From Pelagibacteraceae bacterium (GTDB lineage: Bacteria > Pseudomonadota > Alphaproteobacteria > Pelagibacterales > Pelagibacteraceae): a stretch of 64,000 nucleotides of DNA. The first letter of the stretch is position 1; each line of letters opens with the position of its first letter. Made by a program: the position numbers and the translations under genes. The stretch spans positions 1 through 64,000 of the forward strand of contig VTPP01000001.1 in NCBI GenBank assembly GCA_008638225.1, written 5' to 3'. The notes under the pieces were generated by a model. That model did not search any database. It worked only from the letters and a program-made list of their open reading frames with translations, and was not told the origin of the DNA. Shown in pieces: positions 1 through 64,000 of the stretch.

Positions 1-60
1 CAAGTGATCTAGATAAATTATCATTTTAAATGACAAAACCCAGCTTACAGACCAGCTAGC
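1..60 (+). ncRNA. rnpB: RNase P RNA, 3' end (partial)
   Basis: The first 60 bases resemble the 3' end of bacterial class A RNase P RNA: an ACAAAACCCAGCTTACAGAC block (compare ACAGAACCCGGCTTA in well-known rnpB genes), preceded by a short stem region and followed by a GACCAGCTAGC tail that would be the 3' strand of helix P1. The rest of the gene, including the 5' strand of P1, lies outside the window. rnpB next to mraZ is a familiar alphaproteobacterial arrangement, which supports the call. The exact 3' end is inferred. Confidence 0.72.
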
Positions 61-109
61 AAAACAATCATTTCTTTCGAAAAAAGTACAAAAATAGAAC
101 AATTAAAAG

Positions 110-138
110 TTGAATATAATTGTTTTATTTATTAATAA
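110..138 (+). promoter_or_regulatory. Candidate sigma70 promoter for mraZ/dcw cluster
   Basis: TTGAAT at 110-115 and TAATAA at 133-138 are separated by 17 bases, a plausible -35/-10 pair. The start would fall near 145, inside the row of putative MraZ boxes, as expected for a repressor-controlled promoter. In such AT-rich DNA chance matches are common, so this is tentative. Confidence 0.35.
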
Positions 139-141
139 AAT

Positions 142-165
142 ACCATATAAACCCATAATATCCCA
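142..165. promoter_or_regulatory. Putative MraZ-box array (three 10-bp-spaced repeats)
   Basis: ACCA (142-145), CCCA (152-155) and CCCA (162-165) recur with exactly 10-base periodicity; on the minus strand they read TGGG, TGGG, TGGT. MraZ proteins of other bacteria bind rows of TGGGN elements with 5-base spacers upstream of mraZ, which is the same period. The position directly upstream of mraZ fits autorepression. The orientation relative to the gene differs from the sites I recall, and nothing else confirms it. Confidence 0.42.
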
Positions 166-191
166 TATAGGGGAAAAAATGAAATTTAAAA

Positions 192-641
192 ATGTTTATA
201 TCTACGTTCGAAAACAAATTAGACAAAAAGGGGAGAGTTTCGGTGCCAGCAACTTTTAGATCTCATTTAGCAAGTCTTGGTTATAATGGTGTTGTTTGCT
301 ACCCGTCATTTACAAATCTTTCTATTGAATTTTGTGCACAAAGTAGAATTGAAAAAATTATAGAAACTATTGATAATTTAAATCCCTTTGAGGAGAATAG
401 AGATATTTTTTCAACTTCAATTTTAGCAAATAGTCATCAATTAAATTTTGATACAGAAGGAAGAGTAACGTTAACAGAAAAATTAATAGAGCATACAGGA
501 GTGAAGGAAAAAGTTTTGTTTGTAGGACAGGGAAAAACTTTTCAAATGTGGGAACCTTCGCAATTTAAAAAATTTAGTGATGATGCTAGAAAAAAAGCAA
601 AATTACAAAGATCAAACCTAAAATGGAATACTAACAATTAA
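192..641 (+). CDS. mraZ: Transcriptional regulator MraZ
   Basis: The 149-residue protein is the usual first gene of the division/cell-wall cluster and, by family, a DNA-binding repressor of it. It has two SpoVT/AbrB-like swapped-hairpin modules, each with the family signature: [10 protein letters not shown] at residues 11-20 and DTEGRVTL at 87-94. The [15 protein letters not shown] start matches the family N-terminus, so the ATG at 192 is preferred. A purine run, AGGGG, lies 18 bases upstream and seems too far to act as its ribosome binding site. It is followed after 16 bases by ftsZ rather than the expected rsmH. Putative MraZ boxes lie just upstream. Confidence 0.93.
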
Positions 642-657
642 ACCAACGGAGATAAAC

Positions 658-2157
658 ATGCCAATAAATATAACAGCGCCAGAATTAAGAGAACTAAAAC
701 CAAGAATAGTAGTTTTGGGAGTAGGAGGAGCAGGCGGAAATGCAATTAATAATATGCTTGAAGCTGGATTAGAAGGCGTAGAATTTTATGCGGCAAATAC
801 AGATGCGCAAGCATTAAAACATAACTTTGCAGAATGTAAAATTCAACTTGGAGCAAATTTAACTAGAGGACTTGGAGCTGGAGCAAAAGCAGATATTGGT
901 CAAGCAGCTGCTGACGAGTCAATGAATGAAATTATAAGTTTACTACAAGGTGCCAACATGGTTTTTGTAACTGCCGGAATGGGAGGGGGAACCGGAACTG
1001 GAGCTGCTCCTGTAATTGCAAAAGCTGCAAAAGATTTAAATATTTTAACAGTTGGTGTTGTAACAAAACCATTTATGTTCGAAGGGCCTGGTAGAATTAG
1101 AGTTGCAGAAAAAGGTTTAGAAGAATTAAGAAAATATTGTGACACCATGATTGTAATCCCAAATCAAAATCTTTTTAAAGTTGCAAATGAGAAAACAACT
1201 TTTCCAGACGCATTTAGAATGGCTGATAATGTTTTGATGCAAGGTGTAAAAGGAATTACAGATCTGATTGTAAAACCAGGTCTTATTAATTTAGATTTTG
1301 CAGATATTGAAACTGTAATGAGCGGTATGGGCAAAGCAATGATGGGAATGGGAGAGGCTGAGGGCGAGAAGAGAGCAATTCAAGCTGCTGAAGCTGCTAT
1401 CACAAATCCTTTGATCGATGAGTATTCATTAAAAGGAGCAAGAGGTCTGTTAATTAATATAACTGGAGGTAACGACATAACTTTATTTGAAGTAGATGAA
1501 GCTTCAAATAAAATCAGAGCGGAAGTTGATCCGTCAGCAGAAATTTTAGTAGGAACAACTTTTGACGAAAGTCTCGCTGGTAAGTTTAGAGTATCAATTG
1601 TTGCTACAGGTTTAAATGGAGAAGTAAGCATAAATAAGCCGGTAGTAAGCATGATCAGACATATTCAAAATAGAAACAATAGCTATACAAGACCATCTAC
1701 TTTTTCTGGTAATAGTTATTCGTCTCTTCAAACATCTGCGCACATGGCTACCAATGGAGCGACAGCATTAGATATGAATGCTTACCCTCAGCATGAGCAA
1801 AATCAAGCGAAGGAACAAAAATTAGATGTTCAAACTAATTATCAAACTCAAACAGAGCAATCGCAGATTGAAAAAAAAGAAGAAATTAGTCACGATCATT
1901 TAGAAATGAATACGGACGAACACTCTCTTTTTGGTCAAGCAGACCCGATTGAATTTGTGGAAGAAAGTTTTGAAAAAGTAGAAAATGAAAATCAGCTTTT
2001 TACAAACGACCAAGATGTTAATCATTCAATCTCAACGCAAGGCTCTTTGTCTGAAAAAAATCAAGAAGAGTTTACTAATGAAAACTTTTCTGAATTGAAT
2101 ACAGAAGATAAAAACGATTTAGAAATACCCGCGTTTCTACGAAGACAAACAAACTAA
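658..2157 (+). CDS. ftsZ: Cell division GTPase FtsZ (displaced to between mraZ and rsmH)
   Basis: FtsZ is the tubulin homologue that forms the cytokinetic Z-ring. The 499 residues show the tubulin signature GGGTGTG at 109-115, an N-terminal GTP-binding domain beginning at about residue 15 ([12 protein letters not shown]), and a T7-loop NLDFAD. A long Gln/Glu/Asn-rich, probably disordered linker runs from about residue 325 to 485, and the protein ends in the conserved peptide EIPAFLRRQ. It starts 16 bases after mraZ with a GGAG ribosome binding site. In most Proteobacteria ftsZ follows ftsA; here ftsA is followed by lpxC and no second ftsZ is visible. The position is unusual; the identity is certain. 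Confidence 0.98.
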
Positions 2158-2174
2158 AATATTAGTGTTCTTTA

Positions 2175-3188
2175 ATGTCACTGGATATAAGTCCCCATTA
2201 TCCAGTGATGTTAAACGAGGTTATAAAGTCCATAAAACCAAATAATAAAAATACAATAGTCGACTGTACTTTTGGCTGTGGTGGTTATAGTAAAAAAATA
2301 CTTGAGATTTTTCCAAATTATCAAATTATTGCAATAGATAGAGATCCTTCGGTAAAAAAATTTGCAGAAGTATTGAATGCTAGTTTTAAAAATAGACTTA
2401 AATTCATTAATGATAAATTCAGTAATCTAGAAAATATTATTAGGAATTATCAAGATGATATCAGTTACTTTATTTTTGATTTTGGAATCTCTTCTTTCCA
2501 ACTAGATAATTATGACAGAGGTTTTTCTTTTAATTCCGAAACAAAATTAGATATGAGAATGGGTCACAATACAATTAGCGCCTATGAAATTGTAAATGAG
2601 GCGCCTTTAGAAGATCTTAATAGTATTATTAAAATTTTCGGAGAAGATAATGACCATAAAAAAATTGCTAAGGAAATAGTTCAAATAAGAAAAAATAAAA
2701 CTATCCATACTACTAAGGAACTTCGCAATACAATTCTAAAAGCAAAGGGAAATCGGTATTTTAAAAAAGATCCATGTACCAAAACGTTCCAGGCGTTGAG
2801 AATGATAGTTAATCAAGAACTCTCTGAGATATTTAATGCCTTAAAAAAAACAATAGAGTTAAGCAAGACAAATACGGGTATAACTACTGTAACTTTTCAT
2901 TCTCTAGAAGACAGAATAGTAAAAAAAATTTTTAACATAAGTAAAGATTTGGAAAAAAATCCTTCAAGATATTTGCCAAAAATCACACCAAATACAGAGC
3001 AAAGTTATATCCAGAAAATGAGTAATAAAGCCATTAAACCAACAGACCATGAAATTGCAACAAATCCAAGATCTCGCTCAGCAAAGTTTAGATCAATAAT
3101 CAAAATGGGAAATGACAAACTTAACATAAATAGAAAAGATCTTAAGATGGAAAGATTGTTCGAGTTAGAGGAAAAATATGCAGGGTAA
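2175..3188 (+). CDS. rsmH: 16S rRNA (cytosine1402-N4)-methyltransferase RsmH
   Basis: This 337-residue SAM-dependent methyltransferase (MraW) modifies C1402 of 16S rRNA. Visible landmarks are the HYPVMLNEV N-terminus, the SAM-binding loop CTFGCGGYSK at 31-40, an acidic IDRDP motif, the family sequence FDFGISSFQLD, a DMRM motif and a C-terminal NPRSRSAK. Length is slightly above the usual ~310. It starts 17 bases after ftsZ, without a clear ribosome binding site, and its last 11 bases overlap ftsL, suggesting coupled translation in the dcw operon. Confidence 0.95.
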   Translation: MSLDISPHYPVMLNEVIKSIKPNNKNTIVDCTFGCGGYSKKILEIFPNYQIIAIDRDPSVKKFAEVLNASFKNRLKFINDKFSNLENIIRNYQDDISYFIFDFGISSFQLDNYDRGFSFNSETKLDMRMGHNTISAYEIVNEAPLEDLNSIIKIFGEDNDHKKIAKEIVQIRKNKTIHTTKELRNTILKAKGNRYFKKDPCTKTFQALRMIVNQELSEIFNALKKTIELSKTNTGITTVTFHSLEDRIVKKIFNISKDLEKNPSRYLPKITPNTEQSYIQKMSNKAIKPTDHEIATNPRSRSAKFRSIIKMGNDKLNINRKDLKMERLFELEEKYAG

Positions 3189-3450
3189 AAAATATATGAT
3201 TAGCTTTATCTGTCTGTTGCTTGGACTAATTAGTATTCATATTTTAAAAAACAAAACTAGAGAACTAGAATTAAAAATTGAAAAAGTTTCACAAAATATT
3301 ATTTCATTAAAAGAGGAAATTGAAGTGCAAAAAGTTGAATTTAGTTATTTATCAAATCCACAGAGAATATCTAACCTTGCTAAAGAATATTTAAAAAATG
3401 ATTATATTCCTCTATTTCCAAACAAAATAATTTCAGATGAAAAAAAATAA
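3178..3450 (+). CDS. ftsL: Cell division protein FtsL
   Basis: A 90-residue bitopic protein with a short cytoplasmic tail, one membrane segment at about residues 6-23, then a periplasmic coiled coil rich in Glu/Lys heptads (about 27-60) and a segment SNPQRISNLAKEYL that matches the conserved FtsL C-terminal region. It is expected to form the FtsQLB divisome scaffold. It overlaps rsmH by 11 and ftsI by 14 bases. Sequence identity in this family is low, so the call leans partly on gene order, but length, topology and the RISNLA motif all agree. Confidence 0.85.
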   Translation: MQGKKYMISFICLLLGLISIHILKNKTRELELKIEKVSQNIISLKEEIEVQKVEFSYLSNPQRISNLAKEYLKNDYIPLFPNKIISDEKK

Positions 3451-5122
3451 AAAATTAAAACTATATTTTGAAGAGCAGTCATCTTTTAGAAAAGAAAAAA
3501 ATGAAAACGAAAATAGAAATAATTTCGTTATTTCAACATTCCTGATTGTGTTTGCTGTAATTTGTGCAAGATTAATTTTTTTAGGTTTTGAAAAAAGTGA
3601 TTTTATAGTTTCAAAAAATAACGATAAATTTTTTTATGAACGAAAAGATATCATTGATAGCCAAGGAATTATTTTAGCTAAAAATATCACAGTTTATGAT
3701 TTAGTGTTAAGAAAGAGTAAAGTTAAAAATATTCAAAGTATTTTATTAAAAGCTAAAATAAATTTTTCAGATATTGATACAGAAAATTTAAAATTAGAAA
3801 ATGAAGATAAGTCGGTTGTTATTTTAAAAAAAAACCTTTCGCCAGCAGATTACAATAAAGTAATTGCACTTGGAGAACCTGCCTTAGAATTATCAAAAAG
3901 AGAAATAAGAATTTACCCGCATAAAAATTTATTTTCCCACATCTTAGGTAAAGTTGATATTGATAATCGAGGTATTTCTGGAATGGAGATGTATTTAGAC
4001 GATAAATTAAAAGACAAATCAGATCTAAATATTCCAGTGCAAACATCATTAGATGCTAATATTCAATTCTTAGTTTACGAAGAATTATTAAAAGCTGTCG
4101 GCGACTTTTCGGCTTTAGGAGCCGCTGCTATACTTATGGATGCTAATACAGGCAAGATAATCTCTATGGTATCTCTGCCAGATACCGATAACAATAAAAG
4201 AGATGCTAAAGAATCTAAAAATTATTTAAGCAAAGCTACTAAAGGACTTTATGAACTTGGTTCAGTTTTTAAAACTTTTACAATTGCCAGCGCTATCGAA
4301 AATAAAATCGTCACAAAAGATACTTTGTTTGAAGATTTAAGGCAGAGAGTAATGTGTGGAAAATATCCTATAAACGAGTATCGATGGGATAAATCAAAAA
4401 GAAATCTTACCGTTGAAGATATACTGGTCAAGTCTTCAAACATTGGAACTATCGAAATTATAAATATGAATGGTTTAGAAAATCATCAAAAATTCTTAGA
4501 AAGCCTTGAGATTTTCGATATGCCTAGATTAGAAGTTGCGGAGTTGTCCAAGCCCAATCAAAATAGGTGGGGAAAATGTAATACTTTAACTTCAGGTTAT
4601 GGTCACGGTGTTAGTACTTCATTATTACAGCTTACAAGGGCTTACGGAGCAATCGTTAATGGCGGAGAACTATTGGACACTTCAATCTTGGCACACACAC
4701 CAGTAAAGGCAAAAAGAATTATTAGTAAAGAAACCAGTTTAATTATGAACGATATATTAAGGGCCAATGTTAACAGTAAAAATAAAACAGAAGGAAGTGG
4801 AAGAAAAGCCGATATCAAGGGATATGATGTAATAGGAAAAACTGGGACGGCTCAAAAACCCTCAGAAAATGAAAAAGGTTATTCAGATGAAATTTTGAAT
4901 ATTTTTACGGCAGCTTTTCCTCATAAAAAACCAAAATATGTTCTTACAGTATTGATGGACGAGCCAAAAGGAGCACCACAAATATGGAAACATAATCGAA
5001 GAGAGGCCGGATGGAATGCTGTTTATGTTGCAGGCCAAATAATACAAAAAATAGGACCTAGTTTGGCCATAAATGACATAGATCTTAGAGAAACCCATGC
5101 AAGCATTTCAAAAATTAATTAA
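3437..5122 (+). CDS. ftsI: Division-specific peptidoglycan transpeptidase FtsI (PBP3)
   Basis: This 561-residue class B penicillin-binding protein crosslinks septal peptidoglycan. An unusually Lys/Glu-rich cytoplasmic tail of about 28 residues precedes one membrane anchor (about 30-50), then a PBP dimerisation domain and a transpeptidase domain. All three catalytic motifs are visible: SVFK (276-279, nucleophile Ser276), SSN (333-335) and KTGT (468-471). It overlaps ftsL by 14 and murE by 26 bases. As the partner of the FtsW polymerase encoded further on, it acts in the inner membrane/periplasm. Confidence 0.96.
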   Translation: MKKNKKLKLYFEEQSSFRKEKNENENRNNFVISTFLIVFAVICARLIFLGFEKSDFIVSKNNDKFFYERKDIIDSQGIILAKNITVYDLVLRKSKVKNIQSILLKAKINFSDIDTENLKLENEDKSVVILKKNLSPADYNKVIALGEPALELSKREIRIYPHKNLFSHILGKVDIDNRGISGMEMYLDDKLKDKSDLNIPVQTSLDANIQFLVYEELLKAVGDFSALGAAAILMDANTGKIISMVSLPDTDNNKRDAKESKNYLSKATKGLYELGSVFKTFTIASAIENKIVTKDTLFEDLRQRVMCGKYPINEYRWDKSKRNLTVEDILVKSSNIGTIEIINMNGLENHQKFLESLEIFDMPRLEVAELSKPNQNRWGKCNTLTSGYGHGVSTSLLQLTRAYGAIVNGGELLDTSILAHTPVKAKRIISKETSLIMNDILRANVNSKNKTEGSGRKADIKGYDVIGKTGTAQKPSENEKGYSDEILNIFTAAFPHKKPKYVLTVLMDEPKGAPQIWKHNRREAGWNAVYVAGQIIQKIGPSLAINDIDLRETHASISKIN

Positions 5123-6494
5123 TCAAAAAGATTGCTCAATAGATACAAGAACTTTAAAAAAAAAAGAAATATTTTTTGACTTAGGGAGTACAAAAAAGAA
5201 ATATGGAAAATATTTCTATCAAGCTTTAAATAAAAAACCATCAGCAATTATTACAGAAAAAGCCAAAATAGATAAAAATTGTTCTATAAAAATATATAGC
5301 ATAAATAATATAAAGGCTTTCTATAAAAAAAATATATTTTTGAAATACAAGAAAAAACCCAAGTACAGAATTGCGGTAACAGGAACCAACGGCAAAACTT
5401 CTGTAGCATATTTTTTTTATAAAATACTATCCTTATTAAATTATAAGGCTGGGTGTGTGGGCACACTCGGTGTTTTTGAAAATAATAAAAGATATATGGG
5501 AAAATTAACTACCCCAAGTTTTTTAGATAATCATAAAATTTTTAACTCTTTTTATAAAAAAAAAATAAACTACTCAATAATAGAAGCTTCTAGTCATGGA
5601 TTAAAACAAGCAAGACTGGAACTAATTGATTTTCATTGTGGAATTTTTACAAATTTAACTCATGATCATTTGGATTATCATTTAACTATGCGAGATTATT
5701 TGAATTCAAAAATGATTTTGTTTAAAAATTTGGTGAAAAATAATGGATATGTGGTTGCAAATACAGAAATTCCACAATTTAAAATATTAAAAAAAATATC
5801 TAATATAAGAAAACTAAATCTTTTAACATACGGGAATAAAGGAAATACAATAAAAATCATTTCACTAAAAAGAAGTGGAGTAAACACGATATTAAAAATA
5901 AATGCTTTGGGAGAAGTATTTTCAATTAATTTACGATTTATAGGTAAATTTCAAATAGAAAATTTTTTAGCAGCTACACTAGCTTGTTATACATGCGGTA
6001 TTAGCTTTCAAAAAATCTTTAGCATCGCCTCAAAAATACAAAATCCAGTGGGCAGAATGCAGTTAATTAAAAATAATAATAAAATTGTTATTATAGACTA
6101 CGCGCATACACCCGATGCTTTGCATAAAACAATTTCTGAAATTAAATCTTTTTTTAACAAAAAAGTTAACCTTGTGTTTGGTTGTGGTGGAAATAGAGAT
6201 TCATCTAAAAGAAGAATTATGGGGAAAATTGCCAATAATTTATGCGAAAAGGTGTATATTACAGATGATAACCCTAGGTATGAAGATCCAAAAAAAATCA
6301 GATCACAAATAAAATCAACTTGTCCCAAGGCAATAGTTGTTGCTTCTAGAGATTTTGCTATAAAAAAAGCAATTCAATCTTTGGAAGGACAAATTTTACT
6401 AATAGCCGGAAAAGGTCATGAAAACTTTCAGTTAATAAAGGATAAAAGAATTCCTTTTTCTGATTATCGGTACGCAAAAAAATATCTAAAATAA
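5097..6494 (+). CDS. murE: UDP-MurNAc-tripeptide synthetase MurE (meso-DAP type)
   Basis: This cytoplasmic ATP-dependent ligase adds the third stem-peptide residue. The 465 residues contain the Mur-ligase P-loop TGTNGKTS at 95-102, a GTLGV segment, the TNLTHDHLDYH motif, the glutamate-ligase domain IDYAHTPDAL and the DNPR motif at 391-394 that marks meso-diaminopimelate specificity. The ATG at 5097 lies within ftsI and gives a normal N-terminus with SIDTRT at 14-19. The 26-base overlap is the longest in the cluster. The next gene, murF, starts directly after its stop. Confidence 0.95.
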   Translation: MQAFQKLINQKDCSIDTRTLKKKEIFFDLGSTKKKYGKYFYQALNKKPSAIITEKAKIDKNCSIKIYSINNIKAFYKKNIFLKYKKKPKYRIAVTGTNGKTSVAYFFYKILSLLNYKAGCVGTLGVFENNKRYMGKLTTPSFLDNHKIFNSFYKKKINYSIIEASSHGLKQARLELIDFHCGIFTNLTHDHLDYHLTMRDYLNSKMILFKNLVKNNGYVVANTEIPQFKILKKISNIRKLNLLTYGNKGNTIKIISLKRSGVNTILKINALGEVFSINLRFIGKFQIENFLAATLACYTCGISFQKIFSIASKIQNPVGRMQLIKNNNKIVIIDYAHTPDALHKTISEIKSFFNKKVNLVFGCGGNRDSSKRRIMGKIANNLCEKVYITDDNPRYEDPKKIRSQIKSTCPKAIVVASRDFAIKKAIQSLEGQILLIAGKGHENFQLIKDKRIPFSDYRYAKKYLK

Positions 6495-7862
6495 ATGAAT
6501 TTAAATCAAGTCGACCTAAAATTAATTTTTAAAAAGAATATTTTAACAAAGAGAATAAATAACATTTGCATCAACAGCAAAGAAGCCAAAAAAAATTCTA
6601 TTTTTATTGCAATTAAGGGAAAAAGAACTGACGGACATCTTTATGTCAATGAAGCTTTAAAAAATGGCTGCGATATCGCTATTGTAAAAAAAAATTTTAA
6701 AGTTGAAAAAAAATATAAAAATAAAATACACAAAGTTAATTCTACATTAAGCTTTTTGACAAAAATTGCAAAATACCAACGAACCAAATCTAACGGAGTA
6801 TTTATTGGCATAACAGGAAGTTTTGGAAAGACTACGTTAAAATTTATGCTATCTTATTTTCTTAGTAAATACAAAAAAACGTTTAGTTCACCAAGGTCAT
6901 TTAATAACCACTTCGGTCTACCTCTCTCCCTGTCTAATACGCCACATAGTAGTAAATATAATATTTTTGAAATTGGAATGAGCAATAAAGGAGAGATAGA
7001 TAAACTATCTAAAATACTAAAACCTAATATTTCTGTTATTACTAATATTGGGCCAGCCCATCTAGAAAATTTAAAAAGTTTACAAAATATTTGTTTAGCA
7101 AAAGCAGAAATTATGAATCACATGAAAGCTAATGAGGTTATTTTTTTAAATGCTAATGATGAGTATTTTAATACACTTAAAAATTTAGCAGAAAATAAAA
7201 ATTTAAAAGTTATTACATTCGGCTACTCAAAAAAATGTAATGTGCAGTTGGTAAAAATAAAAAAAAAAATTAATAAATTATATTTATTTATAAAAATTTA
7301 TAAAAAAACTTACAAAATTGAAACTAATACAATTAATAAAAACTTTATTGATAATTTTTTAATTACTTGCGCGATTTCTTCCCACTTAGGATTAAATTTA
7401 ACGAAAATTGTTAAATATGCCAAAAAGTTTCCGACTCCATCTGGTCGAGGCAATATTGTTGTAAAAAAATTTAATAATAAAAAAATTACAATAATAGATG
7501 AAAGCTACAATGCAAATCCGGTTTCTATGAAAAATGCTATAGAAAATTTTTCTTCTTCAAAAACTAAAAAAAGTAAAAAAATTGCAATAATTGGAGATAT
7601 GCTTGAACTAGGCTCGCACTCTAAATTTTACCATGAGCAATTAGCCGGAATAATAAAAAAGTCTAATATTGATTATGTTTATTTTGTCGGAAGAGAAGTT
7701 TTCAATACTTATAGAAAGTTGCAAAATACAGATAAATACAGAATTTATGAAGATGTTGAGCAATTTAGCGAGTTTTTTTTAGAAATAATAAATGAAAAAT
7801 CTATTTTCTTGATAAAAGGTTCAAATGGAGTCGGTTTGCATAAATTATTAAACAAAATTTAA
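6495..7862 (+). CDS. murF: UDP-MurNAc-tripeptide:D-Ala-D-Ala ligase MurF
   Basis: This cytoplasmic ligase adds D-Ala-D-Ala to complete the pentapeptide precursor. In 455 residues it shows the INSKEAKKNSIFIAIKG N-terminal region, the P-loop GITGSFGKTT at about 105-114, a NIGPAHLE motif, and the C-terminal ESYNANPVSM and GDMLELG motifs typical of MurF. It starts on the base after the murE stop with no spacer and is followed by mraY after 4 bases. The protein is very Lys/Asn-rich, like its neighbours. Confidence 0.95.
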   Translation: MNLNQVDLKLIFKKNILTKRINNICINSKEAKKNSIFIAIKGKRTDGHLYVNEALKNGCDIAIVKKNFKVEKKYKNKIHKVNSTLSFLTKIAKYQRTKSNGVFIGITGSFGKTTLKFMLSYFLSKYKKTFSSPRSFNNHFGLPLSLSNTPHSSKYNIFEIGMSNKGEIDKLSKILKPNISVITNIGPAHLENLKSLQNICLAKAEIMNHMKANEVIFLNANDEYFNTLKNLAENKNLKVITFGYSKKCNVQLVKIKKKINKLYLFIKIYKKTYKIETNTINKNFIDNFLITCAISSHLGLNLTKIVKYAKKFPTPSGRGNIVVKKFNNKKITIIDESYNANPVSMKNAIENFSSSKTKKSKKIAIIGDMLELGSHSKFYHEQLAGIIKKSNIDYVYFVGREVFNTYRKLQNTDKYRIYEDVEQFSEFFLEIINEKSIFLIKGSNGVGLHKLLNKI

Positions 7863-7866
7863 ATCA

Positions 7867-8955
7867 ATGTTGAATTATTTATTTTCTTATTTATCTGCTG
7901 ATTTTAGTTTTTTAAACGTTTTTAAATATATAACTTTCCGAACCGGAATGTCTGTATTCACTTCCTTGTTATTCGTTCTTTTTTTTGGTGGTCCATTTAT
8001 TAAATATTTACAATCTTCCAAGCATTTTGATCAGCCAATTAGAAATGATGGTCCTTTATCACATATTATTAAAAAGGCTGGCACTCCGACATTTGGTGGA
8101 ATTCTAATTATATTTTCTGCAGTGGTAAGTTCACTTCTTTGGGCCGATATAGAAAATATATATGTTTTGATATCTCTTTTTTCAATTTTAAGTTTTGCTT
8201 TGATTGGTTTTTTAGATGATTATTTAAAAATCAAAAATGGTAACTCATCCGGAGTTAAAGCTAAATATAAAATAATATTGCAAATTTTATTTGCATTAAT
8301 GATTGTTTATTTAATTAACATTTCAACAGCAGAAAATATTAGAAATATTTTAAATTTACCTTTTTATAAAAATTTAGTTTTTGATTTGGGTGTTTTCTAC
8401 ATTTTTTTTGGAATACTAGTTATTGTTGGGTCATCTAACGCTGTTAATCTAACAGATGGATTAGATGGTTTGGCCACAGTACCCGTAATATTAGTAACGC
8501 TTACATTTGTCTTAATAACTTATCTAGTAGGAAATGTAATTTTTTCTGATTATTTAAAATTAGTTTATATAAAAAATACAGGAGAAGTTTGTATTGTGTT
8601 GGGCTCTATCGTTGGTTCGTGCTTAGGATTTTTATGGTTTAATGCCCCACCGGCTAAAATTTTTATGGGCGATACGGGCTCACTGGCTTTAGGTGGATTT
8701 TTAGGAACGATTGGCTTAATTACAAAACATGAGGCTGCGCTTTTTATTGCAGGAGGACTTTTTGTGTTAGAGGCATCATCCGTAATAATACAAGTTATTT
8801 CATTTAAACTATTTGGTAAAAGAGTTTTTAGAATGGCACCATTACATCACCATTATGAAAAAAAAGGTTGGGAAGAGTCTACAATTGTCATTCGTTTTTG
8901 GATTATTTCTGTAATACTTGTTTTAATAGCTTTATCCACCTTAAAACTTAGATAA
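7867..8955 (+). CDS. mraY: Phospho-MurNAc-pentapeptide translocase MraY
   Basis: This integral membrane enzyme transfers phospho-MurNAc-pentapeptide to undecaprenyl phosphate, giving lipid I. The 362 residues form about ten membrane segments and include TPTFGGILI, the catalytic aspartates in FLDDYLKIKNGNSSG, NAVNLTDGLDGLA, MGDTGSLALGG and the cytoplasmic histidine cluster MAPLHHHYE. Length and all signatures are standard for the family. It shares one base with murD (TAATG). Confidence 0.97.
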   Translation: MLNYLFSYLSADFSFLNVFKYITFRTGMSVFTSLLFVLFFGGPFIKYLQSSKHFDQPIRNDGPLSHIIKKAGTPTFGGILIIFSAVVSSLLWADIENIYVLISLFSILSFALIGFLDDYLKIKNGNSSGVKAKYKIILQILFALMIVYLINISTAENIRNILNLPFYKNLVFDLGVFYIFFGILVIVGSSNAVNLTDGLDGLATVPVILVTLTFVLITYLVGNVIFSDYLKLVYIKNTGEVCIVLGSIVGSCLGFLWFNAPPAKIFMGDTGSLALGGFLGTIGLITKHEAALFIAGGLFVLEASSVIIQVISFKLFGKRVFRMAPLHHHYEKKGWEESTIVIRFWIISVILVLIALSTLKLR

Positions 8956-10238
8956 TGGTATCTATAGAATATTTAAAAAATAAAAACATTCTAGTGTTTG
9001 GAATGGGCAATACTGGTTTAGCAACTGTTAAAAAACTTAAAAAAAAAATTAAAAATATTTCAGCATGGGACGATAATGCAAATTCAAGAAATTATGCAAA
9101 AAAAAAATTTGATATTTTTTTTAATAAGAACTTTTATAAAAATTCGTATGATTTTATTATAATGAGTCCTGGTATAAATATTTACCAGCATCCTCATAGT
9201 TCGTTTTTTAGGAACAATTTCAACAAAATCATTACGGATATCGATATTTTTGTCAGTTCAATTAATTTGAACAAAAATAAAATTATTGCGATTACCGGAA
9301 CCAATGGAAAGTCGACTTTTTGTAAACTTCTTCATCACGTTATGAATAGTAAAAAAAATGCCTATCTTTTGGGTAATTATGGAAAACCAGTTCTCAGTCA
9401 CAAGCAATATTTAGAAAATAATTTCTATATTTTAGAACTTTCTTCTTATCAAATAGAATACTCTAAGTTTTTAAAGACTCATGCATGTGCAATTTTAAAT
9501 ATTACACCAGACCATCTAGATAGGCACAAAACATTTAGCAATTATATTAATATTAAATTAAAAATATTTAATTCTCTTCTTCCTAAAAGCTGTGGTTTTT
9601 TAAATAAAAATTTTCAATACTTAAATAGAATTAAGAAAAATAGAAATATTATTAAAGTTTCGATAGAAAAAAATTTACTTATTAAAAATAAATTTCTAAA
9701 TAAAGATGGTTATTTTCCAAGCATTAGTATTATTTATAATATATTAAGATTTTTCAAATTTTCCAAAAAAATAATAATTACTAAGTTTAATTCTTTTAAG
9801 CCCTTACCGCATAGGCAGGAGTTTGTTAGAAAAATTAACAACATTACTTTTATTAACGATTCAAAAGCTACAAATTTTGAGTCAGCAAAATTTTCATTAA
9901 AGCTTTTCGATAACATTTATTGGATAGCAGGAGGTATCCTAAAAAAAAATGATAGCATCAATTTAAATGATGAGTTAAAAAAGAAAATTTTTAAAACTTA
10001 TATAATCGGAAAAAATACTTCGCTATTTCAATCGATTATTAAAAATAAAATAAAATATCTAGTTTGCAAAACAATAGGCAAAGCCGTGTTTCAAGCTTAC
10101 AAGGATGCTCAATATAGCAAATCTAAAAATAATGTTATTTTATTAAGTCCAGCAGCAGCTTCGTTTGATCAATTTAAAAATTTTGAACATAGGGGAAATT
10201 TGTTCAAATCAATAATAAAAAATATAAAAAATGTTTAA
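8955..10238 (+). CDS. murD: UDP-MurNAc-L-Ala:D-Glu ligase MurD
   Basis: This cytoplasmic ligase adds D-Glu to UDP-MurNAc-L-Ala. The 427 residues carry the N-terminal nucleotide-binding motif VFGMGNTGLA, SPGI, the P-loop TGTNGKST at 114-121, LELSSYQIE, NITPDHLDRH and the late SPAAASFDQFKNFEHRG signature. Order murD-ftsW-murG-murC is the canonical dcw order. Its start codon shares a base with the mraY stop, and its last 8 bases overlap ftsW. Confidence 0.95.
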   Translation: MVSIEYLKNKNILVFGMGNTGLATVKKLKKKIKNISAWDDNANSRNYAKKKFDIFFNKNFYKNSYDFIIMSPGINIYQHPHSSFFRNNFNKIITDIDIFVSSINLNKNKIIAITGTNGKSTFCKLLHHVMNSKKNAYLLGNYGKPVLSHKQYLENNFYILELSSYQIEYSKFLKTHACAILNITPDHLDRHKTFSNYINIKLKIFNSLLPKSCGFLNKNFQYLNRIKKNRNIIKVSIEKNLLIKNKFLNKDGYFPSISIIYNILRFFKFSKKIIITKFNSFKPLPHRQEFVRKINNITFINDSKATNFESAKFSLKLFDNIYWIAGGILKKNDSINLNDELKKKIFKTYIIGKNTSLFQSIIKNKIKYLVCKTIGKAVFQAYKDAQYSKSKNNVILLSPAAASFDQFKNFEHRGNLFKSIIKNIKNV

Positions 10239-11343
10239 AAGGTATGATACAGGAATATTAGCTGTCTGGTGGAGAAGCGTTGATAAAACAATAATTTTTT
10301 TGGGATTATCTCTTTTGATAAGTGGTAATATTTTTAATTTTCTATCCACATCTACTATCCCTTCAGAAAAACTTTATGATAGTAAATACTTTCTTTTTTA
10401 TAAACATATTTTTTTTTCAGTTTCTGGTCTTGTTATTTTAATTTTTTTGTCTTTTTTAAATAATAAAAAAATAAAATTATATGCTATTACTGGTTTTGTT
10501 TTTTTCTCAATATTACTAATTTTAGTTTATTTTTTTGGAATAAGTGTGAAAGGTTCTAAAAGATGGCTAAATTTATTTTTTTTTAGAATCCAACCAGTTG
10601 AATTTATTAAACCTTTTTTAATTTTAATTGTAGCTTTGGCTCTTGCTTCAAAAAAAAATAATATAAATACAAGGTTTTTTCTTTCTTCACCATTTGTAAT
10701 ATTCATCGTTATACTTCTTCTTTTGCAGCCTGATTATAGTCAAAGTTTGCTTGTAATAACTATATGGATGATAATGGTATTCGTCTCGGGGATAAGTCTG
10801 CTTTCCATTACATTCATATCGGGATCACTGATTTCATTGATGTTAGGTGTTTTGTTTTTTTTTAAAGATAAGTTTTTTTATATATTTGACCGAATTTCAA
10901 GCTGGATTGGCAAAGTAGAAGTATCTTATCAATCTGAACAAGCTTTGAATGCAATAAAATCAGGTAGTTTTTTTGGAAGAGGAATAGGCGAGGGGATTTT
11001 AAAAGAAAAAGTTCCTGAGGCTCATACAGATTATGTTATGTCAGTAATTGCTGAAGAATATGGAATTATTTTTGTATTAATAATTATTAGCCTAACTATT
11101 TTTTTATCTTTACGAATATTTTCTTTAATTAATAACACCGATAATGATTTTTTTAAATTATCATTAATAGGAATTTCAAGTTTATTGGTAATCCAATCAT
11201 TTATTAATTTAGGTGTTACTATTAACATCTTGCCTTCAACCGGAATGCCATTCCCATTTATTAGCTATGGCGGATCTTCTATTATGGGATCTTGTATAGC
11301 TTTGGGTCTAGCAGTTTTGCTGAGTAAAAAAGAGCAAACGTGA
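10231..11343 (+). CDS. ftsW: Septal peptidoglycan polymerase FtsW
   Basis: FtsW is a SEDS-family glycosyltransferase that polymerises lipid II at the division site together with FtsI. The 370 residues contain about ten membrane segments, GSKRWLN followed by the QPVEFIKP motif, the extracytoplasmic PEAHTDYVMSVIAEE loop, and the C-terminal LPSTGMPFPFISYGGSS signature. The gene overlaps murD by 8 bases, and murG starts inside its stop (GTGA, 4-base overlap). Confidence 0.96.
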   Translation: MFKRYDTGILAVWWRSVDKTIIFLGLSLLISGNIFNFLSTSTIPSEKLYDSKYFLFYKHIFFSVSGLVILIFLSFLNNKKIKLYAITGFVFFSILLILVYFFGISVKGSKRWLNLFFFRIQPVEFIKPFLILIVALALASKKNNINTRFFLSSPFVIFIVILLLLQPDYSQSLLVITIWMIMVFVSGISLLSITFISGSLISLMLGVLFFFKDKFFYIFDRISSWIGKVEVSYQSEQALNAIKSGSFFGRGIGEGILKEKVPEAHTDYVMSVIAEEYGIIFVLIIISLTIFLSLRIFSLINNTDNDFFKLSLIGISSLLVIQSFINLGVTINILPSTGMPFPFISYGGSSIMGSCIALGLAVLLSKKEQT

Positions 11344-12425
11344 AAAAAAAAATAATTTTATCAACTGGGGGAACGGGTGGTCACATTTATCCGATGGTAG
11401 CTTTACATGATTATCTAGTTTCTAAAAATTATGAGGTAATTTTTGTAAGTGACCAGAGAGCAATGAAATATTTTAATCTAGATGTTAAGGAAAAGGTAAA
11501 AATTTTTAATATCAATAGCCCGTTTAATAATAAAGGTTTTTATAAATTGATGGCCTACTATCAATTGTTGGTTTCAACAATAAAATCAATTTTTTTTTTA
11601 ATTAATAATAAACCGAGTATTATTATTGGATCTGGGGGGTACGCTTCCTTTCCTATTTTAATGGCAGGATATTTATTGAAAATTAACATACTTATTTATG
11701 AGACAAATTCAATTTTAGGAAGAACAAATAAATTTTTTTATTTTTTATCTAAAAAATTACTTCTTGGATACGATAATCAAAAATATTTACCAAAGAAATA
11801 TCAAAAAAAATCAATATATGTTGGACAACTATTGAGAAAATCTTTCACAGAAAAAAGAAACGAGGCTAATATTTTCAATTTTAATAAAAATGAATTTACC
11901 ATTTTAATGCTCGGAGGAAGCCAGGGGGCTGAGTTTTTTGGATCGCGTTTTGCAACTATATTTTCAGAGTTAAAGAATTCTGGATTTAAAATAAAAATTT
12001 TTCATCAATGCAAAAAAAATCAGGTAGAATCTATCAGACAAGCTTACCAAAATTTTACTAATTATGAATTGTTTGAATTTAATCCAAATATTGAAAAAAT
12101 AATGAAGCAATCTGATCTTGCCATAGTCAGATCTGGCTCATCTACTATTTCAGAGCTTATTGCTGTAAGCTTGCCATTTATTGCAATTCCACTACCTTCA
12201 TCCATGGACAATCATCAGTATTATAATGCAAAATATTTTGAAGATAGGGGGTGTTGCTGGTTAATAGATCAAAACCAATTTGATGCAGAAAAGTTCAAAA
12301 AACTAATTGCCGATATTTTGAGCAATGATAAAGAAAAACTTGGAGAAAAAATAAAAAATATAAAACTATTAAATCAAGATCAGGCCTTAAATAATTTTGA
12401 AAAAATAATAATACAGTACTTATAA
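11340..12425 (+). CDS. murG: UDP-GlcNAc:lipid I N-acetylglucosaminyltransferase MurG
   Basis: This membrane-associated GT-B glycosyltransferase converts lipid I to lipid II. The 361 residues start with the diagnostic GGTGGHIYP loop at 10-18, followed by IIGSGGYASFP, YETNSILGRTN, a second glycine-rich loop LGGSQGA and the donor-binding RSGSSTISE and LPSSMDNHQYYNA motifs. The start is GTG, overlapping the ftsW stop by 4 bases, and murC follows after 2 bases. Length is typical. Confidence 0.96.
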   Translation: MKKKIILSTGGTGGHIYPMVALHDYLVSKNYEVIFVSDQRAMKYFNLDVKEKVKIFNINSPFNNKGFYKLMAYYQLLVSTIKSIFFLINNKPSIIIGSGGYASFPILMAGYLLKINILIYETNSILGRTNKFFYFLSKKLLLGYDNQKYLPKKYQKKSIYVGQLLRKSFTEKRNEANIFNFNKNEFTILMLGGSQGAEFFGSRFATIFSELKNSGFKIKIFHQCKKNQVESIRQAYQNFTNYELFEFNPNIEKIMKQSDLAIVRSGSSTISELIAVSLPFIAIPLPSSMDNHQYYNAKYFEDRGCCWLIDQNQFDAEKFKKLIADILSNDKEKLGEKIKNIKLLNQDQALNNFEKIIIQYL

Positions 12426-12427
12426 AG

Positions 12428-13837
12428 ATGGAATTGAATATTAATAAAAAAGATAAAATCCACCTAATAGGAATAGGTGGAATTGGTATGAGCGGAATTG
12501 CTCTAATACTTAAAGAAATGGGATATGATGTTCAGGGTAGCGATATATCAAAAAATAATAAAAATATAACATCATTAAAAAATAAAAAAATAAAAGTTTT
12601 TAGTAGTCACAAAAGTCAAAATATTAAAAATGTTAAAATAGTTGTCATCTCAAGCGCAATTAATAAAAAAAATAATGAACTAAAATATGCAATAAGCAAA
12701 AATATTTTGGTCATGAAAAGAGCCGACATGCTAGCGAATATAATTTCTTTAAAAAAAAACGTGGTTATTTCTGGTTCTCACGGAAAAACAACAATTACCT
12801 CTCTAGTTTCTACAATTTTAAAAGAAGCAAACTTCAAACCTACTATAATCAACGGAGGTATCATTAACTCACTAAATACGAATGCAAAACTTGGAGAAGG
12901 TAATTGGTCAGTTATAGAAGCCGACGAGTCAGATGGAAGTTTTTTAAAGTTTAATAATACTCATGCCATAGTAAGCAATATTGACCATGAACATATGGAT
13001 TATTATAAAAATTTCAAAAATTTAAAAAAACAGTTTGGTATTTTTTTAAACAGAACACCTCTATTTGGAAAAAATATAATTTGCCTAGATGATAAAAATT
13101 TACAAGATTTAAAAAAAAATTCTAGAAGACAAAATTTCATAACATATGGTTTTAATAAAAAAGCAGACTTTGTTCCTATAAATATTGTGTACAAAGATAT
13201 GCAAATTCACTTTGATTTAAAAATTAATTTAAAAAAGAAATTTATAATAAAAAATATTACACTAAATCTTATGGGCAAACATAATATATTAAATGCTACA
13301 TCTGCTATTATATTAGCACTTACTCTTAATATTCCAATTACAAAGATAAAAAAGACATTAAAAAATTTTTTAGGTGTTCAGCGTAGATTAACAAAAGTTT
13401 TCCACAGTAAAAATAAAATAATTTTTGATGATTATGCGCACCACCCTACTGAAATTTCAGCTGTGTTAGATGCTTGTAAAAATAACTTTGATAATAAAAA
13501 AATAATTTCTATTTTTCAACCACATAGATTTTCAAGAGTAAAATCATTGTATAATGAATTTACTGAGAGTTTTGAAAAAGCAGATCAAGTAATTTTGTGT
13601 CCAATATATCCTGCTGGAGAAAAATTAGTCAGATTTAACTTGGAAAATTTTGCAAAAAAAATTTCTAAAAATTCAAAAGTAGAAGTGGTGATTGTTAAAA
13701 ATTATGAACATTTAAATATTTTGTTAAATAAAAATTATTCGAACAAAGAAGTTATTATTGCTATGGGAGCAGGTAGTATTAGTCAGTGGATTAGATCGAT
13801 ATCAATAAATTTAAAAAATGATAAAAAAACTCAATAA
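12428..13837 (+). CDS. murC: UDP-MurNAc:L-Ala ligase MurC
   Basis: MurC adds the first amino acid to UDP-MurNAc in the cytoplasm. In 469 residues it shows the UDP-binding GIGGIGMSG at 15-23, SSAI, the P-loop SGSHGKTT at 115-122, EADESDGSF, NIDHEHMDYY, DDYAHHPTEI and FQPHRFSR. All are family hallmarks. The gene ends with a 20-base overlap into murB. Confidence 0.96.
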   Translation: MELNINKKDKIHLIGIGGIGMSGIALILKEMGYDVQGSDISKNNKNITSLKNKKIKVFSSHKSQNIKNVKIVVISSAINKKNNELKYAISKNILVMKRADMLANIISLKKNVVISGSHGKTTITSLVSTILKEANFKPTIINGGIINSLNTNAKLGEGNWSVIEADESDGSFLKFNNTHAIVSNIDHEHMDYYKNFKNLKKQFGIFLNRTPLFGKNIICLDDKNLQDLKKNSRRQNFITYGFNKKADFVPINIVYKDMQIHFDLKINLKKKFIIKNITLNLMGKHNILNATSAIILALTLNIPITKIKKTLKNFLGVQRRLTKVFHSKNKIIFDDYAHHPTEISAVLDACKNNFDNKKIISIFQPHRFSRVKSLYNEFTESFEKADQVILCPIYPAGEKLVRFNLENFAKKISKNSKVEVVIVKNYEHLNILLNKNYSNKEVIIAMGAGSISQWIRSISINLKNDKKTQ

Positions 13838-14714
13838 AAAAACAAAATTTGAATTTCAAGATCAAGTAAAAAAAAACTACCCCTTATGCAAAAATTCATG
13901 GTTTGGAGTGGGAGGTAATGCATCAACTTTTTTTTCACCCCAAAATAGAGTTGATTTGAAAACTTTTCTTAAAAATTTTAAATATAAAAAAATAATTACT
14001 ATTGGTTCTGGTTCTAATATTTTATTTAAAGATACAGGGTTCAAAGGTCTAGTAATTAAATTGGGCAAAGAATTTTCTAAAATAGAAGATTCTAATTCAT
14101 CAATTGTAGCTGGAGCCGCAGCTTTAAAGAGCAATGTATCTGATTTTGCTAAAAAAAAAGGTATCGGAGAATTTGAATTTCTATCTGCTATCCCAGGCAA
14201 TATTGGCGGCGGTATCATAATGAATTCTGGTTGTTTTGGGAGTGAAATTTCAGATATTGTCGAACAAATTACTATTATGGATTATTCAGGAAATGAAAAA
14301 ATATTAAACAGAAATAAAATAAATTTTCAATACAGAGAGTCCGGCCTACCAGAAAATTATATAGTACTCGAGGTTTTGTTTCGTAAAACAAAAAGAATGC
14401 CAATTTCAGCTATTGAAGAAAAAATAAAAAAAATTAAAAGCGAAAAAAAAATCAGTCAACCAACAGGTATTAGAACTGGTGGAAGTACCTTTAAAAATCC
14501 CGTTAATAATAAAAAAGCCTGGGAGCTAATTAAGCAATGTGGATGTGATAAAATTTCATTTGGAAATGCAAAATTCTCTCAGCATCATTGTAATTTTATA
14601 GATAATACAGATCTTGCCTCCTCTAAAGATATACAAAAACTCATTAAAGAAACTCAAAAAATTGTTCATAAAAAAAGCGGAATCAAACTAGAGTTAGAAA
14701 TAAAGATAGCATAA
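13818..14714 (+). CDS. murB: UDP-N-acetylenolpyruvoylglucosamine reductase MurB
   Basis: This FAD enzyme reduces UDP-GlcNAc-enolpyruvate to UDP-MurNAc. The 298 residues show the FAD-binding GSGSNIL (63-69), AIPGNIGGG, the substrate Arg in YRESGL (Arg173), the catalytic Ser in GGSTFKNP (Ser223) and a late Glu in the C-terminal LELEIKIA. It looks like the shorter type of MurB. It overlaps murC by 20 bases and ddl by 1. Confidence 0.94.
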   Translation: MIKKLNKKTKFEFQDQVKKNYPLCKNSWFGVGGNASTFFSPQNRVDLKTFLKNFKYKKIITIGSGSNILFKDTGFKGLVIKLGKEFSKIEDSNSSIVAGAAALKSNVSDFAKKKGIGEFEFLSAIPGNIGGGIIMNSGCFGSEISDIVEQITIMDYSGNEKILNRNKINFQYRESGLPENYIVLEVLFRKTKRMPISAIEEKIKKIKSEKKISQPTGIRTGGSTFKNPVNNKKAWELIKQCGCDKISFGNAKFSQHHCNFIDNTDLASSKDIQKLIKETQKIVHKKSGIKLELEIKIA

Positions 14715-15622
14715 TGAAAATAAAAAAAATTTTGCTGCTTTCTGGAGGACCATCTAGAGAAAGAAAAGTCAGTATTTCAAGTGGCAAAGCTGTTTATTAT
14801 GCGCTAAGGCAGTTAAAATATAATGTAGTCAGAGTAGATCCCTCACCACAATATTCTAATTTTAAAAAATATAATTGTGACATTGCATTTAATGCTTTGC
14901 ACGGACAATTTGGAGAAGATGGTGCAATTCAGTCTATTTTAGAAAAACAAAAAATTCCATATACGCATTCAGGAGTTAAGTCTTCTGCTACTGCTATGGA
15001 CAAAATTAAATCAAAAAAAAAATTTATAATTAACAATATTAAAACACCTAAATTTAAAGTTATTAAAAAACTTTCTGACTTAAATAATAAAATTTCTAGA
15101 AATAAATTTGTTTTAAAACCAATAAATGAAGGTTCTAGCGTAGGAGTTTTGATTTATAAAAATATTAAAGACATAAACCAACTTAAAATTAAAAATAGCT
15201 TAAATAAATACAAACAACTTTTACAGGAAGAATTTATTGAGGGAAAAGAAGTTCAGGCTGCGGTTATGGGAAATAAAGCTATTGGAGCCATTGAAATTAG
15301 ACCTAATCGAAAATTTTATGACTACAATGCAAAGTATAGTTTAAAAGCTAAGACAAAACATATTATGCCAGCAGATTTAGAAAAAAAAACTTACAAAAAA
15401 GTTTTACAATTAGCATTAAAAGCTCACCAATGTCTTAAGTGTAAGGGTATTACAAGATCTGATTTTAGAGTTACGAAAGATAATAAAATTTTTATACTTG
15501 AAACAAATACACAGCCAGGAATGACAAATTTATCTTTAGTTCCAGAAATAGCCGAGCACAAAGGAATTTCTTTTAAACAACTGGTTAAGTGGATAGTTTT
15601 AGATGCATCTCTTAATCGCTAA
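14714..15622 (+). CDS. ddl: D-alanine--D-alanine ligase
   Basis: This ATP-grasp ligase makes the D-Ala-D-Ala dipeptide used by MurF. The 302 residues include LSGGPSRERKVSISSG at the N-terminus, FNALHGQFGEDG, an ATP-grasp LKPINEGSSVGV loop, EEFIEGKEVQAAV, and the metal/phosphate-binding ETNTQPGMTNLSLVP near the C-terminus. Position between murB and ftsQ is standard (ddlB position). It shares one base with murB and overlaps ftsQ by 20 bases. Confidence 0.95.
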   Translation: MKIKKILLLSGGPSRERKVSISSGKAVYYALRQLKYNVVRVDPSPQYSNFKKYNCDIAFNALHGQFGEDGAIQSILEKQKIPYTHSGVKSSATAMDKIKSKKKFIINNIKTPKFKVIKKLSDLNNKISRNKFVLKPINEGSSVGVLIYKNIKDINQLKIKNSLNKYKQLLQEEFIEGKEVQAAVMGNKAIGAIEIRPNRKFYDYNAKYSLKAKTKHIMPADLEKKTYKKVLQLALKAHQCLKCKGITRSDFRVTKDNKIFILETNTQPGMTNLSLVPEIAEHKGISFKQLVKWIVLDASLNR

Positions 15623-16283
15623 TAAACATAAATGGCTGTTGCTACTTTTGTTTTTGCTTTTATTAACAACTTTTAACTTTAATAATTCGAATTTTTTAAA
15701 TCTATTTTTTAGAATTAAAAACATTGAGTATGTTAAAACATCTTATGTAGAGGAAAATATTAAGTCTGAAGCAATGGATTTCCTTTATAATAAAAATTTA
15801 TTTTTAATTAATAAAAATAAAATAAAAGATTTATTTAGCAATAGTATTTGGGTAGAGCGTATAGAAATAAAAAAAAAATTTCCTAATCAATTAAATATTT
15901 TGATTACAGAATATTTCCCAATAGCTTATTTTGTTAAAAATAATCAAATCTATGTAATAAATAATAATTTCAAGAGTTCTATAATCTTTAATAATATAAA
16001 TACTGCTAACTTATTAAGAATTGAAAATACTGATAAAGAAATTGAATATAAGCTATTTCTACAAGGATTAATAAAGCATAATGATTTTTATAAATCTTTA
16101 AAAGAAGTTCGTTTTATTTATAAAGATCGTTGGGATCTTAAATTGAATGATGGTACGCTTATCAAGCTGGGTACCTATAGCCTTGAAGAACAAATAAACA
16201 ATATTAAAATTTTTTCAAAAAAAAATAATTTAAAATTGATTGATTTAAGAACTAAAGACAGAGTTATTATTAGCAATGAATAA
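15603..16283 (+). CDS. ftsQ: Cell division protein FtsQ
   Basis: A 226-residue bitopic divisome protein: short basic N-terminus, a Leu-rich membrane segment at about residues 11-29, then a POTRA-like domain (about 35-105) containing SIWVERIEIKKKFPNQLNI, and a beta domain. It should form the FtsQLB complex with FtsL. It overlaps ddl by 20 and ftsA by 8 bases. FtsQ is poorly conserved, so the call rests on the POTRA pattern, topology and position between ddl and ftsA. Confidence 0.88.
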   Translation: MHLLIANKHKWLLLLLFLLLLTTFNFNNSNFLNLFFRIKNIEYVKTSYVEENIKSEAMDFLYNKNLFLINKNKIKDLFSNSIWVERIEIKKKFPNQLNILITEYFPIAYFVKNNQIYVINNNFKSSIIFNNINTANLLRIENTDKEIEYKLFLQGLIKHNDFYKSLKEVRFIYKDRWDLKLNDGTLIKLGTYSLEEQINNIKIFSKKNNLKLIDLRTKDRVIISNE

Positions 16284-17493
16284 AGATAAACAAGCAATGG
16301 GGGTTTTGGATATTGGATCCTATCAATCAAAATTTATTATATTTAAAATTCAAGATAACAAGCCTCAAATTCTCTCTAAATTTATTTTAAAAACAGAAGG
16401 AATAAAAAGAGGAGTTATTTCTGATTTAGAAAAATTAACAAAGTCATTAAAAGAAATTATAGGCAAAGCAGAAGATACAGCAAAATTACAAATTGATAAT
16501 ATATTTGTTTCTACGAGTCCTTTAAATACTTATTCATTAATTTTTTGTCAGTCAAAAAATATAGGAGGGTACGAAATTAACGAGGAAAAAGATGTGCAAT
16601 TTTTGATCAATAGCGGAGTAAGTTTGTTTAAAGATTGCTATCCAAATAGTAAGATTGTCCATCTTTTTAATTTGAATTTAAGGATAGACAGAAATAATAT
16701 TGTTGAAAATCCAGTCGGGTTAATTGCTGATAGTCTGGAGAATGATTTACACATTATTTATTCTAAAAAAAATACTTTAAAAAATTTTCAAAAAGCTATT
16801 GAAAATAGTTATTTAAAATCTGAACAATTTATTTTTTCTCCTTATGTTTTGAGCTTACTTTCTTATGCAGAAAGTCCTTTATCGGATACTATTTTGACAT
16901 TAGATTTTGGACATGAAAAAACTTCACTTGGTATTTTTAGAAATGATAATTTTATTTTTGCTACCTCTATTCCAATTGGTTCATGGCATATAACAAATGA
17001 TATTTCGAAAGCTTTAAATCTTAACTTTGAAATTGCCGATAGCCTCAAAAAAAACCACAGTTCCTGCAAAATACTAAGTAGTGATTTGATCCACGAGTAC
17101 GTAGAGAGTGAAAATGCTGGTCATAAATCTTATAAAAAAGTATCGAACAATATCTTGAATAAGATTGTTTACTCCAGAACTGAAGAAATAATAGATTTTA
17201 TAAATAAAGAATTAGCTTTTTTCCAAAAGCAAAATCAAATTTTTAACAAAATTTTAATTAGTGGTGAAGGGTCCAAAATTAAAGGTTTTTATGATTTACT
17301 GAGTGAAAAAATTAAAATTAAATATTTATCTATAGAAAAATTTTCATCTAAGCTTAAAAATGATTTAGAAGATGATTACGATGTTTGTATATCAGTTATT
17401 AACTACATTAAAAACTCTTATTCAAAAGAAATTCCAAGCTCTACAAAAGAAAATAAGAGTATTTTTGATAAGGTATTATCTTTATTTAATTAA
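16276..17493 (+). CDS. ftsA: Cell division actin-like protein FtsA
   Basis: FtsA tethers FtsZ to the membrane and recruits later division proteins. The 405 residues have the actin-fold phosphate-1 motif VLDIGSYQSKF, a 1C domain, the LTLDFGHEKTSLGIF phosphate-2 region, the ISGEGSKIKG adenosine-binding motif, and a C-terminal amphipathic tip SIFDKVLSLFN suited to membrane binding. ftsZ does not follow: a 68-base spacer and then lpxC come next. This is the last gene in the overlapping run that begins at rsmH. Confidence 0.94.
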   Translation: MNKDKQAMGVLDIGSYQSKFIIFKIQDNKPQILSKFILKTEGIKRGVISDLEKLTKSLKEIIGKAEDTAKLQIDNIFVSTSPLNTYSLIFCQSKNIGGYEINEEKDVQFLINSGVSLFKDCYPNSKIVHLFNLNLRIDRNNIVENPVGLIADSLENDLHIIYSKKNTLKNFQKAIENSYLKSEQFIFSPYVLSLLSYAESPLSDTILTLDFGHEKTSLGIFRNDNFIFATSIPIGSWHITNDISKALNLNFEIADSLKKNHSSCKILSSDLIHEYVESENAGHKSYKKVSNNILNKIVYSRTEEIIDFINKELAFFQKQNQIFNKILISGEGSKIKGFYDLLSEKIKIKYLSIEKFSSKLKNDLEDDYDVCISVINYIKNSYSKEIPSSTKENKSIFDKVLSLFN

Positions 17494-17561
17494 ATCATCA
17501 AGATTTTTGGCGTAATATTTCTTGAATCGATAATTTTAATTTACTTAAGTATATTTTTTTT

Positions 17562-18488
17562 GTGCATACAAATCAAATAACAATAAAAAAAAAAATTTCA
17601 TTCGAAGGTATAGGCCTTCATTCAGGCTTACAAACTAAAATGGTACTGTCGCCAATGCCAGTAGATAGTGGCGTAGCGTTTATTAGAACAGATATTAAAA
17701 ATAGTTCTGAAATACCAGCAAATTGGAAAAATATAATTCCAGCAAATCTTTGTACTAAAATTTCAAATAAAAATGGGGAAACAGTTAATACAATTGAACA
17801 TCTAATGTTTGCACTTTATAGCCTTGGAATAACCAATTTGTTGATCGAAATTAATGGTCCCGAAGTACCAATAATGGATGGAAGTGCCAAAAATTTTATT
17901 GAAGAAATTGAAATGATTGGTCTTTTAATACAGCAAAAAAATACAAAACAATTAAAAATAATGAAAAAATTAGAGATTAAGGATCATAATAAATTTATTA
18001 AATATGAACCAAGTAATAAAAAATATTTAGAAATACATTATAGCCTTAATTATCAAGATCAGTTTATAAAAAAGCAAAGTTATATTTTAAAGGATGCACA
18101 AAAAAATTTTTTAGAAGTTTTTAAATGTAGAACTTTCTGTCATCAAGAAGATCTAGAAAAAATATTTGCAATGGGGTTGGCTAAGGGAGGATCTTTGGAC
18201 AATGCTATAGTTATTTCTGGAAACAAGGTTTTGAATCAGGAAGGTCTAAGATATAAAGATGAGTTTGTAAGACATAAAGTTCTAGATTGTATTGGAGATT
18301 TATATTTAAGTGGTTATTTTATTCATGGCAAGATTACCTGTAACCAAGGCGGACATGAGCTAACTGCCAATTTAATTAAGAAAATTTTTGAAAACAAAAA
18401 AAACTATTCAATTGTGGATATTCACTCTGCAAATATACACAAAACAAATAAGATTAGAGAATCGTCAAGAATTCAAGCGGTAGTTTAA
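17562..18488 (+). CDS. lpxC: UDP-3-O-acyl-N-acetylglucosamine deacetylase LpxC
   Basis: This zinc deacetylase is the committed step of lipid A synthesis, so the cell has a lipopolysaccharide outer membrane. The 308 residues show GIGLHSG near the N-terminus, TIEHL with zinc ligand His80, the HKVLDCIGDLYLSG motif (His238 and Asp242) and the catalytic histidine in GGHELTAN (His265). The start is taken as GTG, which places GLHSG at the usual distance; no in-frame ATG fits. It follows ftsA by 68 bases, the only sizeable gap in the cluster. Confidence 0.95.
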   Translation: MHTNQITIKKKISFEGIGLHSGLQTKMVLSPMPVDSGVAFIRTDIKNSSEIPANWKNIIPANLCTKISNKNGETVNTIEHLMFALYSLGITNLLIEINGPEVPIMDGSAKNFIEEIEMIGLLIQQKNTKQLKIMKKLEIKDHNKFIKYEPSNKKYLEIHYSLNYQDQFIKKQSYILKDAQKNFLEVFKCRTFCHQEDLEKIFAMGLAKGGSLDNAIVISGNKVLNQEGLRYKDEFVRHKVLDCIGDLYLSGYFIHGKITCNQGGHELTANLIKKIFENKKNYSIVDIHSANIHKTNKIRESSRIQAVV

Positions 18489-18529
18489 GTTATAAAATTA
18501 GTGTAAATAATTTCTAAGAAGAATTATTT

Positions 18530-23079
<4,550 letters not shown>

Positions 23080-23087
<8 letters not shown>

Positions 23088-25311
23088 GTTGAATTTTTTT
23101 TAAGTACTTATCAATTACTTTTTTTTCTCCCGATTCTTTAAAATTAATCAGCATTTTATTACCATCTATGTGAATAATTTTACCAAAGCCAAATGTATCA
23201 TGCGAAACACTTTGACCTATTTTGAAACTAGTAAGATTATTTGTATAATTAATTACCTTAACCTTTTCTTTTTCTTGCTGATATCTTTGCCAACCAGGGC
23301 TTTTTTTGCTTTGATTGAAAGATATATCTTGGCTAAATACAAAATCGTCATCTCTTGGTGAGTTAGTTTCATTTATCTTTAAGTATTTTTTGTCTAATTC
23401 ATCAACAAATCTAGATGGCATAGACGGCATCCAATCATTATTGTCATTTTTACCACTGCCAAAATATTTTCTGTTATTTGCAAAAGAGATAAATAACCTT
23501 TTTTTTGCTCTTGTAATTGCAACATAAGCTAATCTTCTTTCTTCCTGAACGGCGGTATCTCCTTTTTCTTCAATAGATTTTTGATGAGGAAACATCCCTT
23601 CTTCCCATCCAGGTAAAAATACACAATCAAACTCAAGACCTTTTGCTGCATGGATTGTCATTAGGTTTATTTTTTCACCCTCCCATTCCTCATCAATGGA
23701 AGTCTGAAGAGAAATGTTTTCCAAAAATTCTATCAAATTTGAATAATTTTTCATTGAGGCTCTAAGTTCTTTTAGGTTTTCTAGCCTAGAGTCCGCTTCT
23801 GGACTTTTTTCGTTCATTAACATTAGTGTATAGCCAGACTCGTCAAGCACTCTTTCCAGTAGTTGAACATGATCGAATTCTTTCGAAAGTTTTGTCCAGT
23901 GATTAATATTTTTGATAAGATTTTTTAAGCTATCTTTTGTCTTAGGTTTGAAATCATCTTCCTCAAGCATTTCAACCGCAGTATCAAATAAACTCTTATT
24001 TTTTAGTCTAGATAACTCATGAATTTTTTGTAAAGTCGTATCACCTATAGATCTCTTGGGTGTATTGATAATTCTTTCAAAAGCCAGGTCATCATTTTTT
24101 TGATTGATTAATCTTAAATAACAAAGAGCATCTTTTATTTCTGATCTTTCGTAAAATTTCATACCTCCAATAATTCGATAGGGTAATCCTATTCTAATAA
24201 AACGTTCTTCAAATTCTCTGGTTTGAAAAGCTGCCCGGACTAAAATCGCAATATTATTTAGTGATATTTTATTAATTAATTCTTTTTCTATAATATCAGA
24301 AATGCCTAATGCTTCATCTCTTCCATCACTATAGGAATTAACCCATACTTTATCTCCATCATCAAAATCAGACCAAATTTGCTTACCAAGTCGATCATCA
24401 TTTTTAGAAATTAAGGATGATGCAGAATTTAATATATTTTTTGTAGATCTATAGTTTTGTTCTAGCTTAACAGTTTTTGTTTTTGGATAATTTTTTTCAA
24501 AATCTAAAATATTTTTTACCTCGGCTCCTCTCCAGCTATAAATAGACTGATCATCGTCCCCAACCACGCAAATATTATTATGGTCATCAGTAACAAGATT
24601 AAGCCATAAATTTTGAATATAATTAGTGTCTTGAAACTCATCAACCAGGATATACTTAAAGTTATTTTTAAAAATTTTTTGAATCTCAGCAAAGTTTTTA
24701 AATATGGTTACACAATGCAAAATCAAATCACCAAAATCAACGCAATTCATAACCTTTAAGCGTTCTTGGTAAATTTTGTAAATCTTTAAAGCATTTTGTT
24801 TCATAGGTTCAGTGCTAGAAACTTTTATATCCTGAGGAAGTAATGCTTTATTTTTCCATTGATCTATTAAATAAGCTATAAATTTTGGAGGGTTGTGCTT
24901 AGAATCTATATTTTCTGCTGCAAGAATATTTTTAATTAATTTCAACTGATCAAGGGTATCCAAAATTGTAAAACTTGGTTTTAGCCCAACAGCTTCAGCA
25001 TATTTCCTTAAAATTTTATTACTTATAGAATGAAAAGTTCCCAACCATGGCACTGCAGTTGTAGTGTTATTAGTAAGTTTTGAAACTCTTTCGCGCATCT
25101 CGTTTGCTGCTTTGTTAGTAAAGGTCACACATAAGATTTGATTACCAAAGCATTTTTTGGTTGCTATTAAATGAGCAACTCTAGTTGTAAGAACCTTAGT
25201 CTTTCCGGAACCAGCACCAGCAAGAATTAGAAGTGGTCCTTGGTCATGAACAACAGCCTCTTTTTGTTGATTATTAAGGTTATTTAGATAGTTAGGGGCT
25301 GTTAGATTCAT
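23080..25311 (-). CDS. uvrD: UvrD/PcrA-family ATP-dependent DNA helicase
   Basis: A superfamily 1A 3'-5' helicase for excision and mismatch repair. In 743 residues the Q-motif LNNQQKEAV, Walker A AGAGSGKT (31-38), CVTFTNKAANEMRERV, DEFQDTN, VGDDDQSIYSWRGA, LEQNYRS and LMTIHAAKGLEFDCVFLPGWEEG motifs occur in order. A C-terminal tail with the Tudor-like KIGQSVSHDTFGFGKI segment, seen in UvrD/PcrA, ends the protein. It heads a two-gene minus-strand unit with pepP and is divergent from the AsmA-like gene (46-base spacer). PcrA and UvrD cannot be told apart here. Confidence 0.94.
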
Positions 25312-25357
25312 AATTAATAAATAAATTATTAAATATTAAATACAACAACAAAAAGAA

Positions 25358-26731
25358 ATGAAAAAAGATTTTTCAAAAATTAAATTTTTTTTAATAACTT
25401 TTTCAATTTTAGTCACATTGTTAGTTTTATTTTTTATTAGTCCTCTTTTTGTAAATTTGAATACACTTAAGAGCTCTATTGAATTGGAACTAAATTCTGC
25501 ATTTTCCACAAGTTCTTCGATAGAGGGAAATATTGTTTACTCTCTAAAGACAGGTCCTAAATTAAATATAGAAAATGTTGTTTTTAGCAAAAATAATGAC
25601 GAGGGTATGGATGGTAATATAAATCAAATTCAAATCCCAGTAAGTCCATTTGTTATTTTTCAAAAAAAATTAAATTTTATAAATATAAAAATTACTGACG
25701 GATCTTTATCTGTACATGAGGAAGTTGCAAAATTATTGACTACAAAAAATACGAATGGTTTTAAAAAATTAAATATTGAAAATGTAAGTATCAAAATATT
25801 TAACAAGCAGTCAGAAATTCAAATTGATAATAACGAGGGAATTGTTTTGTATAAAGATGAACAAGTATCAGATGCAAATATTTCGGGAATAATTGGTAAT
25901 TTTAATTACAACGTAAATTTAGATAGTAGCAAATTTAATTTTTCAATACCAAAAAAAAACTTTAATGTAGAGTATTTATTTAATAAAGATAAAAACTTTC
26001 CTTCCTTCGTGCAAATAAAATCTGCAAGTAACTTATTGTTTCCTGGTCTAAAAAATATTTATTTAAGATCTGATATTTCGGCAAATAAAGAAAAAATAGT
26101 TTTAGAAAATATAAAACTAACGTCATCAACTTATAACGGTGTTGGCCGTATAGAAATTGAATTACAGCCACGTATTTTTGTTAAAACAGATATGAGTTTT
26201 GGTAGAACAAATTTTACAAATATTTCCAGTTCAGAATTAGCTTCTTTTATAAATGATGATTTATTTGAATTGGCTTCTCAATTTAATGGTAGTTTTAATT
26301 TGCAGTTTAAGCACATTATAATGGATCAGAATTACTTTGATGACTTAAATCTTGACGTTAATTTTGAGTCTGGTGATATTGTTTTGAACAATATCGAATT
26401 TATTTCTGAAGATAATAATTTACAATTATCTGGACGAATATTTCAGGAAAGTAATGATAAGCTTATGTTTTTTAAAACAAAATTCAGAACAAATCAGTTA
26501 AAAAAATTATGCATCCAAGCTTGCAAATCCAAAGCAGAAACTAATCAATATTCGATGGTTTCCCAAGGAACTTTAGATATAAAAAAGTCAAAAATTTATT
26601 TAGATGAATTTTTTTCAAATAAAAAACACGATGCAGCTGAAATCAGCAATCTTAATCTAAACTTAAATGCGATGTTGGCTGGAAATTTAAAACAAACCTT
26701 TAGTTTAAAAAATTTTTTAAGTATTTATTAA
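25358..26731 (+). CDS. AsmA-family membrane-anchored protein
   Basis: The 457 residues have an N-terminal membrane anchor (about 9-30) followed by a long, repetitive beta-rich periplasmic region. The start, with anchor, LKSSIELELNSAF, then GPKLNIENVVFSKN and IQIPVSPFVIFQKKLNFINIKI, matches the AsmA N-terminal pattern. AsmA-type proteins are thought to help move lipids to the outer membrane or shape its biogenesis. It is shorter than E. coli AsmA (about 617) and has no obvious C-terminal anchor. It meets fumC tail to tail with no spacer. The specific substrate is unknown. Confidence 0.7.
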   Translation: MKKDFSKIKFFLITFSILVTLLVLFFISPLFVNLNTLKSSIELELNSAFSTSSSIEGNIVYSLKTGPKLNIENVVFSKNNDEGMDGNINQIQIPVSPFVIFQKKLNFINIKITDGSLSVHEEVAKLLTTKNTNGFKKLNIENVSIKIFNKQSEIQIDNNEGIVLYKDEQVSDANISGIIGNFNYNVNLDSSKFNFSIPKKNFNVEYLFNKDKNFPSFVQIKSASNLLFPGLKNIYLRSDISANKEKIVLENIKLTSSTYNGVGRIEIELQPRIFVKTDMSFGRTNFTNISSSELASFINDDLFELASQFNGSFNLQFKHIIMDQNYFDDLNLDVNFESGDIVLNNIEFISEDNNLQLSGRIFQESNDKLMFFKTKFRTNQLKKLCIQACKSKAETNQYSMVSQGTLDIKKSKIYLDEFFSNKKHDAAEISNLNLNLNAMLAGNLKQTFSLKNFLSIY

Positions 26732-28120
26732 TTATTTAGGGTGGGTCATTTTTCTTGGGTTCATGATCTGCATGTATTCTTTTTCATTTACTAACCCAGT
26801 TTTTAAAGTTTCTTCTTTTAAATTTGTTCCATTTTTATGTGCTGTTTTTGCAATTTTGCTGGCATTATCATATCCAATTCTTGGCGCTAGGGCAGTAACT
26901 AACATCAAGGACTCATTCAAGAGTTGTTCAATTCTTTTTTTATTTGGCTTGATACCTTTTACGCAAAAATTAACAAAACAATTTACAGAGTCAGCCATCA
27001 AATCAATTGACTGCAAAATATTGTAAGCAATTAATGGTTTAAACACATTTAATTCAAAGTGACCATGTGAACCAGCCATAGTAATACCGTTATGGTTACC
27101 AATTACTTTAACACAAACCATTGTAACAGCTTCACATTGTGTCGGATTAACTTTGCCAGGCATAATTGAAGATCCTGGTTCATTTTCAGGAAGTATTAAC
27201 TCTCCATAACCAGCTCTTGGCCCAGATCCTAAAAATCTAATATCATTAGCAATTTTCATTAGAGCAACTGCTGTTGTGTTTAAAGTTCCAGAAAAATTCA
27301 CAATTGAATCATGAGCAGCTAAAGCTTCAAATTTATTTTTAGCAGTATGGAATGGAAGTTTAGTAATCTTTTTAATTTCAGCAGCAATTTTTTTATCCCA
27401 ACCTTTTCTTGAATTAATCCCTGTTCCCACAGCAGTTCCACCTTGAGCCAATGGATATATTTCCATAAGAGCTTTTTTAATTCTTGTCAGAGATTTAGAA
27501 ATTTGCGTATGATAACCTGAAAATTCTTGACCCAACGTTAGTGGCGTTGCATCTTGTAAATGCGTTCTTCCTATTTTTACTATATTTTTAAATTCATCAG
27601 TTTTTTTTGCTAAAGCTCTCTCCAGTGAGGTTATAGCTGGAATTAATTTTTTTTGTGTCTCTATTGCAATTGCAATGTGCATTGCTGTTGGAAATGTATC
27701 ATTGGTAGATTGAGCTTTGTTGACGTGGTCATTTGGGTGAACTGGGTTTTTACTTCCCATCTTGCCTCCCAACATTTGTATTGCTCTATTCGCAATAACT
27801 TCATTAACATTCATGTTAGTTTGTGTACCGGAGCCCGTTTGCCAAACTTTAAGTGGAAAATGATCGTTATGTTTGCCTGCAATTACTTCATCCGAAGCTT
27901 TGATTATAGCTTTTGCGATTCTAGGATTAATATCTTTATATTTAGCATTCACAATTGCTGCAGCTTTTTTTACGATAGCAATGGCATGAATTAATTCTAT
28001 AGGAACATTGCTTTTTCCGATTTTAAAAAATTGAAGTGATCTTTGAGTGCCAGCACCCCAGTATTTATCGGCTGGTACTTTTATTTTTCCGAAGCTGTCT
28101 GATTCAATTCTTGATGCCAT
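26732..28120 (-). CDS. fumC: Fumarate hydratase class II
   Basis: This iron-independent fumarase interconverts fumarate and malate in the TCA cycle. The 462 residues contain [55 protein letters not shown] and the superfamily signature [17 protein letters not shown]. The length and [16 protein letters not shown]-terminus are standard. It is transcribed away from the SDR gene (47-base spacer), and its stop abuts the stop of the AsmA-like gene. Confidence 0.97.
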
Positions 28121-28167
28121 AAGCCTAATCTTGTAGCACTATATATAACATATTTTTAATAAATATT

Positions 28168-28917
28168 ATGAATGTTTTAATAGTAGGTGCGACTTTTGGG
28201 ATTGGATACGAACTAGCAAAAAAATATGCCCATTCTTGCAATCATTTGATTTTAATAGGTAGAACGGAGAAGAAACTTGAGGAAATAAAAATAGAATTTT
28301 CTAATTTAAAAGCCAAGATTATCACGGATAATATTGATGTAACAAATTCATCTCATTGCACAGAAAGAATAAACAACATTATTAAAGATTACCCTGTCAT
28401 TGATAAAGCTATTTACTGTTCAGGGTATTACGAGCCTCACAATACATTTGATATTAATATAGACCTTTTTAAGAAAACAATGGATGTTAATTTTATGGGA
28501 ATGATTAATGTTTTTTCAATATTGCTTCCGCACCTAAAAAAACAAAATCATGGCCATCTTGGCATTGTTGCATCTCTAGCTGGTTTTGGCGGTTTGCCAA
28601 ACTCTTCCTCCTACGGTCCCAGCAAAGCTGCCATGATGAATTATGCAGAATCTATTAAAATTGATTGCGATAAATATAACATCAAAGTTAGTATAATTAA
28701 TCCTGGTTTTGTTCAATCAAGACTTACAGAAAAAAATTCTTTTGACATGCCATTTTTAATGTCTTCAGAAAAAGCTGCTTCGATTATTTATAATGGATTA
28801 AAAAAAGAGAAATATGAAATTACTTTCCCCTTACCCATGAAGATATTATTTAAAACTTTAAAAGTTTTACCTAGATTTGTTTATTTTTGGATAGTTAAAA
28901 TAATTACAAAAGCTTAA
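28168..28917 (+). CDS. Short-chain dehydrogenase/reductase
   Basis: A classical SDR of 249 residues: nucleotide-binding VGATFGIG at about 6-13, a downstream YCSGYYE segment in the place of the NNAG motif, the catalytic Ser in IVASLAGF and the YxxxK pair in SSYGPSKAAMMNYAES. The NAG-type motif is unusual. A hydrophobic C-terminus (FKTLKVLPRFVYFWIVKII) hints at membrane association, as in some lipid-metabolising SDRs of the DltE/YbbO type. The substrate cannot be inferred. Its last 4 bases overlap the end of the small convergent gene on the other strand. Confidence 0.85.
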   Translation: MNVLIVGATFGIGYELAKKYAHSCNHLILIGRTEKKLEEIKIEFSNLKAKIITDNIDVTNSSHCTERINNIIKDYPVIDKAIYCSGYYEPHNTFDINIDLFKKTMDVNFMGMINVFSILLPHLKKQNHGHLGIVASLAGFGGLPNSSSYGPSKAAMMNYAESIKIDCDKYNIKVSIINPGFVQSRLTEKNSFDMPFLMSSEKAASIIYNGLKKEKYEITFPLPMKILFKTLKVLPRFVYFWIVKIITKA

Positions 28918-29054
28918 CCATTGTAAATAGCGACGTAGATCATGGCAAGGACCAGCGCATTGGCCAGTACAATTGCTGAAACAGTTTTTGAAAAAAATGT
29001 AGATTCTTTTTTTATCTCAATTGGATTAATTTTGACGGGTCTAATTAGTTTCAT
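28914..29054 (-). CDS. Small single-span membrane protein (46 aa), unknown function
   Basis: A 46-codon open reading frame with ATG at 29054. It is preceded by an excellent ribosome binding site, AAGGAG, 8 bases upstream. The predicted protein begins MKLIRPVKINPIEIKKES, a charged cytoplasmic segment, and then has one membrane span of about 22 residues from roughly residue 24 (VSAIVLANALVLAMIYVAIY). It lies 80 bases after metZ on the same strand, so it may be in the met operon or have its own promoter. I do not recognise the family. Confidence 0.7.
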   Translation of the reverse strand: MKLIRPVKINPIEIKKESTFFSKTVSAIVLANALVLAMIYVAIYNG

Positions 29055-29134
29055 GTTTTTATTCTCCTTATTAATAAATATTAATTAATATCTAAATAAG
29101 GCAGAGTAAGATTGAAATTGTGACTAATTCGAGA

Positions 29135-30307
29135 CTACTTCAATGCGTATAAAAGGTCTTCTTTAAGGTCGTTTACATCTTCAAGCCCAATAGATAGTCT
29201 AATTAAATTGGGAGTAATACCTAAGGATAATCTTGCTTCTTCACCAAGTATTTTGTGAGTTGTAGTTGTGGGGTGTGTAATCAAGGATTTGGCATCTCCT
29301 AGGTTATTTGAAATATCAAATATTTTTAATTTATTTATAAATTTAAATGCTTCCTTTTTTCCACCTTTAATTTTAAAGGCGATCATAGTTCCACCTGCGC
29401 TTTGTTGTTTTTTTGCTAGTAAATATTGTGAAAAAGATTTTAATCCAGGATAATAAACTTCTTCAATTTTTTTGTGTTTTTCTAAAAATTTTGAAATTTG
29501 TAATGCGTTATTAGATTGGGCAAGAACTCTAATTTTAATTGTCTCCAAACTTTTTAGCAAAATCCAGGCATTAAATGGGCTAATACAAGGACCGGTATGT
29601 CTTAAAAATGGTTTTAAAATATCTTCCTTAAATTTTTTTGTACTGCAGATAGCACCACCCATAGCTCTTCCTTGTCCATCTATATGCTTAGTTCCCGAAT
29701 AAATCACGATATCTGCTCCAAACTTAACAGGTTGCTGAAGTACTGGAGAGGCAAAAATATTGTCAACAATTGTTGTAATTTTATTTTTTTTAGCGATGGA
29801 ACAAACTTGCTTAATATCAATAATTTCTAAACATGGATTAGAAGGAGACTCGAAGAAAAATATTTTAGTATTATTTTTTATATTTTTTTTCCATTCATTA
29901 ATATTTGTTCCATCAACAAAAGTTACTTCAATACCAAACTTAGGCAGAATATCATTCAGTATGTATCTACAAGATCCAAAAAGTGCCGAAGCAGAGACTA
30001 CGTGATCTCCAGCTTGTAGTTGACACATCATGGATCCAAATACTGCTGCCATTCCGCTAGCAGTAGCAAAACAAGCTTCCGATCCATCTAACAAAGCCAA
30101 TCTTTGTTCAAACATTTCAATAGTTGGGTTAGCGTACCTAGTGTATTGAAATCCAGATTTTTCACCTTTGAAGATTGCTTCTGCCTGTTCAGCAGAATCG
30201 TAGACAAATCCAGAATTAATGAAAATTGCCTCTGAGGTTTCGTTAAAGTTAGATCTAGTTAGGCCGCCCCTAACTAGATTGGTATCTAACTTAAATTTTT
30301 TATTCAA
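29135..30307 (-). CDS. metZ: O-succinylhomoserine sulfhydrylase MetZ
   Basis: This PLP enzyme makes homocysteine directly from an O-acylhomoserine and sulfide. The 390 residues show the Cys/Met-metabolism family patterns YTRYANPTIEMFEQRLALLDG, ATASGMAAV, FFESPSNPC, VDNIFASPVLQQP and the PLP-lysine motif YSGTKHIDGQGRAMGG, a form typical of MetZ. It directly follows metE with no gap, as the last biosynthetic gene of a SAM-II-controlled metF-metE-metZ operon. O-acetylhomoserine as substrate cannot be excluded. Confidence 0.92.
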   Translation of the reverse strand: MNKKFKLDTNLVRGGLTRSNFNETSEAIFINSGFVYDSAEQAEAIFKGEKSGFQYTRYANPTIEMFEQRLALLDGSEACFATASGMAAVFGSMMCQLQAGDHVVSASALFGSCRYILNDILPKFGIEVTFVDGTNINEWKKNIKNNTKIFFFESPSNPCLEIIDIKQVCSIAKKNKITTIVDNIFASPVLQQPVKFGADIVIYSGTKHIDGQGRAMGGAICSTKKFKEDILKPFLRHTGPCISPFNAWILLKSLETIKIRVLAQSNNALQISKFLEKHKKIEEVYYPGLKSFSQYLLAKKQQSAGGTMIAFKIKGGKKEAFKFINKLKIFDISNNLGDAKSLITHPTTTTHKILGEEARLSLGITPNLIRLSIGLEDVNDLKEDLLYALK

Positions 30308-32566
30308 TTAATTTGCCCTCAATTCCTTAGCTGCATTAACCATTTTAGTTAAAGCATCAATTGTTTCTGGCCATCCTCTAGTTTTTAATCCACAATCTGG
30401 ATTAACCCATATTCTGCTAGGATCAATTAACTTAGATGCTTTTTGAATTAATTCTTTCATTTCATTTTGCGAAGGAACACGTGGCGAATGAATGTCATAC
30501 ACACCTGGCCCAACTTCATTTGGATATTTAAATTTTTCAAATGTAGTTAATAATTCCATTCTAGATCTTGATGTCTCAATAGAAATAACATCAGCATCCA
30601 ATGCCGCAATTGAGTCTATGATATCTTCAAATTCAGCATAACACATATGTGTGTGAATTTGAGTTTCATCTTTAACGACTGCTGCAGATATTTTGAAGCA
30701 ATCAACAGACCAGTTTAAATATTCTTTCCAGTCTTTTTTCTTTAGCGGTAAGCCTTCTCGCAATGCAGGCTCGTCAATTTGTATCATTCGGATACCGTTT
30801 TTTTCCAAGTCTTCCACTTCATCACGAATAGCAAAACCTATTTCTTGAGCAGTAAATTTTCTAGGCTGATCGTCTCGAACAAAAGACCACTGTAAAATAG
30901 TAATTGGACCGGTTAACATTCCTTTTACAATTTGTTTAGTTTGTTCTTGGGCAAACTTAGACCAACGTACGGTCATTGGCTTTGGTCTAGAAACATTACC
31001 AAATATAATCGGTGGTTTTACACAACGAGAACCATAGCTCTGAACGAAACCACTAGAAGTAAATGTAAATCCTTTGAGCTGTTCTCCGAAGTATTCTACC
31101 ATGTCGTTACGTTCAAATTCCCCATGAACAATAACATCAATTCCAATTTCTTCTTGTTTTCGAATTGTCTCAATTGTTTTCTCTTCCAAAAACTTATCAT
31201 AGCTTTGTTCGTCGAGTTCACCTCGTTTAAATTTAGCTCTTGCCTGTCTGACATCAGTAGTTTGTGGGAAAGATCCGATAGTTGTTGTTGGGTATTTAGG
31301 TAAAGCAAATATATTCTTTTGCAGTTTAGCTCTATCTGCATATGTGGACTTTCTATCAACAATAGATTTATTAATCGTTTTAATTCTATTTTTGACAGCA
31401 TCATCATGAATTAGTTTTGAAGTTTTTCTATCTTCAACATCAGCAGCATTTTGTTTTAGCTCTGCTTCATGACTACCTTTATTGATAAAACATTTAATTA
31501 CATTAAGTTCCTGCAATTTTTGTTTAGCAAATGATAACCATCTTTTAATTTCAGCAGGAACTTTTTGTTCTAAAGCTAAATCGTAAGGTGAGTGTAATAA
31601 TGGACAAGAAGATGCGATAATAATATCTCCAGAAGTATGACTTTTAATAAAATCAATTTTTTCTTGTAAGTTAGCCTTCCATACATTTCTTCCGTCTACT
31701 AAACCAAGTGATAATTTTTTATTCGAGTTTTTTACATATTCTTTATTTTTAGTTCCACGAACTAAATCTAAATGAACAGCATCAACTGAACTTGCAAACA
31801 CTTCTTTTTTTATATCTTCATTAAGATCTTCAAAATAAGTAGTAAGTAATATTTTGCTTGATCCTGCAGAGTCTTTAAGTTGATTAAGAGTATTTTTAAT
31901 TTTAGAGACCACATTTGAATCTAAGTCCTTTACTAAAATAGGTTCATCAATTTGTATCCATTCAGCTCCAAGTTCAGAGAATTTTTTAATAATTTCTTTA
32001 TAAACAGGAAGAACTTTGTCCAATAAATCAATAGTGTTTATCCCATCAACACCTTTAGCCAATAATAGAAAAGTTAAAGGTCCTAAAATAATAGGCTTAG
32101 TATTAAATCCAGCTTTTTTAGCTTCTTCATATTCAGCAAATGGTTTGTGAGAACTTAATTTAAATGTTTGATCTTTAGATAATTCAGGAACTAAATAATG
32201 GTAATTTGTATCAAACCACTTAGTCATTTCTAATGCTGGAACATCTAACTCAGTTGTTTGTGAGCCACGTGCCATAGCAAAATAAGTTTTAAGATTTACC
32301 TGATTGCCATCCCATTTATATCTTCTTGGAACCGCTCCTAATAAGCAAATTGCATCTAATACCTGATCGTAAAAAGAAAAATCATTAGAGGAAATAAGAT
32401 CAACACCACAATCTTTTTGAGTTTGCCAGTTTTGTTTTCTTAAATCTTTAGCAACATTGTTAAGATCCTGCTCTGTGATGTCACCTTTCCAAAATTCTTC
32501 TAGTGCTTTTTTTAATTCTCTTTTAGGACCAATTCTTGGGTATCCAATAGATGCTATTTGTATCAT
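30308..32566 (-). CDS. metE: Cobalamin-independent methionine synthase MetE
   Basis: MetE transfers the methyl group of 5-methyltetrahydrofolate (polyglutamate) to homocysteine without B12. The 752 residues form two related barrels: the N-terminal half starts SIGYPRIGPKRELKKALE, the C-terminal half has TTIGSFPQT, HGEFERNDMVEYFGEQL, QIDEPALREGLPL and the zinc ligands in THMCYAEF and NPDCGLKTRGW. Length is normal. It overlaps metF by 4 bases and abuts metZ. B12-independent synthesis would spare cobalamin in a marine setting. Confidence 0.97.
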   Translation of the reverse strand: MIQIASIGYPRIGPKRELKKALEEFWKGDITEQDLNNVAKDLRKQNWQTQKDCGVDLISSNDFSFYDQVLDAICLLGAVPRRYKWDGNQVNLKTYFAMARGSQTTELDVPALEMTKWFDTNYHYLVPELSKDQTFKLSSHKPFAEYEEAKKAGFNTKPIILGPLTFLLLAKGVDGINTIDLLDKVLPVYKEIIKKFSELGAEWIQIDEPILVKDLDSNVVSKIKNTLNQLKDSAGSSKILLTTYFEDLNEDIKKEVFASSVDAVHLDLVRGTKNKEYVKNSNKKLSLGLVDGRNVWKANLQEKIDFIKSHTSGDIIIASSCPLLHSPYDLALEQKVPAEIKRWLSFAKQKLQELNVIKCFINKGSHEAELKQNAADVEDRKTSKLIHDDAVKNRIKTINKSIVDRKSTYADRAKLQKNIFALPKYPTTTIGSFPQTTDVRQARAKFKRGELDEQSYDKFLEEKTIETIRKQEEIGIDVIVHGEFERNDMVEYFGEQLKGFTFTSSGFVQSYGSRCVKPPIIFGNVSRPKPMTVRWSKFAQEQTKQIVKGMLTGPITILQWSFVRDDQPRKFTAQEIGFAIRDEVEDLEKNGIRMIQIDEPALREGLPLKKKDWKEYLNWSVDCFKISAAVVKDETQIHTHMCYAEFEDIIDSIAALDADVISIETSRSRMELLTTFEKFKYPNEVGPGVYDIHSPRVPSQNEMKELIQKASKLIDPSRIWVNPDCGLKTRGWPETIDALTKMVNAAKELRAN

Positions 32567-33459
32567 GTTCTAACTTCTCCTTTAGTTTGATTGATTTGAT
32601 TTGAACTTTTTTGCAGGGATAACAATCTTGAGCATACTGCAAAAGTTAATTCATATTTATTTAATGTATAAAAATGAAACTCATTTACTTCCTCTTTTTT
32701 TAATTCTTTTACCAAGTCACTTGCTAAACTTGCTCCAACAAATTGCTGAACTTCAGGAGTATCATCCAGGTTTGAAAATTCATTAGCTATCCAATCAGGA
32801 ATTGAGGCTCCACACATTGCACTAAAATTCTGAATTTTTTTAAAATTTGATATGGGCATAATTCCTGGAATAAGTTGAGCTTTGATACCTGCGTTTGTTA
32901 CCGTGTCTCGATATCTTAAAAAAATATCTTTATCGAAAAAATATTGTGTAATAATTTTATCAGCACCTGCATCAACTTTTCTTTTTAAGTTATCAATATC
33001 ATCTTGTTTATTTTTAGAGTCAGGATGTATCTCTGGATATCCACCAACGGCAATTTCAAAATTGGCAAGTTTTTTTAAACCAGCGACCATATCAGCAGCA
33101 TTGATATAACCAGTTGAGTGAGGATAATATTTTTTACCAGGCTCTCTTACATCACCTCGTAAAGCTACTATTTTTTTAACTCCTTTTTCAAACCAACCTA
33201 AAGCCAAATCATTAATTTCATCTTTGGACATATCTACACACGTTAAATGTCCTGCAACAGGAACGTGAGAATCTTTGTTAATTCTTTTTACAAATGAATC
33301 GCTTTTTAATCGCTCTCCACCTCCTGCACCAAAGGTAACTGAAAAAAACTGAGGATTAAAGTTTTCTAATTTTTTTATACTTTCCCAAGTTTTTTCCTCA
33401 GCAATAGGATCTTTTGCTGGAAAAAATTCAAAACTTAACTTTAATTCATTCTCGCTCAT
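32563..33459 (-). CDS. metF: 5,10-methylenetetrahydrofolate reductase MetF
   Basis: This FAD enzyme makes 5-methyltetrahydrofolate, the methyl donor for MetE. It has FEFFPAKDP near the N-terminus, SVTFGAGG, HLTCVDMS, LRGDVREPG, a GGYPEIHPDS motif and GADKIITQYFFD. The ATG at 33459 (protein MSENELKLSFEFF, 298 residues) is preferred; the frame is open to a TTG at 33504, but that TTG lies in the terminator tail and adds an unconserved extension. It is the first gene behind the SAM-II leader and overlaps metE by 4 bases. Confidence 0.94.
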   Translation of the reverse strand: MSENELKLSFEFFPAKDPIAEEKTWESIKKLENFNPQFFSVTFGAGGGERLKSDSFVKRINKDSHVPVAGHLTCVDMSKDEINDLALGWFEKGVKKIVALRGDVREPGKKYYPHSTGYINAADMVAGLKKLANFEIAVGGYPEIHPDSKNKQDDIDNLKRKVDAGADKIITQYFFDKDIFLRYRDTVTNAGIKAQLIPGIMPISNFKKIQNFSAMCGASIPDWIANEFSNLDDTPEVQQFVGASLASDLVKELKKEEVNEFHFYTLNKYELTFAVCSRLLSLQKSSNQINQTKGEVRT

Positions 33460-33502
33460 AATTTTTATGATCAATTTTTCGATAGTTTTTGTTGGAAATT
33501 CC

Positions 33503-33531
33503 AAAAAAAAACCACCGGCTAAAGCGGTGGT
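33503..33531 (-). terminator. Intrinsic terminator of the met leader (riboswitch expression platform)
   Basis: Read on the minus strand, ACCACCG (33531-33525) pairs with CGGTGGT (33517-33511) around a 7-base loop, and a run of eight or more T residues follows (33510-33503). It stands 44 bases before the metF start. The loop plus part of the stem (33526-33518) is perfectly complementary over 9 bases to 33546-33538 at the 3' edge of the aptamer, giving a competing antiterminator. Confidence 0.85.
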
Positions 33532-33532
33532 A

Positions 33533-33592
33533 AGGGTCGCTTTAGCTGGATTTATAAAGCGCCCGCAATTTGAACTAAATCAGCGCTTGAGA
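33533..33592 (-). promoter_or_regulatory. SAM-II riboswitch aptamer controlling metF-metE-metZ
   Basis: On the minus strand the segment reads AAGCGCTGATTTAG, then TTGCGGGCGCTTTATAAAT, then CCAGCTAAAGCG. This matches the SAM-II pattern CGCTGATTTA...TTGC..GCGC...ATAAA..AGCTAAA. P1 is AAGCGC/GCGCTT (6 bp), and the loop TTTAG can pair with CTAAA of AGCTAAA as the pseudoknot. SAM-II senses S-adenosylmethionine and lies upstream of methionine genes in alphaproteobacteria. Here it precedes an intrinsic terminator, so SAM should cause premature termination. Aptamer edges are approximate. Confidence 0.92.
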
Positions 33593-33611
33593 TTGTTTAT
33601 AAAAAAAATCC

Positions 33612-33636
33612 CAATAAGTAAAGCCTTTACTTATTG
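33612..33636 (-). terminator. Additional hairpin in the met leader, upstream of SAM-II
   Basis: CAATAAGTAAAG and CTTTACTTATTG form a near-perfect 12-bp inverted repeat with one central base (in practice a shorter stem and small loop). On the minus strand it is followed by GGA and eight T residues (33609-33601). It may be an early terminator or pause site between promoter and aptamer. The T-run is 3 bases away from the stem, so terminator strength is uncertain. Confidence 0.45.
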
Positions 33637-33654
33637 TTAGTGATTGTGAGCACT

Positions 33655-33684
33655 ATCGTAAAAACTTTACACCAGTTTGTGCAA
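33655..33684 (-). promoter_or_regulatory. Candidate sigma70 promoter of the met operon
   Basis: Minus strand TTGCAC (33684-33679) and TACGAT (33660-33655) with an 18-base spacer. Initiation near 33648 would produce a leader of about 190 bases containing the extra hairpin, the SAM-II aptamer and its terminator. It is the best match between the aptamer and the divergent regulator gene. Confidence 0.5.
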
Positions 33685-33800
33685 TAAAAAATTTTGCCGT
33701 ATGATTTATTTTTAAGAGCATTGCTTTTTTCTGTTTGTTTTTGACGATTCTCGAAGGTAGATTTTTTAAAGATTAACAATGGATCTTTGATGAATATTTT

Positions 33801-33882
33801 ACTAAACTATTTAAGTTTAGTAGAAAATTAAGTTAAAAATTAGCTTATATTATTTAATTAATAGAATTTTATGCTATTAATT
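33801..33882. repeat. Two inverted repeats upstream of the AsnC/Lrp gene (candidate operators)
   Basis: ACTAAACT (33801-33808) and AGTTTAGT (33814-33821) form an 8-bp inverted repeat with a 5-base spacer. AATTAATAG (33856-33864) and CTATTAATT (33874-33882) form a perfect 9-bp inverted repeat with a 9-base spacer, ending 8 bases before the ATG of the regulator. AsnC/Lrp proteins bind AT-rich dyads and often autoregulate, so these are reasonable operator candidates. Chance dyads are not rare in such AT-rich DNA. Confidence 0.4.
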
Positions 33883-33890
33883 TGCATAAT

Positions 33891-34367
33891 ATGAAAAAAA
33901 ATAGCAAATTAAACGATATTGATAAGAAAATACTATCTGTTTTTCAAGAAAATGCGGATATTCCCATAGCTGAATTATCTAAGAAGGTGAATTTGTCAGC
34001 AACTCCTTGTTGGGCCAGAATTAATAAACTCTATAAACAAGGCTTTATTACAAAAAAAGTTGCAGTTGTGGATAGGCTAAAACTAAATTTGTCTGTAGTT
34101 GCTTTTGTTCAGGTTAAAACAAGCAATCACAACATAACTTGGGCAAATAAATTTGTTTCTGTAGTAAATGATATTCCTGAAGTTGTAGAGTTTTACAGAC
34201 TAAGCGGTTCAATTGATTACTTATTAAAAGTATTGGTTCCTAGCATCGAACATTTTGATAAATTTTATAAAAAATTAACGAGTAAAATTGATTTAACAGA
34301 TGTCACAACCAGTTTTTCAATGGAAGAAATTAAGCAGACCACAAGTTTACCACTAGATTACATTTAA
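33891..34367 (+). CDS. AsnC/Lrp-family transcriptional regulator
   Basis: A 158-residue regulator: an N-terminal helix-turn-helix (LNDIDKKILSVFQENADIPIAE, then LSKKVNLSATPCWARINKLYKQGFI) followed by a RAM ligand-binding domain (about 65-155) with the pattern VVEFYRLSGSIDYLLKVLV. The ATG at 33891 is preferred over an in-frame TTG three codons upstream. It shares one base with the LysE-type exporter gene, so regulator and exporter are co-expressed. By analogy with Lrp-LysE pairs it probably senses an amino acid and controls its export. It is divergent from the met operon. Confidence 0.9.
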   Translation: MKKNSKLNDIDKKILSVFQENADIPIAELSKKVNLSATPCWARINKLYKQGFITKKVAVVDRLKLNLSVVAFVQVKTSNHNITWANKFVSVVNDIPEVVEFYRLSGSIDYLLKVLVPSIEHFDKFYKKLTSKIDLTDVTTSFSMEEIKQTTSLPLDYI

Positions 34368-34975
34368 TGTTATCTGAATATTATTTTCTGTTTCTCCAAA
34401 TAATATTCTTTATGTTTATTACACCTGGAGCTCCGAGAATTTTAATTATGTCTCAATCAATAAATTATGGTTTTAAAAAAAGTCTATGGACCGCACTTGG
34501 TGATATAACCGCTAATACAATTCAGATAATCATAGTCTTAGTGGGACTGAATACTGTAATAAAAATTTTTCCTGATTTGGTTTTTTATTTTAAATGGATG
34601 GGAATTAGTTATCTATTATATATTGCATATGGCTATTTGCGGAGCACTAGCCAAATAAAATTAAAAATAAAAGTAAAAACTAAATCCATACAATCATTAT
34701 TTTTAGATGGTTTTCTAATCGCTTTTTTTGGACCAAAAGCAATTATTTTTTTTATTACCATTTTTCCAACATTCATTCCTATTGGTGAATATTACTTAAT
34801 TAATGTTTTTATATTTTGGATTACTTATGTGACTTTGGATTTTATTACGTTAGCTACTTACTCTAGCATAGCCGATAAAATATCTGCTAGCCTAGCATCT
34901 AATCCGTATACTCTAAATTATATATCGGCTGCTGCTTTGCTTATTATTAGTATTGTAATTGGATTTAAAGTATAA
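34367..34975 (+). CDS. LysE/RhtB-family amino acid exporter
   Basis: A 202-residue protein with about six membrane segments and the LysE/RhtB start FITPGAPRILIMSQSINYGFKKSLWTALGD, which is close to the family TPGP motif though with Ala before the Pro. It should export an amino acid or derivative from the cytoplasm. It overlaps the AsnC-type gene by one base (TAATG) and converges on the DUF1850 gene, meeting it end to end. Substrate unknown. Confidence 0.85.
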   Translation: MLSEYYFLFLQIIFFMFITPGAPRILIMSQSINYGFKKSLWTALGDITANTIQIIIVLVGLNTVIKIFPDLVFYFKWMGISYLLYIAYGYLRSTSQIKLKIKVKTKSIQSLFLDGFLIAFFGPKAIIFFITIFPTFIPIGEYYLINVFIFWITYVTLDFITLATYSSIADKISASLASNPYTLNYISAAALLIISIVIGFKV

Positions 34976-35335
34976 TTAGCCACAAGGAAATATTTTTATC
35001 GGATTCGCCTGATTATTATCAAGAACTTCACAACTACCATTAATACAAATTTTCCAATTTACAAGACTGGTATTAGAAGTTGATAAAAATAATTCTTTAA
35101 TTATTAATTCTTTTGGTTTGTAGGCCCACCACCCATTTATATATTTTGATCCATCGGGGGGATCCATTCCAGCTCCGGAACCTTGAACACGCGCCTCTAT
35201 TAGTTCTAGCTTTGTATTATTTATTTTCCAATCTTCTTGCCACTCAGTTTTTTCAACAGAATGCGTCCAGCTTAGGGTAAAAAAAGAAATGGCAATAGTT
35301 GTAATTTTAGCACCTGTTAGAATACAAAGACTCAT
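34976..35335 (-). CDS. DUF1850 protein associated with TRAP-TAXI transporter
   Basis: A 119-residue protein with a hydrophobic N-terminus and the DUF1850 sequence SWTHSVEKTEWQEDW, followed by IEARVQGSGAGMDPPDG and a tail with two cysteines in ICINGSCEVL. DUF1850 genes are commonly found beside fused TRAP permeases; here it overlaps the permease gene by 4 bases (ATGA). The function is unknown; an accessory role in the transporter is inferred from linkage. Confidence 0.82.
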   Translation of the reverse strand: MSLCILTGAKITTIAISFFTLSWTHSVEKTEWQEDWKINNTKLELIEARVQGSGAGMDPPDGSKYINGWWAYKPKELIIKELFLSTSNTSLVNWKICINGSCEVLDNNQANPIKIFPCG

Positions 35336-37428
35336 TGAGACTGTATTTTTTTTCTTTTCTTAAACCAGCCTACTAAAAAATATATAGCAATTAAACCTGC
35401 AGCGATCTCATCAGTAATTGGTAATGCCGTAATTAAAAAACATGCAATAGTAGCGCAAAATATTCTCTCAAAAGCGCTAAGATTTCGCTGCATATAACCT
35501 ATGACTGCAGCTCCAAGAAAAAGGATAGCGATAATTACTTTTCCCAAAATATAAAGAAAAGAAAGTATAAACAAACCAAGGTTCTCCCCATCATAACCCT
35601 GCAACATTAAAGCTGGACTGTAGACGGCCATGTAAGGGATTAAAAAACCAGCTAATGCTACCCGAACCGCTTGTAATGAAATTTTAAAACCACTTTCTTT
35701 TGCAATTGGTGCCGCAGCAAAACAAGCAAGTGCCACAGGCGGCGTTAAGTCAGCCAAAATTCCAAAATAAAATACAAACATATGGCTTACAATTAATGGA
35801 ATTCCTAGTTCAAATAGGGCAGGTCCCGCAACAGCAGATGTAATAATATAATTTGGAATAGTTGGTATACCCATACCAAGAATTAAACACATAATCATAG
35901 TAAGGAATAAAGATAAAAATAAACTTTTATCGCCTATTTCTATAATAACTTGTGCAACTGTGCTTGCTGCTCCTGTTAGAGTTAAGGTACCAATAATAAC
36001 TCCTACCACAGAACAAGCAATACCAACAGGTAGAGCAGCTTTAGCACCCTCGGCAAGAGCATCTCTACAATTTAATAAAGTTTCTCTTCCACCTGTCTTA
36101 AATAAATTCCATAAAATTAATATAGACAGAATAATCGCAACAACCTGATTACCAAATTGAAAAAAACCAGAAGCAGCAATTCCTAAAAAAATCCAAAATA
36201 CGTAACGTATAAAATTATTAGAGAAACCTTGCGCGACAGCCGTTCCTAAAATTAAAAAAGTAGTTAGAAATAGTCCAATGGTTCCAGAATATAATGGTGT
36301 GTATCCATTAAATAATAAAAATACCAAAACAATCAAAGGAATAATTAAGTACCATTTGCTTTTTATTGCCTGCAGCGCAGATGGCAAACTATCTTTGGGC
36401 AATCCCACAAGATTTTTTCTTCCTGCCTCTAGATGCACCATCCAAAATGCCGACAAGTAGTACAGAATAGCAGGTACGATTGCAGCTTTAACAACTTCAT
36501 AATATTGAATCTCTAAAGTTTCAGCCATAATAAAAGCAACCGCACCCATTACCGGAGGCATTATTTGCCCGCCCATAGAAGAAGTGGACTCAACCCCACC
36601 AGCAAAAGCTGGGCTGTAACCAAATTTTTTCATAAGAGGAATCGTAAATTGTCCAGTGGTCACAACATTTGCAACTCCAGAACCAGAAATAGTTCCCATT
36701 AAACTTGAGGAGATAATTGATACTTTGGCTGGACCACCTAATTTATGTCCAACTAGGCCAAGCGATACATCTGTAAATAATTTTATAACTCCTGCTCGTT
36801 CTAAAAAAGATCCAAATAAAATAAATAAAAAAATAAATGTGGACGATACATAAGTTGGAATTCCATAAATTCCCTCCGTCCCATAAGTTATGTGTTCAAT
36901 AATTTGTTGCAACTCATAACCTCGATGTTGCAAAATTCCAGGCAAGTAGTTTCCAAAAATACAATAAAGAAGGAATATTCCACAAATAATAGGAAGAGCT
37001 GGCCCTATCATTACGAAAGTTGCGCTAAATATAACAAATAAAGCAATAAAACCAAATATAACATCTAGCGAAGTTGGCTTTCCTGATCTGATAATTAACG
37101 CCTCATATTCAACAATTTGATAAAGAGCCACCGCCACGCTCAACAATGCTAGCGTCCATGCTGCAACTTTAAAAATAGTTTGCTTATTTTTTAATACCGC
37201 AACCAAAGGAAAGCATAGAAAGCAAAGAAAACCAACATGGGTTGATAGCTGTAATTGACTATTGATCTCAATAAGATGTGAGGCAATTCCAACCTGAAAT
37301 AAAGAGAATATTACTGCGATGTAATATAAAATTTTCCCCTCAGTTGTAGCGGGATAACTATTTAGAAGAACATCATCCAGCCCAGTACTTTTATTATGTC
37401 CTGGGCTGAATTTTTCTATGGTCTGCAC
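35332..37428 (-). CDS. TRAP transporter fused permease (4TM-12TM, TAXI type)
   Basis: A 698-residue membrane protein that joins the small DctQ-like and large DctM-like subunits, as in TAXI TRAP systems. About 17-18 hydrophobic segments are evident. The large half shows GSFLERAGVIKLFTDVSLGLVGH, SGSGVANVVTTGQFTIPLMKKFG, GGQIMPPVMGAVAF and GMGIPTIPNYI, all typical. The start is GTG, 15 bases after a GGGAG. It lies between the receptor gene and DUF1850. It imports an unknown organic acid or amino acid with sodium. An 8-bp GC-rich inverted repeat is present in codons 7-17. Confidence 0.93.
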   Translation of the reverse strand: MQTIEKFSPGHNKSTGLDDVLLNSYPATTEGKILYYIAVIFSLFQVGIASHLIEINSQLQLSTHVGFLCFLCFPLVAVLKNKQTIFKVAAWTLALLSVAVALYQIVEYEALIIRSGKPTSLDVIFGFIALFVIFSATFVMIGPALPIICGIFLLYCIFGNYLPGILQHRGYELQQIIEHITYGTEGIYGIPTYVSSTFIFLFILFGSFLERAGVIKLFTDVSLGLVGHKLGGPAKVSIISSSLMGTISGSGVANVVTTGQFTIPLMKKFGYSPAFAGGVESTSSMGGQIMPPVMGAVAFIMAETLEIQYYEVVKAAIVPAILYYLSAFWMVHLEAGRKNLVGLPKDSLPSALQAIKSKWYLIIPLIVLVFLLFNGYTPLYSGTIGLFLTTFLILGTAVAQGFSNNFIRYVFWIFLGIAASGFFQFGNQVVAIILSILILWNLFKTGGRETLLNCRDALAEGAKAALPVGIACSVVGVIIGTLTLTGAASTVAQVIIEIGDKSLFLSLFLTMIMCLILGMGIPTIPNYIITSAVAGPALFELGIPLIVSHMFVFYFGILADLTPPVALACFAAAPIAKESGFKISLQAVRVALAGFLIPYMAVYSPALMLQGYDGENLGLFILSFLYILGKVIIAILFLGAAVIGYMQRNLSAFERIFCATIACFLITALPITDEIAAGLIAIYFLVGWFKKRKKIQSQ

Positions 37429-37484
37429 TTTATTATATCTCCCAACCCTAAAAATAAAGATTAGGAGCTGTCAGTAAGAATTAG

Positions 37485-38426
37485 TTACTTAACTAATCCC
37501 TTTTCTTGATAATATTTTTTAGCTCCCGGATGCAATGGAACAGGCATTCCTGATAGAGCAGTATTAATATTAATATTTTTAGCAGCAGCATGAGTGGCAA
37601 CTAAGTCCGGCAAATTTTCAAAAATATTTTTTGTCATTTGATAAGCCGTTTCATTAGATACTTTTTTGCCTGTGATTAAGAAATTCACAATACCTGCACT
37701 TTTCACATTTTTGTCGACCCCTTTGTATGTATCTGCGGGAATCGTTGCAGAAACATATGGCGCTCCAAGTTTTGCAATAAGACTTTCTGGAATTTCAACA
37801 ATCACGATATCAACTGAGTTAGCTAAATCTTTAATCGAGGCAACCCCTAAGCCTGCAGATTGAATAGTTGCATCTAGCTGTCTGTTTTTAATTAACTCCA
37901 CAGATTGACCGAATGGAGAATAATCTACACTACCTAAATCCTTGTAGCTCATACCTGCAGCTTTTAGAATTGCTCTAGCTTGTAGTTCTGTTCCAGATTT
38001 TGGTGCACCGACAGAAACTTTTTTCCCTTTTAAGTCAGCAATGGTTTTTATATTTGAACTTTTAGCAGCTACTATATGAACATAGTTAGGATAAATTCCA
38101 GCAATACCTCTTAAGTTATCAAGTTTCGAAGAAAATCCTGCTTCCGCATTACCTTCCCAACCGTATTTAACAGAATCTCCAAGCACAAAAGCTATTTCAC
38201 CTTTACCTTCTTGAATTAGGTTTAGATTTTCAACAGATGCTTTGGTTGATTGAACCTGAACTTTTGATCCTTTAATTTTTTCTCCATAAATTTTAGACAA
38301 GCCAACACCTAGTGGATAATAAACTCCAGACGTTCCTCCTGTTAAAATGTTTATAAATTCTGCCGAAAATGAAATACTTCCACTTACTAGCAGAGCAACA
38401 AACGTTGCTGATATTTTTTTGAACAT
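37485..38426 (-). CDS. TAXI-family TRAP transporter solute-binding protein
   Basis: A 313-residue periplasmic protein with an N-terminal signal peptide (cleavage probably after ISFSA) and the TAXI signatures INILTGGTSGVYYPLGVGLS, TKASVENLNLIQEG and KKVSVGAPKSGTELQA. TAXI receptors include glutamate and 2-oxoglutarate binders, but the ligand here is unknown. A good ribosome binding site, AGGGGAG, lies 6 bases before the ATG. It is the first gene of a minus-strand operon with the fused permease and DUF1850. Confidence 0.94.
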   Translation of the reverse strand: MFKKISATFVALLVSGSISFSAEFINILTGGTSGVYYPLGVGLSKIYGEKIKGSKVQVQSTKASVENLNLIQEGKGEIAFVLGDSVKYGWEGNAEAGFSSKLDNLRGIAGIYPNYVHIVAAKSSNIKTIADLKGKKVSVGAPKSGTELQARAILKAAGMSYKDLGSVDYSPFGQSVELIKNRQLDATIQSAGLGVASIKDLANSVDIVIVEIPESLIAKLGAPYVSATIPADTYKGVDKNVKSAGIVNFLITGKKVSNETAYQMTKNIFENLPDLVATHAAAKNININTALSGMPVPLHPGAKKYYQEKGLVK

Positions 38427-38544
38427 TATGTACTCCCCTGTAATTTGTTTTATTTTATTAGATTATAAATACTAAAAGAATGCAATATTTAAAAAAGTTT
38501 ATAGAAATACCACTTTAAGTTGTAGACAAAAATTTTCTGCATGA

Positions 38545-38573
38545 TTGTATGTCTTTGCAAAGATCAATATAAA
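38545..38573 (+). promoter_or_regulatory. Candidate sigma70 promoter of dctPQM
   Basis: TTGTAT (38545-38550) and TATAAA (38568-38573) are spaced by 17 bases, and the start would lie near 38580, about 28 bases before the dctP ATG. The match is good and the position sensible. It also shows why an upstream in-frame TTG at 38545 is not the start of dctP. Confidence 0.55.
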
Positions 38574-38607
38574 GTTTTTTAAATATAAACTAACAAGGGA
38601 CAAAACA

Positions 38608-39600
38608 ATGTTAAAAAAACTTAATACAGCGTTACTTGCTATCACACTGCTAGTAACAGCAAACATAGGATCATCTTTTGCAGCACCAATCGTTGTAAAA
38701 TTTAGTCACGTGGTTGCGGAAAATACACCAAAAGGAGCGGCAGCTTTAAAATTTAAAGAAATAGCTGAACAAAAATTAAAAGGAAAAGTTGAAGTTCAAG
38801 TATTTGCTAACTCACAGTTATTTGGGGATGCAAAAGAAATGGAAGCTTTACTTTTAAATGACGTACAATTTATTGCTCCGTCATTATCTAAGTTCGATAG
38901 ATACACTCCAAAAATTCAAGTGTTTGATTTACCATTCATTTTTAATGACATGAAAGCAGTTGAAAATTTTACTAGCTCAAAAGCTGGAAAAGGTCTGCTT
39001 ACATCTATGGAAGACAAAAACTTACTTGGATTAGGATATTGGTTCAATGGAATGAGACAAATATCTGCAAACAAAGATATTACTCTTCCAAAAGATGTAA
39101 AAGGTTTGAAATTTAGAATTCAACCATCTGATGTTTACAATTCATTTATGAAAGCATTGGGCGCAAGCGCACAGAAAATGGCATTTGCAGAAGTGTACCA
39201 AGCATTACAAACGGGCGTAGTAGATGCACAAGAAAATTCTTGGTCTAACATTTATTCTAAAAAATTTCATGAAGTTCAAAATACTATCATTGAGTCAAAT
39301 CATGGTGTGTTGAGTTACATGGTTGTTACGAATAAAAAATGGTGGAATGGATTGCCAAAAGACATTCAAAAAGGCTTAGCTGAAGCAATGGATGAAGCTA
39401 CTGCATATGGCAATGGTATTTCTAACCAGAAAAACGAAGAAGCTAAAAAAGCAGTTATAGCTGATGGAAAAGCAAAAGTTAAAACTTTAACGCCAGCACA
39501 AGCAACTGAGTGGAAAAAAGCTTTAACGCCAGTATATAAAGAGTTTGAAGGTGCTATCGGTAAAGATCTTATCGCTGCAGCTCAAGCATCAAATAAATAA
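38608..39600 (+). CDS. dctP: TRAP dicarboxylate transporter substrate-binding protein DctP
   Basis: A 330-residue periplasmic receptor. The ATG at 38608 has an AAGGGA ribosome binding site 7 bases upstream and gives a normal signal peptide ending near SSFA, then IVVKFSHVVAENTPKG. Family features include GDAKEMEALLLNDVQF, the ligand-carboxylate Arg in GLKFRIQPSDVYNSF, and YQALQTGVVDAQENSWSNI. It likely binds a C4/C5 dicarboxylate or other organic acid. A stable hairpin separates it from dctQM, as expected when the receptor is made in excess. The nearby CsiD-like gene makes glutarate a candidate ligand, but this is only inference. Confidence 0.94.
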   Translation: MLKKLNTALLAITLLVTANIGSSFAAPIVVKFSHVVAENTPKGAAALKFKEIAEQKLKGKVEVQVFANSQLFGDAKEMEALLLNDVQFIAPSLSKFDRYTPKIQVFDLPFIFNDMKAVENFTSSKAGKGLLTSMEDKNLLGLGYWFNGMRQISANKDITLPKDVKGLKFRIQPSDVYNSFMKALGASAQKMAFAEVYQALQTGVVDAQENSWSNIYSKKFHEVQNTIIESNHGVLSYMVVTNKKWWNGLPKDIQKGLAEAMDEATAYGNGISNQKNEEAKKAVIADGKAKVKTLTPAQATEWKKALTPVYKEFEGAIGKDLIAAAQASNK

Positions 39601-39613
39601 ATTTAATAAACTA

Positions 39614-39643
39614 TAATGCCGGCATTACATAATGCCGGCATTA
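39614..39643. other. Strong intercistronic stem-loop between dctP and dctQ
   Basis: TAATGCCGGCATT (39614-39626) and AATGCCGGCATTA (39631-39643) form a 13-bp perfect stem with the 4-base loop ACAT. Each arm is also a palindrome, so the element is a tandem repeat of AATGCCGGCATT. It is GC-rich compared with its surroundings and has no T-run. It is better explained as an mRNA stabiliser or partial block that lets dctP be expressed more than dctQM. Confidence 0.75.
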
Positions 39644-39658
39644 GTATTGTAATTCGAA

Positions 39659-40198
39659 ATGAAAAAGTTTTTTAATCATCTTGAAGAATATATTGTAGCT
39701 TTTTTATTATTTGTGATGACCTTACTCACGGTCATTAACGTTTTTTTTAGATATGTTCTGAATAGCCACATTGATTGGGCTATGGAATTAAATATCATTG
39801 TATTTGGTTGGTTGATATTTTTTGGAGCTTCATGGGCTGTAAAAATTGGCGCCCACATAGGAATGGAATCTTTTGTTAATCTGTTTTCAGATAAAATTAA
39901 AAGAATTTTTGCAATATTTGCAGTCACTATCTGCCTAGTCTACGTTTTTATTATTATCGTTGGCAGTTATACGTACGTTGAAAAAATCTACAGTATTGGA
40001 ATTCTGTCACAAGATATCAAGTGGTTACCGCAATGGGTTCCAAGAATGATTATGCCAATCGGATATGGATTGCTTCTGTTTAGGCTGGGAGAAATATTCT
40101 ACAGTTTAATGCTAGGAAGACAGAATACTTTTAATCTTCTCGATGAAGCCAAAGATGTTTTAAAAAAATATAATTTTAAGGACGAAGTTAAAAAATAA
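39659..40198 (+). CDS. dctQ: TRAP transporter small permease subunit DctQ
   Basis: A 179-residue membrane protein with about four segments and the DctQ pattern VINVFFRYVLNSHIDWAMELNIIVFGWLIFFGASWAVK, including the conserved basic and acidic residues. It acts with DctM in the inner membrane. It shares one base (TAATG) with dctM and lies behind the dctP hairpin. Confidence 0.92.
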   Translation: MKKFFNHLEEYIVAFLLFVMTLLTVINVFFRYVLNSHIDWAMELNIIVFGWLIFFGASWAVKIGAHIGMESFVNLFSDKIKRIFAIFAVTICLVYVFIIIVGSYTYVEKIYSIGILSQDIKWLPQWVPRMIMPIGYGLLLFRLGEIFYSLMLGRQNTFNLLDEAKDVLKKYNFKDEVKK

Positions 40199-41505
40199 TG
40201 AGCACACTTTGCTTAATGTCATTATTGTTTGCCTGCCTGTTTTTGGGTGTTCCTATTGCTTTTGCTTTAGGTTTTTCAAGTCTTGTAACTATCATGTTAT
40301 TTGGAAACGATTCATTAGCTTCAATGTCATTAAAGCTTTTTGAAACCTCAGAACACTATACTTTAATGGCAATTCCTTTCTTTATATTAGGAGGATCTAT
40401 TATGTCGACTGGCGGCGTTGCTAAAAGGTTAGTTCGATTTGCAATTGCTTGCGTTGGTCATATCAGAGGTGGTTTGGCTATTGCCGCAGTGTTAGCTTGT
40501 ACTTTTTTTGCTGCAGTTTCTGGATCTTCACCAGCAACAGTTGTTGCGGTTGGATCTATTATGATTGCCGGTATGATGAAAGCTGGCTATTCACAAAAAT
40601 TTGCAGCCGGAGTCATGTGTAATGCAGGAACATTGGGTATATTAATGCCTCCATCTATTGTGATGGTTGTTTACTGCGCAGTCACCGAACAGTCTGTTGG
40701 ACGAATATTTTTAGCAGGAATGATTCCTGCTTTAATTCTAGCAATATCATTGAGCATTGCAATTTATGTCAGGGCGCGAATTACCAATTTACAACCAGCG
40801 CCCAAAGCATCAACTAAAGAATTAGTTGATAGTGCAAAAGACGCTGTATGGGGTTTTATTCTTTTAATAATTATTCTTGGAGGAATATATGGAGGAGTAT
40901 TTACTCCAACAGAGGCTGCAGCAGTAGCCGCAGTTTATGCAATTATTGTTTCAATTTTTATTTATAAAGACATTAGCTTTAAAGATCTTCCAAATATATT
41001 TGTAGATTCATCCAAAACTATAGTGATGTTAATGTTTATTATTGCTAACGCTCTTTTATTTGCGCATGTTTTAACAACAGAACGAATTCCCCAAATAATA
41101 TCTGAACAAATTATTAGCCAAGGTTTGACACCTTTTTACTTTTTACTAATTGTAAATATTATTCTTTTGATTGCTGGAAATTTTATGGAGCCAACAGCTA
41201 TTCTTTTAATTTTAGCTCCTATTTTTTTCCCCATAGCTATTAATTTAGGAATAGATCCTATTCATCTAGGAATTATCATGGTTGTGAATATGGAAATTGG
41301 GATGGTAACACCGCCGGTTGGCCTCAATTTATTCGTCACCAGTGGTATCACTGGAATGCCCGTATATTCTGTTTTAAAAGCAGCATTACCTTGGCTTAGT
41401 GTTTTGGTGGCTTTCTTAATTTTGATTACATACGTACCTATTATTTCAACGTTTTTACCAGATCTGTTGATGGGCAAGCAGGCGCCAATCGTATTAATAA
41501 AATAA
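40198..41505 (+). CDS. dctM: TRAP transporter large permease subunit DctM
   Basis: A 435-residue protein with about 12 membrane segments. DctM patterns: FLGVPIAFALG, IPFFILGGSIMSTGGVAKRL, SGSSPATVVAVGSIMI, MCNAGTLGILMPPSIVMVVY and GMVTPPVGLNLFVTSGI. It forms the sodium-coupled channel part of the DctPQM system. About 60 bases separate it from azlC. Confidence 0.95.
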   Translation: MSTLCLMSLLFACLFLGVPIAFALGFSSLVTIMLFGNDSLASMSLKLFETSEHYTLMAIPFFILGGSIMSTGGVAKRLVRFAIACVGHIRGGLAIAAVLACTFFAAVSGSSPATVVAVGSIMIAGMMKAGYSQKFAAGVMCNAGTLGILMPPSIVMVVYCAVTEQSVGRIFLAGMIPALILAISLSIAIYVRARITNLQPAPKASTKELVDSAKDAVWGFILLIIILGGIYGGVFTPTEAAAVAAVYAIIVSIFIYKDISFKDLPNIFVDSSKTIVMLMFIIANALLFAHVLTTERIPQIISEQIISQGLTPFYFLLIVNIILLIAGNFMEPTAILLILAPIFFPIAINLGIDPIHLGIIMVVNMEIGMVTPPVGLNLFVTSGITGMPVYSVLKAALPWLSVLVAFLILITYVPIISTFLPDLLMGKQAPIVLIK

Positions 41506-41565
41506 ATAATCATAAATGACATTACGATAGCCAACTGGTCTTGGCTCAGTTAAATAACAAAATAA

Positions 41566-42270
41566 ATGTTTTCATCTTTAAGTTTTAAAAAAGGTATAAG
41601 TCACGCAATTGGCATTCCCGTAATTGGACTTGGCACTAGTATGTTTGCGTTTGGTGCATATTTAAAAAGTTCAGGATTTGATTTGCTTCAAAGTTTGTCA
41701 TCCACTCTTTTTACATTTGCACTTCCAGGTCAATTTGTAATGGCAGAAACAATTGTAGCTGGAGGCACTTTTCTAAATATTTTTTTGGCTGTTTTGTTAA
41801 CTAATGCAAGATTGTATCCGATGACGGTTAATCTAATACCGATTATTCGTCATCCTAATTATCCAAAATGGAAGTATTATTGCTTAGCACATGTAATAGC
41901 AGTGACAGCTTGGTTTAATATGCTTGCCGTTCACAAGAAATTACCACAGGAAGATAAATTTGATTATTTTTTAGGACTAGGTGGATTTTTATGGATGAGC
42001 TCTGTTGTTTGCACTGTACTAGGATATCTGATTTCACATTTAGTCTCGCATGAAATATTGGTTGGGTTTGTTTTTATTAATCCTATTTATTTTTTAATCA
42101 TGACACTAAGTAATCTTATAGAAAAAAAGTTAATATTTTCAATTATCACAGGAGCTATATTGAGCGTTATATTATTTCATTACATACCAGACTGGTCTGT
42201 TCTTATTGGAGGATTAGTAGCAGGTACGTTGGGTTTTATTATTTTTAGAAAAGAAACTTATGACAGCTAA
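41566..42270 (+). CDS. azlC: AzlC-family branched-chain amino acid permease subunit
   Basis: A 234-residue membrane protein with the AzlC features GLGTSMFAFGAYLKSSG, LPGQFVMAETIVAGGTFLNI and LTNARLYPMTVNLIP. AzlCD complexes export branched-chain amino acids or similar compounds. It overlaps azlD by 11 bases, and azlD directly abuts the CsiD-like oxygenase gene, so all three seem to form one operon. The start codon at 41566 lacks an evident ribosome binding site. Confidence 0.88.
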   Translation: MFSSLSFKKGISHAIGIPVIGLGTSMFAFGAYLKSSGFDLLQSLSSTLFTFALPGQFVMAETIVAGGTFLNIFLAVLLTNARLYPMTVNLIPIIRHPNYPKWKYYCLAHVIAVTAWFNMLAVHKKLPQEDKFDYFLGLGGFLWMSSVVCTVLGYLISHLVSHEILVGFVFINPIYFLIMTLSNLIEKKLIFSIITGAILSVILFHYIPDWSVLIGGLVAGTLGFIIFRKETYDS

Positions 42271-42586
42271 TTTTATTTATTTTTCTATTTTTTTAGCAAG
42301 TGTTGCTACGTACTGCTGCAGGGCGTTTGGTATCTTTAGCGCAAAGAATGTGTCTGTCGATAGCGCTATTTTTCAATGGATTAAATGTATTTCCGTAGGA
42401 ATTATTTCAGCAGTAATCGCTAAAATCATCCTATTTCCTGCAGGTCTATTGGCAGAAACTTCATTTTCAAGCCGTTTATTTTCCACAGGTGTTGCAATTG
42501 CGATTTATTTTCTGTTTAAAAAAAATGTGCTATTATCAATTTTTGTAAGCACTATGACATTTCTCATTATTAATTTTTACATTTAA
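42260..42586 (+). CDS. azlD: AzlD-family small transporter subunit
   Basis: A 108-residue hydrophobic protein with about four membrane segments and an AzlD-type start (ASVATYCCRAFGIF, compare the typical TYxxR motif). It should pair with AzlC. The AzlC overlap of 11 bases and the immediate start of the next gene after its TAA stop point to coupled translation. Confidence 0.82.
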   Translation: MTANFIYFSIFLASVATYCCRAFGIFSAKNVSVDSAIFQWIKCISVGIISAVIAKIILFPAGLLAETSFSSRLFSTGVAIAIYFLFKKNVLLSIFVSTMTFLIINFYI

Positions 42587-43507
42587 ATGAACTCAATTAG
42601 TGGCTTAAACATCAATAATCACCCAGCCAGTAAGCGTTTACTAGATATTAAAATTAAGAATGATTATTTGGATAAAGTTAAAGAGTTGTTTGACCAGAAC
42701 GAACTACTAGACATTGAGTACAAACCATTTTTACGATTTCATATTTCGGATATTTTTAACAAAGTATTTGACGGAAAAATCAAAGATATCATTAACAAAA
42801 CGCTGCAAGATCGTAATCAAGGAGCCTTTATTATTGGCCCTGAACATATGGATAGTAATAAATATGATACAGATTTTTTAGTAAAATTATCGACAGCACT
42901 AACACACTTAGTTGGTACCCCAAATTTTGATGCAATGGCAGGAAAGTTTTACGCACGATTTGAAGTGAAGCATACTGACAATAGTGATTCATATTTGCGA
43001 AAGGCTTATAAAAAATTGGATTTACACACAGACGGAACTTATGTGAAAGAAAAAACAGATTGGTTGCTTATGATGAAAATGAAAGAAGAAAATGCTAATG
43101 GAGGAGAAAGCGTTTTGCTGCATTTAGATGATTGGGAGGATTTAGATATGTTTATGAAGGATCCGATCGCAAAAGAAAATTTTATCTGGGGTTCGCCAAA
43201 AAGCAAAAATATCGATTACAAAATTGAACATCCTGTCTTTTCAAAAGATAAAGAGGGCAGACCCATCATTTCTTATATCGATCAATTTCCAGAACCCACA
43301 TCATTAGAACAAGGTTTGTTTTTAAATAAATTGTCTAATTCTTTAGAAAATAGCATCAACCACATCGCTTTTAAATTGCCTCCTGGTTATTCTATTTTTT
43401 CTAATAATCATTTTTTACTTCATGGAAGAAGGGCCTTTCAACCAAGTCCCAATATGTCCAGAGAGTTGCTCCGTCAACGCGGGGTATTTTACTCTAGCAA
43501 ATTGTAA
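42587..43507 (+). CDS. CsiD/GlaH-family Fe(II)/2-oxoglutarate oxygenase (glutarate hydroxylase-like)
   Basis: Close overall to E. coli CsiD (GlaH), which hydroxylates glutarate to L-2-hydroxyglutarate with 2-oxoglutarate and O2. Shared stretches: YKPFLRF, LSTALTHLVG.PNFDAMAG.FYARF, DNSDSYLR, LH.DGTYV, LLHLDDWE, RELLRQRG. Iron ligands should be His147 and Asp149 (LHTDG) and His279 (LLHGR); Arg292 could bind the 2-oxoglutarate carboxylate. The length, 306, fits. In E. coli lhgO and gab genes follow; here azlCD precede and a 2-hydroxyacid dehydrogenase follows. Glutarate as substrate is likely but not proven. Confidence 0.9.
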   Translation: MNSISGLNINNHPASKRLLDIKIKNDYLDKVKELFDQNELLDIEYKPFLRFHISDIFNKVFDGKIKDIINKTLQDRNQGAFIIGPEHMDSNKYDTDFLVKLSTALTHLVGTPNFDAMAGKFYARFEVKHTDNSDSYLRKAYKKLDLHTDGTYVKEKTDWLLMMKMKEENANGGESVLLHLDDWEDLDMFMKDPIAKENFIWGSPKSKNIDYKIEHPVFSKDKEGRPIISYIDQFPEPTSLEQGLFLNKLSNSLENSINHIAFKLPPGYSIFSNNHFLLHGRRAFQPSPNMSRELLRQRGVFYSSKL

Positions 43508-43574
43508 TATTATTTGTTTGTTAACAAATACTTGGATAAGGATAGTTTCAACAAAATAATTTATTAGGGTTTTT

Positions 43575-44522
43575 ATGAAAGTTGCCATTTTAGATGATTA
43601 TCAAAAAGTAGCAGAGCACTTTGCAAATTGGGAAAAAATAAAAAACCGTTGTGAGCTAAAAGTATTTCAAGAACCCTTTGAAGATGAGGATCATGCTATT
43701 GAAAATCTGATGGACTTTGATGCTCTGTTAATTATGCGTGAACGAACTCCAATTACTACAAAGTTACTTAATGCATGTACTAACTTAAAACTTATAATTA
43801 CCAGTGGCATGCGAAATCAGGCGATTGATCTAAAGACTGCAAAACAAAAAAATATTACTATTTTAGGAACAGACACACATTCAAATCCTACCGCAGAATT
43901 AACTTGGGCTTTAATTTTAGGTCTTGCTAGAAATGTAAGAGAAGAAACTGAGAATATGTACCAAGGATATTGGCAAACAACTCTTGGAACAGAGCTTAAA
44001 GGCAAAACATTAGGAGTAATAGGCCTTGGAACACAAGGAACCCAAGTTGCAACTATTGGAAAAGCATTTGGCATGGAAGTTATAGCTTGGAGTGAAAATT
44101 TAAAAATTGCAGATGCAGAAGCAAAAGGAGTTTTGGCCGTTGCTAAAGAAGATCTTTTGGCAAGAGCTGATGTGGTTAGTATTCATTTGGTATTAAGCGA
44201 ACGCACAAAAAACTTAATTAAATATGACGATCTTTGCATGATGAAGGAGGATGCTTATTTGATTAATACGTCGAGGGGCGGGATTGTAAATGAAGAAGAT
44301 TTAGTTCGGGCGTTAGAAGAAAATAAAATAGCAGGTGCTGGATTAGATGTTTATTCTGAAGAGCCTCTTCCTGCTAATCATAAATTAAGATTTATGCCGA
44401 ATGCTTTGTTGCTTCCGCATCTTGGTTACGTAACAAAAGAAAATTATTCTTTAATGTATGAGCAAATGTTTGAAAATTTAGAAAAATATTTAGACGGAGA
44501 TACTATTCGTAAAATTCAATAA
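43575..44522 (+). CDS. D-isomer-specific 2-hydroxyacid dehydrogenase family protein
   Basis: A 315-residue NAD(P)-dependent oxidoreductase with a Rossmann nucleotide-binding motif in LGVIGLGTQGTQVATIGKAFG, VSIHLVLSERTKNLI, INTSRGGIVNEEDLVRAL and an active-site PHLGYVTKEN. The family reduces 2-oxoacids or oxidises D-2-hydroxyacids. The usual catalytic GxxPHxxx region reads LLLPHLGYVT, with His in place. Substrate unknown. It lies 67 bases after the CsiD-like gene, so they may be linked, but CsiD products are L-2-hydroxyacids, which this family does not use. Confidence 0.87.
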   Translation: MKVAILDDYQKVAEHFANWEKIKNRCELKVFQEPFEDEDHAIENLMDFDALLIMRERTPITTKLLNACTNLKLIITSGMRNQAIDLKTAKQKNITILGTDTHSNPTAELTWALILGLARNVREETENMYQGYWQTTLGTELKGKTLGVIGLGTQGTQVATIGKAFGMEVIAWSENLKIADAEAKGVLAVAKEDLLARADVVSIHLVLSERTKNLIKYDDLCMMKEDAYLINTSRGGIVNEEDLVRALEENKIAGAGLDVYSEEPLPANHKLRFMPNALLLPHLGYVTKENYSLMYEQMFENLEKYLDGDTIRKIQ

Positions 44523-44528
44523 TGTAAT

Positions 44529-44918
44529 TTATTTAATTACTTTCCAAATTCCTTCAGCAGTTGCCAAAGTTCTTCCTGCACTAGTTAATTCACCTTGCAT
44601 AAAAATAAGAGATTTTGTTTGTTTTTTGATTTTAGCAAATCCAATAATTTCTTCTCCTGGTTTAGACCCAGCTATAAATTTGATATCTAAAGTAATGGTT
44701 GCAGCAATACCATCAATTACACTATGGGCAGCCGTACCCATTCCAGAATCTAATACGGACATAATATATCCACCATGAGTAACGCCAGCAGCATTCATAT
44801 GAAAATCTTTTAATATAGTGCGGTATTCATATTCGGTGTCAGAAATTTTTTTAAATTCTAACCCACCGTTGTGCAGCATGTACCCGACTTTGCTAATATT
44901 TCTAAATTCTTTAGTCAT
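44529..44918 (-). CDS. PaaI-like hotdog-fold thioesterase
   Basis: A 129-residue protein with hotdog-fold signatures: DFHMNAAGVTHGGYIMSVLDSGMGTAAHSV, the thioesterase helix start, and a downstream TLDIKFIAGSKPGEEI strand. Such proteins hydrolyse acyl-CoA thioesters in the cytoplasm. It overlaps the end of msrB by 8 bases, forming a two-gene minus-strand unit. The acyl substrate is unknown. Confidence 0.85.
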   Translation of the reverse strand: MTKEFRNISKVGYMLHNGGLEFKKISDTEYEYRTILKDFHMNAAGVTHGGYIMSVLDSGMGTAAHSVIDGIAATITLDIKFIAGSKPGEEIIGFAKIKKQTKSLIFMQGELTSAGRTLATAEGIWKVIK

Positions 44919-45312
44919 TTTTTTTAAATATTAAAGTTTTTCCATTATTACAAAATCGTTTGCCAGTTGGCGCTGGACCATCATCAAATATATGACCGTG
45001 ATGACCTCCGCATGTGGCACAATGATATTCTGTCCTTGGATATCCTAATAAATGATCAGTTTTTGTTTCAAATACCCCAGGCAAACTATCGTAGAACGAA
45101 GGCCAGCCAGAACCGCTATTATATTTTGTTTCTGAAGAAAATAGTTTTGTATTGCAACCTACGCAAAAGTAATCACCTTTTCTTTTTTCGTCATTAAGTT
45201 CGCTAGTGTGGGCTGGTTCCGTTGCTTCTTCTCTTAAAATCATAAATTGCTCAGAATCGAGAATTTTTAACCATTCTTTCATAGTCATTTTGCTGAAATC
45301 TTTTTTATCCAT
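44911..45312 (-). CDS. msrB: Peptide-methionine (R)-S-oxide reductase MsrB
   Basis: MsrB reduces methionine-R-sulfoxide in proteins. In 133 residues: zinc-binding cysteine pairs in CVGCNTKLF and CATCGGHHGHIF, SGSGWPSFYDSL, and the catalytic RFCNNG. Length is standard and no signal peptide is evident, so it is likely cytoplasmic. It is divergent from the aconitase gene and overlaps the thioesterase. Confidence 0.95.
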   Translation of the reverse strand: MDKKDFSKMTMKEWLKILDSEQFMILREEATEPAHTSELNDEKRKGDYFCVGCNTKLFSSETKYNSGSGWPSFYDSLPGVFETKTDHLLGYPRTEYHCATCGGHHGHIFDDGPAPTGKRFCNNGKTLIFKKND

Positions 45313-45387
45313 GTTGATCTTTTACTAAAATTCATTAAATAAATCTTGCAAATTAAATTCTTAAAGAATATTCGTACGTACATCATA

Positions 45388-48051
45388 ATGCATAGCAAAA
45401 ACTCATTTCACTCTAAAAAAAAATTAACAGTAGGAGATCAGAATTATAATATCTATAGCCTACCCGAAGCAGAGAAAAATGGCCTAGAAGGCATCTCAAA
45501 ATTACCAAAATCGCTTAAAGTTTTATTAGAAAACTTACTTCGTTATGAAGATGATATCACAGTAGACAAATCTCAAATCAAAGCAGTTCAACAATGGTTG
45601 CAAGATAAAAAATCTAATACTGAAATTGCATATCGTCCAGCTCGTGTATTGCTTCAAGATTATACAGGTATTCCAGCGGTTGCAGACCTTGCTGCAATGA
45701 GAGAATGGGTTCAAAATAAAAAAAAAGATCCAAAATCAATTAATCCTTTATCAGCGGTTGATCTAGTCATAGATCACTCTGTTCAAGTAGATAGTTTTGC
45801 TCACAAAGATTCATTAGAAAAAAACGTTACGCGAGAATTTGAAAGAAATGGAGAACGATACTCTTTTTTAAAGTGGGGCCAGCAAGCTTTTGATAATTTT
45901 AGAATTGTTCCGCCAGGAACTGGAATATGCCATCAGGTTAATTTAGAATATTTATCTAAAGTAGTTTGGTCTTCTAAATACAAAGATGAATTATACGCAT
46001 ACCCTGACACATTAGTCGGAACAGATAGTCATACTACCATGGTGAATGGTCTTTCGGTGTTGGGATGGGGTGTTGGGGGTATTGAAGCGGAAGCAGGAAT
46101 GCTAGGTCAGCCTATATCCATGTTACTACCAGAAGTAATTGGATTTGAAGTTACCAATAAATTGCCAGAAGGCACAACTGCTACAGATTTAGTATTAACC
46201 GTGGTTAAGATGCTTAGAGATAAAGGTGTCGTAGAAAAATTTGTTGAATTTTATGGACCAGGATTAAAAAATTTAACGTTGGCTGATAGAGCAACAATTG
46301 CAAACATGGCTCCTGAGTATGGAGCAACTTGTGGTTTTTTTCCAATAGATGATGAAACTATTAAATATTTAAAATTTTCAGGCCGGGATGATCATACCGT
46401 AGCGCTGGTTGAGGCTTATGCAAAAGAGCAAGGTTTGTGGGCAAGTAATGATTTAGTGTTCACTGATACTTTATCATTAGATATGTCCACCGTAGTTCCT
46501 ACTATTTCTGGTCCAAAACGACCTCAAGATAAAGTTTTGTTAACAGAAGCATCACCTAACTTTGCAAAAGTATTTAAAGATACAACAAAAAGAGCAACGG
46601 CTAACACTTCTAAAGTAGCTAATGCAAATTACAGTATCAAGGATGGAGACATTGTTATTGCAGCTATTACTTCTTGTACTAACACATCGAATCCAAACGT
46701 TTTAATTGGTGCTGGTTTACTTGCAAAAAAAGCTGTTGAAAAAGGATTACAAACAAAGCCATGGGTAAAAACATCCTTAGCTCCAGGATCGCAGGTAGTT
46801 ACCGACTATTTGAATAAAGCAGATCTAACCAAATATTTAGATCAATTAGGTTTTAATTTAGTTGGTTATGGTTGCACTACTTGTATTGGAAATTCTGGAC
46901 CTTTGCCGGAAAATATTTCCAATGCCATTAAAGAAAATGATTTGTATGCAGTATCTGTTCTTTCAGGAAATAGAAATTTTGAGGGAAGAATTAATGCTCA
47001 GGTTAAAGCAAATTATTTAGCATCGCCGCCGCTTGTAGTTGCTTACGCTCTTGCTGGAAGTATGAATTTTGACATGTACAAAGATTCTCTTGGAAAAGAT
47101 AAAGAGGGAAAAGATGTATATTTAAAAGATATTTGGCCATCTAATAAAGAAATTGAAGATACTTTATTACGCTCGCTTAATGCAGAAATGTTTATCAAGA
47201 GATATGCCAACGTTTCTTTAGGACCCAAAGAATGGCAAGAAATTAAAACAGACGCAACTAGTATCTATAAATGGGATGATCATTCTACGTACGTCAAACG
47301 CCCTCCATTTTTTGACAATATGACGGATAATCCAGAAGGTTTTAGCGCAATTAAAAACGCAAGACCTTTGTTAATTCTTGGCGATATGATTACAACCGAT
47401 CACATTTCTCCGGCAGGATCTATTCAAAAAGAAAGCCCAACCGGCGAGTACTTTATGAAATTTCAAGTGGTACCAAAAGATTATAACTCTTATGGAGCAA
47501 GAAGAGGAAATCATGAGGTTATGATGAGAGGAACTTTTGCAAATATAAGAATTAGAAATGAAATGGCACCAGGTACTGAAGGTGGTTTTACAAAATTATA
47601 TCCTGATGAAAAAGTTATGCCGGTATTTGATGCGGTAACGGAATATAAAAAAAATGGAACTGATTTAGTTATTATTGCTGGAAAAGAATATGGAACAGGT
47701 TCTTCTCGAGACTGGGCAGCAAAAGGAACTAAATTATTAGGAGTAAAAGCAGTTATTGCTGAAAGCTTTGAAAGAATTCATAGATCTAATTTAGTTGGAA
47801 TGGGAGTGTTGCCTTTACAATTTATTGACGGAGTAGATAGAAAAAATTTAAAATTAATTGGCTCTGAATTATTTACTATTTTGAATATCGAGAAGGGAGT
47901 AAATCCATTAGATAAAGTAGATGTAGAAATCAAATTTGCAGATGGCTCTATTAAAAAAATTAAAACACTATGTAGAATCGATACGGAAAATGAAGTTGAA
48001 TATTATAAAAACGGCGGGATTCTTCAGTACGTATTAAGAAAAATGATTTAG
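45388..48051 (+). CDS. acnA: Aconitate hydratase (AcnA type)
   Basis: This 4Fe-4S enzyme converts citrate to isocitrate and may also hydrate 2-methyl-cis-aconitate. The 887 residues carry the cluster cysteines in SCTNTSNPNV and GCTTCIGNSGPL, SHTTMVNGLSVLGWGVGGIEAEA and GKEYGTGSSRDWAAKGT. The ATG at 45388 is preferred; a longer frame back to a TTG at 45346 adds 14 residues of no family similarity. It abuts prpD directly, a context more common for AcnD/AcnM, but prpF is absent and PrpD is present, so AcnA is favoured. Confidence 0.9.
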   Translation: MHSKNSFHSKKKLTVGDQNYNIYSLPEAEKNGLEGISKLPKSLKVLLENLLRYEDDITVDKSQIKAVQQWLQDKKSNTEIAYRPARVLLQDYTGIPAVADLAAMREWVQNKKKDPKSINPLSAVDLVIDHSVQVDSFAHKDSLEKNVTREFERNGERYSFLKWGQQAFDNFRIVPPGTGICHQVNLEYLSKVVWSSKYKDELYAYPDTLVGTDSHTTMVNGLSVLGWGVGGIEAEAGMLGQPISMLLPEVIGFEVTNKLPEGTTATDLVLTVVKMLRDKGVVEKFVEFYGPGLKNLTLADRATIANMAPEYGATCGFFPIDDETIKYLKFSGRDDHTVALVEAYAKEQGLWASNDLVFTDTLSLDMSTVVPTISGPKRPQDKVLLTEASPNFAKVFKDTTKRATANTSKVANANYSIKDGDIVIAAITSCTNTSNPNVLIGAGLLAKKAVEKGLQTKPWVKTSLAPGSQVVTDYLNKADLTKYLDQLGFNLVGYGCTTCIGNSGPLPENISNAIKENDLYAVSVLSGNRNFEGRINAQVKANYLASPPLVVAYALAGSMNFDMYKDSLGKDKEGKDVYLKDIWPSNKEIEDTLLRSLNAEMFIKRYANVSLGPKEWQEIKTDATSIYKWDDHSTYVKRPPFFDNMTDNPEGFSAIKNARPLLILGDMITTDHISPAGSIQKESPTGEYFMKFQVVPKDYNSYGARRGNHEVMMRGTFANIRIRNEMAPGTEGGFTKLYPDEKVMPVFDAVTEYKKNGTDLVIIAGKEYGTGSSRDWAAKGTKLLGVKAVIAESFERIHRSNLVGMGVLPLQFIDGVDRKNLKLIGSELFTILNIEKGVNPLDKVDVEIKFADGSIKKIKTLCRIDTENEVEYYKNGGILQYVLRKMI

Positions 48052-49560
48052 ATGAGAGACATTAAGGTAAAAGTACATCCTTCAAAATCAAATCTATCAA
48101 AACAAGATCAATTAGCCTGGAAAATTGCAGAAATTGCAACTGACAATGCTCCCATTAATAAAGACAGCGAAGAGATGGTTATCAATCGAATTATTGATAA
48201 CGCATCAGTTGCCATAGCCTCTTTTGATCGAACGCCAGTAATTAGTGCTAGAGAAATGGCATTAGCTCATCCAAGAGAAAATGGTGCAAGCGTATTTGGG
48301 ATGAATTCAAAATATAAAGTAGATTGTGAGTGGGCCGCTTGGGCAAATGGAACAGCGGTTAGAGAATTAGATTATCATGATACTTTTTTAGCGGCTGATT
48401 ACAGTCATCCAGGAGATAATATTCCTGCAATCTTAGCGGTTGCGCAGCAAAAAAATAGGGATGGATCTGATTTAATCAAAGGAATTCTTACTGGTTATGA
48501 AGTTCAAGTAAATTTGGTTAAAGGAATTTGTTTGCACGAACATAAGGTAGATCACATTGCTCATTTAGGACCAAGCGTTGCAGCAGGTCTTGGGACGTTG
48601 CTACATCTGAATACGGACACTGTTTATCAAGCAATTCAACAAGCATTACACACAACTATTTCAACAAGACAATCTAGAAAAGGAGAAATTTCTAGTTGGA
48701 AAGCATTTGCCCCGTCGCATGCTGGAAAACTTGCGATTGAGGCAGTTGATAGAACTATGCGAGGTGAAGGAGCTCCAAGCCCTATTTACGAAGGAGAAGA
48801 TAGTGTGATCGCTTATATTTTATCTGGACCAGGAGTTGAATACACAGTTCCACTTCCAAATGTTGGAGAAGAAAAAAAAGCTATACTAGAAACATATACC
48901 AAAGAACACTCGGCGGAATATCAGTCACAAGCTTTAATTGATCTTGCAAAAGATATGCATGCAAAAATTTCAGATTTATCCAAAATAAAAAAAATAGAAA
49001 TATTTACAAGTCATCACACTCATTATGTAATTGGAACAGGAGCAAACGATCCTCAAAAAATGGATCCAAAGGCAAGCAGAGAAACATTAGATCATTCTAT
49101 TATGTATATTTTTGCAGTTGCTCTTGAGGATGGAAGTTGGCATCATGTTAAATCATACACTCCAGAACGAGCCAATAGACCTTCCACAGTTAATTTATGG
49201 AGAAAAATTGTAACGCACGAAGATAAAGAATGGACTAAAAAATATCACGATCCAGATCCTAAGAAAAAATGTTTTGGCGGAAGAGTTTTGATAACGATGG
49301 AAGACGGTACAACTTTTGATCAAGAACTTGGAATTGCGGATGCACATCCTAATGGTAAAAGACCTTTTAAAAGAGCTAATTACATTCAAAAATTTATTAC
49401 ACTAACTGATGGAATTATTTCTAAAGCAGAAAGTGATAGATTTTTAAACCAAGTTCAAAATTTACCTAATCTAAAAGCAGGCGAGTTATATCAATTGAAT
49501 ATTGAAGTTAATTCTGAGCTGCAAAATAAAAAAAGAAAAGTTTCTAGTATTTTCGGATAA
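48052..49560 (+). CDS. prpD: 2-methylcitrate dehydratase PrpD (MmgE/PrpD family)
   Basis: PrpD dehydrates 2-methylcitrate to 2-methyl-cis-aconitate in propionate breakdown. In 502 residues: [14 protein letters not shown]-type helix, [67 protein letters not shown] and [15 protein letters not shown]. Length and motifs match full PrpD rather than the shorter MmgE paralogues. It starts on the base after the aconitase stop, so the two are translated together. prpB and prpC are not in the window. Confidence 0.92.
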
Positions 49561-49562
49561 AT

Positions 49563-50009
49563 TTATTTATCTATAACTGGCGTTCCTTCAAGCCAGGTCG
49601 TCTCTTCATTATTGTAGTGCTCTTTTTTCCAAATAGGCGTTCTTTTTTTTATCTCTTCGATAATAAATCTTGATAGATCGTATACCTGCCCTCTATGTTT
49701 TGCTGCCACTGCTATCACAATTGAAATTCCTCCCAACGGCAAGTAACCTTTAGCATGTTCAATAAAAATAATAGGGTGCTCTGCAGTGATTGTGCTTATG
49801 GCCTCATCGCTTATTTCTTTAAAACTTTTTTCAACTATAGAATCGTGAGTATCGTAAGTAATTCCTGTTACTTGTTTATTGTTATTATGATTACGAACGG
49901 TTCCTATAAAAAATAAAGAAGCTCCACATTGTTGTGATTCAATAAATTTTTGAGCTTTATCTAATGAAATAGTCTCCTTTGATGTATCAATGACTTTTCC
50001 GTGAAACAT
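49563..50009 (-). CDS. moaE: Molybdopterin synthase large subunit MoaE
   Basis: MoaE with MoaD makes molybdopterin from precursor Z. The 148 residues include SLFFIGTVRNHNNN, ITYDTHDSIVEKS, HAKGYLPLGGISIVIAVAAKHRGQVYDL and KKRTPIWKKEH, all MoaE hallmarks. The ATG at 50009 is preferred: it shares one base with the moaD stop and is preceded by a consensus AGGAGGTG ribosome binding site that lies within the codons for the MoaD C-terminal glycines. The frame is open 10 residues further, but those would overlap moaD. Confidence 0.94.
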   Translation of the reverse strand: MFHGKVIDTSKETISLDKAQKFIESQQCGASLFFIGTVRNHNNNKQVTGITYDTHDSIVEKSFKEISDEAISTITAEHPIIFIEHAKGYLPLGGISIVIAVAAKHRGQVYDLSRFIIEEIKKRTPIWKKEHYNNEETTWLEGTPVIDK

Positions 50010-50278
50010 TAACCACCTCCTACCGGTGGAATAATACAAAGTTTTTTCTCTTTAGATAATTTATAATTGTCCTGAACAATAACATCTTGGTCATTAGCAA
50101 AAGCTGAATTTTTTACAATTTCTAAGTAATTTACATTGTCAGGATATTTATTTTGAATGTAGTTCATTAAATTAGTTCTAACTTCTTTAATAGTAATATT
50201 CTCTGAAATATTAAGTTCCAAATAATCTTCTTCTGAAAAATCTCTAGCAGCTCCAAATAATTCTATTTTAATTTTCAT
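50009..50278 (-). CDS. moaD: Molybdopterin synthase sulfur carrier subunit MoaD
   Basis: An 89-residue ubiquitin-like protein whose C-terminal glycine carries a thiocarboxylate. It has the N-terminal IKIELFGAARD of the family, and ends IIPPVGGG, the required Gly-Gly tail. It overlaps moeA by 11 bases and shares one base with moaE. The GGA GGT GGT codons before its stop also form the moaE ribosome binding site. Confidence 0.95.
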   Translation of the reverse strand: MKIKIELFGAARDFSEEDYLELNISENITIKEVRTNLMNYIQNKYPDNVNYLEIVKNSAFANDQDVIVQDNYKLSKEKKLCIIPPVGGG

Positions 50279-51443
50279 AAGTAAAATATTTAACCTTTTC
50301 TCCTTTATTCACTAAGCGTTTTTTTTGATCGAGCATAACCCAACAATTTGCCTTTACCAGAGTTGATATTTTATACGATTGTTGACCTGGTAAAATAGTA
50401 ATTTTATTACCTGTATTTGTCGCTCTTAAAAAAAGAGTTAATTTTTTGTTTTTGTTGTAAGACTTAGTAAGCATCCCTTTTTTGTACTGAATGTTTTTTC
50501 TTCCTAAAATAGTTTGCAGCAATGGAATAATTAAAAAATGAAAGCCAACAATTCCAGATATAGGATTACCAGGTAAACCAAAATAATAATTAGTGTTCTT
50601 TGTTGCAAACAAGGTTGGTCTTCCTGGTTGCATTAACATTTTATGAAAAATTATTTTATATTTATGTTTTTGTAGCATCGAAGGAATAAAGTCTTTATGC
50701 CCAGCAGAAACACCACCTGTGCTAATAATAATTGTATTACCAGATGAATTTTGAAGTTTTTTATATATTTTTTTTAAATCGTTATGGTTATCCCTTACAA
50801 TTCCTAAATATTCATAATCAAAATTATAAATATGTTGAAAAGATTTAATATAATCCTGCATGCCATTGATAACTTTATTAGTATTATGCGGGTTTTCAGT
50901 TATTTCATCACCAGAGCAAAATAAAACAATTTTTGGCTTATCGTAGACTTTAATGGTTGCAACACCCATAGTTTTGGCTGCAAGTAAATGCTGCGGGTTT
51001 ATTAATGTTCCTTTTTTAAAAATGAGAGAATTTTTTTTATAATCAGAACCTTTTTTTCTTACATTTTCAAATGATCGAACATTGGTTTTGCAAGTAATAG
51101 TTCTGCCAACTTTTATAGTTTGTTCATAAGGTATCATTGCATCATAAGGATGAAGAATAGGGCAACCGGTTGCTATTTGAATGCAAGAATTATTTGTATA
51201 TGTAATTTTTTTGTGTTGGCCTGCAGCTAAACTGCCAATTATAGATAGCACCTTATTTTTTTTAATATCTTTTGATTTGACCGCATAACCATCCAGCAAA
51301 CTGTTGTTATAAGAAGGATTATCTTTTTTAGAATAAATATCTTTAGCAGCAATGTAGCCAAATGATTGCGATATAGGAATTGTAATTATTTTTTTTTTTG
51401 CAAGAGATATAATTTTATTTAAAGCTTGTTGGTAGCTAAGCAT
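50268..51443 (-). CDS. moeA: Molybdopterin molybdenumtransferase MoeA
   Basis: MoeA inserts molybdate into molybdopterin. The 391 residues include the N-terminal DNPSYNNSLLDGYAVKSKDI region, AAGQ, IATGCPILHPYDAMIPYE and the MoCF domain motifs FCSGDEI, STGGVSAGHKDF and FGLPGNPISGIVGFHF. The Lys-rich, AT-rich coding style matches its neighbours. It follows moaC by 5 bases and overlaps moaD by 11. Confidence 0.93.
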   Translation of the reverse strand: MLSYQQALNKIISLAKKKIITIPISQSFGYIAAKDIYSKKDNPSYNNSLLDGYAVKSKDIKKNKVLSIIGSLAAGQHKKITYTNNSCIQIATGCPILHPYDAMIPYEQTIKVGRTITCKTNVRSFENVRKKGSDYKKNSLIFKKGTLINPQHLLAAKTMGVATIKVYDKPKIVLFCSGDEITENPHNTNKVINGMQDYIKSFQHIYNFDYEYLGIVRDNHNDLKKIYKKLQNSSGNTIIISTGGVSAGHKDFIPSMLQKHKYKIIFHKMLMQPGRPTLFATKNTNYYFGLPGNPISGIVGFHFLIIPLLQTILGRKNIQYKKGMLTKSYNKNKKLTLFLRATNTGNKITILPGQQSYKISTLVKANCWVMLDQKKRLVNKGEKVKYFTYEN

Positions 51444-51448
51444 AACCC

Positions 51449-51994
51449 TTAAAATAAATTAGATAAAAAGTCGGGTAGGCCACCTGGGTTAAGCCAGAGC
51501 CCACTTTTGCCGCCCTGTTTAACTAATAAATGGATGCCTTCAATTTTTAAATCTGGATTTACTATTTTACTTAAATCATAAATGGTAATTAGAGCAGTAT
51601 TTACTCCCATAATCGCTTCCATTTCCACGCCAGTTTTGGCGTATGCAGAAACAACGCAATACACTTCTAAAGAATAATCTTCATCATTCATAATAATTTT
51701 AGTCGCCGTGTGATCAATCGGTAGAGGGTGGCATAAAGGAATAATATCGCTAGTTTTTTTTACTCCAAGCACAGCAGCAACTTCTGCTAAACTTATAGGA
51801 TCCCCTTTGACCATTTTTTTATCTTTGATTAAATCAAATGTTTTTTTGCCAACAATAATTTTACCAGTAGCAAGTGCTTTTCGAAACGTAGGCTGCTTAT
51901 CTGAGACATCAATCATTTTATAATTGTGTTCAGTAAACAGCTCTTTTGCCCAGTCTTGTAATTCTTTCTGGTTAATTATTTTTAAGTCTGACAT
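51449..51994 (-). CDS. moaC: Cyclic pyranopterin monophosphate synthase MoaC
   Basis: MoaC acts with MoaA to convert GTP into precursor Z. The 181 residues contain MIDVSDKQPTFRKALATGKI, DIIPLCHPLPIDHTATKI, VSAYAKTGVEMEAIMGVNTALITIYD and a C-terminal KQGGKSGLWLNP. Length is a little above the usual ~160. Its ATG shares one base with the moaA stop. Confidence 0.95.
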   Translation of the reverse strand: MSDLKIINQKELQDWAKELFTEHNYKMIDVSDKQPTFRKALATGKIIVGKKTFDLIKDKKMVKGDPISLAEVAAVLGVKKTSDIIPLCHPLPIDHTATKIIMNDEDYSLEVYCVVSAYAKTGVEMEAIMGVNTALITIYDLSKIVNPDLKIEGIHLLVKQGGKSGLWLNPGGLPDFLSNLF

Positions 51995-52983
51995 TACCCA
52001 CCTATAGATGCTAAGTGCGGGGTAATTCCAGTATCACCAAGTTCTAAATAGTGAGACTCTTTTTTAAAATTAAGCTGTTTTAAAATAAGCTCAACCAACT
52101 CTTGTTTTTGATTTTCATTTTGCAAATAAGGCCTTAAATCAGTTCCGGTATTTCCAAACAAACATAAACGCAACTCTCCTTTTGCTGTAATTCGTAAACG
52201 GTTACAAGTTTGGCAAAAATCTTTGGAGTAAGGAGCTATAATTCCAAATTTGCCCTTGGCATCTGGATGCACATAGTTAATAGAAGGACCCGCACCATTT
52301 TCACGAGGAATAGAATTCCAGTTTTTATTTTCTATATAGTTTCTAAATACTGATGCAGATATATGATATTTTTTAAAGTAATCATGACTGTCTCCTGTTT
52401 GCATTAATTCGATATATCTAAAGTCAATTGCATTAATACGAACAAATTCTTCCCATTTTTCAAACTCTTCTATAGTGGAATTTACATCTTTTAATAAAAC
52501 TGCATTTACTTTAATTTTTTTAAAACCTTTATCTTGTAAAATTTTAATTCCTTCTAAAATTTGAGGTAAACGATCTTTGCCTGTAATTTCTTTAAATTTT
52601 TCTCTGTTCAAACTATCAATGCTAATATTAATTCCGTTTATTCCTGTTTCAATTAACTGCTCAGCAATTTCATTTAGTTTGTAACCATTGGTAGTAACAA
52701 CTAAATTATTAATTTTATGTTTTGATTTAATATTTTTTAAAACATCAAAAAAATCTTTACGAACCGTAGGTTCACCGCCAGTTATTCTGATTTTTGAAAC
52801 ACCAAGTTCAGTAAGAGCTGATGTAAGATTTGATATTTCGTCTAAACTTAAAAATCCTGGCTTATTTTCAACTTTAAAATATCCATTGGGAAGGCAATAC
52901 CCACACTTAAAATTGCAAACATCGGTTATTGATAATCGAATGTAAGGAAATGATCTTCCAAAACTGTCTACTAATCTCTCCAT
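51994..52983 (-). CDS. moaA: GTP 3',8-cyclase MoaA (radical SAM)
   Basis: MoaA starts molybdenum cofactor synthesis from GTP. It has the radical SAM cluster CNFKCGYC close to the N-terminus, IRITGGEPTVRKD, and the second 4Fe-4S motif CQTCNRLRITAKGELRLC. It ends SIGG, the double-glycine tail known to matter in MoaA. The ATG at 52983 (329 residues, MERLVDSFGRSFPYIR) is preferred over an upstream TTG. It heads the moaA-moaC-moeA-moaD-moaE unit. A good -10 box lies 7 bases before the start, so the mRNA may be leaderless. Confidence 0.95.
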   Translation of the reverse strand: MERLVDSFGRSFPYIRLSITDVCNFKCGYCLPNGYFKVENKPGFLSLDEISNLTSALTELGVSKIRITGGEPTVRKDFFDVLKNIKSKHKINNLVVTTNGYKLNEIAEQLIETGINGINISIDSLNREKFKEITGKDRLPQILEGIKILQDKGFKKIKVNAVLLKDVNSTIEEFEKWEEFVRINAIDFRYIELMQTGDSHDYFKKYHISASVFRNYIENKNWNSIPRENGAGPSINYVHPDAKGKFGIIAPYSKDFCQTCNRLRITAKGELRLCLFGNTGTDLRPYLQNENQKQELVELILKQLNFKKESHYLELGDTGITPHLASIGG

Positions 52984-52990
52984 AGTTGAA

Positions 52991-53020
52991 ATTGTAACAT
53001 GAATAGACAATTTGATACAA
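52991..53020 (-). promoter_or_regulatory. Candidate promoter of the moa operon, leaderless
   Basis: Minus strand TTGTAT (53020-53015), an 18-base spacer, then TGTTACAAT with TACAAT at 52996-52991 preceded by a TG extension. The start would fall at about 52984, next to the moaA ATG at 52983, implying a leaderless or nearly leaderless mRNA. Confidence 0.45.
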
Positions 53021-53189
53021 TTTAATTTCCTTATAAAATAATAAAAATATAAATTCTTGTTGGACGTGTATATTTTTATATTTAAAAAATAGAAATATTT
53101 TGACCATAAACTATTGACTTAAAGTGTTGCTAACTAAGCATAAATAATTTAATTTCATCATATAGAATTTATTAAAAAAGGGAGAAAAC

Positions 53190-54407
53190 ATGAAACAAAC
53201 AAGACAAGTAAATCTTACTAGAAGAAATTTTTTAGCTGGATCAGCAACTGTTGCCGGATTGGCAGCTGCAAGTTCAGTGCTACCAACAATTACTGTTGCA
53301 AATGCTGCGGCTGAAGCAAAAAAAAATGCATTACCAGATTTTGCATCATGGAAAAATGAACAAGCAGTAATCGTTCATTCAAAAAGTGGAATTGAAACAA
53401 TAAGAGAGGCAATTGGATCAGGAATTTTAACTCCAATCGATAATCTTTATGTAAGAAATAACTTACCAACCATGACTGATGAAGCGATTGGTGATAAAGA
53501 TAAATGGACCTTAAGTGTAGAGGGAGTGAAAAATCCAAAAAGTTTCACATTAAAACAATTAAAATCAATGACACCAACTACGATAGCTGCAGTTTTGCAG
53601 TGCTCTGGTAATGGTCGAGGATTCTTTGCACACAAAGCTTCAGGGTCACAATGGAAAACAGGGGCAGCAGGTTGTGTTATGTGGACAGGTGTTGCTGTAA
53701 CTGATTTAGTAAAAATGTGTGGCGGTCTAGCAAGTGGTGTTAAATTTTTAACAGGCACAGGCGCAGATATGCCAAAAGATCAAGATCCAAAAGATGCGCT
53801 TATGGAGAGATCTGTACCTCTAGATGCATACAAAGATGCTGTTTTGGCTTGGGAAATAAATGGAGAAGATTTACCAAACGTTCATGGAGCACCTTTGCGT
53901 TTGGTTACACCTGGATACTTCGGTGTAAACAATGTGAAACATTTAAATAAACTTGCATTTACACAAGCTGAGTCGCAAGTGAAATTTATGAAATCAAGTT
54001 ACCGTGTTTCGCCTATTGGAAAAAAAGGATCACCAGAATTTCCAACTTGTTGGGAAATGAATGTTAAGTCTTGGGTTACCCTTCCTGTTGCTGACAAAGG
54101 AAGTGTTGCTGCTGGAAAAGTTACCATTTCAGGTGTTGCTTTTGGAGGTTCAAAAGAACTTTCAAATGTAGAAGTTTCAGTAGATGGAGGAAAAAATTGG
54201 AAAAAAGCTCAACTCATTGGTCCAAATCTTGGTAAATTTGCTTGGAGACAATTTGCTTTAGAAGCAGATTTAAAACCAGGATCATACAATGTTGTTAGCC
54301 GAGCTTCTGCTGGTGGAAAATCACAACCAGAACTTAGAATGGAAAACGAAAGAGCGTACCTGCACAATGGCTGGAAAGATCACGGAGTCACAATACAAGT
54401 AGCTTAG
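53190..54407 (+). CDS. Tat-exported sulfite dehydrogenase/oxidase-type molybdoenzyme (SorA-like)
   Basis: Sulfite oxidase-family molybdenum enzymes oxidise sulfite to sulfate. The 405 residues begin with a twin-arginine signal (TRRNFLAGS, then a hydrophobic stretch ending near ANAAA). The molybdenum ligand is Cys138 in LQCSGNGRGFF, followed by WTGVAVTDL, HGAPLRLVTPGYFGVNNVKHL and a C-terminal dimerisation domain with SVDGGKNW. A good AGGGAG site precedes the ATG. The cytochrome c gene 4 bases downstream suggests SorAB-like periplasmic sulfite oxidation; SoxCD-type sulfane dehydrogenase is an alternative. Confidence 0.87.
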   Translation: MKQTRQVNLTRRNFLAGSATVAGLAAASSVLPTITVANAAAEAKKNALPDFASWKNEQAVIVHSKSGIETIREAIGSGILTPIDNLYVRNNLPTMTDEAIGDKDKWTLSVEGVKNPKSFTLKQLKSMTPTTIAAVLQCSGNGRGFFAHKASGSQWKTGAAGCVMWTGVAVTDLVKMCGGLASGVKFLTGTGADMPKDQDPKDALMERSVPLDAYKDAVLAWEINGEDLPNVHGAPLRLVTPGYFGVNNVKHLNKLAFTQAESQVKFMKSSYRVSPIGKKGSPEFPTCWEMNVKSWVTLPVADKGSVAAGKVTISGVAFGGSKELSNVEVSVDGGKNWKKAQLIGPNLGKFAWRQFALEADLKPGSYNVVSRASAGGKSQPELRMENERAYLHNGWKDHGVTIQVA

Positions 54408-54411
54408 TACG

Positions 54412-54726
54412 TTGTATCAAAAGATAATTGCATATTTGTTTGTATGGATTTGTCTTGTTTCATCTGCAAATGCAGATCAAATGAAACAAGGCAAAGCCGT
54501 ATTTGAAGGGGCAGGTATGTGCGCTTCTTGTCACGTATTAAAAGCTGCTGGAGCAGTAGGTGATGTGGGTCCGTCCTTTGATGTTTTAAAACCAACAATT
54601 GATGTTGTTAAAAGAGCTGTTACCGAAGGTATTGGAATTATGCCAGCTTTTGGAGCGGATGGAATATTAACGCCTAAAGAGATTGAAGATGTATCTTTTT
54701 ATGTTGCCAATAGTGCGGGAAAATAG
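54412..54726 (+). CDS. Periplasmic cytochrome c, likely electron acceptor of the sulfite dehydrogenase
   Basis: A 104-residue protein with an N-terminal signal peptide ending near ANA, a single heme-binding CASCH at 37-41 and a distal Met in GIMPAFG (Met77), a small class I cytochrome c. It starts only 4 bases after the SorA-like gene, at a TTG, because no ATG or GTG lies before the signal peptide. By analogy with SorB it should accept electrons from the molybdoenzyme. The start codon is the least certain part. Confidence 0.9.
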   Translation: MYQKIIAYLFVWICLVSSANADQMKQGKAVFEGAGMCASCHVLKAAGAVGDVGPSFDVLKPTIDVVKRAVTEGIGIMPAFGADGILTPKEIEDVSFYVANSAGK

Positions 54727-54738
54727 TTATAAGGATTT

Positions 54739-54936
54739 ATGATTGAATTTTTAAATATGGGAGGATACGCAGTGTTTGTGTGGAGTTCTTACGCAGTAGC
54801 ATTTTTGCTAGTAACATTATTATATGTGCGCTCCGTTAAAGCTTTGAAAGCTCTTCAATCAACTATCGAGGTTTCTGCTTCTAAAACAAAAGAAGTAAGT
54901 GGCAAGAGAACTTTTAAAGAAAAGTCTTTAGCCTAA
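54739..54936 (+). CDS. ccmD: Heme exporter subunit CcmD-like small membrane protein
   Basis: A 65-residue single-span protein whose start, FLNMGGYAVFVWSSYAVAFL, closely fits the CcmD pattern (GGYAxFVWxSY), followed by a basic tail. CcmD releases holo-CcmE from CcmABC in cytochrome c maturation. It follows the cytochrome gene by 12 bases and has an AAGGA site before its ATG. No ccmABC or ccmE is in the window, so it is an isolated copy. It overlaps the TauE/SafE gene tail-to-tail by 4 bases. Confidence 0.8.
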   Translation: MIEFLNMGGYAVFVWSSYAVAFLLVTLLYVRSVKALKALQSTIEVSASKTKEVSGKRTFKEKSLA

Positions 54937-55676
54937 AAAATTTTCAATCCCATCCGTAACGCTACAAAAATAACCAAGATTGCTGTTAGCAAAGCAAGAA
55001 TTCTGGTTGGTAGTATTTTAAGATTTAAAAAGTTACCAATTTGGCCACCAATAATTACACACAAAAACAAGAACCAGTAGTTTTGTAGTTCTATAAGGGT
55101 GTTATTTTTCTGAATTTGACCAACTAGTCCAGAAACAGAATTTATTAAAATAAATAAAGAGGCAGAAGTTGCGATATCACGAGGCTTTCCTGCTTTTAGT
55201 AAAAAAAGAATAGGGCTTAAAAAAATTCCACCACCAATTCCAACTACGCCAGAAACAAACCCTAAAATTGATCCAATAATAATAGCTATATAATTTGAAA
55301 TATTTTTATAAGTTGATTCATTATCATCATACGATTTGAAATTAATTAGTAGTAAAATTCCAGCAAATAAAAGAACAAAAAATAATAAGATTTGAAAAAT
55401 ATCTTTTTCAATTGATAGAGAGCCCCCTATGTAAGCTAAAGGAATAGAGCCAACCAGATAAGGAGCGAGAAGGCGCATATTGAAATGACCAGAGCGAATG
55501 TAATTAAATGCATTACCAGAGACGACAGCAATATTACAAAGTAGAGCAATTGCAGGTAAGATTGTGTAAGGAATGTTCCACACTAATAACAATGCTAAAT
55601 AAGTAGATCCACCACCAAAACCAACGCTCGAATAAATAATAGCAGTTATAAAAAATAGTGCAGATAGTAAAATCAT
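54933..55676 (-). CDS. TauE/SafE-family sulfite/anion exporter
   Basis: A membrane protein of 247 residues with about eight membrane segments and the repeated TauE/SafE half motifs IYSSVGFGGGSTYLALLL and VSGVVGIGGGIFLSPIL. Family members export sulfite or organosulfonates. The ATG at 55676 is preferred because the frame's first ATG, at 55724, leaves only 10 bases to the divergent pirin gene. Its location beside a sulfite dehydrogenase strongly supports sulfite or sulfate as a substrate, though this is inference. Confidence 0.86.
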   Translation of the reverse strand: MILLSALFFITAIIYSSVGFGGGSTYLALLLVWNIPYTILPAIALLCNIAVVSGNAFNYIRSGHFNMRLLAPYLVGSIPLAYIGGSLSIEKDIFQILLFFVLLFAGILLLINFKSYDDNESTYKNISNYIAIIIGSILGFVSGVVGIGGGIFLSPILFLLKAGKPRDIATSASLFILINSVSGLVGQIQKNNTLIELQNYWFLFLCVIIGGQIGNFLNLKILPTRILALLTAILVIFVALRMGLKIF

Positions 55677-55734
55677 AATCTTGCTTGAAAATATGTTATT
55701 AATAATTACTTGTAGTGGCAACATATTAAATAAA

Positions 55735-56436
55735 ATGATTAATAAAATTTCTTACAATCAATTAGGTGGAGCTAATCATGGATGGTTGAAGGCCAAGCAT
55801 CATTTTAGTTTCGCAAGTTACCACAATCCTAAACGAATGCATTTTGGCCCGATGCGTGTGATTAATGATGATATTGTTGCACCTCATAAAGGGTTTGATC
55901 CTCACGCACATGATAATATGGAAATTATTACTTATGTTAGAAAAGGAGCTATTACTCATAAAGATGATATGGGCAATGAGGGAAGAACAGAAGCGGGTGA
56001 TGTTCAAGTAATGTCAGCTGGAACTGGAGTAGTTCATTCAGAATATAATTTAGAAGATGAGGAGACTAATCTGTACCAAATCTGGATGTTTCCAAATAAA
56101 AAAAATGTTAAACCGCGCTGGGATGCTAAACAATTTCCAAAAAAACCAGTAACAGATAAATTACAAGCTCTCGTAACTGGATTTGAACATCCAGATAAAA
56201 ATAGTCTAAAAATTTATCAAGACGCAGCTATTTATGCTGGAAGAATAAATAAAGGTTCTAAGATCACACAGGCAATTAAACAACAAGCTTATGTTTTATG
56301 TTCTGACGGAACTTTTCAAATAGAGAATGTAGAGCTGAATAAGGGAGACGGAGCAGAAATTACAGATATGAAACAAATTAGTATTGTTGCAAAAGAAGAT
56401 TGTGAAATTTTGTTAATCGATCTACCCAAAGTTTAA
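55735..56436 (+). CDS. Pirin-family protein (YhhW-like)
   Basis: A 233-residue bicupin with the pirin metal-binding pattern FDPHAHDNMEIITYVRKGAITHKDDMGN, HSEYN further on, and a GPMRVINDDIVAPHKGF start region. The ATG at 55735 begins MINKISYNQLGGANHGWLKA, a normal pirin N-terminus; earlier in-frame ATG codons overlap the divergent gene. Pirins of this type can act as quercetin dioxygenases or regulators; the role here is unknown. It lies within the molybdenum/sulfite region, just before moaB/mogA. Confidence 0.9.
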   Translation: MINKISYNQLGGANHGWLKAKHHFSFASYHNPKRMHFGPMRVINDDIVAPHKGFDPHAHDNMEIITYVRKGAITHKDDMGNEGRTEAGDVQVMSAGTGVVHSEYNLEDEETNLYQIWMFPNKKNVKPRWDAKQFPKKPVTDKLQALVTGFEHPDKNSLKIYQDAAIYAGRINKGSKITQAIKQQAYVLCSDGTFQIENVELNKGDGAEITDMKQISIVAKEDCEILLIDLPKV

Positions 56437-56460
56437 TTTTTAGTGTAATTTCAAAATATA

Positions 56461-56988
56461 ATGCCGATAAGCAGTCAAAAAGAATTCAAACCCATCAATA
56501 TTTCTGTTTTAACTATTTCGGATACTAGAACAGAAGCTAACGATACATCAGGCCAATTACTTGCAAGAAATGTAAGAGAAAAAGGTCATGGTTTGACGCA
56601 CAAGCAAATAGTAAAAGACAATAAGGAAGATATTAAAAAAATTTTATTAGAATGGTGTTCTAACAAAGAAGTAGATGTAATTATTACAACCGGTGGAACT
56701 GGTTTAACTGGTAGAGATACTACTCCCGAGGCTCTGAATGAAATTAAAGATAAAGATATCCCAGGGTTCGGTGAATTATTTAGATTAATTAGTTATAAAA
56801 AAATTGGAGCATCAACCATTCAATCTAGAGCGATGGCTGTTTTGTGCAAAGGCACTTATATTTTTGCTTTGCCAGGTTCTAGTGGGGCTGTAAGCGATGC
56901 TTGGGAAGATATTTTAAAATATCAGCTAGATTCTAGATTTGAGCCGTGCAATTTTATTAATATTATTCCAAGACTAAAAGAGAAATAA
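56461..56988 (+). CDS. moaB: Molybdopterin adenylyltransferase, MoaB/MogA family
   Basis: A 175-residue MoCF-domain protein with ISVLTISDTRTEANDTSG, VIITTGGTGLTGRDTTPEA, PGFGELFR and LPGSSGAVSDAW. The family adenylates molybdopterin before MoeA inserts molybdenum. It completes the set of moa genes in this region, though it is on the other strand and 25 bases after the pirin gene. MoaB versus MogA is not resolved. Confidence 0.9.
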   Translation: MPISSQKEFKPINISVLTISDTRTEANDTSGQLLARNVREKGHGLTHKQIVKDNKEDIKKILLEWCSNKEVDVIITTGGTGLTGRDTTPEALNEIKDKDIPGFGELFRLISYKKIGASTIQSRAMAVLCKGTYIFALPGSSGAVSDAWEDILKYQLDSRFEPCNFINIIPRLKEK

Positions 56989-56993
56989 ATATT

Positions 56994-57239
56994 TTATTTT
57001 TGGTATTTTTCTTTCCACTCGGCATAAGACATACCGTACACATATTCTCTTGCTTCTGGGTCGGTAATAGTAATTCCTTTTTTTTCAGCTTCTTCTCTAT
57101 ACCATTTAGATAGGCAGTTTCTGCAAAAGCCAGCTAAATTCATTAGATCAAGATTCTGAACATCTTTTCTATTTCTTAAGTGCTCTACCAATCTTTCAAA
57201 TGCCGCTGATTGAATTTCGTTTTTAAGATTGTTGTTCAT
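56994..57239 (-). CDS. DUF1244 family protein
   Basis: An 81-residue soluble, highly charged protein that matches DUF1244, a short alphaproteobacterial family: AAFERLVEHLRNRKDVQNLDLMNLAGFCRNCLSKWY and DPEAREYVYGMSYAEWKEKYQ. A pair of conserved cysteines (FCRNC) might bind a metal. It converges with the moaB/mogA gene. A perfect TATAAT lies 9 bases upstream of the ATG. No function is known to me. Confidence 0.88.
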   Translation of the reverse strand: MNNNLKNEIQSAAFERLVEHLRNRKDVQNLDLMNLAGFCRNCLSKWYREEAEKKGITITDPEAREYVYGMSYAEWKEKYQK

Positions 57240-57248
57240 ATAGTAATA

Positions 57249-57254
57249 ATTATA
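57249..57254 (-). promoter_or_regulatory. Perfect -10 box, near-leaderless start of DUF1244 gene
   Basis: TATAAT on the minus strand ends 9 bases before the ATG at 57239, so initiation would give at most a 2-3 base leader. A weak -35 candidate (TTTGTA) lies about 16 bases upstream. Confidence 0.45.
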
Positions 57255-57316
57255 CCAAACTGGTTACATTTACAAATTTCCAATATAGGTAGTGGTTAAT
57301 TTTTACAATAAATTTA

Positions 57317-57916
57317 TTACACATATTTTTTTATTAATTGAGTTAGCATTTTTGGATTAGTTAATTGTATAGTTTTGATACCAAGTTTAGCTGCAGATTC
57401 TGTATTTTCAATTTTATCATCAATAAATAAAGTTTCTTCAGGAATAAGATTAAATTTTTTTATAGCTAATTCGTATATTTTTGGATTTGGTTTCATTATA
57501 CCAACATCACCAGAAATAATCCTGTCATCAAACTCATTTATAAAACTATTTTGTAATCTATATTTTTCAAATTGATCTCCTGGAAAATTACTAAGTAAAT
57601 AAATTTGGTATCCTCTTTTTTTTAAATCTAGTGCTAAATCAATATTTTCCTCATGCTTGTAAATAATCATTTCTAAAAATCGTCCATAAAACGCTTCAAT
57701 TGCCTCTTTATAGTGAGGATATTGTTTAATCATTGGATCAGCTGCTTTACTAGTATCAAACACCACGTCCTGCTTGATATGCCATTCCCAGGTACAAATA
57801 TTTTTTAAAAAATAATCAACCTCTTGTTCAGTTTTTAATATTTTTAAAAATAAATTTTTAGGACTAAAATTAATTAATACCTGACCAACATCAAAAATTA
57901 TTTTATGGATAGCCAT
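57317..57916 (-). CDS. HAD-superfamily hydrolase (YihX-like)
   Basis: A 199-residue HAD subfamily IA protein: nucleophile Asp9 in IIFDVGQVLINF, LLSNFPG as motif II and FIDDKIENTESAAKLG as motif IV; the cap domain lies between 20 and 90. The FDxGxVL form resembles E. coli YihX-type sugar phosphatases. It precedes DUF1244, with a 77-base gap, and follows DUF2237 by 2 bases. The substrate is unknown. Confidence 0.87.
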   Translation of the reverse strand: MAIHKIIFDVGQVLINFSPKNLFLKILKTEQEVDYFLKNICTWEWHIKQDVVFDTSKAADPMIKQYPHYKEAIEAFYGRFLEMIIYKHEENIDLALDLKKRGYQIYLLSNFPGDQFEKYRLQNSFINEFDDRIISGDVGIMKPNPKIYELAIKKFNLIPEETLFIDDKIENTESAAKLGIKTIQLTNPKMLTQLIKKYV

Positions 57917-57918
57917 AT

Positions 57919-58299
57919 TTAGGCTAGATCTATTGCGTTTTTTTTAAGAGTTGCAAGATCTACATGATCTAATGTTTTGATGTTTGTGCTTTTAATATAA
58001 ACTTTACACGCATGACCAGCTTTTGCAGCTCTAGCATACCAGCTTGCACATACACACCAGTTATCACCATGTTTTAATCCTTCAAAGTTAAACTCAGGTC
58101 TTGGAGTAATTAAATCATTCCCATTTTCTTTTAACCAAGTAAGAAAATCATCCGTAACCTTTGCACAAACGGTGTGAGTTCCCTTGTCTAATTCATCTGT
58201 ATTGCAGCATCCATCCCTGTACCAACCAGTGACTGGATCGGTAGAGCATATCTCTAAATACTCCCCAAGAACATTTTTTTGTTTTTTTATATTATTCAT
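57919..58299 (-). CDS. DUF2237 family protein
   Basis: A 126-residue Cys-rich protein matching DUF2237: NVLGEYLEICSTDPVTGWYRDGCCNTDELDKGTHTVCAKVT, GNDLITPRPEFNFEGLKHGDNWCVCASWYARAAKAGHACKV. The ATG at 58299 is preferred because the family begins near NVLG and a longer frame overlaps the previous gene. Eight bases overlap the 2OG-oxygenase gene. The conserved cysteines suggest a metal or redox site. Function unknown. Confidence 0.88.
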   Translation of the reverse strand: MNNIKKQKNVLGEYLEICSTDPVTGWYRDGCCNTDELDKGTHTVCAKVTDDFLTWLKENGNDLITPRPEFNFEGLKHGDNWCVCASWYARAAKAGHACKVYIKSTNIKTLDHVDLATLKKNAIDLA

Positions 58300-58906
58300 G
58301 AAAGACATTTGAAATTGATTTTTCAATTTCTGCATTAAAAGAAAAAGATCGTCGTTCTCCGTCAACTAAAAAAGGGTAGGCAGTATGCATTAAATAATTT
58401 GGAAAAAATAACAAATCTCCAACTTTAGGTTGATGGTTAAAGATACTTTGATTTAGAAACATTCTACTGCCATTAATGAAATCAATAGATCCATTAGTTT
58501 TATATTTTTTTTTTCCTTTATTAAAATTTTTTGGAATCTTTAAGTATCCAACACCAGATATATCACCATCATGAAAATGAATAGGATTGTAGTCATGCGC
58601 AAATTGTCGAACCACCCAAAAGTTTTTTAGTTTAATTTTTTTAGAAGTCTTTCCTGTAGTTTGTTTGACAAATAATTTGAGCTTACTGTCAAAGAACTTT
58701 TTAAGATATTTCGCAACAAAAGTATGAGGCAGTTCTATTTCTTGCTGAACCTCACCAGCTAATTTTTTTGAATAATTATATTTTGCAGACAAAGATTTGC
58801 TAGAAATAATCTTGTCTACTTCAGTATTAATTTTAGTAACAAGAGATTTGGGCAAGACTAATTTAGCCATCTTTGGTCCAAAAGGACTTAAAATTTTTAT
58901 ACTCAT
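58292..58906 (-). CDS. Putative 2-oxoglutarate/Fe(II)-dependent oxygenase
   Basis: A 204-residue protein with an HFHDGDISGVGYLKIP segment (His112, Asp115 as likely iron ligands, with His110), a GDLLFFPNYLMHTAYPF segment (His174) and GERRSFSFNAEI (Arg for 2-oxoglutarate). This pattern matches the small cupin-type 2OG-Fe(II) oxygenases seen in marine bacteria and their phages. The substrate is unknown. It overlaps hisI by 4 bases and DUF2237 by 8, so it appears to be translated with both. Confidence 0.78.
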   Translation of the reverse strand: MSIKILSPFGPKMAKLVLPKSLVTKINTEVDKIISSKSLSAKYNYSKKLAGEVQQEIELPHTFVAKYLKKFFDSKLKLFVKQTTGKTSKKIKLKNFWVVRQFAHDYNPIHFHDGDISGVGYLKIPKNFNKGKKKYKTNGSIDFINGSRMFLNQSIFNHQPKVGDLLFFPNYLMHTAYPFLVDGERRSFSFNAEIEKSISNVFHE

Positions 58907-59364
58907 AGTTTTGTAGGATTTGGCTGTCCTTTATAAACCACTTCTGGATCAAATTTCTTTTTACTTTCTTCAAATTTCATTTCTATAGGATCTTTAGTTT
59001 CATCCAGTGGAATAGATCGGTAAAAACAAGAATTATATCCAACATGACAACTAGCTCCATCGCCAATATCTACTGATATCCAAACCGCATCTTGATCATC
59101 ATCTATTCGAATAGATTTTATTTTTTGAACAAAACCACTTGTTTTTCCTTTGTGCCAAATTGCTTGTCTAGATCTGCTCCAATAGTGAGCTTCTTTGGTT
59201 GTAATTGTTTTTTTTAAAGCTTCCGCATTCATGTAGCCGTGCATGAGAATTTCTTTTGTTTTATAATCTGTAGTTATTACTGGAATCAGTCCTTTTTCAT
59301 CAAACTTTGGTGATAAAAACTTTCCTTCTTCTACTTCGTATACAGATTTTCTTTCTTTAAACAT
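58903..59364 (-). CDS. hisI: Phosphoribosyl-AMP cyclohydrolase HisI
   Basis: HisI catalyses the third step of histidine synthesis. The 153 residues have LMHGYMNAEALKKTI, HYWSRSRQAIWHKG and the metal-binding DDDQDAVWISVDIGDGASCHVGYNSCFY. It is a stand-alone HisI without a HisE domain. Normal C-terminal tail. It is the first gene in a minus-strand run with the oxygenase, DUF2237 and HAD genes, and is divergent from folE. The gene is outside any his operon visible here. Confidence 0.93.
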   Translation of the reverse strand: MFKERKSVYEVEEGKFLSPKFDEKGLIPVITTDYKTKEILMHGYMNAEALKKTITTKEAHYWSRSRQAIWHKGKTSGFVQKIKSIRIDDDQDAVWISVDIGDGASCHVGYNSCFYRSIPLDETKDPIEMKFEESKKKFDPEVVYKGQPNPTKL

Positions 59365-59425
59365 TATCGAGACAATATATCTATTTTAAAACACACATAT
59401 ATATTATAAATTCTATTTTTAAATC

Positions 59426-60028
59426 ATGAAAAACGTAACAGATATTAAACATAAAATTTTAGAAACTATTTCTAAAGAAGAAGCTGAAAAAGCTATTAAA
59501 ACTATTTTAAAATACATAGGCGAAAACCCAAATCGAGAAGGTTTGCTTGAAACTCCTAAAAGAGTAGTCAAAGCATTTCAGGAATATTTTAGTGGTTATC
59601 TGATTAATCCAGATGAATTTTTGGAAAAAACTTTTGGTGATGTGGAAGGTTATGACGACATGGTAATACAAAAAAACATCTCTATTAATAGTCATTGTGA
59701 GCATCATATGGCTCCTATTATTGGAGTTGCGCATGTTGCTTATATTCCTGCAGAAAAAGTTGTTGGTTTAAGTAAGCTAGCAAGGGTAGTGGATGCGTAT
59801 GCTAAAAGATTGCAAACACAAGAACGTCTGACTATGCAAATTGCAAATTCAATTTACAAAGGATTAAAATCACACGGATCCGCTGTAAGTATAGATGCTG
59901 AACATCAGTGCATGACCACTAGAGGTGTTTTAAAAGAGGGGGCCAGAACAGTAACAAATTACTTTACAGGCTCTTTTCGTGACAGCGAGAATCTGCAAAA
60001 AAGGTTTTTGACATATATTAAAGATTAG
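59426..60028 (+). CDS. folE: GTP cyclohydrolase I FolE
   Basis: FolE converts GTP to dihydroneopterin triphosphate, the entry to folate synthesis. The 200 residues contain NPNREGLLETPKRVVKAF, the zinc-binding SHCEHHMAPIIGVAHVAYIP, RLQTQERLTMQIA and EHQCMTTRGV. Length and motifs are standard. It is followed after 10 bases by the small CHCC-like gene and then acuI. Confidence 0.96.
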   Translation: MKNVTDIKHKILETISKEEAEKAIKTILKYIGENPNREGLLETPKRVVKAFQEYFSGYLINPDEFLEKTFGDVEGYDDMVIQKNISINSHCEHHMAPIIGVAHVAYIPAEKVVGLSKLARVVDAYAKRLQTQERLTMQIANSIYKGLKSHGSAVSIDAEHQCMTTRGVLKEGARTVTNYFTGSFRDSENLQKRFLTYIKD

Positions 60029-60038
60029 TAAAAATATT

Positions 60039-60278
60039 ATGATCAAAGTTCCAGAGAAATACGATCATTTAAAAAAAGTTTATGTTGATACAACTCATGT
60101 CGTAACTCAATTGGATCACCCAAGAGTTTATTACACAATCAAACCAGAAGTTGGTTATGTTATTTGTGGCTACAGCAATACATGTTTTGTATTACAAGAA
60201 GATGCTGATTTAGATACTGAAAAAATATACGTGTATGATGAACGTGAAAGAAAAAGATTAGAAAAACAAGTTGCATGA
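60039..60278 (+). CDS. Degenerate CHCC zinc-finger-like small protein
   Basis: A 79-residue protein. Its middle, LDHPRVYYTIKPEVGYVICGYSNTCFVL, resembles the NDUFS6/CHCC zinc finger (C...HPxVY....CxYC). The histidine and one cysteine (ICGY) are kept, but the first cysteine is missing and the second of the pair is a serine (YS), with a cysteine three residues later. It may be a modified or non-metal version. It overlaps acuI by 4 bases and follows folE closely. Function is unknown. Confidence 0.6.
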   Translation: MIKVPEKYDHLKKVYVDTTHVVTQLDHPRVYYTIKPEVGYVICGYSNTCFVLQEDADLDTEKIYVYDERERKRLEKQVA

Positions 60279-61273
60279 GCAAATTCAAAGCTATCGTAAT
60301 AAATCAAGAAGGAGAAAATTTTACAAAAGAAATTAAAGAAATTGATCTTTCATTTTTAAAAGAAGAAGAAGTCACAGTCAAAATTGATTACTCCAGTCTT
60401 AATTATAAAGATGGAATGATTTTAAAAAATGGTGGTAAATTAGTAAAAGATTATCCTCACATTCCAGGAATAGATTTTGCAGGCACAGTAGAACATAGTT
60501 CAGATCCAAAGTTTACAGTAGGTGATAAAGTTATTTTAACTGGCTGGAGAGTAGGAGAGGTTTATTATGGAGGATATTCTCAATATGCAAAAGTTAAAAG
60601 TAAATTTTTAGTTAAAGCTCCAGCGGGTGTTTCTAGTAAAGATGCAATGGCTTTAGGAACTGCTGGTTTTACAGCTCTTCTTTGTGCATTTGCCATTCAA
60701 GCAAGAGAAACTATTTTGCTTGGTGAGCCAGTTAAAGATGTTTTAGTTACAGGCGCAACCGGTGGAGTTGGAAGCGTTGCAGTAATGGCTCTTTCTAAAA
60801 TGGGTTATAACGTGACTGCGATTACTGGAAAAAAAGAGCAAGCAGAATTTTTAAAAAAAATAGGAGCAAGTGCCATTATTGACCGATCGGAGATGGATCA
60901 AGATTCAAAACCATTAGAAGCCGCATTATGGGACGGAGTAGTAGATACAGTTGGTGGTAAAATTTTAGCCAGAGCACTTGCCCAAACCAGACCAAATGGA
61001 ATTGTTGCAGCATGTGGATTAGCAAGTAGTTTTAAATTAGACACAACGGTAATGCCTTTTATTATAAGAGGAGTAAAATTATGGGGAATAGATTCAGTTA
61101 TGTGTTCTGAGAAAAGAAGACAGTTTGTATGGTCGCAAGTTAAGCAATTAATTGATTTTAATAAATTACATGAGGTTACACAGGTTTGGTCGTTACAAGA
61201 TCTGCTAAAATCATCATCAAATATTTTAAAAGGAGAAATTTCGGGTAGAGTAGTTATAGACGTTAATAAATAA
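60275..61273 (+). CDS. acuI: Acrylyl-CoA reductase AcuI-like (YhdH/YhfP family)
   Basis: A 332-residue zinc-free medium-chain quinone-oxidoreductase-type enzyme: SLNYKDGMIL, PGIDFAGTVEHSSDPKFTVGDKVILTGW, GTAGFTALLCAFAI, VLVTGATGGVGSVAVMALSKMGYNVTAITGK for NADPH, and a C-terminal GRVVIDV. The pattern YYGGYSQYAKVK is typical of YhdH/AcuI. It reduces acryloyl-CoA to propionyl-CoA, which detoxifies acrylate from DMSP breakdown. It is followed after 2 bases by a LysR regulator and overlaps the CHCC-like gene by 4. Confidence 0.87.
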   Translation: MSKFKAIVINQEGENFTKEIKEIDLSFLKEEEVTVKIDYSSLNYKDGMILKNGGKLVKDYPHIPGIDFAGTVEHSSDPKFTVGDKVILTGWRVGEVYYGGYSQYAKVKSKFLVKAPAGVSSKDAMALGTAGFTALLCAFAIQARETILLGEPVKDVLVTGATGGVGSVAVMALSKMGYNVTAITGKKEQAEFLKKIGASAIIDRSEMDQDSKPLEAALWDGVVDTVGGKILARALAQTRPNGIVAACGLASSFKLDTTVMPFIIRGVKLWGIDSVMCSEKRRQFVWSQVKQLIDFNKLHEVTQVWSLQDLLKSSSNILKGEISGRVVIDVNK

Positions 61274-61275
61274 TT

Positions 61276-62160
61276 ATGGATTGGGATAAACTTAAAATTT
61301 TTCATGCAGTAACACAAGCGGGCAGCTTTACCAAAGCTGCTGAGGTATTAAATTTAAGTCAATCTGCAATTAGTAGACAAATACAATCATTAGAATATGA
61401 GCTCAAAACCACTTTGTACGAGCGTCATGCCCGTGGATTATCTTTAACGGATAATGGAGAAATTTTATACAAAACAGCTAATGAAGTTATTTCTAAAATT
61501 AAAGAAGTAGAATCTGATTTGATGGATAAAAAAGACAAGCCATCAGGAAAAATTGTTGTAACAACAGTGGTGGGTTTTGGCGGAATTTGGTTAACGCCAA
61601 GAATTCAAGAATTTATGGAAAAAAATCCAGATATTGAAGTAGAGTTAATTGTGACAGATCAGGAATTGGATTTAAGCACTAGGGAAGCCGATATTGCAAT
61701 TTGGATGAGACAGCCAAAGCAGTTAAACTATATTCAAAAAAAACTTATTGATATTAATTATCATATTTATGGATCATCTAAGTATTTAGAAAAATTTGGA
61801 GTTCCAAGAACTGTTAAAGATTTAGATAAGCATAATTTAATTACGTACGGACGAGGAACGCCATCTCCATTGTCTCAAAAAGAATGGATTTTAAAATTAG
61901 GAACAAAAATTAAAAGAAAATCAGTAATGAAAGTGAATAATATTTACGCATTACTTCTGGCAGTTGATAGTGGAGTTGGACTGGCTGCGTTGCCAGATTA
62001 TATGACTATTGGAAAACCTGGATTAGTAAAAGTACTTGGTGAAATTAATGGACCAAAATATGAAGCTCACTTTGTGTACCCACAATCTTTAAAAAATGTT
62101 GCAAGAGTTCAGGCATTTAGAGATTTTATATTTAATAAAGTAAGTGAGTGGCAATTTTAA
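61276..62160 (+). CDS. LysR-family transcriptional regulator
   Basis: A 294-residue regulator: N-terminal helix-turn-helix (WDKLKIFHAVTQAGSFTKAAEVLNLSQSAISRQIQSLEYEL) and a periplasmic-binding-like effector domain from about residue 90. It sits 2 bases after acuI on the same strand, so it may autoregulate or control acuI, or respond to acrylate or another acid; the sequence does not tell which. Length is normal. Confidence 0.9.
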   Translation: MDWDKLKIFHAVTQAGSFTKAAEVLNLSQSAISRQIQSLEYELKTTLYERHARGLSLTDNGEILYKTANEVISKIKEVESDLMDKKDKPSGKIVVTTVVGFGGIWLTPRIQEFMEKNPDIEVELIVTDQELDLSTREADIAIWMRQPKQLNYIQKKLIDINYHIYGSSKYLEKFGVPRTVKDLDKHNLITYGRGTPSPLSQKEWILKLGTKIKRKSVMKVNNIYALLLAVDSGVGLAALPDYMTIGKPGLVKVLGEINGPKYEAHFVYPQSLKNVARVQAFRDFIFNKVSEWQF

Positions 62161-62171
62161 TTATCGATGAT

Positions 62172-62198
62172 TTGCATACAGAAACAATTTGATATAAT
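62172..62198 (+). promoter_or_regulatory. Candidate promoter of glnB with perfect TATAAT
   Basis: TTGCAT (62172-62177) and TATAAT (62193-62198) with a 15-base spacer. The -10 ends 8 bases before the glnB ATG, so the mRNA leader would be absent or 1-2 bases long. Confidence 0.4.
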
Positions 62199-62206
62199 TA
62201 TTCATT

Positions 62207-62545
62207 ATGAAACTTATCACAGCAATTATTAAACCAACTAAAGTTGATAGCGTTAAAGACGCTTTAGCAAAAATTGGTGTTACCGGAATTACTTTGTCAG
62301 AAGTAAAAGGATTTGGACGGCAAAAGGGGCATAAAGAAGTGTACCGAGGCACAGAGATAGAAGTTTCTTTTTTACCAAAATCTAAATTAGAAATTGCAGT
62401 TACCGATGAACACTTGGATAAAGTTATCAAAACAATAGAAAATGCTGCCAAAACAGATCAAATAGGAGATGGTAAAATTTTCGTTACAGATTTGTCAAAA
62501 GTTATTAGAATTAGAACTGGTGAGAGTGGACCAGAGGCTATCTAA
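62207..62545 (+). CDS. glnB: PII nitrogen-signalling protein lacking Tyr51
   Basis: A 112-residue PII protein closely following E. coli GlnB: MKLITAIIKPTKVDSVKDAL, VKGFGRQKGHKEVYRG, IGDGKIFV and VIRIRTGE. PII proteins sense ATP/ADP and 2-oxoglutarate to control nitrogen assimilation. The T-loop reads Y46-R-G-T-E-I51, so Tyr51, the residue uridylylated by GlnD, is replaced by Ile. It is an orphan: no glnA, amtB, glnD or glnK follow. The deviation is real in the sequence; its consequence is inferred. Confidence 0.95.
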   Translation: MKLITAIIKPTKVDSVKDALAKIGVTGITLSEVKGFGRQKGHKEVYRGTEIEVSFLPKSKLEIAVTDEHLDKVIKTIENAAKTDQIGDGKIFVTDLSKVIRIRTGESGPEAI

Positions 62546-62609
62546 ATTTTTAAAAAATACTTTCAAAAAAAATAAAAATTAAAGTACAGTTATTTGTAAG
62601 AGGAATGAT

Positions 62610-63224
62610 TTGAATTCTTATATTTCAGGTTTAATAATTGGGTTTTTAGTGGCTCTGCCAGTGGGAACTGTCTGCGTTCTATGTGTAACTAGATCGTTGC
62701 AGTATGGCAGATCATCAGGATATTCTACAGGCCTAGGCGCTGCTGCTGCTGATTTAATTTATGGTATTATTGCCATCTATGGTTTGACAGCTATTTCAGG
62801 TCAATTGTTAGTCAATCAACCTGTATTGCGATTAGCCGGAGGACTTTGTATTGTTTTTATAGGTATGCGAATGATGGTAAAAAAAGTGTCCACAGAAGAA
62901 GATGTGCTCGTAACCCACGAAACTAACATTAAAGATTTTATATCTACTTTTTTTATCACCTTAAGTAATCCTATAACCATGATTGCATTTATTGCGGCAC
63001 TTTCAAATATTAATCATTTATTTGATCGAATTGACTTTCTCCAATCCACTCTTATTGTCCTTGGAATATTTTCAGGTTCTATGTTGTGGTGGATTATATT
63101 AGTAAATATTGCTTTGCATTTTAAACAATATCTAAATGATGTGTATTTAAAACGTATTAATATGGTTTCTGGGTTTTTTATTCTTTCTATTGGTCTTTTT
63201 TTAATTATAACTATCAAAACATAA
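62610..63224 (+). CDS. LysE-family translocator
   Basis: A 204-residue membrane protein with about six membrane segments and a LysE/RhtB-type start: GLIIGFLVALPVGTVCVLCVTRSLQYGRSSGYSTGLGAAAADLIYG. TTG is taken as the start because an AAGAGGA site lies 6 bases upstream, and ATG at 62605 is immediately closed by a stop. It should export an amino acid or small metabolite. rseP follows directly after its stop. Confidence 0.8.
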   Translation: MNSYISGLIIGFLVALPVGTVCVLCVTRSLQYGRSSGYSTGLGAAAADLIYGIIAIYGLTAISGQLLVNQPVLRLAGGLCIVFIGMRMMVKKVSTEEDVLVTHETNIKDFISTFFITLSNPITMIAFIAALSNINHLFDRIDFLQSTLIVLGIFSGSMLWWIILVNIALHFKQYLNDVYLKRINMVSGFFILSIGLFLIITIKT

Positions 63225-64000
63225 ATGATCTCTTTTATCCAAAACGCTTTTTATTTTATTTTACTAATATCAGTCGTTGTATTTATCCATGAATATGGAC
63301 ATTTTTATTATGCAAAAAAATATAAAGTAACTGTCACTGATTTTTCTATTGGTTTTGGTAAAGAATTGTTTGGTTGGAATGATAAAGATGGTACTAGATG
63401 GAAAATTTGTCTTATTCCGCTTGGTGGTTACGTTAAATTTTTTGGCGATAGTAACTCTGCAAGCAAACCAACAAAATTAAAAGAAATAAATTCTGAAGAT
63501 CATTCAAAACTATTAACTACAAAGCCATTATATCAAAGAGCTATTATTGTTGCTGCTGGGCCTATTGCTAATTTTGTATTGGCTATATTTATTTTTTCTT
63601 TAATTTTTATGTTTAATGGAAAAGACAGCTCGATTCCTATGATTCAAGAAGTTCAACAAGACAGTCCAGCAGCAATAGCAGGATTAAAATCGGGAGATGA
63701 AATCTCTTTTGTTAATAATACTAAAATTGAAAGTATCAATGATGTTGCAGCTCTGATTAATATACCGGGAGATGGACCTGTAGTAATTACGGTTAAAAGA
63801 AATTCTCAATTGTTAGACTTTACTATTGTGCCCAAGATGGCAGAGGGTCAAGATTCACTTGGAAATAAATCTCAACGTAAAATGATCGGCATTAAAATTG
63901 TTCCCTTAAATAATCAAGTAGAGAGACAAAAGCAGGGTCCAGCTAAGGCTATATATTCAGCTTTTCAAGAAACGTACAAAACAGTTGTTATGACTCTGGG
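63225..64000 (+). CDS. rseP: RIP metalloprotease RseP (site-2 protease), partial
   Basis: The gene starts on the base after the LysE stop and runs off the window after about 258 codons. The first 26 residues contain the zinc motif HEYGH (22-26) in a membrane segment, then IPLGGYVKFFGD, a second membrane segment AAGPIANFVLAIFIFSLI, and a PDZ domain with DSPAAIAGLKSGDEI. RseP/EcfE cleaves anti-sigma factors and remnant signal peptides. It usually lies near bamA and cdsA, outside this window. The 3' part is not visible. Confidence 0.93.
   Translation, partial: MISFIQNAFYFILLISVVVFIHEYGHFYYAKKYKVTVTDFSIGFGKELFGWNDKDGTRWKICLIPLGGYVKFFGDSNSASKPTKLKEINSEDHSKLLTTKPLYQRAIIVAAGPIANFVLAIFIFSLIFMFNGKDSSIPMIQEVQQDSPAAIAGLKSGDEISFVNNTKIESINDVAALINIPGDGPVVITVKRNSQLLDFTIVPKMAEGQDSLGNKSQRKMIGIKIVPLNNQVERQKQGPAKAIYSAFQETYKTVVMTL

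Follow-up and report, generated by a model that had tools for sequence, protein, structure and literature searches.

A predicted SAM-II riboswitch with a terminator/antiterminator hairpin swap conserved across SAR11 in the leader of the metF-metE-metZ operon

Results

Through analysis of the window (the whole stretch of 64,000 nucleotides from contig VTPP01000001.1 of a Pelagibacteraceae bacterium), three methionine genes have been identified on the minus strand: metF, encoding methylenetetrahydrofolate reductase (32563..33459, TIGR00676), metE, encoding the cobalamin-independent methionine synthase (30308..32566, TIGR01371), and metZ, encoding O-succinylhomoserine sulfhydrylase (29135..30307, TIGR01325). 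The gene names of the first-pass annotation have been confirmed, and the order metF-metE-metZ is kept in all 12 loci compared. A mechanical open reading frame call starts metF at a TTG (33504); the ATG at 33459 was judged the best placement instead. A divergent Lrp/AsnC-type regulator and a LysE/RhtB-type amino-acid exporter are located upstream of the operon (33882-34975). The regulator adjoins metF in locus L013 and lies about 3.4 kb off in L015; in the remaining loci compared, none was detected near metF.

The leader of metF, whose minus strand contains TCAAGCGCTGATTTAGTTCAAATTGCGGGCGCTTTATAAATCCAGCTAAAGCGACCCTTACCACCGCTTTAGCCGGTGGTTTTTTTTT, carries a SAM-II aptamer at 33587-33537 (minus strand, as for all leader elements below). 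In silico analysis revealed the characteristic features of this class: (i) a P1 stem read from the sequence (AGCGC 33587-33583 with GCGCT 33562-33558; span 33558..33587), enclosing the typical GA(U/G)UU loop, here L1 (GATTT 33581-33577), and the UUGC strand (TTGC 33568-33565); (ii) an H-type pseudoknot P2/P2a (33537..33573), in which P2, with its GCUAAA motif, is formed by C33565-G33546, G33566-C33545, U33567-A33543 and U33568-A33542, and the 3' helix P2a is short, with the two pairs C33572-G33538 and U33573-A33537; (iii) a position upstream of methionine/SAM genes in an alphaproteobacterium. The 3' strand of P2, GCUAAAGCG (33538..33546), contains nucleotides of the SAM site and is also the predicted 5' strand of an antiterminator. 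About 78 nt, including a terminator, lie between the end of the aptamer and the metF ATG, and no good Shine-Dalgarno sequence is present within the aptamer.

The Rfam SAM-II model (RF00521, SAM_alpha) matches 33521..33596 along its full length (model positions 1-79) with 25.6 bits, at E = 9e-4 in a 461-bp stretch and E = 4.7e-4 in the 1.02-Mb genome, where it is the best match and the runner-up has an E of about 1. The covariance search that the first-pass annotation had put forward for its SAM-II assignment is therefore divided in its outcome, since a full-model match is obtained and the score falls below the gathering score of 36 bits; a default Rfam scan at that score gave no match in the metF leader. 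The assignment itself is upheld by the genome-wide rank of the match and by conservation of the aptamer in relatives. The gathering score is reached in none of 247 genomes of the same family (SAR11), 196 of which have a match at E up to 0.1; in a sample of 143 genomes from across the class, 57 pass it. The bhmT SAM-II aptamer of “Candidatus Pelagibacter ubique” HTCC1062, a reported SAM binder, is unlisted by the RF00521 search at E up to 1. As these SAR11 versions lie below the gathering score, the cut-off is blind to them, and a sub-threshold score is no ground to exclude SAR11 members. A covariance model, R1, built with the metF-leader sequence included, gives 102 bits at the leader versus 13.8 at the next site in the window. 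The SAM-V model (RF01826) has no match at the leader at E up to 10 and no significant match in the genome.

Behind the aptamer, 43 nt before metF (ATG 33459), an intrinsic terminator is located (ACCACCG-CUUUAGC-CGGUGGU, 33531-33511), consisting of a 7-bp stem and a 7-nt loop followed by a U-run (T33510-33503). It is the sole terminator-like site in 33440-33900, where shuffled sequences would lead one to expect 0.1. The segment GCTAAAGCG (33546-33538) of the aptamer and CGCTTTAGC (33526-33518) of the terminator, both on the minus strand, form 9 of 9 Watson-Crick pairs; in the RNA, this is the alternative pairing of the aptamer 3' strand with the terminator that is typical of attenuators, its 3' strand being CGCUUUAGC (33518..33526), the top of the terminator stem together with the loop. 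With CCA (33549-33547) opposed to CGG (33517-33515), the antiterminator reaches 11 of 12 pairs with an A.C mismatch. Among 60 control terminators drawn from the window's own and related DNA, 59 form no more than 5 contiguous Watson-Crick pairs with the aptamer strand, versus 9 here, and one reaches 13 bp, which is unexplained; with only 60 controls and that one match, the empirical p is no lower than about 0.017. Judged from their sequences, antiterminator and terminator are mutually exclusive, and both are conserved with the aptamer. The first-pass annotation had described this terminator and the 9-bp pairing; every coordinate it gave proved correct, base for base, and both elements recur in the relatives described below.

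A candidate promoter of weak quality precedes the aptamer (TTTACT 33622-33617, a 15-nt spacer and TATAAA 33601-33596; 33596..33622), and relatives show TTGACT at the position of TTTACT. A consensus promoter scan made no call on the right strand near the start, so this tentative -10/-35 assignment draws only on comparison with relatives. The putative -35 region is overlapped by a near-perfect 23-bp palindrome, AATAAGTAAAGGCTTTACTTATT, followed by GGGATTTTTTTT (33613-33635), the T-run of which overlaps the putative promoter spacer. The palindrome was considered as an operator or a first attenuator and set aside: it has a single copy in the genome, is partly kept in L013 and is absent from the other relatives.

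MetF searches of named genomes returned 12 loci, all SAR11-like (Pelagibacteraceae, Fonsibacter and related single cells). In each of the 11 loci that include an upstream region, an aptamer and a terminator are present 19-51 nt before the ATG. The MetF proteins of the 11 named relatives are 59-98% identical, and the 11 metF orthologues keep the antiterminator as well, with 8-9 of its 9 pairs. In a family-wide set of 38 distinct SAR11 leaders with the same module, the following gene is metF, a bhmT-like homocysteine methyltransferase, an O-acetylhomoserine sulfhydrylase or a core-methionine-synthase-like gene. When these leaders are aligned, pairing of P1, P2, P2a and the terminator, taken together, is kept in 99.3% of cells, compared with 49% or less in slid controls; P1 alone is paired in 97.9%, and the terminator stem has 7 of 7 pairs in 38 of 38 leaders. 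P2 is invariant. Two-sided changes occur at three pairs, namely two in P1 (AU/UA and CG/UA) and the outer pair of P2a, which is UA in 30 of the 38 leaders and AU in 7, a compensatory exchange. For the antiterminator, the paired share of cells is 89.9%, versus 22-52% in slid registers, and each leader has at least 10 of the 12 pairs. In one same-genus species (L081, G032:C1:693650-694730), the switch precedes a short core-methionine-synthase-like gene and not metF, and the antiterminator loop is weaker (CUUUCUU).

A terminator loop needs no fixed sequence, yet on these alignments its complementarity to the aptamer is kept far beyond need. Because the aptamer strand GCUAAAGCG is invariant, most antiterminator pairs are unable to covary, and no statistical covariation could be scored in the 38-leader alignment; changes were for this reason sought more widely. 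The R1 model detects the module, or elements related to it, in 371 of 397 genomes of the family at E up to 1e-5, the weakest matches including other SAM-II types. The fetched loci yielded 94 distinct SAR11 elements selected by the string GCUAAAGCG, which is thus invariant in 94 of 94 by choice and is invariant also in the unselected metF orthologues. The best antiterminator duplex has 9-13 pairs in all 94 elements, with no fewer than 7 of the 9 core pairs. The pair that flanks GCUAAA on the outside is A-U in 9 elements and U-A in 4, and near-identical terminators follow the aptamer accordingly: GCUUCAGCUGG occurs with CCAG aptamers (L232, L253), and the partner of GCUUCAGCAGG is a CCUG aptamer (L270). 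Most duplexes become weaker when aptamers of one group (A-U or U-A) are combined with terminators of the other.

Ligand-free nested folding, with energies that include neither pseudoknots nor SAM, favours the antiterminator in 10 of the 12 metF leaders, by 1.3-3.8 kcal/mol, and in 72 of the 94 SAR11 elements. The expectation of the first-pass annotation that the antiterminator wins when SAM is absent agrees with these counts, but not with the window copy at equilibrium, whose optimum combines the terminator with an alternative hairpin (-25.7 versus -23.4 kcal/mol for the antiterminator fold, 2.3 better). This hairpin (33534..33564 in the minimum free energy fold) pairs GGGCGCUUUA (33564-33555) with UAAAGCG (33544-33538) and CCC (33536-33534), and excludes P1 and the antiterminator together. 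Locus L013 also favours the terminator with the alternative hairpin, marginally, and a terminator state accompanied by a hairpin of this type is found in 6 of the 94 elements. If P1 is kept in the window copy, the terminator fold has -19.2 kcal/mol and the antiterminator wins over it. In growing chains of the window copy, the antiterminator forms first and lasts up to the final two bases of the terminator stem. As the equilibrium fold favours the terminator, switching in the window copy is, on this modelling, probably kinetic.

Discussion

The arrangement described above is best read as a SAM-II riboswitch controlling metF-metE-metZ by transcription attenuation, a reading to which we assign a probability of about 0.87. 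In the proposed mechanism, the 5' end of the transcript would fold into P1, and with SAM bound the pseudoknot P2/P2a would hold GCUAAAGCG, so that the downstream hairpin could form and RNA polymerase would stop in the U-run. With little SAM, GCUAAAGCG would pair with CGCUUUAGC as the latter emerges, with 7 nt of the terminator stem still to be made, and the resulting duplex would block the terminator hairpin and let the operon be transcribed. That SAM stabilises P2, and through the sequestration of GCUAAAGCG leads to termination, we infer by analogy with established SAM-II biochemistry. Since forming the antiterminator uses up some of the SAM-binding strand, the switch probably decides once, during transcription, and not at the equilibrium of the finished RNA.

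Many SAM-II aptamers stand before terminators (PMC1273637, PMC2258182, PMC9373788), and the SAM-II member of SAM-II/SAM-V tandems has been described as always preceding one (PMC9481103). Since SAM-II with a terminator is documented, the class and its OFF logic are known, and the metF-leader element is an additional member. Like the SAM-II attenuator of S. meliloti metZ (PMC9373788) and the original SAM-II set, it has P1 and an H-type pseudoknot with the same conserved pocket strings, a promoter just before P1 (a weak candidate in the metF leader), a terminator between P2 and the gene, and methionine genes under a predicted OFF switch. In contrast to the known set, it scores below the Rfam gathering cut-off. 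A further difference concerns the switching strand: the 24 scored non-SAR11 alphaproteobacterial terminators are without GCUAAA pairing (2-5 contiguous Watson-Crick pairs) and show visible complementarity to the GGUCG tail, whereas the SAR11 antiterminator takes the SAM-binding strand itself.

An arrangement in which aptamer and terminator are real and the antiterminator has no function, SAM acting through mRNA stability or ribosome access while a constitutive terminator releases a small RNA, appears unlikely. It has a precedent in S. meliloti metA, where no SAM control was predicted for the terminator downstream of SAM-II, which reduces expression strongly (PMC9373788), and it fits the terminator that the window copy keeps at equilibrium without ligand. 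It does not fit the conserved complementarity of the terminator loop to the aptamer, with the A-U/U-A exchange at the flanking pair, nor the preference of the relatives for the antiterminator fold; the distance of some 78 nt to the ATG and the lack of a good Shine-Dalgarno sequence in the aptamer also speak against it.

Less probable still is an aptamer of SAM-V type, or another aptamer resembling SAM-II, that acts on translation or responds to another ligand. The low RF00521 score and the 2-bp P2a, which resembles that of SAM-V (PMC6061858), could be taken that way, but RF01826 fails to match at E up to 10 where the SAM-V beside HTCC1062 bhmT gives 84.4 bits, and SAM-V lies no more than about 10 nt from the start codon (PMC2704228), while the metF aptamer is split off from it by a terminator. 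A chance resemblance, with an ordinary palindrome and a terminator upstream of metF, might be suspected in AT-rich DNA from a sub-threshold Rfam score; it is already refuted by the occurrence of the element at the same place in 11 relatives and by the compensatory changes, and the R1 scores (102 versus 13.8 bits, from a model that includes the metF leader) point the same way.

The attenuation reading bears on a second SAR11 leader. The Pelagibacter bhmT SAM-II aptamer binds SAM with a KD of 1.2 uM and has been described as terminating transcription (PMC5069961). Within the full-length bhmT leader, the SAM-II domain was found unresponsive to SAM by Feng et al. 2024, who held the linker responsible, the reason being not understood (PMC11508383); Poiata 2009, as cited in that paper, likewise saw the domain lose its SAM response in the full-length RNA. 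Locus L154 (G026:C1:1126300-1127900, minus strand) contains a bhmT leader whose position equals the published HTCC1062 coordinates, and all three antisense oligo sites of PMC11508383 match at the published numbering, from which we infer that this genome is that of HTCC1062. Like the metF leader, it has the GCUAAAGCG strand, an ACCACCG..GGUGGU terminator and an antiterminator; unlike it, it has a second, SAM-V switch downstream (PMC2704228, PMC11508383), and the genes differ. In L154, CCUGCUAAAGCG (41-52) pairs with CGCUUUAG-A-CAGG (66-78) over 12 bp with one bulge, at a pairing probability of 0.99. In this model, the bhmT antiterminator would occupy the SAM site, which may explain the SAM-blindness of the full-length RNA. 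The oligos that restore binding cover 83-102 and 98-117, not 66-78 (PMC11508383); conjecturally, oligo 3, which starts beside the terminator stem, might stack on this stem and so stabilise it.

A third case is the metX leader. A 52-nt SAM-II RNA has served in biophysical work, and we take it to be the crystallised RNA of PDB 2QWY (Sargasso Sea metagenome metX). Two genomes contain its sequence, given in PMC8494917, without any change, and 42 others, all of one genus, contain it with few changes. Behind the aptamer, both exact copies have an intrinsic terminator, GCCCAGUUUAGCUGGGC-U9, and then ATGAAT, which is likely the metX start. Inside the terminator region, an in-frame AUG follows GGGG; it would add MPSLAGLFFW, and this supposed start codon is missing in many relatives. 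The aptamer fold is that of the metF leader, and the terminator loop is again complementary to the aptamer, UUUAGCU facing AGCUAAA (L033:1525-1595; also L032, L038, L048 and L053), whereas the terminator stem is GCCCAG and the published mode is translational; reviews call the metX switch translational and rare among SAM-II in this respect (PMC6061858, PMC10907184). The equilibrium fold of the metX leader favours the terminator, with a pairing probability of 0.97, so that SAM control is less clear than in the metF type.

Other leaders of the family differ in layout. In genus g4, metX leaders (L042, L045, L050, L059, L062, L069, L102 and others) lack a hairpin between the aptamer and a conserved stretch of 5-9 U (GCUAAAnAAGUUUUUUUUCUCACAAUUC) that comes directly after it; P2a of the pseudoknot would adjoin this stretch, as though the aptamer could act as its own terminator stem. 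In L055, L086, L087, L089, L105, L106 and L052, SAM-II-like aptamers end in GCUAAAGGAGG-CAAAUG, with a ribosome-binding site in the aptamer tail, before a small open reading frame, and from their sequence these look translational. In L106, a gene for an FAD-dependent oxidoreductase (sarcosine/glycine-oxidase-like) follows within the fetched stretch. A “novel riboswitch” near ordL has been described in PMC5069961.

Conclusion

An antiterminator that destroys the SAM site would imply that the aptamer reads SAM only before the terminator region is made. A general view, in which SAR11 SAM-II elements are one-shot co-transcriptional sensors, this property accounts for the SAM-blindness of bhmT, and the “translational” metX (2QWY) aptamer really works with an intrinsic terminator, is offered tentatively, at slightly less than even odds. 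If the metX leader does end in a SAM-controlled terminator, the standard translational example of SAM-II would need re-examination. For bhmT, the conserved antiterminator predicts SAM-blindness at equilibrium and recovery during transcription, and the broader value of the finding lies in this testable account: an antiterminator found SAR11-wide may explain the puzzle.

SAR11 cells rank with the most abundant of surface waters and possess few regulators; a complete circuit from SAM to methionine, readable from sequence, is therefore useful. By alignment, the swap between terminator and antiterminator hairpins is conserved across SAR11, and in the aquatic bacterium studied here, which is of SAR11 type, the sensor in the metF leader should shut off the methionine-synthesis operon when S-adenosylmethionine is plentiful.
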